Part shown: positions 1 through 49,093 of the stretch, piece by piece | Position numbering within the stretch: position 1 is the stretch's first letter | Layout: each line of letters begins with the position of its first letter | Assembly: GCA_017656345.1 (NCBI GenBank) | Contig: JACDNZ010000015.1 | Span: 1 to 49,093, forward strand | DNA: 49,093 nt | Direction of reading: 5' to 3' | Source: Thermosipho sp. (in: thermotogales) | GTDB taxonomy: Bacteria > Thermotogota > Thermotogae > Thermotogales > Fervidobacteriaceae | Notes under the pieces: model-generated | Seen by the model: the letters and a program-made list of their open reading frames with translations, nothing else | What the model was told of the DNA's origin: nothing | Databases searched by the model: none | Position numbers and translations under genes: made by a program

Positions 1-21
1 GATCGTTATTTGAATATTTAC

Positions 22-56
22 AAAAAAAGCTCTCCAATTTCGGAGAGCTTTTTTTA
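22..56 (+). terminator. Rho-independent terminator of an upstream gene
   Basis: The stem AGCTCTCC / GGAGAGCT has a 6-base loop and is followed by a run of T. An A-tract precedes it, so it could work in both directions. The gene it ends lies to the left of the window. Confidence 0.85.
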
Positions 57-119
57 CTTTATTTTTTTGCTATATATGTTAAAATTGATTTGGAATTTTA
101 AATGGACGGGAGTGTATAT

Positions 120-863
120 ATGCTGGAATTACGTAATGTAACTTACGAAGTATCAGGCAAGCGCATTTTAGATAATTTGAATTTGAAATTTGTACCTGGA
201 AAAAAATATGCAATATTGGGAACAAATGGTGCTGGAAAAAGTACGATTGGTTATATAATAATGGGTCTTGAAGATTATAAACCAACTACTGGTAGTATAT
301 TGTTGGATGGGAATGACATTACTGACAAATCAGTTTATGAACGTTCAAAGCTTGGAATTACTTTGATGTGGCAGGAACCATCAAGGTATGATGGTTTGAC
401 GGTTAGTACATATTTGACTTTAGGCGGTAAGCTTGATGTTAGTAAAGATACGGTTAATAATGTGCTTGAAAAAGTAGGTCTTGATCCAAAACTTTATTTA
501 AATAGATTTGTGGATAAAAGTTTAAGTGGTGGCGAAAGGAAAAGAGTAGAACTTGCTTCTATTCTATTATTAAAGCCAAAATATGTTATTTTAGATGAAC
601 CTGATTCAGGTATTGATATAATGAGTCTTGAAATGATTAATAATATTATTGATTATATATCATCGTATAATGGTACTCCGATAGTGATTACTCACCGTGA
701 AGAAATGGCTTACAACACAAATGAAGCTTATTTGCTTTGCGCTGGAAAAATATTAACATCCGGGAAAACGGGTGATGTGATAAAGATATTTAAAAATATT
801 TGTAATTCATGTACTCATCCTAACGTTCCTGTGTCAGAGGAGTTGAAAATTGATGGACGTTAA
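120..863 (+). CDS. sufC: SufC-type Fe-S cluster assembly ATPase
   Basis: This 247-aa cytoplasmic ABC ATPase should power the SufB/D scaffold in Fe-S cluster assembly. Visible motifs are Walker A GTNGAGKST, signature LSGGERKR, Walker B YVILDEPDSGIDI and the H-loop ITHRE. The ERKR and DSGIDI surroundings are typical of SufC rather than of import ATPases. The ATG at 120 is preferred over the in-frame ATG at 102, because the GGGAG at 108-112 is correctly spaced only for 120. The 3' end overlaps the next gene by 14 bases, so the two are translationally coupled. Family assignment is firm. The pathway role is inferred from the partner gene. Confidence 0.93.
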   Translation: MLELRNVTYEVSGKRILDNLNLKFVPGKKYAILGTNGAGKSTIGYIIMGLEDYKPTTGSILLDGNDITDKSVYERSKLGITLMWQEPSRYDGLTVSTYLTLGGKLDVSKDTVNNVLEKVGLDPKLYLNRFVDKSLSGGERKRVELASILLLKPKYVILDEPDSGIDIMSLEMINNIIDYISSYNGTPIVITHREEMAYNTNEAYLLCAGKILTSGKTGDVIKIFKNICNSCTHPNVPVSEELKIDGR

Positions 864-1803
864 GAGGGAATTTGAAACAATCGTAAAAACAGTAGAAAAA
901 TTAGGAACTGATGCTTCAAAATTTTTGGATAAAAGAATTGCTTCAATTATAATTAGTGGTGATAAGGTTATCGGGTTGAATAATGTTGAAGGTATTAAAC
1001 TTGTCCCTAAACAAATAGAAAATGGGGTACAGGTAGATATGGAAATTCTGGAAAATGTTCATATTCCCATGCCTGTTCATGTATGTACTGGTTATGTTGA
1101 AAAGAAAGGATTACAGAAAGTTATTTTCAATATTACAGTTAGAAGAGGTGCAAGAGTTAAATTTTTAGCTCATTGCGTTTTCCCACAGGTGGAAGAATTC
1201 ACCCACACTGCTGTATCAAATGTTATCGTTGAAGAGGGTGCATATATGGAATATGCTGACGAGCACTATCACAGTGATTCGGGGACAATAAATCTTTCAA
1301 CAAAAACATTTGCTCATGTAAAAAAGGATGGTGTATATAAAAATACATTTTCTCTTACAAAAACTCGCGTAGGGAAATTAAATATTGAAATGGAATTGAC
1401 TCTTGAAGAAAATGCTGTGGGAGAGTTGGTTTCAAAAGTAAAAACTTCAAAAACTGATGAGGTCAAGGTGAACGAAATTTTAAGGTTAGAAGGAACGCAT
1501 TCAAAAGGTCTTGCTAAAACAATAGTTGTAGCATTGGATCAATCCAAAGCTAAAGTTTTAAATGAAGCATATGGTAATGCACCTTATTCAAGAGCTCACA
1601 TTTCATGTGAAGAAATTACTAAAGGAGATAAAGTTGATGTTTCTACTATTCCGATTTTAAAAATAACAGATGATCTTTCTGAATTAACTCATGAAGCATC
1701 CATTGGAAGAGTAAATCAAAAACAACTAGAAATGCTTATGGCAAAGGGATTGACAGAAGAAGAAGCAACAGAACTCATAATTAAAGGATTACTACATGAT
1801 TAA
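850..1803 (+). CDS. SufB/SufD-family scaffold protein (short form)
   Basis: This 317-aa SufBD-family protein should form the beta-helical scaffold on which Fe-S clusters are built, partnered with the SufC-type ATPase just upstream. The C-terminal core has the SufBD pattern, with SRAHISCEE near residue 250 followed by DKVDVSTIPIL. By eye, the Cys there aligns with the functional Cys of SufB. It is much shorter than E. coli SufB or SufD (over 400 residues) and no second paralog, SufS or SufU follows. The start at 850 has AGAGGAG seven bases upstream; a second ATG lies at 853. A terminator follows directly, so this is a two-gene unit. Confidence 0.9.
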   Translation: MMDVKREFETIVKTVEKLGTDASKFLDKRIASIIISGDKVIGLNNVEGIKLVPKQIENGVQVDMEILENVHIPMPVHVCTGYVEKKGLQKVIFNITVRRGARVKFLAHCVFPQVEEFTHTAVSNVIVEEGAYMEYADEHYHSDSGTINLSTKTFAHVKKDGVYKNTFSLTKTRVGKLNIEMELTLEENAVGELVSKVKTSKTDEVKVNEILRLEGTHSKGLAKTIVVALDQSKAKVLNEAYGNAPYSRAHISCEEITKGDKVDVSTIPILKITDDLSELTHEASIGRVNQKQLEMLMAKGLTEEEATELIIKGLLHD

Positions 1804-1826
1804 TTAAGGTAATATTTATATTAGGT

Positions 1827-1858
1827 AAAACTCGCTAGTTTCTAGCGAGTTTTTTTTA
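1827..1858. terminator. Bidirectional terminator between suf pair and CPBP protease gene
   Basis: The stem ACTCGCTAG / CTAGCGAGT with a 3-base loop is followed by eight T on the + strand and four T on the - strand. It lies between convergent genes. Confidence 0.88.
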
Positions 1859-1893
1859 TGATGAAGGCGGGTAGTTGTTTTAGCACCAATAAA

Positions 1894-2571
1894 CTAGGTA
1901 TTGGTTTTTATTGAAGAAAAACTTATCCCATCCATGATATTGTGGATTAATATAGGATAAATAATACTATTAGTTTCTTGGAATATATATCCTAAAATAA
2001 CTGAAATAATAAACCTTGTTGGTAAAAGCTGAAAAAATATCCTACTTGATTCATTTTTGCTTTTTACATTTAGTATATGAAAAAGTACAAAAATTATACT
2101 GGTGATAAAAACTGAATAAGAAACTTTAAAAATATATCCTTCGATATTCATATGTAGGTATGTTTGTATTAACCCTCTGAAAAACACTTCTTCAGTTGGA
2201 CCAACTAATAACCAGACATATATTTTTTGCCATTTTGAACTTAAATTCAAATACTGGATGTTTTTAATATCATCTTTCGTGGAGAATTTTGAAAGTATAT
2301 ATGCAAGTAAAAATAAAGGAATTCCAAAAATAAAAAGGTAGAAAATACCTTTTTTGTAGTTGCCGAGCCGGAATCCCATATTACTCAACGAAATTTTAAG
2401 AAGGAAGGCTATAACAATGGAGTATAATATAGTTATAGGAGACAAAATTGATTGAATTTTAAAAATATCACGAGTGATATTTTTATATAAGTTGTAAGAT
2501 ACTTTTTTTGCAATAAGCAGGTAAAGAATGATTACAAATAATACATTTAAAATTGGAAGTATAATGTTCAT
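1894..2571 (-). CDS. CPBP-family intramembrane metalloprotease
   Basis: This 225-aa multi-pass membrane protein of the CPBP (CAAX protease/Abi) family has about six hydrophobic segments. The three family motifs are present: EEVFFRG near residue 128, FxxxH in FVLFHILN, and HNxxD in HNIMDGI. These carry the catalytic Glu pair and His residues. The start is ATG with GAGGTGA upstream. Substrate is unknown; the family includes prenyl-protein proteases and bacteriocin-immunity proteins. It stands alone, convergent with the suf pair and divergent from iadA, with no peptide precursor visible beside it. Confidence 0.85.
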   Translation of the reverse strand: MNIILPILNVLFVIILYLLIAKKVSYNLYKNITRDIFKIQSILSPITILYSIVIAFLLKISLSNMGFRLGNYKKGIFYLFIFGIPLFLLAYILSKFSTKDDIKNIQYLNLSSKWQKIYVWLLVGPTEEVFFRGLIQTYLHMNIEGYIFKVSYSVFITSIIFVLFHILNVKSKNESSRIFFQLLPTRFIISVILGYIFQETNSIIYPILIHNIMDGISFSSIKTNT

Positions 2572-2616
2572 TAAATCACCTCAAGTTAATTATATATGAA
2601 TAAGGAGGAAAATCAA

Positions 2617-3777
2617 ATGTTAAAACTGTTAAAGAATGCAAAGGTATTTTCTCCAAGATATCTAGGAAAAAAAGACATTTTAGTGGTGGGAGATAAGATA
2701 GGCTTGATAGATGATGAAATAAGTGTGAATATAACGGCTTTAAATGTTGAAGTATACGATTTTTCGAATAGAATAATTGTTCCCGGGTTTATAGATGCAC
2801 ATGTTCATATAACAGGTGGAGGAGGAGAAGGAGGATATTCTACTAGAACTCCTGAAATTTACTTAGGTGAATTAATAAAGGCAGGGATTACTACTGTTGT
2901 TGGATGTTTGGGTACTGATGGTATAACAAGAAGTTTGGAAAATTTGTATGCCAAAGCAAAAGCTCTGGATGAAGAAGGGATTACTGCTTATATTTATACT
3001 GGATCATATGCAGTTCCACCTTTAACTTTTACAGGTGATATTACGAAAGATATAGTAATTATTGATAAAGTAATAGGTGTAGGTGAAATAGCTATATCTG
3101 ATCACAGATCGACTCAGCCTTCTATAGAAGAATTAAAAAAGATAGTTTCACGAGCAAGGTTAGGAGGGTTGATTTCTGGTAAAGCTGGTGTGGTTAATTT
3201 TCATGTAGGTTCAGGTGAGAATGGTATAGATTATCTGCTTGAAATAATAAGAAAAACTGAAATACCAGTTACTCATTTGTATCCAACACATATGAATAGA
3301 AATAAAAGTTTGATAGATCAGGGGATAGAGTTTGCAAAGTATGGAGGTTTTTTTGATTTAACGACCAGTTCTTCAAAAGAAGAAGGAATCGACAAAACTA
3401 TAAGTTACTTAGGATATTGCTTTGAAAATAAAGTTTTGGATAAAGTTACTTTAACTTCTGATGGTCAAGGAAGTTTACCTGTTTTCAATCAGAAAGGAGA
3501 TTTTGTTGGTCTAAAAATTGGAGAAGTATCATCTTTATTTGAAACAGTAAAAAAAGCAGTTGAAAGAGGATTATTACCATTTGAAGAAGCTTTGAAAACT
3601 GTTACAATAAATCCTTCAAAAGTTTTAAAATTAAACTCAAAGGGCGAGATAGGAATAAACAAAGATGCTGATATAGTAATTTTAAATGAAGATTTAAGTA
3701 TTGATAGTGTAATTGCAAAAGGAAATATTGTAATGTTTGAAAAAAATTTAGTAAGAAAAGGAACATTTGAGAGTTAG
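2617..3777 (+). CDS. iadA: Isoaspartyl dipeptidase (beta-aspartyl peptidase)
   Basis: This 386-aa amidohydrolase cleaves isoaspartyl (beta-Asp) dipeptides that arise from damaged proteins. The family pattern is clear: metal-binding GFIDAHVHI (His62, His64) followed by [14 protein letters not shown], then [18 protein letters not shown] and the catalytic-Asp region LTSDGQGS. At the position of the carboxylated Lys of E. coli IadA (VIGVK) this protein has VIGVGE, so Glu157 would bridge the metals. The ATG at 2617 is chosen because AAGGAGG at 2602-2608 is spaced for it; the ATG at 2596 lies upstream of that site. The Clp gene follows after 16 bases, probably in one transcript. Confidence 0.93.
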
Positions 3778-3793
3778 AAAAGGAGGGAAGTAT

Positions 3794-6001
3794 ATGTTTG
3801 ACTTAAATGAATACACGGAAAATGGACAAAGAATTTTAATGTCTGTTTCTGATATTTTAAGAAGATACAAACAAAATCAAATGTCATCTGAACATATTCT
3901 TTTAGCAATTTTAGAAGATGATGAAAATGCCGCAAAAGATGTTCTGAAGCATTTAAAAGTGGATTTGATGGAACTAAAATCGGAAATTGAAACTTTCGTT
4001 TCTAGATACGGAGTTAAATCAAATGCTCCAGCTGGTCAAATCTTTATTACACCTGATGCAAGACATGTAATTGAAGAAGCAAAAAAAGAAGCAAAGAGAA
4101 TGGGGGACGAAAAAATAGGATCAGATCATCTCTTGCTTGCAATGACACTTTTACCAGAAAGTATGACTTATAGGATTTTATCAAGGTATGGAGTTACACA
4201 GGACAGGGTGTACCAGGCTATAAAAGAATTACGAACTTCTGGTAAAAGTTCTGAAGATGAAAATATTGATGTTTTAGCAAAATTCACAGAAGATTTGACC
4301 GATCTTGCCAGAAAAGGAAAATTGTTACCGGTTATTGGGCGAGAAAAGGAAATCTTTAGGATAATGGAAATTTTGGGGCGAAAATTAAAGAACAATCCAG
4401 TAGTAATAGGTGATCCAGGAGTTGGGAAGACGGCAATAGTTGAGGGATTAGCCCAAAAGATAGTTAAAAATGAGGTTCCAGAATTTCTTAAAGATAAGCG
4501 TATATTAAAATTGGATCTTGCAAAAGTGATTGCTGGTACAAAATTTAGAGGGGAATTTGAAGAAAGACTTAAAAAGATAGTAGATATCGTGAAAAAATCA
4601 CCGGATATAATACTCTTTATTGATGAAATTCATACAGTAGTAGGCGCAGGAGCTTCTGAGGGATCAGTAGATGCTGCAAATATTTTAAAGCCAGAACTTG
4701 CAAGAGGAGAACTAAGATGTATTGGTGCAACTACCGTTGAAGAATATAGAAAATACATTGAAAAAGATAAGGCACTTGAAAGGAGATTTCAACCAGTTTT
4801 TGTTGATGAACCAACTGTAGAAGAGACAATAGAAATATTAAAGGGATTGAAAGAATCATTTGAAAATTTTCATAAGGTAGAGATAAAAGAAGAAGCACTT
4901 GAAACAGCAGCAAAACTTGGAGCAAGATATATTACTGAAAGATTTTTACCAGATAAAGCAGTTGATCTTGTTGATGAGTCTGCTTCCAGGGTAAAGATTA
5001 TTAATGGGAAAATTGTAACTGAAGAAGATATAGCAAAAACAGTAGAAATGTGGACAGGGATTCCAACAGGTAAAATAATGGAAACTGAAAAAGAAAAGCT
5101 AAAGAATTTGGAAAAGTTAATTCACGAAAAATTTGTAGATCAAGAAGAAGCAGTAAAAGTAGTTGCAAGTGCTATAAGAATGTCGAGAACAGGTATTAGA
5201 AATAAAAATAAACCAGCAGGTGTCTTTTTATTCTTGGGGCCAACCGGTGTTGGAAAAACTGAACTTGCAAAAAGATTATCAGACATTTTATTCGGATCTG
5301 AAAGTTCCTTGATAAGAATTGATATGAGCGAATATATGGAAAAACATTCGGTTTCAAGATTAATTGGTGCACCTCCAGGATATGTAGGGTATGAAGAAGG
5401 TGGTCAGTTAACTGAGGCAGTTCGTAGGAGACCTTATAGTGTGGTATTACTTGATGAAATTGAAAAAGCAAATCCAGAAATTTTCAATATTTTACTTCAG
5501 GTTTTTGATGATGGTAGACTTACTGATGGAAAAGGTAATACTGTTGATTTTAGAAATACAATAATAATTATGACCAGTAATATTGGGAGTGATTTAATTA
5601 CAAAAAGCATTGAAGAAAATGAAGCATCAGAATTAACAATTTTAATTGAAGATGTTATCAAAACGAAGTTTAAACCAGAATTTTTAAATAGATTAGATGC
5701 TATTGTTATTTTTAAACCTTTAAAAAGAATAGATATTGAAAAGATTGTTGATATTTATACAAAGGAATTAAACCAAAGACTTGAAGATCAGAATATTGAA
5801 GTTGTTTTAGAAGAAAGTGTAAAAAAGTATTTATCCGAACATGGATATATACCTTCAATGGGTGCACGTCCTTTAAGAAGATTGTTTGAAAATGTAATAG
5901 AATTTACAATTTCAGATTTAATAATCAATGATAAATTAAAAAAAGGAAATAAAGTAATCTTCAAAGTTAATGAGAGAGGTGTAGAATATGAGATTTTATG
6001 A
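3794..6001 (+). CDS. Clp/Hsp100 AAA+ unfoldase, no M domain, no ClpP loop
   Basis: This 735-aa two-ring AAA+ chaperone unfolds proteins by ATP-driven threading. It has two Clp_N repeats (about 1-145). NBD1 has Walker [10 protein letters not shown] near 207, Walker [10 protein letters not shown] and arginine finger ERRF. NBD2 has GPTGVGKTE near 481, [10 protein letters not shown] and sensor-2 GARPLRR. NBD1 runs into NBD2 ([15 protein letters not shown]...WTGIPTGKI) with no coiled-coil M domain, as in ClpA. After TSNIGSDLI the spacing to FKPEF matches ClpB, so the IGF/IGL ClpP-docking loop is missing. ClpA, ClpB or ClpC names would therefore each mislead. The ATG at 3794 follows AGGAGGG; the in-frame start at 3767 lies upstream of that site. 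Confidence 0.9.
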
Positions 6002-6031
6002 TATAATATTTTTGGAACCTTTTCCAGTTTA

Positions 6032-6060
6032 TTGAGTAGAATTTCCTAAATTGGTATATA
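6032..6060 (+). promoter_or_regulatory. Likely promoter of malEFG
   Basis: TTGAGT (6032-6037) and TATATA (6055-6060) are separated by 17 bases, about 40 bases before the malE start. An overlapping TATAAT at 6057-6062 is an alternative -10. No clear operator was found. Confidence 0.5.
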
Positions 6061-6101
6061 ATAATTTTGCAAATTCTATTTTAAAAAAGGAGGGGAAGTT
6101 T

Positions 6102-7274
6102 ATGAAAAAGTTATTGGTTGCCTTATTAATGGTCGTTATGATTGTCAGCGCTTTTGCAGTCAAGATAACCATTTGGACTTCAGAAGCACAAGCTCCAATA
6201 CTTACACAACTTGCAGATGAATTTAAATCAATTTATGGTATTGATGTTGAAGTTGTACAAGTAAATTTTGGAGATATTAAATCTAAATTTTTGACGGCGG
6301 CACCAGCAGGTGAAGGAGCAGATATTATAGTTGGTGCACATGACTGGGTTGGAGAACTTGTTGCAAACGGACTTCTTGAACCAATCCCAGTTCTTCCAGA
6401 TAAAGAACAATACTTACCAACACCAATCAAAGCATTTACATTTAATGGGCAACTTTACGGTATTCCATATGCATTTGATGGACCAGCATTGGTATATAAT
6501 AAAGACTATGTTGAGGAACCTCCAAAAACATTCGATGAACTTATTGAACTTGCAAAACAAATTCAAGAAGAATATGAAGGTGAAGTTAGAGGTTTAGTTT
6601 ATGATTTCAAAAATTTCTACTTCAGTAGTTTTGCAATTTTTGGATATGGTGGTTATGTATTCGGGGAAAAAGATGGAAAAATTAATGTTAAAGATATAGG
6701 ACTTGCAAATGAAGGAGCAATAAAAGGTTTATCATTGATTAAGAGACTTGTTGATGAAGGAATTCTTGAATCAGGAGACAATTATAACGTAATGGATGGC
6801 CTTTTCAAAGATGGGCAAGCTGCAATGATTATAAATGGTCCATGGGCAGTTACTGGTTGGAGACAGGCAGGTATTGATTTTGGAATTGCTCCAATCCCAC
6901 AACTTGAACCTGGCGTTGACCCAAAACCATTCTTTGGTGCACAAGGATTTATGGTTAATGCAAAAAGTCCAAATAAATTATATGCAATTGAATTCTTAAC
7001 AAAATTCATTGCTACAAAGGATATTATGTATAGAATTTATCTTGCTGATCCAAGAGTACCATCAAGAAAAGACTTATTGCCATTGGTTGATGATGTAACA
7101 AAAGCATTTGCAGAATTCTTAGGAAATTATGGTCTCCCAATGCCAAATGTTCCAGAAATGGCAGGAGTTTGGGGTGCAATGGGAGATGCCCTTTCTAAGG
7201 CTCTTGACCAAGGCGTTCCTGTTGAACAAGCATTGAAAGAAGCAGTTAACACCATTTTAGCAACAATTAAGTAA
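6102..7274 (+). CDS. malE: Maltose/maltooligosaccharide-binding protein of an ABC importer
   Basis: This 390-aa extracytoplasmic solute-binding protein (MalE family) delivers maltose-type sugars to the MalFG permease encoded next. It has a signal peptide (Lys-Lys, hydrophobic stretch, cleavage near SAFA, residue 20) and the mature start KITIWTSEAQ. Later family blocks include YGIPYAFDGPALVYNKD and MIINGPWAVTGW. Aromatic residues fit a sugar site. The ATG at 6102 sits after AAGGAGGGG. A GC-rich hairpin separates it from malF, which would raise binding-protein output relative to the permeases. Trehalose as substrate cannot be excluded. Confidence 0.92.
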   Translation: MKKLLVALLMVVMIVSAFAVKITIWTSEAQAPILTQLADEFKSIYGIDVEVVQVNFGDIKSKFLTAAPAGEGADIIVGAHDWVGELVANGLLEPIPVLPDKEQYLPTPIKAFTFNGQLYGIPYAFDGPALVYNKDYVEEPPKTFDELIELAKQIQEEYEGEVRGLVYDFKNFYFSSFAIFGYGGYVFGEKDGKINVKDIGLANEGAIKGLSLIKRLVDEGILESGDNYNVMDGLFKDGQAAMIINGPWAVTGWRQAGIDFGIAPIPQLEPGVDPKPFFGAQGFMVNAKSPNKLYAIEFLTKFIATKDIMYRIYLADPRVPSRKDLLPLVDDVTKAFAEFLGNYGLPMPNVPEMAGVWGAMGDALSKALDQGVPVEQALKEAVNTILATIK

Positions 7275-7298
7275 TAATTTTGTTTGTGATAAATAATT

Positions 7299-7327
7299 AA
7301 AGGGGGAAGTGTTTTCCCCCTTTTTTA
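7299..7327 (+). terminator. Attenuating terminator between malE and malF
   Basis: The stem AAGGGGGAA / TTCCCCCTT has a short GTGTT loop and is followed by a T-tract. It lies inside an apparent operon, so partial termination is more likely than complete termination. Confidence 0.85.
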
Positions 7328-7348
7328 AAATATTTGGGAGGAGATGCA

Positions 7349-9055
7349 ATGAAGAAATTTCTTAAAATTGTTGGCTGGATTCTTCTAGCTTTATTTAACG
7401 CTTTTTCTGTCTGGGGAGCGTTATTTTTATTTCAAAAAGGTTTTTACGAACTCTCGGTAACGTTTTTTGTTTTGATAGTTCTTATAGATTATTTTATATT
7501 TAATAGAAAGTCTTATCCTTTTAGATATATGATTCCCGCAATGATTTTGCTTTTTATACTTGTTTTGTATCCAATTATATTTACAATTAAAACTGCTTTT
7601 ACAAATTATGGAACTGGTCATATAATGACACGCCAGGAAGTAGTTGATAGGCTTCTGACTGACCCGGTTTATACTTATGTACCCAAGGATGCAAAAGAAT
7701 ACAAATATGAAGTCTTTGTTAGGTTTGATGGAATAGAACCTACGGAAGATTTCAAATTACTGGTTATTACTCAAAATGGTGAAGAGTATGTTATGGGTGA
7801 TATAAAAAGTGTAAGAATGCAGGCTGGACAAATGCTTTTAGGGGAAGCCGATTTAGAGGATGTAAGTACGTACGATTTAATCAGGGAAGATGGAAAAATA
7901 ATAGCAATAATTGAGGATGGGAAAACTTATAATTACTTTTATTCACCTGAAGATCCGGATACTGCTTTAAATGAAGTGTTTTTCAAATCTAAAATAGGTT
8001 TTCCTATTTTAAGTAAAGTGGAAATTATTGATTTAGAAGGTAATAGATTGTCAATGAGATTTAGCGATGATGGAACATTGAGATTAAAAAGTATTAGGCA
8101 TTTATATAGATTATCTTTGGCAGAAGTAATTGAAAAAGGAAAGAATGTTATAAAAACTGTCTTAGTTAATGATATTACCAATAAACCTTTGCTAGAAGAA
8201 AATGGAACCTTTTATGATTTTGATGAAAGTGGAGAGAAAGTCCCAATTATGGGATATATCTCATATGTAGGTTCAACAAACTTTGTCAAAATATTTACTG
8301 ATCCTACAATTTCAGGTCCATTTACAAAGATCTTTTTATGGAACTTTACTTACGCTGCTTTGAGTGTTTTATTTACTTTTGCAATAGGTCTTTCCTTTGC
8401 TCTTGTGTTGAACAACAGTGCTCTTAAAGGAAGATCTGTATATAGGACATTACTAATAATTCCCTGGGCAATACCTGCGTTTATTTCTGTATTAATTTGG
8501 AGAAATGGATTTTTCAATGAAACATATGGAATTATTAATAAATTCATTGTAAATGGGATTTTAAACAAAGAATCTATTCAATGGATGACAAATCCATTTT
8601 GGGCAAAAGTTGCTGTTTTAGTTGTTAATACCTGGTTAGGCTTTCCATATATGATGACGGTTAGTTTGGGGGCACTTCAAAGTATTCCTGATGAGTTGTA
8701 TGAAGCAGCTTCAATAGATGGAGCTTCCAGATATCAGAGTTTCTGGAAAATTACATTCCCACTTTTAATGACGACAGTTGCCCCACTTTTGGTTGGAAGT
8801 TTTGCTTTTAACTTCAATAATTTTGTGAATATTTACCTTTTAACAGGTGGAGGTCCAGCAATTCCAAATACTTCTACCCCAGCTGGAGCTACCGATATTT
8901 TGATTTCTTATACTTATAAGCTGGCTTTTGAAGCTGGTAGAGGTCAGGATTTTGGATTTGCCAGTGCTATATCCATATTGATATTCTTTATCGTAGCAGG
9001 AATAAGTTTCGTAAACTTTAGAATTTCTGGATCGTTTGAAGAGGTGAATAGATAA
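7349..9055 (+). CDS. malF: Maltose ABC transporter permease MalF
   Basis: This 568-aa inner-membrane permease has hydrophobic segments near 5-50 and 55-75. A large soluble loop (about 80-325) corresponds to the MalF P2 domain that contacts the binding protein. The transport core follows, with the EAA loop YEAASIDGASRYQSFWKI near 450 that docks the ATPase. The ATG at 7349 is preferred over an in-frame TTG at 7334, because GGGAGG at 7336-7341 serves 7349. The stop overlaps the malG start by one base. No ATPase gene (MalK) lies in the window, so a shared ATPase encoded elsewhere must serve it. Confidence 0.93.
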   Translation: MKKFLKIVGWILLALFNAFSVWGALFLFQKGFYELSVTFFVLIVLIDYFIFNRKSYPFRYMIPAMILLFILVLYPIIFTIKTAFTNYGTGHIMTRQEVVDRLLTDPVYTYVPKDAKEYKYEVFVRFDGIEPTEDFKLLVITQNGEEYVMGDIKSVRMQAGQMLLGEADLEDVSTYDLIREDGKIIAIIEDGKTYNYFYSPEDPDTALNEVFFKSKIGFPILSKVEIIDLEGNRLSMRFSDDGTLRLKSIRHLYRLSLAEVIEKGKNVIKTVLVNDITNKPLLEENGTFYDFDESGEKVPIMGYISYVGSTNFVKIFTDPTISGPFTKIFLWNFTYAALSVLFTFAIGLSFALVLNNSALKGRSVYRTLLIIPWAIPAFISVLIWRNGFFNETYGIINKFIVNGILNKESIQWMTNPFWAKVAVLVVNTWLGFPYMMTVSLGALQSIPDELYEAASIDGASRYQSFWKITFPLLMTTVAPLLVGSFAFNFNNFVNIYLLTGGGPAIPNTSTPAGATDILISYTYKLAFEAGRGQDFGFASAISILIFFIVAGISFVNFRISGSFEEVNR

Positions 9056-11472
9056 TGATTGTGAAAAGAAGAAACTGGCTAACTCATATAATTTTGATTG
9101 CTCTTGTTGTAATAATTTTATTTCCAGTAGTTTGGGTTATATCGACTTCCTTAAGACGGGATAATGCTGCTTTTTCTACTAAACTTTTCTCTTCAAGGGT
9201 AAGTATTCAAAACTACAAGGACTTGCTATTCCCAGAACAGAATGTTTTGAGACTTATGAAGGATATTGAGGCAATTACAACAAATACAATGCCATATTCA
9301 GAGAAGTCTTTTGAAGAATTAGTAAGTAAGTTTGATAGGGATATTAAAAGATTGAAAGATTACTCAAACGAAACTAAGATGTTGATAGAAAAAACTGACG
9401 AAGAATATCAAACAATTCAAGGGTTTATAGAAGATAATTCTGAAGAATTATTAAATTCGTTAAAAGAAAATGCAGGTTTAATTGGTGAAAAATTAGATGT
9501 AAAAAAACCTGATGATTCAAAATTATACCTTGCGTTAAATGTTCTTTTAAAAGAAGGTATTGTAAAAGAAAAAGATATTGATGACTTTTTTGATTTGCAG
9601 ATAGTAAAAGATTATGAGGAAGAATGGAAAAATAACTTTGAAACACTGGCTTTGAATATTGAAAACAAACAGCAAAACATTAAAGTTCTTGAAGATGAAG
9701 TTAATTCGTTGAAGAAAGAACTGGAAGAATATCAAAAAGAATATACGCGAATATCAAGTATAATTAGAAGTTCAATTTTACCTCAATTTGAGAGTTTTGA
9801 AAAATCCCTTAATACTGTTTTGGATATTTTAAATAGCAATGATGGTTCTGTGAGAGCTATTGTTAGTGAGTCAAACGAAAAATTAGAATTTGAAAAAATT
9901 TTAGGTTATTTAGAAGAATTAAATAAAGTAAAATTGACCGACGAATTTTCAGAATTTTCAGAAAAGATTAGTAACCTGAATAAACTAGCAAACGAAGTAT
10001 TGAATTTATGGGAAAATTATCCGGAAAAATATACAAGTAAATATGCAGATTTCCTTTCAATTATTAGATTATTTATTTTGAAGGCGTCAAAGCAACTTAA
10101 AGAAAGTGTGGATTTAATGAATAATTTTTCAAATGTAGTTGAAAACTATCTTGAACTGTCAAATTTGATAAATGTTGCGACCAAAAAACTCGAGAAAGAA
10201 AAATTAGAATATGAGACTTTAAAAGTGAAGTATGATGAAAAAGTTGCCGAACTTGTGGATGCTAACAGATATGTTTTTAGTTTAATTTTGAAAGATGATA
10301 TATTATCGTTTAACGAAAAAATTAGTAAGTATACTTTACCAAAAGACATAAACAAAACATATTTTGCAGTAAAAGCACTTGGAAGGTCCTTAAACGATTA
10401 TTTAGTGTATGTTGATGATGAAAATTTGAAGAAAGAGTTGAGAGCATATTTAAGAAAAATGGATTGGGCTGAAACATACAAAAATTTCAAAAAGAGGTAC
10501 GAAAGATTTTCTAAAGATTTTAAAGTATTTGTGGAAGAGTTTGATAATTATGTGAAAAATATAGAGGAAATAGGGCCAAATGCTATAAGCTCAGCAAAAA
10601 ATGGAATAAAAATTAGAATAACAGCATTAGTTCAATTATTCCCTAAAATTCAGTCTGATTATCCAGCGAAAATAGCTTCAAATCTTAGTCTTGTATCAAA
10701 ATATTCAGCCGATTTAATTGATCAGTTGCCTATTAAAGGTGCAAAAGAAAGTTTAAAGATGATGGATAAGAACTTGTTTAGAATTGATCAGATTTGGAAG
10801 GAAAAAACAGAGCACCATCTTATAAGATGGATTATGAATAGTGTTATTGTTGCGGGATTAGTCGCAGTAATTACAACGCTTGTCAATGCTCTTGCAGCTT
10901 ATCCATTTAGCAGAATGAGGTTTAAAGGTCGGAAATATGGTATAATGTCTTTACTATTGATTCAGATGTTCCCGGCAATAATGTACATGGTTGCACTGTA
11001 TGGTTTTTTGAGTTTTATAGGTAGATATATTCCTATTTTGGGATTAAACACCCTTGGTGGATTAATTTTCGTATATCTTGGTGGTATAGCGTTTAATATG
11101 TATTTGATAAAGGGCTTTTATGATACAATACCAAGTTCACTTGAAGAGGCAGCAATGATAGATGGAGCTACGAGATGGCAAACTTTTTGGAGAATTGTTC
11201 TACCACTTGCTTCACCAATTTTAGCAGTTGTTATAATCTTGAGCTTTATGGGAACATTTAACGAATTTGTTTTAGCAAGGATTATTTTACAGGATGTTGA
11301 CAAATATACGTACGCTGTTGGTCTTTGGACATTTTCAACGGGGCCGTTTGAAACTGAATGGGGATTATTTTCTGCAGCAGCATTAATTGGTATGGCTCCA
11401 ATGGTTATTTTGTTCCTCTCTATGCAAAAGTATCTTGTTGGTGGTTTGACAAAAGGTTCGGTAAAAGGATAA
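9055..11472 (+). CDS. malG: Maltose ABC transporter permease MalG with giant insert
   Basis: This 805-aa permease compares with about 300 residues for E. coli MalG. One transmembrane segment (about 10-30, ILIALVVIILFPVVWVI) is followed by about 530 residues of Lys/Glu-rich helical and coiled-coil sequence. The normal core then begins near 587 (LIRWIMNSVIVAGLVAVI). The EAA loop LEEAAMIDGATRWQTFWRI lies near 697. A long MalG insert is also known in Thermotoga. Its placement after the first helix puts it outside the membrane, where it might hold the binding protein or span the periplasm. That role is inference. A terminator follows. Confidence 0.93.
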   Translation: MIVKRRNWLTHIILIALVVIILFPVVWVISTSLRRDNAAFSTKLFSSRVSIQNYKDLLFPEQNVLRLMKDIEAITTNTMPYSEKSFEELVSKFDRDIKRLKDYSNETKMLIEKTDEEYQTIQGFIEDNSEELLNSLKENAGLIGEKLDVKKPDDSKLYLALNVLLKEGIVKEKDIDDFFDLQIVKDYEEEWKNNFETLALNIENKQQNIKVLEDEVNSLKKELEEYQKEYTRISSIIRSSILPQFESFEKSLNTVLDILNSNDGSVRAIVSESNEKLEFEKILGYLEELNKVKLTDEFSEFSEKISNLNKLANEVLNLWENYPEKYTSKYADFLSIIRLFILKASKQLKESVDLMNNFSNVVENYLELSNLINVATKKLEKEKLEYETLKVKYDEKVAELVDANRYVFSLILKDDILSFNEKISKYTLPKDINKTYFAVKALGRSLNDYLVYVDDENLKKELRAYLRKMDWAETYKNFKKRYERFSKDFKVFVEEFDNYVKNIEEIGPNAISSAKNGIKIRITALVQLFPKIQSDYPAKIASNLSLVSKYSADLIDQLPIKGAKESLKMMDKNLFRIDQIWKEKTEHHLIRWIMNSVIVAGLVAVITTLVNALAAYPFSRMRFKGRKYGIMSLLLIQMFPAIMYMVALYGFLSFIGRYIPILGLNTLGGLIFVYLGGIAFNMYLIKGFYDTIPSSLEEAAMIDGATRWQTFWRIVLPLASPILAVVIILSFMGTFNEFVLARIILQDVDKYTYAVGLWTFSTGPFETEWGLFSAAALIGMAPMVILFLSMQKYLVGGLTKGSVKG

Positions 11473-11486
11473 TTATAAAAAATATT

Positions 11487-11512
11487 TGGCCGCTTTTGCG
11501 GCCTTGTTTTTG
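11487..11512 (+). terminator. Terminator of malEFG
   Basis: The stem GGCCGC / GCGGCC with a TTTT loop is followed by TTGTTTTT. It ends just before the Shine-Dalgarno of the next gene, so read-through may feed that gene. Confidence 0.88.
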
Positions 11513-11521
11513 AGGAGGATT

Positions 11522-12667
11522 ATGTTAAAACCAGATTATAATATCAATATTGTATCCTTTGTTAATGTATTGCTTAAGAAATTTAAAGCTGAACCGTTAT
11601 ATGAAAATTTTTCAGAAATGGAAGATTTTTTGCTTCCTGAAATTTCTGGTGTTGATAAAGTTATAGTGATTATAATTGATAGTCTTGGATATAATAAATT
11701 TATAGAGATCAATAAAAAAATAGGTTTCAGTGGGTATTATAAATTGAGCAGTGTTTTTCCTACTACAACAGTTTCTGCTATAACAAGTTATATGACTGGG
11801 ATGACGCCTCAAGAACATGGTCTTTTAGGTTATATTCAGTTTTTAAGAGAACTGGGTACTATATTGAATATGATTGATTTTAGTTATCCTGGAATGGCTA
11901 ATAACAATTTTGATACACTTGTTAAAAGAAAAATAAAAAGACTTCCAAATATTTTTCAGAAAATAAAAAAGGAAGGTTATTATGCAGGAATTTTAACCGG
12001 TTCTAGTATTGCAAATTCTGGTTTATCGTTTTTAATTCAAAAAGATGCAAATGTTCTTACATATTACACTATTGGAGATATGTTTGCATCAATCACGAAA
12101 CTCTTACAAAAGGAATTTAAGGGGTTGGTTTATGTATACTATGGTATGCTTGATGGTTTGGGGCATAAGAAAGGTCCAGATAGTTTTTCATACAACACTG
12201 AATCAGAGTACTTATTAAAAGAAATAAAATACATTGTTGAAAAATATAAAACTAATGATACGGTTGTTTTTATAACAGCTGATCATGGGATGGTTCAAAC
12301 TCCCAGAGAAAAGAACGCCTATCTTGGTGATGATATCAGAAAATTTTTAAGATTACCTCCCACAGGCGAAATGCGAATGATGTATTTATATACAAAAGAA
12401 GGAAAAAGACAGGAATTAGTTGAATTTTTTGAAGAAAAGTATAAAGGGCGATTTGAAATTGTTCCATCAAGGCATGCGTTAAGCGAAGGCTTTTTTGGTA
12501 TAGGAAGAGTACATCCAGAAGCGTTAAATAGAATAGGTGATTATGTTTTAATTTGTAAAGAAAATTATGCTTTTACGTATTTATATACCGGTGGAGAAGA
12601 TAAGTTAGAAGGAATGCATGGTTCATTGACTGAAGATGAATTGTTTGTACCATTGATAATTTTATAG
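11522..12667 (+). CDS. Alkaline-phosphatase-superfamily phosphodiesterase/nucleotide pyrophosphatase
   Basis: This 381-aa metal-dependent hydrolase belongs to the type I phosphodiesterase/nucleotide pyrophosphatase family. Metal-site Asp lies in VIVIIIDSLGYNKF (about 45). The nucleophile Thr region SVFPTTTVSAITSYMTG lies near 80. Later blocks are YYGMLDGLGHKKGPDS, FITADHGMV and a C-terminal His in GMHGSLTEDE. No signal peptide is visible, so it should be cytoplasmic. The ATG at 11522 has GAGGAGG upstream; a longer in-frame start would run through the malG terminator and is rejected. The substrate cannot be told from sequence. Confidence 0.85.
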   Translation: MLKPDYNINIVSFVNVLLKKFKAEPLYENFSEMEDFLLPEISGVDKVIVIIIDSLGYNKFIEINKKIGFSGYYKLSSVFPTTTVSAITSYMTGMTPQEHGLLGYIQFLRELGTILNMIDFSYPGMANNNFDTLVKRKIKRLPNIFQKIKKEGYYAGILTGSSIANSGLSFLIQKDANVLTYYTIGDMFASITKLLQKEFKGLVYVYYGMLDGLGHKKGPDSFSYNTESEYLLKEIKYIVEKYKTNDTVVFITADHGMVQTPREKNAYLGDDIRKFLRLPPTGEMRMMYLYTKEGKRQELVEFFEEKYKGRFEIVPSRHALSEGFFGIGRVHPEALNRIGDYVLICKENYAFTYLYTGGEDKLEGMHGSLTEDELFVPLIIL

Positions 12668-12672
12668 TAATA

Positions 12673-12700
12673 TTGACAACTAAATTGTGTTTGATAAAAT
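12673..12700 (+). promoter_or_regulatory. Promoter of tRNA-Thr
   Basis: A consensus TTGACA (12673-12678) and TAAAAT (12695-12700) are separated by 16 bases. They end 16 bases before the tRNA. Confidence 0.8.
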
Positions 12701-12716
12701 AAAACTAGGTCACTGT

Positions 12717-12792
12717 GCCAACGTAGCTCAACCGGTAGAGCGGCGCATTCGTAATGCGTAGGTTGAGGGTTCGAGTCCCTCCGTTGGCTCCA
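12717..12792 (+). tRNA. tRNA-Thr (anticodon CGU)
   Basis: The 76 bases fold completely: acceptor GCCAACG / CGTTGGC, D stem GCTC / GAGC, anticodon stem GCGCA / TGCGT with loop TTCGTAA, and T stem GAGGG / CCCTC with loop TTCGAGT. The discriminator is T and CCA is encoded. Anticodon CGU reads ACG (Thr). It is a single-gene transcription unit with its own promoter and terminator. Confidence 0.97.
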
Positions 12793-12794
12793 CA

Positions 12795-12820
12795 CCCCCA
12801 TAATGGGGGATTTTTTATTT
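12795..12820 (+). terminator. Terminator of tRNA-Thr
   Basis: The stem CCCCCA / TGGGGG with a 3-base loop is followed by ATTTTTTATTT. It sits three bases after the encoded CCA. Confidence 0.85.
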
Positions 12821-12848
12821 TGGTAAAATATAGGTAGAGGTGATGGAA

Positions 12849-14156
12849 ATGAGAAAAGCAGATTTTATTGACAGAGTGATCATATATGTAAAAGGCGGAA
12901 AAGGTGGAGATGGTTCTGCAAGTTTCAGACATGAAAAATATGTGCCTAAAGGTGGCCCCGATGGTGGTGATGGAGGGAATGGAGGATTTGTTTTTTTGAG
13001 AGCAAATCCCGAATTGTCAACTTTACTTACAGTTTCAGAAAAGAAAAAATATATTGCTCAAAATGGCGAAAATGGTAAAGGAAGTAAAATGCATGGGAAA
13101 AATGGTGAAGATATTATTATCGATGTACCTGTTGGAACTGTGGTAAAAGATTTTGAATCTGGGGAAATAATTGCCGATCTTGATAAACCAGGTATGGTTG
13201 TATGTGTAGCACGTGGTGGTCGTGGTGGGAGAGGAAATGTTCACTTTAAATCTCCAACTATGAGAGCACCAAAGATTTCTGAAAGAGGTTCAGAGGGTGA
13301 AGAAAGAAAGCTTATATTAGAGTTAAAACTACTTGCTGATGTGGCATTAGTTGGTTATCCTAATGTTGGAAAAAGTTCTTTCATTTCAAGAATAAGTAAT
13401 GCGAAACCAAAAATTGCTGAATATCCTTTTACTACCCTGATACCAAATTTAGGAGTTGTGATTGTTAATGATACTCAGTTTGTTGTGGCGGATATTCCGG
13501 GTTTGATTAAAGGAGCAAGTGAAGGTGCAGGACTTGGGAATGTATTCTTGAGGCATGTTGAAAGATGTACAGTTATTGCCCATGTTGTGGATATATCAGG
13601 TATTGAAGGTAGAGATCCTATTCAGGATTATTGCGACATTAGGAAAGAATTAGAATTTTTTAGCAAAGATCTAGCAGAGAAAGAAGAAATAATTATTGCA
13701 AATAAAGCCGATTTGTTATCTGAAGATGTTCTAAAAGAAAGAGTGGAGAAGTTAAAAAAAGAGACGGGCAAAGAAGTTTTCCCAACAAGCACAATTACAG
13801 GACAGGGGATAAAAGAAGTTACGTACAGACTATATGAGTTAGTAAAAACAAGCAAAAAACTGGTTGATACCAGAGAGATAATCAATGAGAAAATAAAACG
13901 ACCAAAACCTGTATGGAAAAACCTTCCCGAAAGATTCCCGATTGAAATAAAAAAAGACGAAGATGGTGATTACATTGTTACGGGAACATATGTTGAAGAA
14001 TGGGCAAAGAGGTTGAATTTGAATCAAAAAGATGGAATGCGAAGATTTATGGAGTTATTAAACAAAAATGGTTTAGATGAGAAACTTAGAAAGGCGGGTG
14101 TGAAGGATGGGGATACAGTTTGGGTTGCCGGCAGAGCTTTTGAATTTAGAGAATAG
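12849..14156 (+). CDS. obg: GTPase Obg (CgtA), 50S ribosome assembly
   Basis: This 435-aa protein has the three Obg domains. The glycine-rich Obg fold (1-158) includes [15 protein letters not shown] and [11 protein letters not shown]. The G domain has G1 GYPNVGKSS near 167, [16 protein letters not shown] near 214 and NKADL near 284. An OCT domain lies after about 355. It acts in late 50S assembly and stress responses. Of three in-frame starts (GTG 12840, ATG 12843, ATG 12849), the ATG at 12849 is chosen because AGAGGTGA at 12836-12843 is the Shine-Dalgarno. nadD begins inside its 3' end. Confidence 0.96.
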
Positions 14157-14730
14157 TATAATTCTTTTTGGTGGCTCGTTTAACCCGCCACATAACGGGC
14201 ATGTAATTATTGCTCAACTTGTTAGAGAACTTTTCAAAAAAGCTGAAATGCATGTTGTTGTAAGCTCAGTACCACCACATAAAGAGGTTAATGTACCATT
14301 TGGTATAAGATATGAACTTGCCAAAATAGCCTTCAAGAAATTAAATCTTCATGTTAGTGATATTGAGCATAAGCTTGGTGGAATAAGTTATGCTATAAAT
14401 ACAGTGGAGCATTATAGAAAAACATACAGTAATGTTTTCTATCTTGTAGGAGAAGATGCCCTAATTTCTTTAGAAAAATGGTATAAATATCAGGAACTTT
14501 TGAGCAAAATAAAAATGTTAGTATATCCCAGATTTAAAGATGCTGAGATTTTAAGAAGAGCAGAAAGTGTTTTAGGTAAACTATCGGATTCAATTTATTA
14601 TCTAGATCTTCCATTGATACAAATTTCATCCACTATAGTTAGAGAGAGATTGAAAAAAGGGTTAGGAGTATATGGTTTTGTACCTGATGAATTGATACCA
14701 TATGTTGAGGAGGTTTATGGTGATAGGTAA
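14107..14730 (+). CDS. nadD: Nicotinate-nucleotide adenylyltransferase
   Basis: This enzyme makes nicotinic acid adenine dinucleotide from NaMN and ATP in NAD synthesis. The nucleotidyltransferase signature [12 protein letters not shown] is near the N-terminus, with [16 protein letters not shown] in the middle and the C-terminal [10 protein letters not shown]. Length (207 aa or less) is normal. The start is uncertain. ATG 14107 lies inside obg and has AGGCGG nine bases upstream. TTG 14140 would give the more usual short N-terminus. Either way it overlaps obg, and dus overlaps its 3' end, so obg, nadD and dus form one coupled unit. Confidence 0.93.
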
Positions 14731-15610
14731 AATTGGTCTAGCACCTATGGCTGGAATTACTAATTGGAGTTTCAGAAAAATTTGCTTTGAATTTGGTGCA
14801 GAGTTTGCATATACTGAAATGATAAGTGCAGAAAGTATTATTAGGAAATTGAAAGTGAATGAATATTATTTTCCGCATGGGGAAGAAAAAAATAAAGTTG
14901 CTGTACAAATTTTTGGTTCAGATCCTTATGTTATGGCTGAAGCAGCAAAGTTTGTTGAAAATAAGGGAGCATGGATTGATATAAATGCTGGATGTCCGGT
15001 AAGAAAAGTGGTAAGAAAAGGTGCAGGAAGCGCTCTTTTAAAAGATTTGAAAAAATTAAAGAAAGTTATTGAAGAAGTTAAAAAGGTAGTTAATTGTAAA
15101 GTATCGGTAAAAGTAAGAATTGGATTTGAGAAAGATGAATTTGAAAAGATATATGATACTGTTGTTGAAGCAGGTGCAGACATGATAGCTGTTCATGGTC
15201 GTACAGCCAAACAAATGTATTCAGGAAAGGCTATATGGAATATTAAGAATAAAGGTTATATTCCACTTTATATAAGTGGAGATATTTATACTTGGGATGA
15301 TATAGAAAACGCAATTAGCGCTTCTAATGCAGAAGGCGTTTTGGTTGCAAGGGGGTCAATAGGAAACCCCTGGATTTTTTCAGGTAAGGTTCCCACAATA
15401 AAGGAAAAGTTAGAGATTATTTTAAGACACATTGAACTTTTATATTCTGAAGTTGGGGAAAAAGCACCGGTAGAGTTTAGAAAATTTGTTTCTGGATATA
15501 CCAAGGGGTTAAAAGGTGCAAGGGATTTTCGTGCAAGGGTGATGAGAATTAATAATATAAAGCAACTTGTAAAAGAATTCAAAGATTATTTTTTATCATT
15601 AGAAAATTGA
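14717..15610 (+). CDS. dus: tRNA-dihydrouridine synthase
   Basis: This 297-aa flavoenzyme reduces uridine to dihydrouridine in tRNA D-loops. Visible motifs are the N-terminal LAPMAGITNWSFRKI and the catalytic-Cys motif DINAGCPVRKV (near residue 94). FMN-binding VKVRIGF, VHGRTAKQMYSG, YISGDI and VLVARGSIGNPWIF follow. It looks closest to the DusB group, but the subgroup is not certain. The ATG at 14717 has GAGGAGG at 14707-14713, so the longer in-frame start at 14702 is rejected. It overlaps nadD by 14 bases. Confidence 0.93.
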   Translation: MVIGKIGLAPMAGITNWSFRKICFEFGAEFAYTEMISAESIIRKLKVNEYYFPHGEEKNKVAVQIFGSDPYVMAEAAKFVENKGAWIDINAGCPVRKVVRKGAGSALLKDLKKLKKVIEEVKKVVNCKVSVKVRIGFEKDEFEKIYDTVVEAGADMIAVHGRTAKQMYSGKAIWNIKNKGYIPLYISGDIYTWDDIENAISASNAEGVLVARGSIGNPWIFSGKVPTIKEKLEIILRHIELLYSEVGEKAPVEFRKFVSGYTKGLKGARDFRARVMRINNIKQLVKEFKDYFLSLEN

Positions 15611-15660
15611 TGTTTTCTTTTATTTTTTTGCTTTTGCTATGTAATTTTTGATTGGTAAAA

Positions 15661-15680
15661 ATTCTAAAAATATTTAGAAT
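15661..15680. promoter_or_regulatory. Perfect 8-bp inverted repeat before the deacetylase gene
   Basis: ATTCTAAA and TTTAGAAT are separated by AATA, 18 bases before the start codon. No T-run follows, so it is not a terminator. An operator or 5'-leader hairpin is possible. Confidence 0.45.
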
Positions 15681-15697
15681 AGTATTAGAGGTGAAAT

Positions 15698-16687
15698 ATG
15701 AAGAAGCAATTAATCATACTTATAATATTTTTTTTGTGTATATTTACATTTTCGAACATTGTAGTTTTTGTGTACCATAGATTTGATGATCCAAGATATG
15801 AAAGTACTAATACCTGGGTTTATGAACTTGAATCACACATTAAATTGGTAAAGCAGTTGGGATATAAAATATGGACTTTGCAAGATTTGGAAGATTATGT
15901 ATATGGAAGAAAAAAAGAAGAAAATGCAGTTGTATTTACGATTGATGATGGTTATAGAACAGTGTATACAAAAGCATTTCCAGTTTTTAAGAAATATAAT
16001 GTTCCTTTTGCTGTTTTTTTGTATTTTAGGGGTATTGGGAATAATGAAGAGTATCTAGATTGGAATATGATAAGAGAAATGCTGGATTGGGGGGTAGAAT
16101 TTGGTCATCATTCATACTCCCATGATAAATTTCCAGATGTTTATAAAAAATTGGGAAAAGATGAATTTTTAAAATATTTTGAAGAAGATTTAAAAAAAGG
16201 GCTAGAAATATGGAATAGTCATATAAATTCTCCTCTTAAATATTATGCTTATCCATATGGATATTATAACCAGGAAATGATACATATATTGAAAAAGTAC
16301 GACTTTAAATTAGCTTTTATACAACTTTCAGGACCTTATAGAAGAGAAATTTCACCTTTTGAAATACCGAGAGAAGCGTTACTTGAAGATTGGGCTACAG
16401 AACATCATGTAAGATATATTCTTTCAAGAAAGCCATTGTTAACTGAATTTCAACCGTTTTATTGGAAAAATGGAAAATTGTATGTAAAAGCAAAGATAGT
16501 TTACCCTGAAAAATATTCAGATCCTGTTGTTTATATAAGGGAAAAAGGAATAGTTGAGAGTTATGTAAAAGATGGGCTTTTGTATGCTGGCCCTTTTGAA
16601 ATAAATAATGAATATAATAGTTTAATGATTAGTGTTAGAGGGGAAGATAGGAAAGAATATGTAAGATATTTTTTGATAATAAAATAA
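15698..16687 (+). CDS. Secreted or membrane-anchored polysaccharide deacetylase (NodB domain)
   Basis: This 329-aa protein has an N-terminal signal or anchor segment (LIILIIFFLCIFTFSNIVV). The carbohydrate esterase 4 motifs are VFTIDDGYRTVYTKAF near 85 (catalytic Asp and metal Asp, with Ile in place of the usual Phe) and HHSYSHD near 139 (metal His pair). The later block KYYAYPYGYYN is also typical. It should remove N-acetyl groups from extracellular or wall polysaccharide. The C-terminal 90 residues look like a small beta domain of unknown function. Its SD is GAGGTGA. The aminotransferase follows after 12 bases. Confidence 0.87.
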   Translation: MKKQLIILIIFFLCIFTFSNIVVFVYHRFDDPRYESTNTWVYELESHIKLVKQLGYKIWTLQDLEDYVYGRKKEENAVVFTIDDGYRTVYTKAFPVFKKYNVPFAVFLYFRGIGNNEEYLDWNMIREMLDWGVEFGHHSYSHDKFPDVYKKLGKDEFLKYFEEDLKKGLEIWNSHINSPLKYYAYPYGYYNQEMIHILKKYDFKLAFIQLSGPYRREISPFEIPREALLEDWATEHHVRYILSRKPLLTEFQPFYWKNGKLYVKAKIVYPEKYSDPVVYIREKGIVESYVKDGLLYAGPFEINNEYNSLMISVRGEDRKEYVRYFLIIK

Positions 16688-16699
16688 GGAGGATTTTAT

Positions 16700-17833
16700 A
16701 TGGATGTTATTGATAAAATACCATCTTCAAAAACTTTAGAAATAAATGCCATGGCAAGGAAATTAAAAAACGAAGGTAAAGATGTTATTAATTTAACAAC
16801 AGGTGAACCCGATTTTTCCACCCCTGAAGAAATTAAGCAAAAGGCAAAAGAAGCTCTGGATAAAGATTTTACAAAATATACGGACAGTAAAGGTATTCAA
16901 GATTTAAGAAGAGTTATTTCTAAAATACTTGAAAGAAAGGGAATATATTACTTAGAAAATGAAATATTAGTTACGAACGGTGGTAAACAAGCTTTATTTA
17001 ATGCTTTATTGTCTATTTTAAATCCAGATGATGAAGTGATATTATTTTCCCCTTTGTGGGTAAGTTATATACCTATGGTTTTATTGTCAAGAGCGAAACC
17101 GGTTGTTATAGAAAACAAATTTGAGAAAAATTTTTTACCGGATGTTGATGAAATTAAAAGGAGGATTTCAAAAAATACCAAGGCAATTTTAATAAATTCA
17201 CCAAATAATCCAACAGGTGCTGTTTACCCTGAAGAGATTGTAAAAGAAATTTCGAAGATAGCTAATGAAAATAATATCTATGTTATTGCAGATGAAGTTT
17301 ATGATGCACTTGTTTATGATGTGGACTTTGTATCTTTCCATAAACATGTAAAACCTGAACTTCTAATATATATAAATGCATTTTCAAAAACATATGCTAT
17401 GACTGGTTGGAGATTGGGATATGTTGCTACTAAAAATAAACAAATTTATCAAAGAATAGTAAAAATTCAAGGACATACAACTTCATCTGTAAATTCAATT
17501 GCCCAATATGCCGCTACAGTTGCTGATAATGTGGATAACAGTTATATGATTAAAGAATTCAAAAAAAGAAGAGATTTCACAGTTGAAAAAGCAAAAGAAA
17601 TTGGTTTGGAGTTTGCTTTCCCGAAAGGTGCTTTTTATTTGTTTTTTAAATCACCAACAAACAATGATGAGCAATTTTGTAAAAAATTACTTGAAGAAAA
17701 ACTTGTAGCACTTGTACCGGGAAGTGCATTTGGAGCGGAAGGTTTTGTAAGGCTTTCTTTTGCAAATTCTATTGAAAAAATAGAGGAAGGTTTTAAAAGA
17801 ATAGAGAGATTTTTGGAAGAAAATTATAAATAG
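16700..17833 (+). CDS. aspC: Aspartate aminotransferase (class I/II, PLP)
   Basis: This 377-aa enzyme is collinear with T. maritima aspartate aminotransferase as I recall it, with the same length and blocks. Examples are VINLTTGEPDFSTPE, VTNGGKQALFNA, SPLWVSYIP, AILINSPNNPTGAVYP and IADEVYDALVYD. The PLP-lysine block is AFSKTYAMTGWRLGY near 235, and the C-terminal block is LVALVPGSAFGAEGFVRLSF. It interconverts aspartate and 2-oxoglutarate with oxaloacetate and glutamate. SD AAGGAGG precedes the ATG. It is convergent with the HD-GYP gene, with only five bases between stops. Confidence 0.92.
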   Translation: MDVIDKIPSSKTLEINAMARKLKNEGKDVINLTTGEPDFSTPEEIKQKAKEALDKDFTKYTDSKGIQDLRRVISKILERKGIYYLENEILVTNGGKQALFNALLSILNPDDEVILFSPLWVSYIPMVLLSRAKPVVIENKFEKNFLPDVDEIKRRISKNTKAILINSPNNPTGAVYPEEIVKEISKIANENNIYVIADEVYDALVYDVDFVSFHKHVKPELLIYINAFSKTYAMTGWRLGYVATKNKQIYQRIVKIQGHTTSSVNSIAQYAATVADNVDNSYMIKEFKKRRDFTVEKAKEIGLEFAFPKGAFYLFFKSPTNNDEQFCKKLLEEKLVALVPGSAFGAEGFVRLSFANSIEKIEEGFKRIERFLEENYK

Positions 17834-17838
17834 GAACT

Positions 17839-19842
17839 TTAATCGGTATTTAGTTTTAATTCATCTTTTAGAATTTCAATGAATATTTTTACTATTTCCG
17901 GATCGAACTGAGTTCCGGACCTGCTAATTAATTCTTGAATAGCATCTTTATTTGATAAAGCTTTTCTATATGGTCTATCCGAGGTCATTGCATCAAAACT
18001 ATCTGCGACTGCTATTATTCTTGATTCAATGGGAATTTCTGCTCCTTTTAATCCATCGGGATAGCCTTTTCCATCCCATCTTTCATGATGATGTTTAACT
18101 ATTTCAGGAATATTTTCAAGATATTCTAAATCTTTTAGTATTTCATATGCTTTTATAGGATGTTGCTTTATAAGGTTGAATTCTTCCTTGGTAAGTTTGG
18201 AGGGTTTATTGAGAATTTCAAGAGGTATAAATATTTTTCCGATGTCATGAACCAGACTTGCCCAGTATACCTCTCTAATTCTCCTTTTTTCAAGTCCAAG
18301 TCTTTCTGCAATTTTTGAAGAGTAAAATGCTACTCTTTCGGAATGTCCTTTCGTATATATATCGTATAATTCTGTTGCCTTTGAAAAAGCTATAATAATA
18401 TTCTTTAGGAATTTCCCCTGTAATTCAAAATATTTTAACAAAGTGAAATGAACTGAAATATAATTAGCAAAACTTTCGATTATCTTTTTATCCAGTTCGT
18501 TAAATTCTTCATTACTTTTTTCAGGAATTTCCAGGGATAATACGCCTACAACTTCTTCTCCGGATTTTATAGGAGTCCATAAAGCTTGTTTTGATTTTTT
18601 AGTTGCATTTATAAATTTTTTAAACTTTTCTTCTCCCATTTTTTCTTTATCGTACTTATAAATAGAATTTAGGTTAATTATTTCAGTTTTTCTGGGAAGT
18701 AAAAATTCTCTATCAGATATCTCAATTTCGTTTAGTTTTTTCAAATCGTGTCCTTTTGTTGTAATGAATTTAATTTTGTGATTTTCGACAAAATGCAGCG
18801 AACCGAATTTCGCTTTTGGAATTAATTTAAAAGCAAGCTCAAATACTTCTTTTAGGTATTCAACGTTTGAGTGTTCAGGATTTAAAAGGCTTGAAGTTAG
18901 TGATAATACCGTTAAAAATCTTTCGTATGAATCATTTAACTTATGATAGAGTTTCTTTAATTTCAAGTTTTGTTGTTCGATTTCGGAGGTTTTCTTTTTT
19001 ACAGTATTTCTTAAGATGTAGATTGTAAAAAGTGCAAAAAATATAAAAATAGTTAATATAGGTAATATGTAATATAAGGTAAATTTCACCCATTTTGGTA
19101 TCATCATTTTGTTGATATATTTGTCGTAAATAGTCCAGTAAATGGAATTGCTGTCATTTTTCAATTTTTTTATGTAAGTGTCAATAACTGGAATAATTGC
19201 TTTGTTGATTTCTGCTCCCTTTTTGAAAGCCATTTTGAGTTCTATTGAGCCAAAAACTATTTGAGTTTCAACAAATGTATACTCTCCTGAATAAGCTATT
19301 GATGAAAATCTTGATATGACTCCAGCATTAACTTTGCCTTGCTCAATTAATTTCAAAATTTCTTCATAAGAGTTGCACCATATTATTTTGTAATCATCGA
19401 TTAATAGCTTTTTAGTTGTTTCAATAAATTTTTCGGCATATATATCTTTTTCCATTAATGCAATTTCTAAGCCGGAAAGCTCAGCAATATTATTAATATC
19501 TCGATTAGATACAACAACTCCCCAATTTGAAATTATAGGTTCCTCATTAAAGTCGTAAATTTTAGCTCTTTCGGATGAATAGGCAATTGAAGTTAGAATG
19601 TTTATTTCACCTGATTTTAATTTTTCCAGTAAATTTAGCCAGGTATCATATACATAAATAATTTTCCAATTTTCCTTTTTAGCTATGTAATTTAATAATT
19701 CAACGTAAATTCCGTTTGGTTTATTATTTTTGTCAACATAACACATTGGGTAATCATCATATATCCCAACTTTTATTGTTATATTTGCATTTAATAGTGA
19801 AAAATATAAAATTATGAGAAATATACTTAATAATTTTTTCAA
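17839..19842 (-). CDS. Membrane sensor: SBP3 domain, GAF and HD-GYP phosphodiesterase
   Basis: This 667-aa protein has a signal peptide, then a periplasmic solute-binding family 3 domain (about 20-240, starting ITIKVGIYDDYPMCYVDKNN). One transmembrane helix (about 250-275) and a short coiled coil follow. A GAF domain (about 310-460) precedes a C-terminal HD-GYP domain with SLVHDIGK, KHHHERWDGKGYPDG and AVADSFDAM. HD-GYP domains hydrolyse cyclic di-GMP, so an external amino acid-like ligand may tune it. That is inference. The start is TTG with a GGGGGA site upstream. No GGDEF protein lies in the window. Confidence 0.88.
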   Translation of the reverse strand: MKKLLSIFLIILYFSLLNANITIKVGIYDDYPMCYVDKNNKPNGIYVELLNYIAKKENWKIIYVYDTWLNLLEKLKSGEINILTSIAYSSERAKIYDFNEEPIISNWGVVVSNRDINNIAELSGLEIALMEKDIYAEKFIETTKKLLIDDYKIIWCNSYEEILKLIEQGKVNAGVISRFSSIAYSGEYTFVETQIVFGSIELKMAFKKGAEINKAIIPVIDTYIKKLKNDSNSIYWTIYDKYINKMMIPKWVKFTLYYILPILTIFIFFALFTIYILRNTVKKKTSEIEQQNLKLKKLYHKLNDSYERFLTVLSLTSSLLNPEHSNVEYLKEVFELAFKLIPKAKFGSLHFVENHKIKFITTKGHDLKKLNEIEISDREFLLPRKTEIINLNSIYKYDKEKMGEEKFKKFINATKKSKQALWTPIKSGEEVVGVLSLEIPEKSNEEFNELDKKIIESFANYISVHFTLLKYFELQGKFLKNIIIAFSKATELYDIYTKGHSERVAFYSSKIAERLGLEKRRIREVYWASLVHDIGKIFIPLEILNKPSKLTKEEFNLIKQHPIKAYEILKDLEYLENIPEIVKHHHERWDGKGYPDGLKGAEIPIESRIIAVADSFDAMTSDRPYRKALSNKDAIQELISRSGTQFDPEIVKIFIEILKDELKLNTD

Positions 19843-19860
19843 GATTTTCCCCCTTACAAT

Positions 19861-19889
19861 ATTATAATAAAAACTTCTGTAAATTCCAA
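19861..19889 (-). promoter_or_regulatory. Promoter of the SBP3-GAF-HD-GYP gene
   Basis: On the minus strand, TTGGAA (19889-19884) and TATAAT (19866-19861) are separated by 17 bases, about 20 bases before the TTG start. Confidence 0.7.
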
Positions 19890-19979
19890 GAAAAAGTGAA
19901 AATTAAATAAAATTAACGAATCTTTTGTTTTTAAAATAGTCACCTTTAAATTATAAATTTACATATTATATTTTTTGTT

Positions 19980-20009
19980 TTGCAACTAAGAAAGAGTTAT
20001 TATTATAAT
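19980..20009 (+). promoter_or_regulatory. Promoter of the MBL-pbp1A-ndk unit
   Basis: TTGCAA (19980-19985) and TATAAT (20004-20009) are separated by 18 bases. The leader before the TTG start is about 80 bases. A further TATAAT at 20056-20061 lacks a good -35. Confidence 0.6.
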
Positions 20010-20093
20010 AAGAAACAGGAGATAAAATGGATATTTATAAATAATATTCCCATGGTATAATCTTTTATGAAGTTTGAAAGTAGGTGAAAGAGC

Positions 20094-20675
20094 TTGGATT
20101 TTATAATGGTAAAAACATCTGGTTTTATATCTACAAATACATATATTTTTGAGAAAAATGGAATGACTTATGTTGTAGATCCGGGATATGGGATAAGTAA
20201 ATATCTAAAAGACGAAAAAGTAAATGTATTATTAACTCATGGACATTATGATCATATTTCAGGTCTTCCTGAGCTAAATGTGAATGAGGTTTATATTTCA
20301 GAAGAAGACAGCGAGATGCTTCACGATCCAAATAAAAATTTTTCTTTTCTTTTTGGTAAGGATTTTGTTTTTAGGGGAAAAGTAAAGAATATTGATGAAT
20401 ATTTTTCAACAATTGAATCGCCAGGTCATACAATTGGTTCAAGAATAATAATTGTTGATGACGTGATTTTTACAGGCGATACTGTTTTTTGTAATACGAT
20501 TGGAAGAAGCGATTTAGGTGGTTCAAAAGAATTAATGAATGAAACGGTTAAAAATTTAAACAAATTATTTTCAAAATTAGATGAAAACATGTTAATCCTT
20601 CCAGGGCATGAAAATATTTGTAAAATTTCAGATTTGTTCAGAATAAATCCATTTTTTAAGCGAGGTTTGGTATGA
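20094..20675 (+). CDS. Metallo-beta-lactamase-fold hydrolase (glyoxalase II-like)
   Basis: This 193-aa cytoplasmic MBL-fold protein is the size of the small glyoxalase II-like group. Metal-binding THGHYDHISG lies near 45. Other metal-site blocks are ESPGHTIGS, FTGDTVF and the C-terminal LPGHE. Hydrolysis of a thioester is likely, but the substrate is unknown. The TTG at 20094 is taken as start because AGGTGA at 20082-20087 is six bases before it; ATG 20106 is an alternative. Its stop overlaps the start of the PBP gene by four bases (ATGA). Confidence 0.85.
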   Translation: MDFIMVKTSGFISTNTYIFEKNGMTYVVDPGYGISKYLKDEKVNVLLTHGHYDHISGLPELNVNEVYISEEDSEMLHDPNKNFSFLFGKDFVFRGKVKNIDEYFSTIESPGHTIGSRIIIVDDVIFTGDTVFCNTIGRSDLGGSKELMNETVKNLNKLFSKLDENMLILPGHENICKISDLFRINPFFKRGLV

Positions 20676-22582
20676 AAAAATTCTTTTTCTTTTTGGCAGG
20701 ATTTTTACTATCTTTTTCTTTATTGATGTATGTTTATATAACTTTTACTAGCAATTTACCGGAACCTGAAACTGTTGTTCCATCTAGTTTGGTAATAGAA
20801 TATTCAGATGGGACCCCCTTCTATTTTCCACGAGCTTTATGGTACAACCTCGATGAATATCCGGAAAAATTAATAACCACGTTAATAATTTCCGAAGATG
20901 AGGATTTCTTTGCCCACATGGGAATAGATGTCTTTGGGATTTTTAGGGGATTGTACAGTACATTTATTAAAAAAGATATACAGGGTGGAAGTACCTTAAC
21001 TCAACAACTTGCAAGAAGTTTATATCTTTCACAGGAGAGAACAATTGAAAGAAAAATAAAAGAATTGTTTATCTCGTTTTATCTTGAAAAAATTAGAACT
21101 AAAAAGGAGATTCTTGAACTTTATTTAAATACGGTATATATGGGAAATGGGATTTATGGTTTTGGGACCGCTTCAAAGTATTATTTTGGAAAGGAACCAA
21201 AGGATTTAACACTTTCCGAAATAGCTTTGCTTGTTAATACGGTAAAATCTCCGGAATATTATAATCCACAGGAGTTAAAGGGAAATTATAAAAAAGCAGA
21301 TATAGTGTTAAAAAGACTTTTGACGGAAAAAGTAATTTCAAATTTAGAATATAAAGAGTACTCGAATCAACTGGAAAATATTAAAGCATATAAAATAGTT
21401 GAGGAAGAATATGACGAAGAAATTTTCTGGAGAGTAATAGAAGAATTAAAGGAGCTTGGCTTTGATTTAAATGTTTTGAGAAAGGGATTTAAAGTAAAAA
21501 CAACTTTAAGAAGTGAGTATAACGATATTTTAAAGCAGAATCTGTCAGAAAAAAATGCAGCATTGATTGTTAACTATATTACCGGTGAGATTCTTGGTTA
21601 TTTTGGAAAGGGAGTAGATGAGGGAAGAAGGCAGACTGGATCTTTAATAAAACCATTTTACTATTACAAAGCTCTTTTAGAAGGTTATAATTTGGATTCA
21701 AAATTGTTTGATTTACCAATAAAGATTGGGGATTGGACACCGCAAAACTTTGAGAAAAATTATTTTGGGCAAACTACATTAGAAGAGGCTTTAGTTCACT
21801 CAAGAAATGTACCATCGTTAAATCTTTATTTAATGTTAGGGGATAATAATGTAAGAATGTTTTTACAGGATCAATTAAAAATAGAAGGATACTATCCAAA
21901 TGATTTAACTTTGTCATTAGGAACACTTGAAACTTCTCATGAAGAGCTTGCAAAAGGTTTTTCTGCACTGTTAAATGGTGGAGTTGTAGTGAAACCACAT
22001 ATTGTTGATGAAGTAATAAGTTACAATGGAATAGTATATTATAAGGCAAAACCAGAAATTGAAAATGTGATTAGAAAGTCGAAACGTTCGCAGTTGGAAG
22101 CGAGTTATCTTATCATTAATCTCTTAAGAGAGGTTGTTAAGAGAGGAACAGGTGTGAGAGCAAATATACCTGGTAAGTATATTGTAGGAAAAACAGGAAC
22201 AGCTGAACAATTTTCATGGTTTATGGGTGCAGATGGTCAGACATTGATGATAATTTCCCAGGATGGTAAAGATCTATTAGGTGGGAGGGATGTAGCTCCC
22301 GTTTGGAAGAATATAGCATTAAAGATTAAGATTGGCGAAAAGCCTTTTACCATTTTTTCTATTTATAGAAGGCTTGATGTGGTAAAGATAAATCCTTTGA
22401 AATATATAGATTATCAATATATATACGAAATGATTCAAGAAGGTAATTTGAGTGTAAAAACTCTAGCAAATATTTTAAAAACATTTGATGAAGAATCATT
22501 ATTTGAGTTTTTATCATATATGAACACAATTTCTCAAGATTTAACTTTGGAATTGTGGAAAATTCTGGGAGGGGAAAGTTAA
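20672..22582 (+). CDS. Penicillin-binding protein 1A (GT51 plus transpeptidase)
   Basis: This 636-aa class A PBP polymerises and cross-links peptidoglycan outside the membrane. An N-terminal transmembrane anchor (1-25) is followed by a GT51 domain with SEDEDFFAHMGID (catalytic Glu), GGSTLTQQLARSLYLS and ELYLNTVYMGNGIYG. The transpeptidase domain has SLIK near 323 (Ser nucleophile), SRN near 376 and KTG near 506. The linker between domains is short. It is translationally coupled to the MBL gene upstream, and its stop overlaps the next start (TAATG). Confidence 0.92.
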   Translation: MKKFFFFLAGFLLSFSLLMYVYITFTSNLPEPETVVPSSLVIEYSDGTPFYFPRALWYNLDEYPEKLITTLIISEDEDFFAHMGIDVFGIFRGLYSTFIKKDIQGGSTLTQQLARSLYLSQERTIERKIKELFISFYLEKIRTKKEILELYLNTVYMGNGIYGFGTASKYYFGKEPKDLTLSEIALLVNTVKSPEYYNPQELKGNYKKADIVLKRLLTEKVISNLEYKEYSNQLENIKAYKIVEEEYDEEIFWRVIEELKELGFDLNVLRKGFKVKTTLRSEYNDILKQNLSEKNAALIVNYITGEILGYFGKGVDEGRRQTGSLIKPFYYYKALLEGYNLDSKLFDLPIKIGDWTPQNFEKNYFGQTTLEEALVHSRNVPSLNLYLMLGDNNVRMFLQDQLKIEGYYPNDLTLSLGTLETSHEELAKGFSALLNGGVVVKPHIVDEVISYNGIVYYKAKPEIENVIRKSKRSQLEASYLIINLLREVVKRGTGVRANIPGKYIVGKTGTAEQFSWFMGADGQTLMIISQDGKDLLGGRDVAPVWKNIALKIKIGEKPFTIFSIYRRLDVVKINPLKYIDYQYIYEMIQEGNLSVKTLANILKTFDEESLFEFLSYMNTISQDLTLELWKILGGES

Positions 22583-23124
22583 TGAAGTTTTTTTATAATT
22601 TGAAAAGATCAGAATTTGGAGAGTATGTGGTTATAGAAATTACGGATGATATTAACAAAGGAATTGGTGCAATAATGCCTGAAAGACATAGAGGTGAGAA
22701 TTATAAAACAATAATGGGAGTTATTGAAGAATATAGGCATATAGTTGAACAGTCAACTGTTAGTGATGCTTTTTGTATTTCAGAAAAACTTGAAAGGTAT
22801 TTTCCAAATCATCCAAAAATAGTTTTTGCAATTGATGCAGCGTTCAAGGAATTGTATTCAAAAGCAAAGGGAATATCATTGGTGAAATTAATTGGGAGAG
22901 AAATTCAACATGAAAAGATTGAAAATAAAGATAGTAAAAAATTATATCCGGAATATATTGGGCATATTGATGTTATAAAATCAATACCAAAAATATTTGA
23001 TGAAGATTTTACTTTTATTTTGACAAAATATCCCGATGGTGAAATGTGGGATGTTTTGAAAGCTCTTGCAACCAATTTTGATTATGTGGAGGTGCTTTCA
23101 TGGAAAGAACGTTTGTCTATTTAA
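22582..23124 (+). CDS. Stand-alone enolase-superfamily N-terminal-like domain, non-catalytic
   Basis: In this 180-aa protein, the first 120 residues look like the N-terminal capping domain of the mandelate racemase/dipeptide epimerase branch. A GIGAIMPERHRGENYKT strand-loop and a helix are followed by AIDAAFKELYSKAKGISL and VKLIGR. That matches the AIDxALxDLxxKxxGxPLxxLLG hallmark. The following 60 residues contain no KxK motif or metal-ligand pattern, so the catalytic barrel is missing. The start is ATG 22582, with GGGAGGGG upstream; an in-frame start at 22555 lies inside pbp1A. It overlaps ndk by 25 bases. Function is unknown. The similarity was judged by eye. Confidence 0.75.
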   Translation: MKFFYNLKRSEFGEYVVIEITDDINKGIGAIMPERHRGENYKTIMGVIEEYRHIVEQSTVSDAFCISEKLERYFPNHPKIVFAIDAAFKELYSKAKGISLVKLIGREIQHEKIENKDSKKLYPEYIGHIDVIKSIPKIFDEDFTFILTKYPDGEMWDVLKALATNFDYVEVLSWKERLSI

Positions 23125-23543
23125 AACCAAATGCAGTTAGAAGGGGACTTGTTGGGGAAATAATAAAAAGATTTGAACAAAGGGGAATAAAAATAGTTGC
23201 ACTTAAGCTTTTCTGGATGAGTAGAAAACAGGCTGAGAAATTATATGAAATGCACTATGGTAAATCATTTTACGAGGAATTAATAGATTTTGTCACTGGA
23301 GGACCAGTGGTTGCAATGATAGTTGAAGCTCCGCGTGTAATTGAAATGGTTAGACATATAATTGGTGATACAGATCCTCTTAAAGCTGGTACAGGAACAA
23401 TTAGGGGAGAATTTGCATTAACAATAACGAAGAATTTAATACATGCAAGTGATTCAAGAGGAAGCTTTGAGAGGGAATACAAAATATTCTTCGATGAGAG
23501 CGAAATAGTTAATTATTACCTTGATGTTCAGGATGATATTTAA
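23100..23543 (+). CDS. ndk: Nucleoside diphosphate kinase
   Basis: This 147-aa enzyme transfers phosphate from ATP to NDPs through a phosphohistidine. Family blocks are TFVYLKPNAVRRGLVGEI, the Kpn-loop region, GDTDPLKAGTGTIRGEFA and NLIHASDS with the active-site His near 118. SD GGAGGTG precedes ATG 23100, which lies inside the preceding gene. Length is normal for the family. Confidence 0.95.
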   Translation: MERTFVYLKPNAVRRGLVGEIIKRFEQRGIKIVALKLFWMSRKQAEKLYEMHYGKSFYEELIDFVTGGPVVAMIVEAPRVIEMVRHIIGDTDPLKAGTGTIRGEFALTITKNLIHASDSRGSFEREYKIFFDESEIVNYYLDVQDDI

Positions 23544-23625
23544 TTTAACATGTTAGTTTGTAAATTTTTGGTTTTTCTAAGAAATAGAAAAATAAATCAT
23601 AGTTTTTGATGGTAAGCATAATGTG

Positions 23626-23657
23626 AAAAAAGCATTTATTATGTTATTTATGCTTTT
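23626..23657 (-). terminator. Terminator of the 31-codon small gene
   Basis: On the minus strand AAAAGCAT and ATGCTTTT pair around a 14-base AT loop, followed by more T (six in all). The hairpin begins at the stop codon of the small gene. The T-run polarity fits the minus strand. Confidence 0.6.
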
Positions 23658-23751
23658 ACTTATTATTAATGTTAAAAGTATTTGTATTTATTAAAAATTC
23701 AGGTCCTTTCTTAATACTTCCTTTCATTTCGATTTCAGGCGCTTTGTGCAT
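23656..23751 (-). CDS. Putative 31-aa small protein
   Basis: This short minus-strand ORF begins MHKAPEIEMKGSIKKGPEFL and ends in an Asn/Thr-rich tail. AGGAGGG lies four bases before the ATG, and a terminator hairpin with a T-run begins at the TAA. Codon choice resembles neighbouring genes. It has no Cys, no signal peptide and no transmembrane segment; Lys and Glu alternate in the first half. I recognise no family. A regulatory peptide, the core of a modified peptide, a toxin or a relic are all possible. No partner gene lies on the same strand nearby. Confidence 0.55.
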   Translation of the reverse strand: MHKAPEIEMKGSIKKGPEFLINTNTFNINNK

Positions 23752-23872
23752 TGAACCCTCCTAAAATTTTCATCTCATTGGATTAATCATATTCATTTAG
23801 AAATGAAAGAAAATTTAAAATAATAATTAATAAAAATTAAAAATCATGTACGAATACGAATTATCAAATTTT

Positions 23873-23900
23873 TTGTAGAGCTGAAAAATTGATATACTAA
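23873..23900 (+). promoter_or_regulatory. Probable promoter of the deoxysugar operon
   Basis: TTGTAG (23873-23878) and TACTAA (23895-23900) are 16 bases apart. The overlapping TATACT (23893-23898) is a better -10 but has only a 14-base spacer. The adjacent operator supports a promoter here. Confidence 0.45.
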
Positions 23901-23907
23901 AAAACGA

Positions 23908-23923
23908 TTGCAAACGATTGCTA
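23908..23923. promoter_or_regulatory. LacI-family operator, deoxysugar operon
   Basis: TTGCAAACGATTGCTA is symmetric about a central CG, with 12 of 16 positions matching the reverse complement. The 12-base core differs by one base from the operator at 36156-36167. It lies just after the -10, where a bound repressor blocks transcription. Confidence 0.75.
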
Positions 23924-23970
23924 TTTTGTTGCTTGATTTTTAGAAGGTTTTTAGTTGAGGAGGTAATTTT

Positions 23971-24906
23971 ATGAATTTTTTAGAAAAATTTGGAAGGATT
24001 CTTTTACCTATGATAACTCCTTTTAAAGAAGATTATTCTGTAGATTATGAAATGGCCAGGAAAATTTCGAAATATCTTTTAGAAAAAAACTATTGTGATT
24101 CTTTGATAATTAGTGGTACGACTGGTGAATTTCATTCTTTAACATTTGAAGAAAGGGTAAAACTTTTTGAGGAAATTAAAGATGAAGTTGGGGATAAAGT
24201 TCCTTTAATTGCTGGGACAGGGGCAGTTTTTACAAAAGAGGCAGTAGAACTAACAAAGGCTGCAGAAGAAATAGGTTATGATGCAGCAATGGTTGTATTA
24301 CCTTATTATTGTCATCCTACTCAAGACGGTATTTATTATCATTTTAAAGAAATTGCGAAAAACACATCTCTACCTATTATAATTTATAATATTCCTCTAT
24401 TTGTAAACATGAGTATTACCCCAGAGACAGCGGCAAAACTTTCTGAAATTGATAACGTAGTTGCAATAAAAGATGAAGCAGGGTTGAATCCATTACAAAC
24501 TTCTGAGTTTATAAAAAAATCTAATAACAAATTGATGGTATATTCTGGAGATGATGTGATGGTTTTGCAGGTATTATCTCAAGGTGGCGTTGGAGTGGTT
24601 AGTGGAGCATCACATGTAGTAGGAGATATGATTAGGGATATGATAGATTCTTTTTTAAATGGAAAGACCGAAAGATCAATTAGGTTATTTCAAATACTTT
24701 ATGATGTATTTAAAAGCTTTTTTAGTATTTCAACTGAGCGAATTAATCCTACACCGGGAGTAAAACTTGCTTTTGAAATAGAGAGTGGATTACCGGTTTC
24801 CAGACCAAGGCCACCTCTTATGGCTTATACCGAGGAAGATAGAGAATTTATTAAAAAGAACTTAGAAAAAGCACGAGCTGCTTACTATGAGCTAGAAAGA
24901 ATGTAG
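23971..24906 (+). CDS. DHDPS/N-acetylneuraminate lyase-family aldolase (first copy)
   Basis: This 311-aa class I pyruvate-type aldolase or dehydratase is a TIM barrel. Visible blocks are the N-terminal LLPMITPFKEDYSVD, the GTTGEFHSL phosphate/carboxylate loop, IIIYNIPLFVN with the catalytic Tyr, and NVVAIKDEAG with the Schiff-base Lys near 168. Its position as first gene of a sugar operon argues for a 2-keto-3-deoxy sugar-acid or similar substrate rather than lysine biosynthesis. The SD is GAGGAGG. A 104-base gap precedes the isomerase gene. The second, more distant copy is at 39031-39936. Confidence 0.85.
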   Translation: MNFLEKFGRILLPMITPFKEDYSVDYEMARKISKYLLEKNYCDSLIISGTTGEFHSLTFEERVKLFEEIKDEVGDKVPLIAGTGAVFTKEAVELTKAAEEIGYDAAMVVLPYYCHPTQDGIYYHFKEIAKNTSLPIIIYNIPLFVNMSITPETAAKLSEIDNVVAIKDEAGLNPLQTSEFIKKSNNKLMVYSGDDVMVLQVLSQGGVGVVSGASHVVGDMIRDMIDSFLNGKTERSIRLFQILYDVFKSFFSISTERINPTPGVKLAFEIESGLPVSRPRPPLMAYTEEDREFIKKNLEKARAAYYELERM

Positions 24907-25010
24907 ATTGGAAAAATGAAAACTTAAAAGAAAAGATGCTACGTATGATTTTAATAAAATAGCAAATTTTGTGTGTAAATTAAAAATTCATAATTTGGGG
25001 AGGCGAAAAA

Positions 25011-26423
25011 ATGAAGAAGAAAAAAGTTGGGATAATAACATTTTCAGATGGTAGAAAATTTGTTCATGAGGAACTTCTTGAAATGAATAAACAATTTGAA
25101 AATAGGCTTGTGAAAGCGCTTGAAGAAACAGGAGAGGTAGAAGTAGTTAGAGCGAGTGAAATTGTTTGGAAACCATCATTAGCAAAAGAGGCTGGTAAAG
25201 AATTGATGAAAGCAGAGGTAGAGGCAACTATATTTAATTATGCAATATGGTGTTGGCCTCATTTTACAGTTCTAGCGTCGTTATACGCACCTGGACCATA
25301 TCTTTTGTATGGTCAAATAAACCCAAAATATCCTGGTATGGTTGGTTTACTTGCTGCTGCTGGAGCATTAGAACAAATTGGGAAATTCCCATTTAGGGTA
25401 TATGGTGAACCAGAGAATAAGGATGTTATAGAGGAAGTATTGAAATTTGTAAGGGCTGCATCTACCGTAAATAGGCTTAAGGGTGAAAGATATGGTCAAT
25501 TTGGTGGAAGACCAATGGGAATGTATACAGCCGCTGCAAATGGTGATCAATGGATGAAAGAATTTGGTATTGACGTAGAACAGATTGATCAATATGAGTT
25601 GGTGTTAAGAGCGGAAAAAGTTGCAAAAGAAAAAGTGAGAAAAGCACGTGAATGGCTTGAAAAGCATTCAAATGTGTTATATGACGGGAAACAGTTAACT
25701 CCAGGAAAATTTGAAAAACAAATTGCGTTGTATTATGCAGCAAAGGAAATAATAGAAGAATATGAATTAGATTTTGTGGGATTTAAAGGCCAACCAGAAA
25801 TGACCAACAATTATGCAACTTTAGATGTAGTAGAAGCATTTTTAAATGATCCGTATGATTGGGATGGACCAAAAGATCCAATAGTAGCAGCAACAGAAAC
25901 AGATATGGATGGGGCTTTAACAATGGAAATTTTAAAACATATATCTGGTGAACCAGTATTATTTGCAGATGTGAGACATTATTTCGTTGACGAAAATTTA
26001 CTTGATTTATGTAATTCAGGTACTCATGCGACCTATTTTGCTGGAAGATCTAAAAATCCAGAAGAAAATTTGAGAAAAGTGGAATTTTATCCAGAGACAT
26101 TTTATTTCCCGGCGGGTGGAGCAGCGGTGAAGCATTTTGCGTCACCAGGTGAAATGACATTTGCAAGACTTACGAGAAAAAATGGAAAATATCATATGAC
26201 AATTTTTAAAGGAAAAGTTGTGGAATTAGATGAGAAAACGAAAGAAAGATTATCGAAAGACGTTCAAGAAGAATGGCCACATGTATATGTAGAATTAGAA
26301 ACTAATATGGAGAGATTTCTTGAACATTATCCTTGTAACCATACACATGGAGTGTATGGGGATTATATTGATGAACTTGTCAAATTCTGTAGAATGAAAA
26401 ATATTGATTATTTAATTTTATAA
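25011..26423 (+). CDS. L-fucose isomerase-like aldose-ketose isomerase
   Basis: This 470-aa member of the L-fucose/L-arabinose isomerase fold is shorter than E. coli FucI (about 590). Blocks seen are AIWCWPHFTVLASLYAPGP, GRPMGMYTAAANGDQWMKEF, FVGFKGQPEMTNNYAT with a likely metal Glu, TETDMDGALTMEIL with a likely metal Asp, and a C-terminal NHTHGVYGDY with His. It should convert a deoxyaldose such as L-fucose to the ketose. FucU, class II aldolase and a kinase in the same operon complete the route. SD GGGGAGG precedes the ATG. Exact sugar unproven. Confidence 0.82.
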   Translation: MKKKKVGIITFSDGRKFVHEELLEMNKQFENRLVKALEETGEVEVVRASEIVWKPSLAKEAGKELMKAEVEATIFNYAIWCWPHFTVLASLYAPGPYLLYGQINPKYPGMVGLLAAAGALEQIGKFPFRVYGEPENKDVIEEVLKFVRAASTVNRLKGERYGQFGGRPMGMYTAAANGDQWMKEFGIDVEQIDQYELVLRAEKVAKEKVRKAREWLEKHSNVLYDGKQLTPGKFEKQIALYYAAKEIIEEYELDFVGFKGQPEMTNNYATLDVVEAFLNDPYDWDGPKDPIVAATETDMDGALTMEILKHISGEPVLFADVRHYFVDENLLDLCNSGTHATYFAGRSKNPEENLRKVEFYPETFYFPAGGAAVKHFASPGEMTFARLTRKNGKYHMTIFKGKVVELDEKTKERLSKDVQEEWPHVYVELETNMERFLEHYPCNHTHGVYGDYIDELVKFCRMKNIDYLIL

Positions 26424-26440
26424 GGATTAGGGGTGATAGT

Positions 26441-27469
26441 ATCAGTAAAAAAATTACAATTAAAGATATTGCTAGAGCTTTAAATATAAATCCATCCACT
26501 GTTTCAAGAGCTTTGAATGATAAACCGGGTGTGAAACCAGAATTGAAAAAAAAGATAAAAGAAAAAGCCGAAGAATTGGGATATATTGTTTCTTTTCAAG
26601 CAAAATCATTAAGAACCAAAAAAACTATGACTATTGGAATTATATTATCAGATATAAAGAACCCGTTTTTTTTAGACTTTTTGGATGGTGTTGAGAGGGT
26701 ATTATTTCATAGAAAATATAAAATTCTTCTTGCTACTTCCAATGAAGATGTCAATAAGGAAAAGACATATTTAAAGTGGTTTTTGGAGCATGGGGTTGAT
26801 GGAATAATGATATCTCCGACATGTGGGAATGATGGAAGTAATAATTTAATGCTTTTAAGACAAATTAAAAAAAGAGGAATACCGATAGTCTTATATGACA
26901 GAAAATTTCAAGAAGCGGAAACAGAATTTGATTCGGTTACTATCAACAATTATCAAGCGGTTGTTAGTGCTGTTAAATATCTGGTAAATGATATGGGACA
27001 TAAAAAATTAGGCTTGTGTTTAATTGAACCAATGGTTTATACACTAAAAGAAAGGTATAAAGGATTTATTGAAGGATGTAAGTTTTTTGGAGCAGAATAT
27101 AAAGATGAGTGGATTGTTGTTTTATCAAAAGACGAAAAAGAAAATATGAAAAGATTGAAACGGTATTTTGAGGAATCAGGACCTACAGCAGTAATTGGAA
27201 GTAATCATTTTATTACTCAGCAATTATTAAAAACTGCAAAAAAATTAGATAAGAAAATCCCTGATGATTTGTCGTTAATTGCATTTGATGACAATATTGA
27301 AAATGAACTTTATGAAACACCTATCACAACAATTAAACAGCCAGTACTTTTGATAGGAAAAAATGCAGCAATTATGATGATGGGAAGATTGGATGGTGAA
27401 GATATGATTCCACAAAATATTGTTTTGAATTCGGAATTAATAATTCGGAAGTCTGTTAAGAAATTATAA
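26441..27469 (+). CDS. LacI-family regulator 1, non-canonical start
   Basis: This repressor of about 342 aa has an N-terminal HTH (TIKDIARALNINPSTVSRAL) and a periplasmic-binding-like effector domain (from about 60, TIGIILSDIKNPFFLDF). No ATG, GTG or TTG lies in frame between the stop at 26405-26407 and the TTG at 26513, which is inside the HTH. An ATC at 26441 occupies the position expected for the start: GGTGA plus four bases precedes it, exactly as before the ATG of LacI-2. Alternatively, GTG 26433 with AAGG upstream reads into the frame after slippage on seven A (26447-26453). The effector is probably the operon sugar. Confidence 0.85.
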   Translation: MSKKITIKDIARALNINPSTVSRALNDKPGVKPELKKKIKEKAEELGYIVSFQAKSLRTKKTMTIGIILSDIKNPFFLDFLDGVERVLFHRKYKILLATSNEDVNKEKTYLKWFLEHGVDGIMISPTCGNDGSNNLMLLRQIKKRGIPIVLYDRKFQEAETEFDSVTINNYQAVVSAVKYLVNDMGHKKLGLCLIEPMVYTLKERYKGFIEGCKFFGAEYKDEWIVVLSKDEKENMKRLKRYFEESGPTAVIGSNHFITQQLLKTAKKLDKKIPDDLSLIAFDDNIENELYETPITTIKQPVLLIGKNAAIMMMGRLDGEDMIPQNIVLNSELIIRKSVKKL

Positions 27470-27510
27470 CAAGGGGGGATTTCCCCGAAAAAAAACCAGG
27501 AGGTGGGGTC

Positions 27511-28503
27511 ATGAAGAAAGCTTTGTTAGTGTTATTTCTTGGATTATTTTTGGTGGGTATGACTTTGAATGCATTTTCAGTTAAAGCTGTTCCAACAAAA
27601 CAGATGAAGATATTCTTTATTGTTAAAGCAAGTGAATCAGAGTTTTGGCAAATAGTTATTGACGGTGCAAAAAAAGCAGCGGCGCATTTTGGGGTAACTT
27701 TAATTCACCAAGAACCTACTACTGAAGCGGATGTAGCAAAGCAAGTAGCAATTTTAGAAACAGCAATTTCTACAAAGCCAGATGCAATTGTTATTGCACC
27801 AACAGTTGCTGATGCTCTCGTACCAGGAATTGAAAAAGCTATGGACATGGGTATTCCAGTAATAATTATTGATTCAGCTGCTAATACAGACAATTATGTA
27901 AGTTTCTTAGCGTCAAATAATTATGTAATTGGTCAAGTGGCAGCAGATAAAATGGCAGAACTTTTAACAGAGAAATATGGAGAACCCAAGGGTCAGGTTG
28001 CATTGATTACATTCATGTCGGGTGTTGGATCTCTGGAAGCAAGAAAAAACGGTTTTGTGGACAGATTAAAAGAAAAATATCCAAATATTAAGGTTGTAGC
28101 AATTAGAGATGCGCAAGGAAAGCAAGGTAACACAATTGGTATCACACAAGATTTACTTACTGCATTCCCTAATCTAGATGGTATATATGCAAGTAACCAA
28201 TATACTGGTGATGAAATGGTAAGAGCATTGGATATGATGGGAAGAAAAGATCTTGCAACAGTTGCAGTTGACAGTGGTGCACAAGAAGTATGGGGATTAA
28301 AAAACGGATATCTTGATGCAATTCTTGTACAGAAACCTTGGGTTATGGGTTATGCAGGTGTTTCATATGCAATAATGGCTAGAAATGGAGTTCCAGTAGC
28401 TAAAAATGTTGATACTGGTATTATGGTTGTAACTCCTGAAATGATTGCTTCTGGAGCAGCAGATGAAGTGTTAGATCCAATTAATTTCCATAAAGATTGG
28501 TAA
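27511..28503 (+). CDS. Sugar-binding protein of an RbsB-type ABC importer
   Basis: This 330-aa periplasmic-binding protein of the ribose/galactose (Peripla_BP_4) family has a signal peptide (1 to about 25, KALLVLFLGLFLVGMTLNAF). The mature domain opens with MKIFFIVKASESEFWQIVIDGAKKAA. Further blocks are DAIVIAPTVADAL, GIPVIIIDSAAN and GIYASNQYTGDE. It should capture the deoxysugar. SD AGGAGGTGG precedes the ATG. The gene is followed by a terminator-like hairpin, then the ATPase and permease genes. A GC-rich hairpin without a T-run lies in its leader at about 27473-27486. Confidence 0.9.
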   Translation: MKKALLVLFLGLFLVGMTLNAFSVKAVPTKQMKIFFIVKASESEFWQIVIDGAKKAAAHFGVTLIHQEPTTEADVAKQVAILETAISTKPDAIVIAPTVADALVPGIEKAMDMGIPVIIIDSAANTDNYVSFLASNNYVIGQVAADKMAELLTEKYGEPKGQVALITFMSGVGSLEARKNGFVDRLKEKYPNIKVVAIRDAQGKQGNTIGITQDLLTAFPNLDGIYASNQYTGDEMVRALDMMGRKDLATVAVDSGAQEVWGLKNGYLDAILVQKPWVMGYAGVSYAIMARNGVPVAKNVDTGIMVVTPEMIASGAADEVLDPINFHKDW

Positions 28504-28515
28504 GAAGTTAAATAT

Positions 28516-28543
28516 TAGGGGAAGATTTTCTTCCCCTTTTTTT
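28516..28543 (+). terminator. Attenuating terminator after the binding-protein gene
   Basis: The stem AGGGGAAGA / TCTTCCCCT with a TTT loop is followed by seven T. It lies 12 bases before the start of the ATPase gene inside an operon, so termination is presumably partial. Confidence 0.85.
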
Positions 28544-28555
28544 GGGGGTGAAGAT

Positions 28556-30070
28556 GTGCAAAATGGATATGCTATTGAGCTAAAAGGTATAAGTAAATAT
28601 TTCCCTGGTGTTCAAGCTTTGAAAAATGTGGATTTTAATTTGAAGCTTGGTGAAGTAAAAGCTTTGATAGGGGAAAATGGGGCAGGAAAATCAACACTGA
28701 TTAAGATTCTTACAGGAGCATATTCAGCTGACGAAGGAGAAATTTATATTTTTGGTCAAAAGATAGAAAAAATGACTCCTATTATTTCAGAAAAATTAGG
28801 AATATCAGCTGTTTATCAAAATTTGGTTTTAGCTCCACATTTAACGGTGGCTGAAAATATATTTTTAAGCGAGTTGCCTTCGAAGTGGAATTTTGTAAGT
28901 AAAAGTATGTTATTTAAGAAAGCTAAAGAAGTTTTAAAAAGATTAGAATATCATGAAATTATTAATCCTAATGAGAAAGTTAAAAATCTTTCTGTGGCAC
29001 ATCAGGGTATTGTGGCAATAGCAAGAGCAATTTCAAAAAATGCTAAGATTGTAATTTTCGATGAACCTACTGCAGTGTTAACTAGTAAAGAAACAGAAGA
29101 GCTTTTTAGAATTATTTCGGAATTGAAGAAATCCAATGTATCAATTGTATATATTTCACATCGTTTAGAGGAGATTTTTAAGATTTGTGATAAAGCATAT
29201 GTTCTAAAGGATGGAGAATTTGTGATAGAAAAAGATATTAAAGATACAAATGAAGATGAACTAATCTCATATATGGTAGGAAGGAAATTAAAAAGGGATT
29301 TTTATATTTCTAAAGAAAAAGGAAAGGAAATATTGAGAGTAGAAAATTTAAAAAATGAGAAACTAAGAAATTGTAATCTTAGTTTATTTGAAGGTGAAAT
29401 TGTTGGTTTGTATGGTTTGGTAGGATCTGGAAGAACCGAACTTGCAAGAGCAATTTTTGGAGCAGATAAGATAGATAATGGAAAGATTTATATAAGTGGA
29501 AAATTAGAATATGTTTCTAATACTTTGAAAGCAATAAATAATAAATTGGCACTTATACCTGAGGATAGGAGAAATCAAGGCTTGGCGTTAAAACTTTCTG
29601 TAAAAGAAAACATTAATTTACCAGTTTATAGGAAAATTTCTAAATTTGGCTTTATTAATTCAAAAATTGAAAAAGAAACTGCTTTAGAATACGTTAGAAA
29701 ATTAGATATTAAGACTCCAGATATTTATAAAACGGTGCAAAATTTGAGTGGTGGGAATCAACAAAAAGTTGTTATTGCCAAATGGCTTGCTAGTGAAGCA
29801 AAAATATTTATTATGGATGAACCAACCAATGGAGTAGATGTAGGAGCAAAAGAAGAAATATATTCAATAATGAATGAACTTGCAAAAAATGGTGCGGCAA
29901 TATTGTTTATTTCTTCCTATATGCCTGAGTTAATGGGAATTTGTGATAGAATTTTGGTTATGAATTCCGGTAGAATAGTTGCAAATATTTCACGTGAGGA
30001 ATATGATGAGGAAAAAATTTTAGCTTATGCAATAAAAACTGCTAATTTTGAGGGGGTAGATTCCAAGTGA
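28556..30070 (+). CDS. RbsA-type sugar ABC transporter double ATPase
   Basis: This 504-aa fused two-domain ATPase energises import. NBD1 has GENGAGKST (about 40), an unusual signature LSVAHQGIVAIARAI and FDEPTAVL. NBD2 has the family-typical degenerate Walker A GLVGSGRTE, signature LSGGNQQKVVIAKWL and MDEPTNGVDVGAK. The start is GTG with GGGGGTGAA upstream. The stop overlaps the permease start by four bases. Length is that of E. coli RbsA/MglA. Confidence 0.92.
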   Translation: MQNGYAIELKGISKYFPGVQALKNVDFNLKLGEVKALIGENGAGKSTLIKILTGAYSADEGEIYIFGQKIEKMTPIISEKLGISAVYQNLVLAPHLTVAENIFLSELPSKWNFVSKSMLFKKAKEVLKRLEYHEIINPNEKVKNLSVAHQGIVAIARAISKNAKIVIFDEPTAVLTSKETEELFRIISELKKSNVSIVYISHRLEEIFKICDKAYVLKDGEFVIEKDIKDTNEDELISYMVGRKLKRDFYISKEKGKEILRVENLKNEKLRNCNLSLFEGEIVGLYGLVGSGRTELARAIFGADKIDNGKIYISGKLEYVSNTLKAINNKLALIPEDRRNQGLALKLSVKENINLPVYRKISKFGFINSKIEKETALEYVRKLDIKTPDIYKTVQNLSGGNQQKVVIAKWLASEAKIFIMDEPTNGVDVGAKEEIYSIMNELAKNGAAILFISSYMPELMGICDRILVMNSGRIVANISREEYDEEKILAYAIKTANFEGVDSK

Positions 30071-31005
30071 AGAAAATGAAATTCAATACTCAAATGATTC
30101 TTTTCTTAGTTGTAGTTGCTTTATGGATATTTTTAGCTGTTTCCAGTGAATATTTTTTGACATACTCCAATATAAAAAACATTATGCGACAGATGGCTAT
30201 ACAAGGAGTATTGGCTGTTGGAATGGTGGTAATTATTATAACAGCTGGAATTGATTTATCAGTTGGATCAGTGGTTGCATTAGTAAATATTATGTTATCA
30301 AAGATGCTAGCAAATCATTTTTCTATTCCTCTTGCCATTTTGATTGTTTTAATTGTTTCAACAAGTGTGGGATTAATTAATGGGATAGTAATATATGATT
30401 TTGGTGTACCAGCCTTTATAGCTACACTTGCAATGATGACAATTGCTAGGGGAATAACATTGTTAATTTCTGGTGGAAGTAATGTATTTGGACTTCCAAG
30501 AAGTGTAGCAAATTTTGCATCATCTGATTTTTTAGGAATACCTTCGTTGTTTTGGTTCTTGATTATAACAGTTGTTGTGACAGAAATTATACTTAGAAAA
30601 ACAAGATTTGGAAAATATATTTATGCTTTAGGGAGTAATCCGGAAGCAGCAAGGCTTTCAGGTGTGAATTTGAGGCTTGTAACATATGGTGTATATGCTT
30701 TAGGAGGATTTTTATGGGGAATTGGTGGAGTTTTAGAAACTACAAGATTGTGGATGGGTGTACCGACAACTGGAACAGGTTATGAATTAGATGCTATTGC
30801 GGCTGCTGTGTTGGGTGGTGCAAGTTTATTTGGTGCCGAAGGAAGTGCTTTAGGCGCATTTTTTGGTGCTTTAGTAATGATTACCATATATAATGGTGCA
30901 GTTTTGTTGAATATTAACCCATTCTGGCAAAGAATAATTGTTGGTGTTATCTTAGTTGTTATAGTGGCAATAGATCAGTTTAGAAAAAAAAGATCAAATG
31001 ATTAG
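30067..31005 (+). CDS. RbsC-type sugar ABC transporter permease
   Basis: This 312-aa inner-membrane permease of the BPD_transp_2 family has about nine to ten hydrophobic segments. Family blocks are ITAGIDLSVGSVVALVN, VPAFIATLAMMTIARG, YALGSNPEAARLSGVN (the ATPase-contact loop) and AAAVLGGASLFGAEGSALGAFFGAL. The start is GTG, overlapping the ATPase stop (GTGA). Only one permease gene is present, so it should act as a homodimer. fucU follows after 11 bases. Confidence 0.92.
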   Translation: MKKMKFNTQMILFLVVVALWIFLAVSSEYFLTYSNIKNIMRQMAIQGVLAVGMVVIIITAGIDLSVGSVVALVNIMLSKMLANHFSIPLAILIVLIVSTSVGLINGIVIYDFGVPAFIATLAMMTIARGITLLISGGSNVFGLPRSVANFASSDFLGIPSLFWFLIITVVVTEIILRKTRFGKYIYALGSNPEAARLSGVNLRLVTYGVYALGGFLWGIGGVLETTRLWMGVPTTGTGYELDAIAAAVLGGASLFGAEGSALGAFFGALVMITIYNGAVLLNINPFWQRIIVGVILVVIVAIDQFRKKRSND

Positions 31006-31016
31006 GAGCTGAGAAT

Positions 31017-31436
31017 ATGTTAAAAAATATACCAATTCAAATTTCACCGGAATTAATGAAAGTTTTGATGGAAATGGGGCATGGGGATGAAATATTACTA
31101 GCAGATGGAAATTTTCCCGCATATTCGTATGGTAAAAAGGTTATTCGGGCTGATGGTTTGGGAATTCCCGAGCTTATGGAAGGAATTTTAAAATTTCTCC
31201 CCTTGGATACTTTTGTGGATTTTAATGTGATTTTTATGGATAATGGCTTAGATGAAAAACCAAAAATTTGGGAAAAATATATCGAAATCTTAGAGAATTC
31301 TGGAGAGAAGTACAATTATATATCCATAGAGAGATTTCAGTTTTATGAAAGATGTAAAAATGCATTTGCTATTGTTGCTACAAGTGAAACAGCTTTATAT
31401 GCAAATGTAATCCTTAAAAAAGGAGTTGTCAAATGA
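31017..31436 (+). CDS. fucU: L-fucose mutarotase (RbsD/FucU family)
   Basis: This 139-aa protein follows E. coli FucU closely along its length. Shared blocks are ISPELMKVLMEMGHGDEI, FPAYSYGKKVIRADG and FYERCKNAFAIVATSE with the catalytic Tyr, then VILKKGV. It interconverts alpha and beta L-fucopyranose to feed the isomerase. The FYER signature separates FucU from RbsD. This is the best single indicator that the operon handles an L-fucose-type sugar. The next gene starts at the base after its stop. Confidence 0.92.
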   Translation: MLKNIPIQISPELMKVLMEMGHGDEILLADGNFPAYSYGKKVIRADGLGIPELMEGILKFLPLDTFVDFNVIFMDNGLDEKPKIWEKYIEILENSGEKYNYISIERFQFYERCKNAFAIVATSETALYANVILKKGVVK

Positions 31437-32063
31437 ATGATTTTTATTGATTCGATATCTAGTAATGCAATTGAATTAATTTCAAAAAATCTTTTTTTTG
31501 AAGGTTTAACTACAAATCCAACAATATTAAAAAAGAATAATATTAGTTTTGAAACAGCTTTACAACTTTTGTATAAAGTTCGTGGAACTCATTTTGTTCA
31601 AATAAGTTTGAGAAACAAAAGATATTTAAATTATTTGATGGAAAAATCTTTTTTTAGTGATAAAATAGTTGTCAAATTGCCGTGGGTTCCACTAGAAATT
31701 TCAGATTTTGTAAGAAAACTTCGTGAAAGAAGATATAAAATATGTGCAACTGCTGTTTATAGTTTCAACCAAATTGTTAGTGCCTTAACATTGGATGTAG
31801 AGTATATTGCTATTTATTATTCACGGATGTTGAAATGTGGCTATAAAAAAGAATATATAAAAGAATTATTAACAATATTTCCTTATCCTGAGAAGTTTTT
31901 GGTTGCAAGTCTAAAAACAGTGGATGATATTAATGAAGTAATAAAAATGGGATATAAGAATATAACAATCGATGAAAAATTGGCTTTGGAATTTTTTAAG
32001 GTAAAATTTCCAAATAATGATTTAGAAAGATTTGAGAAAGATTTTAAGGAGGAATTGAGTTGA
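31437..32063 (+). CDS. Transaldolase/fructose-6-phosphate aldolase-like protein
   Basis: This 208-aa protein has the pattern of the small FSA/transaldolase group: FIDSISSNAIE, EGLTTNPTILKK, KIVVKLPW with the Schiff-base Lys near 80, CATAVYSFNQIVSAL, YIAIYYSRM and FLVASLKTVDDI. It diverges from typical FSA around the active site (KLPWVPLE instead of KVPVTxEG), so it may act on a different keto donor. The start abuts the fucU stop and its end overlaps the PfkB start, showing tight coupling. Such an enzyme is not part of the textbook fucose route. Confidence 0.8.
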   Translation: MIFIDSISSNAIELISKNLFFEGLTTNPTILKKNNISFETALQLLYKVRGTHFVQISLRNKRYLNYLMEKSFFSDKIVVKLPWVPLEISDFVRKLRERRYKICATAVYSFNQIVSALTLDVEYIAIYYSRMLKCGYKKEYIKELLTIFPYPEKFLVASLKTVDDINEVIKMGYKNITIDEKLALEFFKVKFPNNDLERFEKDFKEELS

Positions 32064-32992
32064 TACTTTGTGCAGGAGAATCATTGATAGATTTAATAGG
32101 TGAAGAAGGAAAAGGAATAAAGCAAAGTGAATATTTTAAACCTAGAATAGGTGGTTCGCCCCTGAATGTAGTTATTGGTCTTTCAAGGTTAGGAAAAGAT
32201 GTCGCTTTTTTAACAAAGGTGGGGGATGATTATTTTGGTGAGAAAATAAAAGATTTTTTGATTACTGAAAAGGTTAAATCTGAATACATTTTCATTGCTA
32301 ATGGTAAAAAAACACCACTTGCTTTTGTTGCACTGTCGAAAGACAAGGTTCCTGAATATGAGTTTTATAGGCAGAACACTGCAGATTTAGATATTACAGA
32401 TGAAGATATTCAAAAAGTAAATTTGGATGAAATTGAAATATTTCATTTTGGCTCTATTTCTCTGATTGAAGGTAGAACTGCTGAAAGTTTAATTAGCTTA
32501 TTTTATTTGATGAAAGAAAAAGATATAGTTACTTCGCTTGATCCAAATGTTAGGAATAATTTAATTCCAAACATTGAAGAATATAAAGACAAGTTGTTAA
32601 AAATAATGAAAACAGTTGATATTTTGAAATTGAGTGAAGAAGATTTGAAATTTTTCTTACCTAATAATTCATTTGATTCTTTTGTCGAATTTTTAGAAAG
32701 AAAAGATAAGATAACATTTTTAACACTTGGCAAAAAAGGATCTTTAGCTTATTTTGGAGGAAAGATTTTTAAAAATGATGCAAAGAAATTCGGAACAATA
32801 GTTGATACTACTGGTTGTGGTGATGCTTATATGGCTGCAATATTATATAAAGTATCACAAATAGGATATTCGAAATTAAGGGAAGATAATTTATATGATA
32901 TTATGAATTTTGCATCAGTGGTTGCCGGAATTGTTGCAACAAAATATGGTGGAGCGTCTTCAATGCCAAGAAAAGAAGATCTGGGGATTTGA
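32060..32992 (+). CDS. PfkB-family carbohydrate kinase
   Basis: This 310-aa ribokinase-fold kinase has the N-terminal GESLIDLIGE and the substrate loop GGSPLNVVIGLSRLG. The C-terminal active site is VDTTGCGDAYMAAIL, with catalytic Asp and Cys where GAGD is usual. The pattern fits fructokinase or 2-keto-3-deoxygluconate kinase more than ribokinase. The start is TTG, overlapping the previous stop by four bases. Because a separate FGGY kinase is also present, this enzyme probably phosphorylates a different intermediate or sugar. The substrate is undetermined. Confidence 0.88.
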   Translation: MILCAGESLIDLIGEEGKGIKQSEYFKPRIGGSPLNVVIGLSRLGKDVAFLTKVGDDYFGEKIKDFLITEKVKSEYIFIANGKKTPLAFVALSKDKVPEYEFYRQNTADLDITDEDIQKVNLDEIEIFHFGSISLIEGRTAESLISLFYLMKEKDIVTSLDPNVRNNLIPNIEEYKDKLLKIMKTVDILKLSEEDLKFFLPNNSFDSFVEFLERKDKITFLTLGKKGSLAYFGGKIFKNDAKKFGTIVDTTGCGDAYMAAILYKVSQIGYSKLREDNLYDIMNFASVVAGIVATKYGGASSMPRKEDLGI

Positions 32993-33002
32993 GGTGATTA
33001 AT

Positions 33003-33602
33003 GTGGATTTAAAAGATAAACTTGTTTTATTTTCAAGACTTATATGGGAAAGAAAATTAACCGAAAGTATAGGAGGTAATTTCAGCATAAGAGATAAGAA
33101 TAAAGTTTATATTACGCCTACTACATTTTTAAAAAAATTTATTGAAAGGGAGGATATTGTTACGATAGACATAGATGGAAAAATTTTAGAGGGTAAAAGA
33201 AATCCTTCATCAGAGTGGAGAATGCATACCCTAATATATAAAGTTAGATCAGATATATATTCTATAATTCACGCTCATCCTCCGTATGCAACATTGTATG
33301 CTGTTAGAGGTGAGGAGATTCCAGTCTTTTTAACACCAGAATCACAAATTTATCTGAAGAATATTTTTTATGCAAATTATGCCACACCAGGTACAGAAGA
33401 ATTTGCAAGAAAAATATTACCCGGATTAGAAAATGGTTCCGAAATTTTCATTTTGAAAAATCATGGAGTTACAGTAATTGATAAGACAATAGAAATGGCA
33501 TATGCAAAGTTGGAAATGCTTGAATTTGTTTGTATGCTTGGAAGCATGTTAGATAACCCAACGAATTATTATGTAATTGATAAAAATTTGGAGGGAGTTT
33601 GA
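33003..33602 (+). CDS. fucA: Class II aldolase, L-fuculose-1-phosphate aldolase-like
   Basis: This 199-aa zinc aldolase should split a 1-phospho-deoxyketose into DHAP and L-lactaldehyde. FucA-like features are ESIGGNFSIR near 20, PSSEWRMHTLIYK with the catalytic Glu, IIHAHPPYATLYA with two Zn His, and LKNHGVTVI with the third Zn His. The start is GTG 33003 with GAGGTGA five bases upstream; GTG 32994 is possible. Longer reading frames extend into pfkB and are unlikely. Length is a little under E. coli FucA (215). L-rhamnulose-1-phosphate cannot be excluded as substrate. Confidence 0.87.
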   Translation: MDLKDKLVLFSRLIWERKLTESIGGNFSIRDKNKVYITPTTFLKKFIEREDIVTIDIDGKILEGKRNPSSEWRMHTLIYKVRSDIYSIIHAHPPYATLYAVRGEEIPVFLTPESQIYLKNIFYANYATPGTEEFARKILPGLENGSEIFILKNHGVTVIDKTIEMAYAKLEMLEFVCMLGSMLDNPTNYYVIDKNLEGV

Positions 33603-33604
33603 TA

Positions 33605-34975
33605 ATGGAAAAAAGGTTTTTGGCAATAGATTTTGGGGCTTCAAGTATAAAAACTGTTGTAGCTGAGTTAATGGGTGAGAGAATAAATATTTTAGATTTG
33701 AAAAAGTTTCGTAATGAATATTTTCAAAGTAAGGGGTATTATTTATGGAATGTTGGATATTTTTTGAATGTTGTTTCTAAGATAATTGAATGGGCAAAGG
33801 ATGAATATAATGTATTGTCTTTTGGCATAGATTCATGGGGAGTAGATTTTGGTATAGTTTTTGAAGATACACCATTTTTGGTATTTCCTTTGCATTACAG
33901 AAATATGTTTGAACACTTGGATATGGTGGAAGATGTTGTTAAAGATTTTGGGGATGGTTATTTGCTTTTTAAGAAAACGGGAGTGTTTCCACATCCTTAC
34001 AATACCATATTTCAGATTAAACTTTTGAAAATTTCAACTCCCGATTTTTTTAGGCAAAATTTTAAAATACTAAATATTCCTCAATTTTTAATTTATATGC
34101 TAAATGGGGAAAAATTTTCTGAATATACAATGGCTACTACAACTCAACTTTATTCAATAACAAAAAGAAAATGGGATGATGAAATTTTAGATTATTTAAA
34201 GTTAAATGAAGAAAATTTTGGTGAAATAAATTATCCAAATGGGATCATTGGTAGTTATAAAGGAATGGATATAGTAAATATTCCATCTCATGATACAGCA
34301 TGTGCATTTTGTACATTACCATTTGATGATAGAGATACATTAATAATTAGCTCGGGTAGTTGGAATGTTGTTGGTGTAAAGATTCAAGAACCAATTGTAA
34401 ATAAAGAAGCATATGAAAAAGAATTTTCAAATGAGGGAACATTTGAAGGAAAATATAGATTGGTGGCCAATATTCCTGGATTTTGGATTTTAGAGCAAAT
34501 TTTATTTGAATTGAGAGAGCAAGGGGGAAAAATAGATTATGAAAAGATGATTCAATTAGCAAGGAATGCTCGTATAAATAACAGATATTTGGACCTTAAA
34601 GATCCTGAGTTACAATCTCCAGGAAACATTATAGACAAAATAAAATCCCGGATAAAAGAAGCTAATTTAATTGGAGATGTTATAAAAATAGCTTTAGACA
34701 GCATTGTAAACGAAATTTATCAAGTTTACCAGTATTTTAGCAATATTTTAAAAGTTAAATTCAAAAGATTATATCTAGTTGGTGGAGGGGTGAAGAATGA
34801 ATTATTCTGTGAATTGTTGTCAAGAAGATTAAAGCTACCAGTTTATATAGGATTTTCTGAGAGCTCAGCATATGGTAATATTTTTTCACAAATATTCATT
34901 AATGAGAATATGAAAAATTTATCTGAATTAAAAAAGTTTATAAGAAAATCGTTTGAAATAAAAAAGATTGATTAA
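33605..34975 (+). CDS. FGGY carbohydrate kinase, rhamnulokinase-like
   Basis: This 456-aa FGGY kinase has blocks closer to RhaB than to FucK. FAIDFGASS-type phosphate loop (LAIDFGASSIKTVV) is followed by FGIDSWGVDFGIV, YTMATTTQLYSIT, IPSHDTACAF, IISSGSWNVVGV and the C-terminal LYLVGGGVKN. It should phosphorylate a 6-deoxyketose at O1, feeding the class II aldolase upstream. ATG 33605 follows GGAGGGAG; the in-frame TTG at 33599 is rejected. It is the last gene of the operon and its stop overlaps that of the opposing LacI-2 gene. Confidence 0.88.
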   Translation: MEKRFLAIDFGASSIKTVVAELMGERINILDLKKFRNEYFQSKGYYLWNVGYFLNVVSKIIEWAKDEYNVLSFGIDSWGVDFGIVFEDTPFLVFPLHYRNMFEHLDMVEDVVKDFGDGYLLFKKTGVFPHPYNTIFQIKLLKISTPDFFRQNFKILNIPQFLIYMLNGEKFSEYTMATTTQLYSITKRKWDDEILDYLKLNEENFGEINYPNGIIGSYKGMDIVNIPSHDTACAFCTLPFDDRDTLIISSGSWNVVGVKIQEPIVNKEAYEKEFSNEGTFEGKYRLVANIPGFWILEQILFELREQGGKIDYEKMIQLARNARINNRYLDLKDPELQSPGNIIDKIKSRIKEANLIGDVIKIALDSIVNEIYQVYQYFSNILKVKFKRLYLVGGGVKNELFCELLSRRLKLPVYIGFSESSAYGNIFSQIFINENMKNLSELKKFIRKSFEIKKID

Positions 34976-35979
34976 ATTAATTTTTTAACAGATTGGCGAA
35001 TTATAAGCTTTGTGTCGAGTAAGATTTGTTTCTTTAGTACGTTTTTTTTGTTTAGGATATTTATTAAATTTTTTGCGGCTAGTATTCCCATTTCCTTGGG
35101 GTCTTGTTTTACACAGGTAATTGGAGGATTGAAGATTTGATTCCAGTACGTATCATCAAAGGCAACAAGTGAAATTTCTTCTGGTACATTTGCTTTTAAT
35201 TCAGAAATAGCTCTTAAAGCACCGAGAGATGTCAAATCATTTAAAATCAATACTACTGAGGGTCTTCTTTTCTGTTTTAGAATTTTTTTCATTGATAAAT
35301 AACCAGATTCTTCAGTGGAGTCGAACCCCTGTATCCATTCTGGTTGAACAGTGATTTTAAGTTTTTTTGCATAATTTAATGCAGTTTCCAGACGGATTTT
35401 ACCAGTTATTGACTCAGGAGATAATGAAATAATTCCCAGGGTCTTATGTCCCATTTTGTATATATGATTTATCAATTTTTTGATCCCTTGTTCATTATTT
35501 GTGACAATAGAAGGAATATCTAAAGTCGGAAAGAATCTATCAAAAAATACAATGGTTTTTTTGGAGGAATAGAGTTTAGAATAGAAGTTTTTTGTTTTGT
35601 TGTCCAAAGTTGGAGCTGCGATAATACCATCTACACGATGTGAGATAAGACTTTTTAAATGAAAAATTTCTTTTTCTGGATCTTCGTCAGAAACACACAA
35701 GAAAAAGTTGTAATTATGTGAATATAAAACATCTTCTATAGCTTTTATCACAGTGGCAAAGAATGGATTTCCAATATCCGGTATTATTATTCCCAAGGTT
35801 CCTGTTTTTCCTTTTTTTCTTAAAGAACTAGCTCTAGCATCTGGATAGTATCCAATTTTTTCTGCATATTGAATTATTTTGTTTCTGAGATCCTCACTTA
35901 CACCAGGTTTTCCAGATAGTGCTCTTGAAACTGTAGACGGATGAACTCCCAGATCCTTTGCGATTTTAGTAATACTCAT
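34972..35979 (-). CDS. LacI-family regulator 2
   Basis: This 335-aa repressor has an HTH (SITKIAKDLGVHPSTVSRAL) and an effector-binding domain beginning GTLGIIIPDIGNPFFATVI. Its recognition helix is nearly the same as in LacI-1, so the two may bind similar operators. ATG 35979 is preferred over TTG 35994, because GGTGA four bases before it is the Shine-Dalgarno. It is divergent from dctP. A degenerate operator overlaps its leader, hinting at autoregulation. It most likely controls the TRAP operon. Its stop overlaps the stop of the rhamnulokinase-like gene. Confidence 0.92.
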   Translation of the reverse strand: MSITKIAKDLGVHPSTVSRALSGKPGVSEDLRNKIIQYAEKIGYYPDARASSLRKKGKTGTLGIIIPDIGNPFFATVIKAIEDVLYSHNYNFFLCVSDEDPEKEIFHLKSLISHRVDGIIAAPTLDNKTKNFYSKLYSSKKTIVFFDRFFPTLDIPSIVTNNEQGIKKLINHIYKMGHKTLGIISLSPESITGKIRLETALNYAKKLKITVQPEWIQGFDSTEESGYLSMKKILKQKRRPSVVLILNDLTSLGALRAISELKANVPEEISLVAFDDTYWNQIFNPPITCVKQDPKEMGILAAKNLINILNKKNVLKKQILLDTKLIIRQSVKKLI

Positions 35980-35990
35980 AGAATCACCAC

Positions 35991-36002
35991 GCAAATGTTT
36001 GA
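35991..36002. promoter_or_regulatory. Degenerate LacI-type operator in the leader of LacI-2
   Basis: GCAAATGTTTGA matches 10 of 12 bases of the perfect operator at 36156-36167. It lies directly upstream of the LacI-2 Shine-Dalgarno. Autoregulation is inferred. Confidence 0.4.
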
Positions 36003-36113
36003 GTATTATTTACATTATATTGTAACACAATATAAATAAAACATCTAATTAAAAATTTGGAAGATATTCGGGAATAATTCTTAATAGTTGCTTTAGAATA
36101 TTTATAAATGGTT

Positions 36114-36143
36114 TTGGAATAATAGAGAGGATTATTGTATAAT
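36114..36143 (+). promoter_or_regulatory. Promoter of the TRAP operon
   Basis: TTGGAA (36114-36119) and a consensus TATAAT (36138-36143) are separated by 18 bases. The operator follows 12 bases after the -10. Confidence 0.75.
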
Positions 36144-36155
36144 AACAATGTGCAA

Positions 36156-36167
36156 GCAAACGTTTGC
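36156..36167. promoter_or_regulatory. LacI-family operator, TRAP operon
   Basis: GCAAACGTTTGC is a perfect 12-base palindrome with the central CG usual for LacI-family sites. It overlaps the expected start of transcription. Confidence 0.85.
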
Positions 36168-36200
36168 GTTGTTAGAGCGAATTTTAAGGAGGGTGGTATT

Positions 36201-37190
36201 ATGAAAAAGGTTCTTATGTTTGCTTTGTTGATTGTTTTTTCAGTATTTGTAATAGGTGCTCCAAAGTATGTTTTGAAATTTGGAACTGTTGCAGCTCCTA
36301 CTCAACCTCAAGTAAAAGCTATGGAAAAATTTGCAGAAGTAGTTAAGGAACTTAGTGGTGGAAATATTGAAGTTCAGGTTTTTCATTCCGGACAATTAGG
36401 TGATCAAAGATCAATGATTTTAGCAGTTATGCGTGGAGATTTAGATATGCTTTGTGATACAGGTCCAGCCTGGTTTGCTGATATAGGTGGAATGCCTGAA
36501 TTTGGAGTATTTAATGCAGCCTATGTTTTCAGAGACTTAGATCATATGTACAGGGTTATGACGAGTAAAATGGTTCAAGATATGTTCAATGAACTTGCAA
36601 GAAAAACAAACCTAAGAGTTCTGGATACTTGGTATTTAGGAACAAGAGAATTAAATTTAACCAAGAAAGTTGGTCCAGTTAAAACTCCTGAAGATTTAAG
36701 AGGTGTTAAACTAAGAATGCCAAACAGTAAAGTTTATCTAGATATGGGAAGAGCATTAGGTGCTCAACCAACACCAATGGATTTCACTGATGTTTATCTT
36801 GGTTTAAAAACAGGTGCTATTGATGGACAAGACAATCCTCTCCCAACAGATTTGTCAGCAAAATTTGTTGAAGTTACACATTATATTGTTTTAACTGATC
36901 ACTTGATTGGAATTTTGAATCCTGTAATCAATGAAAAATTGTGGAAATCTATGCCAGAGGAATATAGAGTATACATTAAGAAAGCAATGGAAGTTGCAAG
37001 ATATTATATGAATTATTTAGTTACAGAGCAAGAAGCTGAATTATTGAACACATTTGTGAAAGATTATGGAATGGAAATAATAATTCCAGACAAAGAAGCA
37101 TTTATGAAACATGCATTAGATTACTACAGTCAACCAGAATTTGATAACCTTTGGGGAGAAGGGATGTACGAGAAGATACAAAACTTCTAA
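36201..37190 (+). CDS. dctP: TRAP transporter solute-binding protein (DctP)
   Basis: This 329-aa protein has a signal peptide (1 to about 19, KKVLMFALLIVFSVFVIGA). The DctP pattern follows: LKFGTVAAPTQPQVKAMEKF, VFHSGQLGDQRSMI, LRGVKLRMPNSKVY with the Arg that clamps the substrate carboxylate, and TDVYLGLKTGAIDGQDNP. It should bind an organic or sugar acid. ATG 36201 follows AAGGAGG; an earlier in-frame ATG would include the operator. A palindromic hairpin follows the gene. Confidence 0.93.
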   Translation: MKKVLMFALLIVFSVFVIGAPKYVLKFGTVAAPTQPQVKAMEKFAEVVKELSGGNIEVQVFHSGQLGDQRSMILAVMRGDLDMLCDTGPAWFADIGGMPEFGVFNAAYVFRDLDHMYRVMTSKMVQDMFNELARKTNLRVLDTWYLGTRELNLTKKVGPVKTPEDLRGVKLRMPNSKVYLDMGRALGAQPTPMDFTDVYLGLKTGAIDGQDNPLPTDLSAKFVEVTHYIVLTDHLIGILNPVINEKLWKSMPEEYRVYIKKAMEVARYYMNYLVTEQEAELLNTFVKDYGMEIIIPDKEAFMKHALDYYSQPEFDNLWGEGMYEKIQNF

Positions 37191-37195
37191 ATTTT

Positions 37196-37224
37196 TGTGG
37201 AAGCCTCGAGGCTTCCACATTTTC
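37196..37224 (+). terminator. Attenuating hairpin between dctP and dctQ
   Basis: TGTGGAAGCC and GGCTTCCACA form a perfect 10-bp stem around TCGA, followed by TTTTCT. It overlaps the spacer before dctQ and probably ends only part of the transcripts. Confidence 0.8.
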
Positions 37225-37238
37225 TAAGGAGTGAGCGC

Positions 37239-37724
37239 ATGAGGAGGGTATACAGAATTTTAATTGATTTTATTGAAGTCCATTTATCTGTAATATTTTT
37301 TGTTATTTTATTTGCCAGTATGATTGGACAAGTGTTCATGAGATATGTATTAAACAATCCATCGCCTGAATTATATGAAATCATGTCATATAGTTTTGTT
37401 TGGGTAACTTTATTAAGTGCAGCATATGCAAAAAGATTGAATAAACATATTAGATTTAATATAGTCTTAGAAAAGTTGCCTTTGAAAGCTCAGCTCATAA
37501 TTGAGATAATTTTTGATGCTCTTGTTATTTTTACTTTTGCTATATCGTTGTATCCGGTAATAAGTCAGGCATTTTGGTACAAGATAATAAAGTCCCAGGT
37601 CCTACAAATTCCATGGACTTATTTGATTATTTGTTTACCAATGTTTATGATTTTAATAATTTTGCATAACATAGAATCAATTGTAAAGAACATTAATAGG
37701 TTAAAGCAGCGGGAGGAGAAATAA
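37239..37724 (+). CDS. dctQ: TRAP transporter small permease (DctQ)
   Basis: This 161-aa protein has four predicted transmembrane segments (for example VIFFVILFASMIGQVFMRYV and FAISLYPVI). Family features are NNPSPELYEIMSYSFVW in the first half and IPWTYLIICLPMFMILI near the end. It pairs with the large permease DctM. ATG 37239 follows TAAGGAG; an in-frame GTG at 37197 would start inside the hairpin and is rejected. The dctM start follows one base after its stop. Confidence 0.9.
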   Translation: MRRVYRILIDFIEVHLSVIFFVILFASMIGQVFMRYVLNNPSPELYEIMSYSFVWVTLLSAAYAKRLNKHIRFNIVLEKLPLKAQLIIEIIFDALVIFTFAISLYPVISQAFWYKIIKSQVLQIPWTYLIICLPMFMILIILHNIESIVKNINRLKQREEK

Positions 37725-37725
37725 T

Positions 37726-39021
37726 ATGTCTTTGACTATATTCTTTCTTACTTTTGGTTTAATGTTTTTGTTTGGATATCCTTTAGCATTAGCTATGATT
37801 ACAGGTGGAATATTGTACATGGTTTTTTCAGGGCTTAGTTTATCAGGTTTGATTGATATGCTTGTTATTCATTTTTCATCACAAACAGTTTTGATAGCGG
37901 TTCCTTTGTTTATTTTTACAGCTAATGTTATGAATGAATGTAAAATAACTGAAATTATGTTTGATTTTGTTGTTAAAGCAATGGGAAAAATTAGAGGTGG
38001 ACTCGGTTATGCGAATATACTTGCAAGTATTATTTTTGCGGGTATGAGTGGATCAGAAATTGCGGATGTTGCAGGTATAGGAGCTATAGAAATTAAAGCA
38101 ATGAAAGATTCAGGATATGATGGGCCATTTGCCTGTGCGGTTACTTCAGCTTCAGCCACTATTGGTCCAATAATTCCCCCAAGCATTCCGATGGTTATAT
38201 ATTCTATGTTGACAGGAGCTTCTTTGGGGTATCTTTTTTTAGCAGGTTTCTTACCAGGATTTCTTTTGGGTGCTTTAGAGATGTTGATGGTATATTATTT
38301 ATCTAAAAAAAGGAATTATCCTCTTGGTAAAAAATATCCTTTTTCTACTTTGTTTATATCTTTTTGGAAATCGTTCCCCGCTTTAATGGCACCGATAATC
38401 TTATTGGCAGGAATATACGGAGGCGTATTTACTGCAACTGAAGCAGCTGCAATAGTAGGTTTGTATATTATTTTGATTAGTTATCTTGTATATAGAACTT
38501 TGGGAATTAAAAAGCTTTATAAGATATTTATAACTACTGTACAATCAATAGGATATATTAGCATAATTGTTGCTGCTGCATATATCGTTTCCTATATAAT
38601 GGCAAGAGAACAGGTTCCAGCGGCTATTACTATGGCATTTGTAAAATCCGGACTTCTTTCAAGTAAAATATTGCTTTTATTAGGAATAAACATTTTGTAT
38701 TTTATTCTGGGAATGTTTATCGATGTTTCGATAATTCAACTGGTTGTTATTCCAATCATATTGCCTTTAATCCAGAAGGCAGGCATAGATTTAGTGCATT
38801 TTGGTATTATTACAACCGTTAATTTAATGATGGCTTTGGATACTCCACCATATGGTCAAACAGGTTATATTACCAGTGCTATTAGTGGTACACCTGTAAA
38901 GGACGTGTTTAAAGAGATGATTAAATATTGGATACCTGTGGAACTTTTAGCTTTGATGATAATAACGTATTGGCCAGATTTTGTGTTATTTATTCCAAGA
39001 TTATTTGGATATAAAGGTTGA
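37726..39021 (+). CDS. dctM: TRAP transporter large permease (DctM)
   Basis: This 431-aa membrane protein has about twelve hydrophobic segments. DctM hallmarks are AVPLFIFTANVMNECKIT, the first hairpin region ILASIIFAGMSGSEIADVAG, ATIGPIIPPSIPMVIYSM and the second repeat GMFIDVSIIQLVVIPIILP. It carries the sodium-coupled transport pathway. SD GGAGGAG precedes the ATG. DctQ is coupled upstream, and the aldolase gene starts nine bases downstream. Confidence 0.94.
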   Translation: MSLTIFFLTFGLMFLFGYPLALAMITGGILYMVFSGLSLSGLIDMLVIHFSSQTVLIAVPLFIFTANVMNECKITEIMFDFVVKAMGKIRGGLGYANILASIIFAGMSGSEIADVAGIGAIEIKAMKDSGYDGPFACAVTSASATIGPIIPPSIPMVIYSMLTGASLGYLFLAGFLPGFLLGALEMLMVYYLSKKRNYPLGKKYPFSTLFISFWKSFPALMAPIILLAGIYGGVFTATEAAAIVGLYIILISYLVYRTLGIKKLYKIFITTVQSIGYISIIVAAAYIVSYIMAREQVPAAITMAFVKSGLLSSKILLLLGINILYFILGMFIDVSIIQLVVIPIILPLIQKAGIDLVHFGIITTVNLMMALDTPPYGQTGYITSAISGTPVKDVFKEMIKYWIPVELLALMIITYWPDFVLFIPRLFGYKG

Positions 39022-39030
39022 GGTGGTATT

Positions 39031-39936
39031 GTGGAAAATTTAGAAGGAATTATTGTGGCAACATTAACTCCTATGAATAGTGACGGCAGTGAGATAGATT
39101 TATCACCAATAAAAGATTACGTTGATTTTTTATACACACGAGGCGTACATGGTATTTTTGTTAATGGAACAACTGGAGAAGGAATGTTATTAGATTTAAA
39201 CGAAAAAAAGAAATTATTGTATGAATTTAAAAAGCATGCAGATGGAAAGTTGAAGGTTATTTCGCATTGTGGTGCGTTGAATTACAAAGAGATAGAAGAA
39301 ATGATAGAAATTTCAAAGAATCTTGCAGTTGATGCTATAGCAGTTGTTACTCCATTTTATTACAGACATTCTGATGATGAAATCTTATATTTTTACAGGT
39401 TTGTTTGTGAAAAGGCTGATGAGTTACCAGTCTTGGGATATAATATACCGGGTTTAACTAATAATTGGATAAGAAGTGAAATAGTCGAAAAATTAAAAAA
39501 CAGCTGTTCTAATTTTATAGGAGTAAAAGATAGTAGCGGGGATTTTACACACATTTTATCATTGCTGAAAACTGGTTTAAGTATTTTTGTCGGATATGAT
39601 GTGGCATTTTTAGCTTCTTTGATAATGGGCGCAAAAGGATGTGTTTCTGGTCCAGGAGGGGTTTTTCCCGAATTTTTTGATAAAGTTTGGAAGTATTTTA
39701 AAAATGAAAATTTAAGCAATGCTCACGAATATCAGGAAATACTTTCGCAATTTTCGTTAGCTATAGGTAATGGTGGTGATATACCATTATTAAAATCTGT
39801 TTTGAAATTAAGAGGTATAGATCTTGGAGGTGTCAGATTTCCTTTAAAACAAACTTCTAAAGAAAAATTGGAAATTGTCAAAGAAAAATTAGAGAAACTT
39901 TCTAGTAAATATTCAATTGATTTGAAAATATGTTAG
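39031..39936 (+). CDS. DHDPS/N-acetylneuraminate lyase-family aldolase (second copy)
   Basis: This 301-aa TIM-barrel aldolase has IIVATLTPMNSDGSEID at the N-terminus. Other blocks are the loop GIFVNGTTGEGMLLD, VLGYNIPGLTNN with the catalytic Tyr, and NFIGVKDSSGDF with the Schiff-base Lys. Only moderate similarity to the first copy (23971-24906) is apparent, so this does not look like a recent duplication. The start is GTG with GAGGTGG upstream. Its place behind the TRAP genes suggests cleavage of an imported 2-keto-3-deoxy acid. Sialic acid is another possible substrate, but no epimerase or ManNAc kinase is seen here. Confidence 0.85.
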   Translation: MENLEGIIVATLTPMNSDGSEIDLSPIKDYVDFLYTRGVHGIFVNGTTGEGMLLDLNEKKKLLYEFKKHADGKLKVISHCGALNYKEIEEMIEISKNLAVDAIAVVTPFYYRHSDDEILYFYRFVCEKADELPVLGYNIPGLTNNWIRSEIVEKLKNSCSNFIGVKDSSGDFTHILSLLKTGLSIFVGYDVAFLASLIMGAKGCVSGPGGVFPEFFDKVWKYFKNENLSNAHEYQEILSQFSLAIGNGGDIPLLKSVLKLRGIDLGGVRFPLKQTSKEKLEIVKEKLEKLSSKYSIDLKIC

Positions 39937-39953
39937 GAGAGGGGGGTTAACAT

Positions 39954-41474
39954 TTGTATTTACTTGGTGTTGATATAGGAACTCAGGGAACAAAAGCAGT
40001 ACTTGTTGATATTAATGGGAAAATCATTTCAGAAGCTTCAAGTGGATATGATGTGATGACCCCGAAACCTAATTGGGCAGAACAATGGCCGGATGTATGG
40101 TTGAAAGCCAGTTATGAAGTAATAAAAGAAATAGTGGAAAAAACAAAAATAGAAAAAAAGAAAATAATAGCGGTTGCCTTTAGTGGTCTATATGGAGGTT
40201 CCGGGATACCAGTTGATAGAGAAATTAAACCGTTGAGACCATGCCTAATATGGATGGATAGAAGAGCAATAGATGAAACAGAGTGGGTAAAGGAAAGGGT
40301 AGATAAGGATACATTGTTTAAAATAACTGGTAATTATGTTGATTCTTATTATGGATTTACAAAGATGTTGTGGATAAAAAATCATGAACCGGAAATATGG
40401 AAAAAGATATACAAATTTGTTACCCCGAAGGATTATGTAATTTATCATATGACAGGTGAAATAGCTATAGATTATTCTTCGGCAGGAAATATAGGTGGGA
40501 TTTTTGATTTAAATAAATTAAATTGGTCGAAAGAATTATGTGAGGAGTTAGGAATCCCTCTGGAATATCTTCCCGAAAGAATAGTAAAGTCTTCTGAAGT
40601 TGTTGGTAAAATTAAAAAAACAGCATCAGAGAAATGCGGATTATTAGAAGGTACACCAGTCATAGCTGGTGGAATAGATGCTCCTGTTGCACAATTATCT
40701 GCAGGTTCATTGTATGAAGGTGAGCATGTAGCAATGGTTGGTACTTCTATGTGTTGGGGAACAGTGCATGGAAAAGATAAAACAGTTTTTGGGTTGGTTA
40801 ATTTTCCGTATGTTGTAAATGATACTGAAAAAATATATACCTTTGGAGGTGCAGCAACAGCAGGGGCATTAGCAAAGTGGTATAATGATCAATTTGGAAA
40901 TATTGAAGAAATAATTGGAAAAAGGTTGGGGAAATCATCTTATCAAATATTAGATGAAGAAGTAAAAAATATAGAACCTGGAAGTAAGGGATTGATTGTT
41001 TTACCTTATTTTATGGGAGAGAGATCTCCAATCTGGGACCCATATGCAAAGGGAGTGATTTTTGGTCTAAGTTTGTATCATAAAAGGGAACATATATATA
41101 GGGCGTTAATGGAAGGTGTAGCCTATTCATTAAGACATAATATAGAAGAAGGGCAAAATGCTGGATTAAAGTTAAACGATGAGTGTCTTATAGTAGGTGG
41201 TGTTGCAAAATCAACGGTGTGGGTAAGTATTTTTGCAGATGTCACAGGGTATAAAATGAGAAAAATTTCTAGCAACGTTGAAGCGCCATATGGAGATGCT
41301 TTTCTTGCGGGATTAGGAGTTGGTGCAATAGAAAGTGAAGAAAAGATAAAGGAATGGGTAAAGTTTACTGAACCTATTGTTCCAAACTTGGATAATAAAA
41401 AGGTTTACGATAAATATTATGAAATCTATAAGAAACTGTATGAACGAAATAAAGAGGTGTTTAAAGCCCTATAA
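39954..41474 (+). CDS. FGGY-family carbohydrate kinase (xylulokinase/gluconokinase-like)
   Basis: This 506-aa FGGY kinase starts YLLGVDIGTQGTKAVLVD. Further blocks are PNWAEQWPDVW, RPCLIWMDRRA, GGIDAPVAQLSAG, VAMVGTSMCWG, YFMGERSPIWDPYAKG and CLIVGGVAKS. The pattern is that of xylulose/gluconate kinases, clearly different from the RhaB-like kinase upstream. The start is TTG after GAGAGGGGGG. Its substrate is likely the sugar or sugar acid delivered by the TRAP system. A strong terminator follows, so it closes the operon. Confidence 0.88.
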   Translation: MYLLGVDIGTQGTKAVLVDINGKIISEASSGYDVMTPKPNWAEQWPDVWLKASYEVIKEIVEKTKIEKKKIIAVAFSGLYGGSGIPVDREIKPLRPCLIWMDRRAIDETEWVKERVDKDTLFKITGNYVDSYYGFTKMLWIKNHEPEIWKKIYKFVTPKDYVIYHMTGEIAIDYSSAGNIGGIFDLNKLNWSKELCEELGIPLEYLPERIVKSSEVVGKIKKTASEKCGLLEGTPVIAGGIDAPVAQLSAGSLYEGEHVAMVGTSMCWGTVHGKDKTVFGLVNFPYVVNDTEKIYTFGGAATAGALAKWYNDQFGNIEEIIGKRLGKSSYQILDEEVKNIEPGSKGLIVLPYFMGERSPIWDPYAKGVIFGLSLYHKREHIYRALMEGVAYSLRHNIEEGQNAGLKLNDECLIVGGVAKSTVWVSIFADVTGYKMRKISSNVEAPYGDAFLAGLGVGAIESEEKIKEWVKFTEPIVPNLDNKKVYDKYYEIYKKLYERNKEVFKAL

Positions 41475-41483
41475 AGTAAACCT

Positions 41484-41513
41484 AAAATACGGCCTTTGAA
41501 GGCCGTATTTTTA
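41484..41513. terminator. Terminator of the TRAP-aldolase-kinase operon
   Basis: The stem AAATACGGCC / GGCCGTATTT with loop TTTGAA is followed by TTT. On the minus strand it would end in TTTT, so it can also serve the opposing ABC-2 gene. Confidence 0.88.
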
Positions 41514-41613
41514 ATGATAATGAAAAATTTAATTGTGATTTTTTACTAATGTTATTTCAGCTAACCTTGAAAAAGTTTTCTGTTATTAATGTTATATGTT
41601 AATTTTTGGCTTA

Positions 41614-42702
41614 TTAAAATTCTTTTTTTATTGTAATTATCATCAGCGAAAATATTATTAAAGAAGCAAATATCAAATATTTTACCTCACCAGCTATGCT
41701 TGCACCGTTTAGTTGATAGTTTCTGATTGCATATGTTAATTTATATACAGGTGTAAATGAAGCTATTTTAAACATTAATTTAGGAAGAGTTGTGACAGGT
41801 GTTATACTTCCACTGGTGAAAAAGAAAAACATTGCAAAAGAAATGCTCAAGATGTTAGCAGCAGTTTTATTTGGAGATAATGATGATAGGAATAAAGAAA
41901 GTGAAGAGTGAAAGATTACTCCGAGGATTGCGAGAGGAAAGAATATGTTATAAGGTATGTTAATTCCAAGAAAGTATCCCGCAAAATAAACAACAAATGA
42001 CACTATTAACCCTAAAGTAAACAAGGCTAAAAATTTTATTATGGCATATTTGTACCATTTTTCATTGTTAACTTTAAAGATAATAATTAAACCTAATTCT
42101 CTGTCATTTACTATGCTTAAAATTCCTATAGATAAAGTAAGAAAAGCAACTGACAAAAATAAAATTGCTGGAGAAAATAAATCGCCAAATTCAGTTTTAA
42201 AATTTTTTGTTTTTGGGACAAATTCAGGAGCCGGTGTGTTTTCGCTAACGAATAAATATTTTAAAACTTGTGGGCTGAAAAAAGGAGTTCCGCTCAAATC
42301 TTTAAATATAGAATTTAATACATTGAAAATTCCAACAGAAAGCTGTAAATCAACTGGACTTGGAATAAAATCAATTTGTACTTTTTCTCCTTTATACAAT
42401 GCATCAGTAAAATTTGAAGGTATTACAAGTACAGCGTTTATTTCACCCTTTTCAAGTAAATCTGGATAATTTTCATCTACATATGCTAAGGTACCTCCTT
42501 TAAAAAATGACATGATGAGTTTAATTGTAAACTGTGACAGAGGAGAATTATCTTTATTAAGTACTCCTAATTTTACTGATGTAATGCCAAACCCATTAAA
42601 GAAAATGATACTTGTAATTGTTAGAAGTAGTGGTAGTATAACAATTAGAACAAGATTTATAGGTTTATTGAGGACTCTTTTTAGCTCATAAAAGTATCTC
42701 AT
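41614..42702 (-). CDS. ABC-2-type transporter permease
   Basis: This 362-aa protein has one N-terminal transmembrane helix (about 15-35), a soluble extracytoplasmic domain (about 40-165) and five C-terminal helices. Blocks include LNKPINLVLIVILPLLLT, KLGVLNKDNSPLSQ, SIVNDRELGLIIIFKV and FTSGSITPVTTLPKLM. This is the YhgE/ABC-2 membrane layout used for drug or polymer export. SD AAGGAG precedes the ATG. No ATPase gene is adjacent, so the partner is encoded elsewhere. It lies 15 bases downstream of the VWA gene and is probably co-transcribed with it. Confidence 0.85.
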   Translation of the reverse strand: MRYFYELKRVLNKPINLVLIVILPLLLTITSIIFFNGFGITSVKLGVLNKDNSPLSQFTIKLIMSFFKGGTLAYVDENYPDLLEKGEINAVLVIPSNFTDALYKGEKVQIDFIPSPVDLQLSVGIFNVLNSIFKDLSGTPFFSPQVLKYLFVSENTPAPEFVPKTKNFKTEFGDLFSPAILFLSVAFLTLSIGILSIVNDRELGLIIIFKVNNEKWYKYAIIKFLALFTLGLIVSFVVYFAGYFLGINIPYNIFFPLAILGVIFHSSLSLFLSSLSPNKTAANILSISFAMFFFFTSGSITPVTTLPKLMFKIASFTPVYKLTYAIRNYQLNGASIAGEVKYLIFASLIIFSLMIITIKKEF

Positions 42703-42717
42703 AACATTCTCCTTTCG

Positions 42718-43881
42718 TTATTTTAGAATAACTACTGAGCTTTTCCCATAAATCCTGACAGCATCTTCTATAAATTCTGGATTGTGTTTTGATGACAAAA
42801 CGAAAAGAACTCTTCTTTTAACAGCAGGTACATCAACGTGTCCATCTGTAAATATAATAATTCCTTCAGCACGTGTTTGAGTTTGTGCAAGATCAACTGC
42901 AGGTTGAAGATTTGTTTCCCCTCCACCGTAAATTTCAATGTCTTTCCATTTTCCAGATTTGTATTCAGTTACCATTGTTACAGATTCGTCGACTTGAATA
43001 AGTGTAATATCTACATCATATTTTGATATTTTTTCAATTTCTGAAATAAATTGATTCAGTTCTTCTTCGATTATACTTGCACTTGTATCCATTATTACTG
43101 CTAATTTTGATCTGTATTCATATTTCCAACCAGGTTGTTCGTCATATCTTCGATTTGGCTTTAAAGGAGTTAAATATTTTTCACCTTTTATTGATGCTCC
43201 TGCAAACCTCCTGATTAAGGTTTGCCAATCTATAGATGATCTTTGTAAAGATAAGGAAATCATCTGTTTTATACCAGATTCAAGATTTTTCCCAAACATG
43301 TTAAATGCTTTACCAACCTTGTTTTGAGTAAGTTCAATAATCATTTCTACGGGAGTATCGGTATCAAACATGTTAGAATGATCATCAAAACTTTCAGGAA
43401 GTGATTCTATATCAAAATTTTCGTTTTTTTCAAATTCTTCCATCATCCAATCAAAATATTCTTCAGCTGTTTTGTTGATCATAAATGGTGGAGGACCAGC
43501 GAACATTATTTCATTGTCTACCCCATGCCCTTCTTCGATAAGCAAATTTAGCGGAATGCTTCTTGCATCAAGTTCAGGAATGAATTGGTTAATAGCAGCA
43601 TCCATTGCTAGATCCCATATTTTTTTCTCTCTGTTGTTTTTAGGTTTAATACGAAAATGTTGGTTTATTATATGCATTAATTCATGTAGAATCAGGGCTT
43701 TTAAAAACCATATAGGTTTTTTATTAACTTTTTTGTTGTAAAGAAAAACTATATCACCATTTTTAGTAAATTTGAGTGAGATGTTCCTGATATTACTATC
43801 CTCTTTCAGTTGAATACCTAAAAGAAGATAGGCATAAAATGGACTCTCTTTTGACAAAATTTCTATAGCTTTTTTAATCAT
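42718..43881 (-). CDS. VWA-like/predicted metallopeptidase protein (DUF2201-like)
   Basis: This 387-aa protein has an N-terminal putative metallopeptidase domain with HELMH at 66-70 and further His in INQH, then a WDLAMDAAIN block. The C-terminal VWA-like domain begins AVIMDTSASI, with a DTSAS metal site near 265, and continues to IIIFTDGHVDVP. Such proteins usually sit beside a MoxR-type AAA ATPase, which is absent here. ATG 43881 is chosen because GGGTGA precedes it; a longer start at 43911 would include the promoter. The role is unknown, perhaps peptidase or metal insertion. Confidence 0.83.
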   Translation of the reverse strand: MIKKAIEILSKESPFYAYLLLGIQLKEDSNIRNISLKFTKNGDIVFLYNKKVNKKPIWFLKALILHELMHIINQHFRIKPKNNREKKIWDLAMDAAINQFIPELDARSIPLNLLIEEGHGVDNEIMFAGPPPFMINKTAEEYFDWMMEEFEKNENFDIESLPESFDDHSNMFDTDTPVEMIIELTQNKVGKAFNMFGKNLESGIKQMISLSLQRSSIDWQTLIRRFAGASIKGEKYLTPLKPNRRYDEQPGWKYEYRSKLAVIMDTSASIIEEELNQFISEIEKISKYDVDITLIQVDESVTMVTEYKSGKWKDIEIYGGGETNLQPAVDLAQTQTRAEGIIIFTDGHVDVPAVKRRVLFVLSSKHNPEFIEDAVRIYGKSSVVILK

Positions 43882-43897
43882 ATAAATCACCCATTTA

Positions 43898-43926
43898 ATT
43901 ATAACACTCAACTAATTGTTTTGTAA
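43898..43926 (-). promoter_or_regulatory. Promoter of the VWA/ABC-2 unit
   Basis: On the minus strand TTACAA (43926-43921) and TATAAT (43903-43898) are separated by 17 bases. The leader would be only about 10 bases, barely including the Shine-Dalgarno. Confidence 0.6.
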
Positions 43927-44041
43927 TTTAAAGTGAATATTTTATTAGCGGAAGCTATAAGCAAGTTGTAAATATTTAAATACATCTTATATATTTTACC
44001 AGTTTAATTAACTTAAATTCAATGTCGGTACATTTGAATGT

Positions 44042-44069
44042 ATCACTCAAAGCTCATGAGTGATATAAT
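44042..44069 (+). promoter_or_regulatory. Inverted repeat overlapping a TATAAT before the second HD-GYP gene
   Basis: ATCACTCA and TGAGTGAT are separated by seven bases, and the right arm runs into TATAAT (44064-44069). No good -35 is visible at normal spacing. An activator or repressor site is likely. Confidence 0.5.
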
Positions 44070-44131
44070 TAAATTGTCAAATGATATTATGAAAATTGTA
44101 GGTATTGCGTTATCTAAAAGGAGGAGAAAAG

Positions 44132-45640
44132 ATGAATTTAAAAGGAAATGAAGCATTTTTTTCTTTTCCTGCCATGGGTTATTTTTTTGGTGAAATTATG
44201 TTTGATGCTAAAGGTGTACCATATGATTTGAAAATAGTAGATGTAAATTTTTCATTTAAGAAGCTGATGGGATTACAAAGTAAGGAAATAATTGGTAAGT
44301 CACTTTTAAACATGTTTTCAGGGTTTGATTGTGAATTTATAGAAAAAGTAAGAATATCTTTGTCTCAAAATAAAATTTTTCAAGATTTTGTTTATATCCC
44401 AAAATACGGCAAGTATGTTTTTATAACGGTTGTACCTAAAGATGAAAAATTTGTGTTAATTTCTTTTGCTGATATGACAGAAGTAATAAGATACAGAGAG
44501 AAAATGTTGAAATTAAACAAAATTCAAAATACAATAAACAAAGTAAATTCTGTCATAATAAATGCTAATAATTTGGAATATCTTTATCAAAAAATTTGTG
44601 ACACCTTAAGTGAGTTAGATGAGATAGTACTTGTTTTTGTAGCTTTATTTCCTGAAAAAGAGAAACAGTCTAAAATAATTGCGATTGGTGGACAGGAAGA
44701 TACAAAACATTATTTTTTGACAGATGTAAAAAGTTTATTTGATGAGCTTGGAGTTTTAAGTGATGTTGTTAAAAAGAGAAAAGTAGTTTTGGTGAAAAAC
44801 ATTTTAGAAAATGTGAATTTTAAACATTATAAGGATAGCATTTTAAAAATAGGTGTGAAGTCACTGTTAGCATTACCTTTAATTTATGAAAAAGGTTTAA
44901 AAGGGGCTCTTTTTTTACTATCAAAAAATGATAATGTTTTTGGGGATGTTAATGTAATTAATCTTATAAAAACTTTAACATATGACCTGGCAATTGGAAT
45001 TGAGAAAGTAAAATTAAGGAAAGAGTTAATGGAAAAGAATAAGGTATTGGAAAAATCAATTGAGGATATTTTAAAGATTTTATCTAAATTTGTTGAAATT
45101 AAGGATCCATATACTTTAGGGCACCAGATAAATGTTGCAAATTTATCTGAACAAATTGCTATTAAGATGGGATTACCTGAAAACCAGGTTAGAACAATTA
45201 GATTGGGGGCTCTTGTACATGATATTGGGAAAATAGGTGTTCCAATTGAAATATTGGTTAAACCTGGAAAACTATCCGAAAAGGAATTTGAACTGATAAA
45301 GGAACATCCAATAATTGGTCATAACTTGTTAAAAGATCTTATATATCCGTATAATACTTTAGCTGAAATTGCATTGCAGCATCATGAAAGGTTGAATGGA
45401 ACAGGTTATCCAAATGGATTAAAAGGATCTGATATATCGTTGGAATCAAGGATAATAGCAGTAGCTGATGTAGTAGAGGCAATGTCCTCACATAGACCAT
45501 ATAGACCATCACTTGGAATAGAAAAAGCTTTGGATGTAATTACGAAAGGAAAAGGAAAACTTTTTGATCCAGAAGTGGTGAATGCATGTATAAGTTTGTT
45601 TAAAGAAGATAATTTTAGTTTTTCCAAAAATCTAGAATAA
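44132..45640 (+). CDS. PAS-like/GAF/HD-GYP cyclic di-GMP phosphodiesterase
   Basis: This 502-aa soluble protein has no transmembrane segment. The N-terminal 125 residues look PAS-like (DVNFSFKKLMGLQSKEIIGKS, then VLISFADMTEVIRYREKM). A GAF-type region (about 150-300) follows, then an HD-GYP domain (from about 320) with ALVHDIGKIGVP, QHHERLNGTGYPNGLKG and AVADVVEAMSSHRPYRP. It should hydrolyse cyclic di-GMP in response to a cytoplasmic signal. ATG 44132 follows AAGGAGGAG; a longer start at 44105 is upstream of that site. It stands alone. Confidence 0.88.
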   Translation: MNLKGNEAFFSFPAMGYFFGEIMFDAKGVPYDLKIVDVNFSFKKLMGLQSKEIIGKSLLNMFSGFDCEFIEKVRISLSQNKIFQDFVYIPKYGKYVFITVVPKDEKFVLISFADMTEVIRYREKMLKLNKIQNTINKVNSVIINANNLEYLYQKICDTLSELDEIVLVFVALFPEKEKQSKIIAIGGQEDTKHYFLTDVKSLFDELGVLSDVVKKRKVVLVKNILENVNFKHYKDSILKIGVKSLLALPLIYEKGLKGALFLLSKNDNVFGDVNVINLIKTLTYDLAIGIEKVKLRKELMEKNKVLEKSIEDILKILSKFVEIKDPYTLGHQINVANLSEQIAIKMGLPENQVRTIRLGALVHDIGKIGVPIEILVKPGKLSEKEFELIKEHPIIGHNLLKDLIYPYNTLAEIALQHHERLNGTGYPNGLKGSDISLESRIIAVADVVEAMSSHRPYRPSLGIEKALDVITKGKGKLFDPEVVNACISLFKEDNFSFSKNLE

Positions 45641-45815
45641 TGAATAATATATTTTCTTAAAATGTATGCTGAGATGAGAAAGTTTTAAAAATGGATAGAA
45701 ATTTAGGGTTATAAAATTATTCAAAACAACTAAACACGAAAATGAATAGATAAAATTATTATTTCTAATCAGGGAATATAATTTTGATTACAAGTAAAGA
45801 GTTCTATGGTAAAAC

Positions 45816-46350
45816 ATGAGAAAGTGCTATAATTTTTGCTTTTTTACAAATATTATTTTCTCAACCTTAACATTTGCAGGTAAAATTGAAGTGGCAAAGC
45901 TGCAGCGAGATTTTGATTTTATAGTTACCTTTCTAAAAGAAGCGTGTAATGATCCATACAATTTGGTTAAAATCTGGAGTTTATAAAGATTGTTAGAAAC
46001 ATGAAAAAACTATAAGTAAATTAGACTTTTTCGTAGTTCTTTATGAATATGTAGATCAAGAAGTATAGGTTAGACATGCAGAAAAAACTTGTTATTAAAA
46101 TTGTGTTTCCCATCATATCTGAGACTGTAAAGCGGTAAAAGTTCATACTTGGCTGGCAATCAAAAGAGAGATGCAGTCACAGGCGAGATGGGACATACTA
46201 AAAAATAACATGTGTGTAAGAAAAAATGAGTTTTGAGAAATCAAAAAAGCAAGCAGAGAGATTTTAAAACGAAAAATTCTTGCACAGTGCAATAAGATAT
46301 AGAAGTTAAAGATGATATTTTAAAGAAATAAAATCCTATCAAAAGACTAC
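45816..46350 (+). pseudogene. Decayed gene remnants; first fragment a secreted-protein N-terminus
   Basis: The first fragment (45816-45986, 56 codons) starts MRKCYNFCFFTNIIFSTLTF, a plausible signal peptide. It continues KIEVAKLQRDFDFIVTFLKE, reminiscent of the helical N-terminus of S41-family peptidases. It then hits a stop. No Shine-Dalgarno precedes it. Further short frames follow with in-frame stops, for example near 46165-46310 (WDILKNNMCVRKNEF, stop, EIKKASREILKRKILAQ). The S41 resemblance is weak and judged by eye. The pieces may come from more than one gene. Confidence 0.4.
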
Positions 46351-46414
46351 TTAATTTTTGGCTGTTTTGAAGGACCTTGCAACAGTCAGTTTACTACTAA
46401 TAAGGTATAAAAGA

Positions 46415-46443
46415 AAACGGAGCCTGAATTGGCTCCGTTTCTT
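46415..46443. terminator. Bidirectional terminator-like hairpin in the decayed region
   Basis: The stem AAACGGAGCC / GGCTCCGTTT encloses loop TGAATT and is followed by CTTACTTTT. On the minus strand the hairpin ends in TTTTCTTTT. Confidence 0.65.
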
Positions 46444-46460
46444 ACTTTTATAATTATTTT

Positions 46461-46484
46461 CTGGCTCCGGCGGAGCGTAGCCAG
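46461..46484. repeat. GC-rich inverted repeat
   Basis: CTGGCT and AGCCAG flank a 12-base GC-rich interior (CCGGCGGAGCGT) that can pair further. It shares the GGCTCCG motif with the hairpin 20 bases upstream. It stands out from the AT-rich surroundings. Confidence 0.5.
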
Positions 46485-46539
46485 AATAACCACTAGTTGG
46501 TGGAGAAGATTCAAAAATGAATTTTATTTTTATAGCATT

Positions 46540-46567
46540 TTGAATTTTAATTTTGGTTATATATAAT
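46540..46567 (+). promoter_or_regulatory. Probable promoter of the ywfO-ywgA-like unit
   Basis: TTGAAT (46540-46545) and TATAAT (46562-46567) are separated by 16 bases, leaving a leader of nearly 90 bases. Confidence 0.5.
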
Positions 46568-46661
46568 ATAAATGAAAACCCAAGAAAAAACTTATTGTAC
46601 AACAAATTGCAGATTAAAGGTTTTTAAAAATATGACATTAAATTATTAGAGGATGATTCAA

Positions 46662-47936
46662 ATGAAAAAGTTTGAGATTAGAGATCCAGTTTATGGTTTT
46701 GTAGAATTGAATGAATTAGAAAAAGATATAGTTAATACACCAGTTTTTCAAAGGCTTAGAAGAATAAGGCAGCTAGGTCTCACAGATTATGTTTATCCTG
46801 GTGCTACGCATACAAGATTTGAGCATTCTTTAGGTGTGATGCATTTGGCTACAAGAATGTATGATTCGATAGTAAATAAAGAAGAAAATATTAGATTATT
46901 GGAAGATTGTATAGGTTATAACAAAAATGGTATAAACAAAGATAGACAACTTCTTAGATTAGCCGCTCTTTTACATGATATTGGTCATGCGCCATTCTCT
47001 CACGTTTCAGAAGAGGTTATGCCATCTAAAAGCGATGGGGAAAAATACAAGCATGAAGATTATACAGTAAAAATAATTTTAGAAAAATTATCAGATGTTA
47101 TTAATAACCATCCTTATAATCAGGCAAATTACAATGTTACAGCTAAAGAAGTAGCAGCTTTAATTCAAGGAAATGTTAAAATTTTAGGTCCGAGATCTTT
47201 TTGGAAAATATTAATATCTAGCCAATTAGATGCAGATAGATGTGATTATCTTTTGCGTGATTCACTTCATATAGGAGTAAAATACGGTGTATATGATATT
47301 GATAGACTTTTGGTGAGTTTAACTCTGATAAAAGATCCAGAAAGTGGAGTTCCAATTCTTGGAATAGATAGAGGAGGATGGCATGTGGCTGAAGCTTTAA
47401 TAATCGCTCGTTATCAAATGTTTACTCAAGTTTATTATCATAAAACAAGAAGAGCTTATGATTATATGTTAAAAGAAGCAATGAAGGCGTCAATAAACGA
47501 ATTTCCTTCACCCGAAAAAATTGATGAATTTATTAAATATGATGATTATTATGTTTGGCTTTTGATGAGTCAAAATGGGAACAACCAAATGTTTGAACGA
47601 ATTATGAATAGAAATCACTTGAGAATGATTGCTGAAACAAAAGAAAATCCATTTGATGAAGAAAAAGATTATATAAACCAATTGAAGTTAAAATTAGAAA
47701 GAAATGGAATTTGGTATTGGGAGGATACGCCTTCTAAAGCTAAAAGTTGGTATAATCTTAATAGTACAGAAGAAGTAAAAATAATTGATGGGGAAAACGT
47801 ATCTTTGTTATCTGATTATTCTGTAATTGTTAAAAGTCTACAAAAACAATTTTCAAAATCAAGAATATACGTTTATCCCGAAGATAAGAAAAAAGCTGAA
47901 GAGTTGAAAAGGGAGGTAGTAAAATGGAAAAAGTAA
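46662..47936 (+). CDS. HD-domain phosphohydrolase (YwfO/dGTPase-like)
   Basis: This 424-aa member of the COG1078 HD family has blocks RDPVYGFVELNELEKDIV, VFQRLRRIRQLGLTDYVYPG, HTRFEHSLGVMHLA (first His), LAALLHDIGHAPFSHVSE (HD motif) and SSQLDADRCDYLLRDSLH (distal Asp). Relatives hydrolyse dNTPs; specificity is not visible. ATG 46662 is preferred over ATG 46653, because AGAGG at 46648-46652 is correctly spaced for it. Its 3' end overlaps the next gene by 13 bases. The same kind of neighbour pair (ywfO, ywgA) exists in Bacillus subtilis as I recall. Confidence 0.9.
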   Translation: MKKFEIRDPVYGFVELNELEKDIVNTPVFQRLRRIRQLGLTDYVYPGATHTRFEHSLGVMHLATRMYDSIVNKEENIRLLEDCIGYNKNGINKDRQLLRLAALLHDIGHAPFSHVSEEVMPSKSDGEKYKHEDYTVKIILEKLSDVINNHPYNQANYNVTAKEVAALIQGNVKILGPRSFWKILISSQLDADRCDYLLRDSLHIGVKYGVYDIDRLLVSLTLIKDPESGVPILGIDRGGWHVAEALIIARYQMFTQVYYHKTRRAYDYMLKEAMKASINEFPSPEKIDEFIKYDDYYVWLLMSQNGNNQMFERIMNRNHLRMIAETKENPFDEEKDYINQLKLKLERNGIWYWEDTPSKAKSWYNLNSTEEVKIIDGENVSLLSDYSVIVKSLQKQFSKSRIYVYPEDKKKAEELKREVVKWKK

Positions 47937-48433
47937 TAGAAGGGGCTCTTCTCATATTTTATTTGGTAAAAAAACTAAAAGAAAAATATCCTGAAAAACA
48001 GATTGGAAAGACTTTAATACAAAAAATGATGTATTTATTTGGGGAGAGTTCAAAAAAGGATTTTGAATACACGATGTATCATTATGGTCCTTATTCTTTC
48101 GAAATTAGCGAGTATATAAACTTATCTGAAAACTTGAATTTAATAAAGGTTAATTGGGTTCCAAACAAAGGGTACTATATTGAACCAGAGAGTAATTTTG
48201 AAATAAATGGGAAATTAACTTCTGAAAAGTTGAAAAAAATTGAGGAATTAATTGAAAAATTTGGACATTTTTCTGCGAATGAATTAGCAATTATTACCAC
48301 AGCTTTATATGTTAAGAAAAATTTTGGGATAGAGAAAAACGAAGAAATCATAAGAACAGTGTTATCTTTAAAACCAAATAATGAAAAGGATTGGATTGAA
48401 AGTATCTTGAAAAAAGCTAAAATAATTGTTTAA
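47924..48433 (+). CDS. YwgA-like small protein (Panacea/DUF4065-like fold)
   Basis: This 169-aa protein has an N-terminal GKTLIQKMMYLFGESS block, then YTMYHYGPYSFEISEYI. That is the K-QK-YL ... YGPYS pattern seen in YwgA and Panacea-type proteins. No catalytic motif is evident. GGGAGGT precedes the ATG inside the HD gene, so translation is coupled, and the two products may act together, for example with YwgA-like protein controlling the HD enzyme. That role is inference. A strong terminator follows. Confidence 0.7.
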   Translation: MEKVIEGALLIFYLVKKLKEKYPEKQIGKTLIQKMMYLFGESSKKDFEYTMYHYGPYSFEISEYINLSENLNLIKVNWVPNKGYYIEPESNFEINGKLTSEKLKKIEELIEKFGHFSANELAIITTALYVKKNFGIEKNEEIIRTVLSLKPNNEKDWIESILKKAKIIV

Positions 48434-48452
48434 CTTTGTTTAAATGATATCG

Positions 48453-48482
48453 AAAGGCGGGTGGTAAATCCCGCCTTTTTTG
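48453..48482. terminator. Bidirectional terminator
   Basis: The stem AAAGGCGGG / CCCGCCTTT with an 8-base loop is followed by a T-run. It lies between convergent genes, and an A-tract on the left allows use from the minus strand. Confidence 0.85.
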
Positions 48483-48511
48483 AATAAATTGGATAAGTAC
48501 AAGTTATTTAT

Positions 48512-48961
48512 TTAAATCCCATGGCCAATTCTAAAAATTTTATAACCATTTACTTCCATTGATTGTCTTTCAAAAGGAAGAAGTTCATACCCATTTATTT
48601 CAATTAATTCTCTATCTGAAAGCCTAATTTTATAGCTTTTGTAACTTTTATAACCAAATAATACAATTTCGTCTTCCTCATAAGCACTAGAATCAATGTT
48701 TTTGGGGATAATTATAAATGTTTCATAAAAATCATCAATTATTTCAATTTTTTCTGGATGAAGTTCGTTTAATAATAAACAAATAGCTTCGTTATGTGCT
48801 TCAATTTCCTCTTCAAGTTCTATTTTCCTTTCTTCTAATTCGAAACGTGAAGAAAAATCGTTTCTTAAATTGTCTCTAATATAATAATTTCTTAAGTTAT
48901 TTAAATCGACCTTAAAAAATTTCTCTGGTATAAAATTTTCGTTTTGGTTACCATATTCCAT
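48512..48961 (-). CDS. Unknown 149-aa protein
   Basis: I do not recognise this protein. It is acidic and soluble. Residues 40-70 form a likely coiled-coil helix (ELEERKIELEEEIEAHNEAI) and the rest is mixed alpha/beta (IIDDFYETFIIIPKN, DEIVLFGYKSYKSYKIRL). It has no Cys cluster and no membrane segment. SD GGAGATG precedes ATG 48961. It lies 28 bases downstream of the partial gene at the window edge and is probably co-transcribed with it. Context suggests cargo or an accessory protein of a mobile element. Confidence 0.6.
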   Translation of the reverse strand: MEYGNQNENFIPEKFFKVDLNNLRNYYIRDNLRNDFSSRFELEERKIELEEEIEAHNEAICLLLNELHPEKIEIIDDFYETFIIIPKNIDSSAYEEDEIVLFGYKSYKSYKIRLSDRELIEINGYELLPFERQSMEVNGYKIFRIGHGI

Positions 48962-48989
48962 GTTTTCATCTCCTTTTAATTTTCATTTT

Positions 48990-49093
48990 TTAAAGAAAAT
49001 TCCTTTCTTCAATTTCAATAAATCCCCCTGGATAAACAATAACTTTTTCTATCAATTTTTTTATTGCTCTTTCAGTGACTAAAGGATTATCAC
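48990..49093 (-). CDS. C-terminal end of a gene cut by the window; possibly a serine recombinase
   Basis: Thirty-three codons and a TAA are readable: DNPLVTERAIKKLIEKVIVY, then PGGFIEIEERNFL. The pattern of helix, Leu-Ile-Glu-Lys, Ile-Val-Tyr, Gly, Ile-Glu-Ile near the C-terminus is typical of large serine recombinases. Thirty-three residues are too few to be sure. The gene continues beyond 49093 on the minus strand. Confidence 0.45.
   Translation of the reverse strand, partial: DNPLVTERAIKKLIEKVIVYPGGFIEIEERNFL

Follow-up and report, generated by a model that had tools for sequence, protein, structure and literature searches.

The window, i.e., the whole stretch of 49,093 nucleotides that was analysed, carries a small gene located between those of a PBP1A-type penicillin-binding protein and of nucleoside diphosphate kinase (Ndk). 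The corresponding features are collected in Table 1. The gene pointed out in the original prediction is a real one: its frame, which encodes 180 aa, is preceded by a Shine-Dalgarno-like sequence and overlaps both neighbours. The hallmark of capping domains that had been pointed out, AIDAAFKELYSKAKG, is present and corresponds to residues 83-97 of the 180-aa protein. Taken alone, this motif is little proof. The genome of the window contains a single copy of the short gene. A weak match of the short protein to an 806-aa frame (9394-9579 of the window, E 0.01) looks like chance.

Table 1. Position in the window of the 180-aa gene, its segments and the adjacent genes.
Feature	Position	Strand	Basis
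Cap-only enolase-superfamily homologue, 180 aa, ATG to stop	22582..23124	+	ORF reading, profile searches
Residues 12-106, segment aligning with the dipeptide-epimerase cap domain	22615..22899	+	hhalign; column-shuffle and reversal controls
Lys42, invariant in the short family and A3	22705..22707	+	alignment rows
C-terminal tail (residues 107-180), in which a YP motif is conserved	22900..23121	+	no barrel homology detected
GGGAGG, Shine-Dalgarno-like, ahead of the ATG	22567..22572	+	read directly
PBP1A-type penicillin-binding protein; its stop overlaps the start of the 180-aa gene by 1 nt	20672..22582	+	
Nucleoside diphosphate kinase (Ndk); its ATG is overlapped over 25 nt by the end of the 180-aa gene	23100..23543	+	

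The short protein and its homologues (the short family) were compared with the families and structures of the enolase superfamily. In Pfam, MR_MLE_N (PF02746) is matched weakly by 4 of 16 short-family members (best E 0.005). The match to this profile that the original prediction anticipated is thus found for a part of the family, and the protein of the window itself is unmatched. The NCBIfam models for epimerases and racemases are more often matched: 11 of the 16 members for the DgcA racemase, 7 and 6 for two L-Ala-D/L-Glu epimerase models, the last one being that of Thermotoga (best E 7.1e-8). Among PDB entries, the top match is a dipeptide epimerase for the single sequence (E 0.12) as well as for the profile (E 0.013), both values being weak.

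In profile-profile comparison with hhalign, the short family aligns with the epimerases of Thermotogales over residues 12-106 (E 1.4e-4). The best profile match (E 1.4e-10) is obtained with A3, i.e., a family of full-length relatives described below. The scores are 42.0 against epimerases and 73.1 against A3; the controls (reversed copies and 100 column-shuffled copies) reach at most 23.7 and 22.6, respectively, and none of the 100 shuffled copies equals the true score in either case. A cap domain of the enolase superfamily (MR/MLE type) is thus recognized by sequence profiles with controls, and the family assignment originally made is correct. This cap-domain sequence is common to the short protein and to the dipeptide epimerases of the L-Ala-D/L-Glu type (2zad of Thermotoga, YkfB/1jpm, 1jpd and 3rit), whereas the short protein has no barrel. 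Moreover, when aligned with the own epimerase of the window's genome, the short chain begins about 17 residues later.

With four sequences as input, AlphaFold gave a poor model of the short protein (pLDDT 46). In the first part of this model, three strands are followed by four helices, as expected of a cap; at this pLDDT the fold is not confirmed. The first, second and fifth Foldseek matches are entries of the enolase superfamily with E-values of 0.12-0.4. With VIA, members of the enolase superfamily have Z-scores up to 3.4, below unrelated proteins at 4.9. The model and the Foldseek and VIA results count neither way.

The chain of 180 aa leaves 74 residues after the cap. This length excludes a whole (beta/alpha)7beta barrel, which in dipeptide epimerases houses the active site, and no MR_MLE_C (PF13378) match is listed for the 16 short members. 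The statement that the gene stops short of any KxK or metal-ligand segment is to be qualified: it is right that a whole barrel is absent, but the chain continues for about 74 residues beyond the cap. For this tail (residues 107-180), no homology with the barrel is detectable, 34 of 100 column shuffles scoring as well. As the tail is not alignable with the barrel, a catalytic segment can be neither assigned to it nor strictly excluded from it, and the positions of the two lysines and of the three acidic metal ligands are not readable there. Visual inspection suggests a likeness of residues 118-175 to strands and helices in the barrel of A3; this reading of the tail as a remnant of the barrel was dropped because of the 34 shuffles that equal its score.

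A split-off gene encoding an A3-type barrel was also looked for. No such gene was seen in families f1 and f3 with the full-length A3 profile (103 genomes searched), which listed there only the short gene and, in one genome (G038), an ordinary epimerase. The sensitivity of this search is limited, since this profile did not recover the short gene in six f3 genomes known to have it (G034-G037, G039 and G040), also at E up to 1.

The short form is present in 31 of the 45 sampled genomes of the order (protein search), and none of the 31 matches contains an internal stop. Its distribution differs among families: 17/20 genomes in f1, 14/14 in f3 and 0/11 in f2. The 33 rows that were read correspond to 30 distinct proteins or loci, whose lengths range from 172 to 183 aa with start codons chosen by script. 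The same short form is thus conserved across f1 and f3. Within genera, dN/dS ranges from 0.010 to 0.166 and indicates purifying selection; it was computable in 27 of 47 pairs (no dS for the 20 others), and many of these estimates are rough, dS being often above 1. Such a conservation under selection suggests that the lid probably has some job of its own. A single scan of genome contigs for close relatives, aimed beyond the phylum, gave three loci, two from Thermosipho and one from Thermotogaceae. A collection of viral sequences contained no relative. Among the titles listed in literature searches on truncated, inactive or pseudo members of the enolase superfamily and on dipeptide epimerases of Thermotogae, none concerned a cap-only protein, and no paper was found for the T. 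maritima tag TM0238.

The f1 genomes without the short gene are G017 (99% complete), G018 (81%) and G019 (60%). In G017 and G019, PBP1A and Ndk lie side by side with no family member between them, so that the gene is dispensable there. In G018, Ndk was not found at this completeness of 81%.

When the short-family profile was followed beyond the order, proteins of about 310 aa (A3) were found in family f10. Within the class, 21 genomes of f10 were sampled, and a ten-member profile shows an A3 member in 19 of them; 18 of these members are intact. The two genomes without A3 belong to genus g36; one is 80% complete, the other is 94% complete with 6% contamination. The copy of G085 (L171, G085:C12:123756-124681) is broken by stops. 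In addition to its intact copy, G084 contains extra A3 fragments (G084:C18:4008-4422). A3 belongs to the enolase superfamily: MR_MLE_C matches 9 of 10 members, in contrast with the short family, and the best E-value against PDB is 1.8e-21.

The active site of A3 was read in an alignment of 18 A3 and 60 canonical rows (50 EP and 10 CAN, several genes being included twice). The numbering of the lysines is anchored on the alignment with 1jpm and on PMC5808125, according to which K162 and K268 are catalytic in YkfB. The three metal-ligand positions are unchanged in the 18 intact A3 members, which all lack both catalytic lysines. At the position of K162, A3 has Glu in 17 members and Asp in one; at that of K268, it has Asp (9), Glu (6), Ser (2) or Asn (1). 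Both lysines are found throughout the canonical rows, with the exception of a distant relative present twice (L035 and L191) and of L188, a fragment cut by the end of its contig and devoid of the first lysine position. With both lysines replaced, A3 should not epimerise by a two-base mechanism; its metal site may still work. In the original prediction, orthologs with a full barrel would mark the copy seen in the window as truncated. Barrel-bearing relatives do exist (A3, in another family of the class), yet their existence does not turn this copy into a recently truncated one.

The short family and A3 have in common residues E14, G27, P33, G38, E39, K42 and E49. K42 is found in 48/48 rows of the two families (30/30 short, 18/18 A3) vs. 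0/48 canonical epimerase rows, E49 in 48/48 vs. 3/48, and E14 in 48/48 vs. 16/48. A3 differs from the short family in that it keeps the barrel and the metal ligands. The median score with the short-family HMM is 31.8 bits for A3, vs. 12.9 and 8.9 bits for two canonical sets. In the best tree of the caps, the short family groups with A3, with weak support (63/81), and the grouping of the short family with the ordinary epimerases of Thermotogales is not rejected (p 0.155). One epimerase of the class with intact catalytic residues, L142 (G048:C50), has a score of 31.1 bits with the short-family profile, i.e., as high as a typical A3 member. L142 is possibly the nearest active relative of the short family.

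Several other explanations of the short gene have to be weighed against these data. The protein could lie outside the enolase superfamily and be a small helical domain (e.g., MLD-like) whose similarity to caps is due to chance. Pfam MLD matches 5 of the 16 members with a best E-value (3.1e-4) better than that of MR_MLE_N, and the low-confidence model has unrelated proteins as its top VIA matches. Nevertheless, this explanation is very improbable. The protein of the window scores 20.2 bits with MLD (PF11647) over 45 residues and does not reach the curated cut-off of 35; MLD matches none of the 10 A3 members scanned; the similarity to epimerases spans the whole of residues 12-106, holds against both kinds of controls, and chains via a family with a recognizable barrel. 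The idea of a recent truncation or of a decaying pseudogene, to which the missing barrel and the absence of the gene from G017 and G019 (same family) could point, is negligible in view of the single length class across two families, of dN/dS values well under 1 in the computed pairs and of the 31 matches free of internal stops. The original prediction was right in considering that the gene is not a fresh pseudogene. It is also improbable, though less markedly, that the short protein is a partner subunit of an ordinary full-length epimerase encoded elsewhere in the genome, exchanging caps with it or modulating it. Another PF02746 match above the cut-off is indeed held by 25 of the 31 genomes having the short gene. 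But the other six (G024, G031, G032, G033, G042 and G043) have none at that threshold, four of them (G031, G032, G042 and G043) being drafts of more than 100 contigs with a completeness of 92-94%, and PF02746 proteins occur without the short gene in 10 of the 11 f2 genomes. The presence of the short gene does not track that of ordinary epimerases.

A link with the cell wall, in which the cap would bind a peptide of peptidoglycan or PBP1A itself and would tune wall synthesis, is unlikely as a whole. PBP1A is directly upstream of the short gene in the 17 f1 genomes that have it, and Ndk is found downstream, within the flank read, in 16 of them. In the f3 genome G035, a Mur ligase gene lies divergently to the short gene and ends a cluster of Mur ligases with MraY-, MurD- and FtsW-type genes. 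According to PMC5808125, dipeptides of the wall are the substrates of the ancestral family. On the contrary, neither PBP1A nor Ndk occurs within the 1.5-kb flank at any of the 13 f3 loci checked (out of 14), and PBP1A is located elsewhere in the four f3 genomes that were looked up (G031, G034, G035 and G044). At two annotated loci, one of g11 and one of g14, the short gene follows NfeD and radical SAM genes. Other genes are found in f10, and G017 and G019 retain the PBP1A-Ndk pair without the short gene. A wall role is thus possible in f1 and not general. The position between PBP1A and Ndk, which is seen in the window, had led to the suggestion of a wall-linked, peptide-binding role; this suggestion is not established, the context being restricted to f1 and the neighbours being different at the f3 and f10 loci read. 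In G035, the short gene also stands before two sugar-nucleotidyltransferase genes, and in G034 it is likewise directly followed by such a gene.

The explanation preferred here, and considered as probable from the sequence comparisons, is that the short gene encodes a maintained non-catalytic protein, descended from a dipeptide-epimerase-like cap domain, the (beta/alpha)7beta barrel of which has been lost. The sequences show the homology of the cap, the conservation of the short form under purifying selection, the lack of room for a barrel and the loss of both lysines in A3; binding and history are inferred. Most likely, the former lid now serves for binding or as an adapter. The lineage would have lost catalysis first, by replacement of the lysines with mostly acidic residues, and the barrel would have been lost later, in Thermotogales. 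Active epimerase, full-length pseudo-epimerase and cap-only protein would then form a series, the order of which is plausible rather than proven. Given the score of L142, the support of the tree (63/81) and the p-value of 0.155, this stepwise history is a good guess and not a result.

In the enolase superfamily, the cap is generally seen as a lid serving its barrel. In the parent enzymes, the edge formed by strands 2 and 3 and by the start of the first helix borders the loops of substrate specificity. The residues shared with A3 are located in strands 2 and 3 and at the start of the first helix, and the retained cap may bind through this region, as an adapter or as a ligand-sensing module. A wider reading is put forward tentatively and may well prove wrong: a free-standing cap under selection would have arisen by a stepwise route that can be read in living genomes, and would be a portable module binding ligands or proteins, coupled with PBP1A in f1. 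In this wider reading, the full-length intermediate, with its metal site and its replaced lysines, may carry out a new chemistry or act as a sensor. A conserved cap-only protein together with A3, which keeps the metal ligands without the lysines, gives a concrete series for studying how an enzyme becomes a binding protein and what a lid is capable of by itself. The short gene also occurs in genomes of the Thermotoga and Thermosipho types; proteins from these thermophiles are often stable and convenient to work with.

Family f2, which has no short gene, differs also by its epimerases. Nine of its 11 genomes have two PF02746 proteins, one of the two being a divergent epimerase whose catalytic residues are canonical (L037, L039, L040, L046, L051, L063, L066 and L076). 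This second epimerase was considered as a syntenic full-length ortholog of the short gene and rejected: no PBP1A or Ndk match was found in the 17 f2 regions read, and the proteins retain the catalytic residues. Relatives of the first two genes of the window (102-863 and 850-1803) are found near the divergent epimerase in 8 of these 17 regions.

The A3 genes (L134-L141, L143-L151 and L189) may themselves encode a new chemistry or a metal-binding pseudoenzyme. In f10, 11 of the 18 A3 loci adjoin one small gene for a membrane-type protein, this character being read from the sequence. It is mostly followed by a phosphoribosyltransferase-like gene and then by an SMC-like gene, the latter also named from the sequence. 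A dCache/SpoIIE signalling gene is found at 6 of the remaining 7 loci. The conserved run (SMC-like, phosphoribosyltransferase-like and small membrane-type genes, ending in A3) is observed at L135, L137, L143, L144, L145 and L148-L151. An OGT-like gene is also present in 7 of these 9 runs, the names being given partly by eye.
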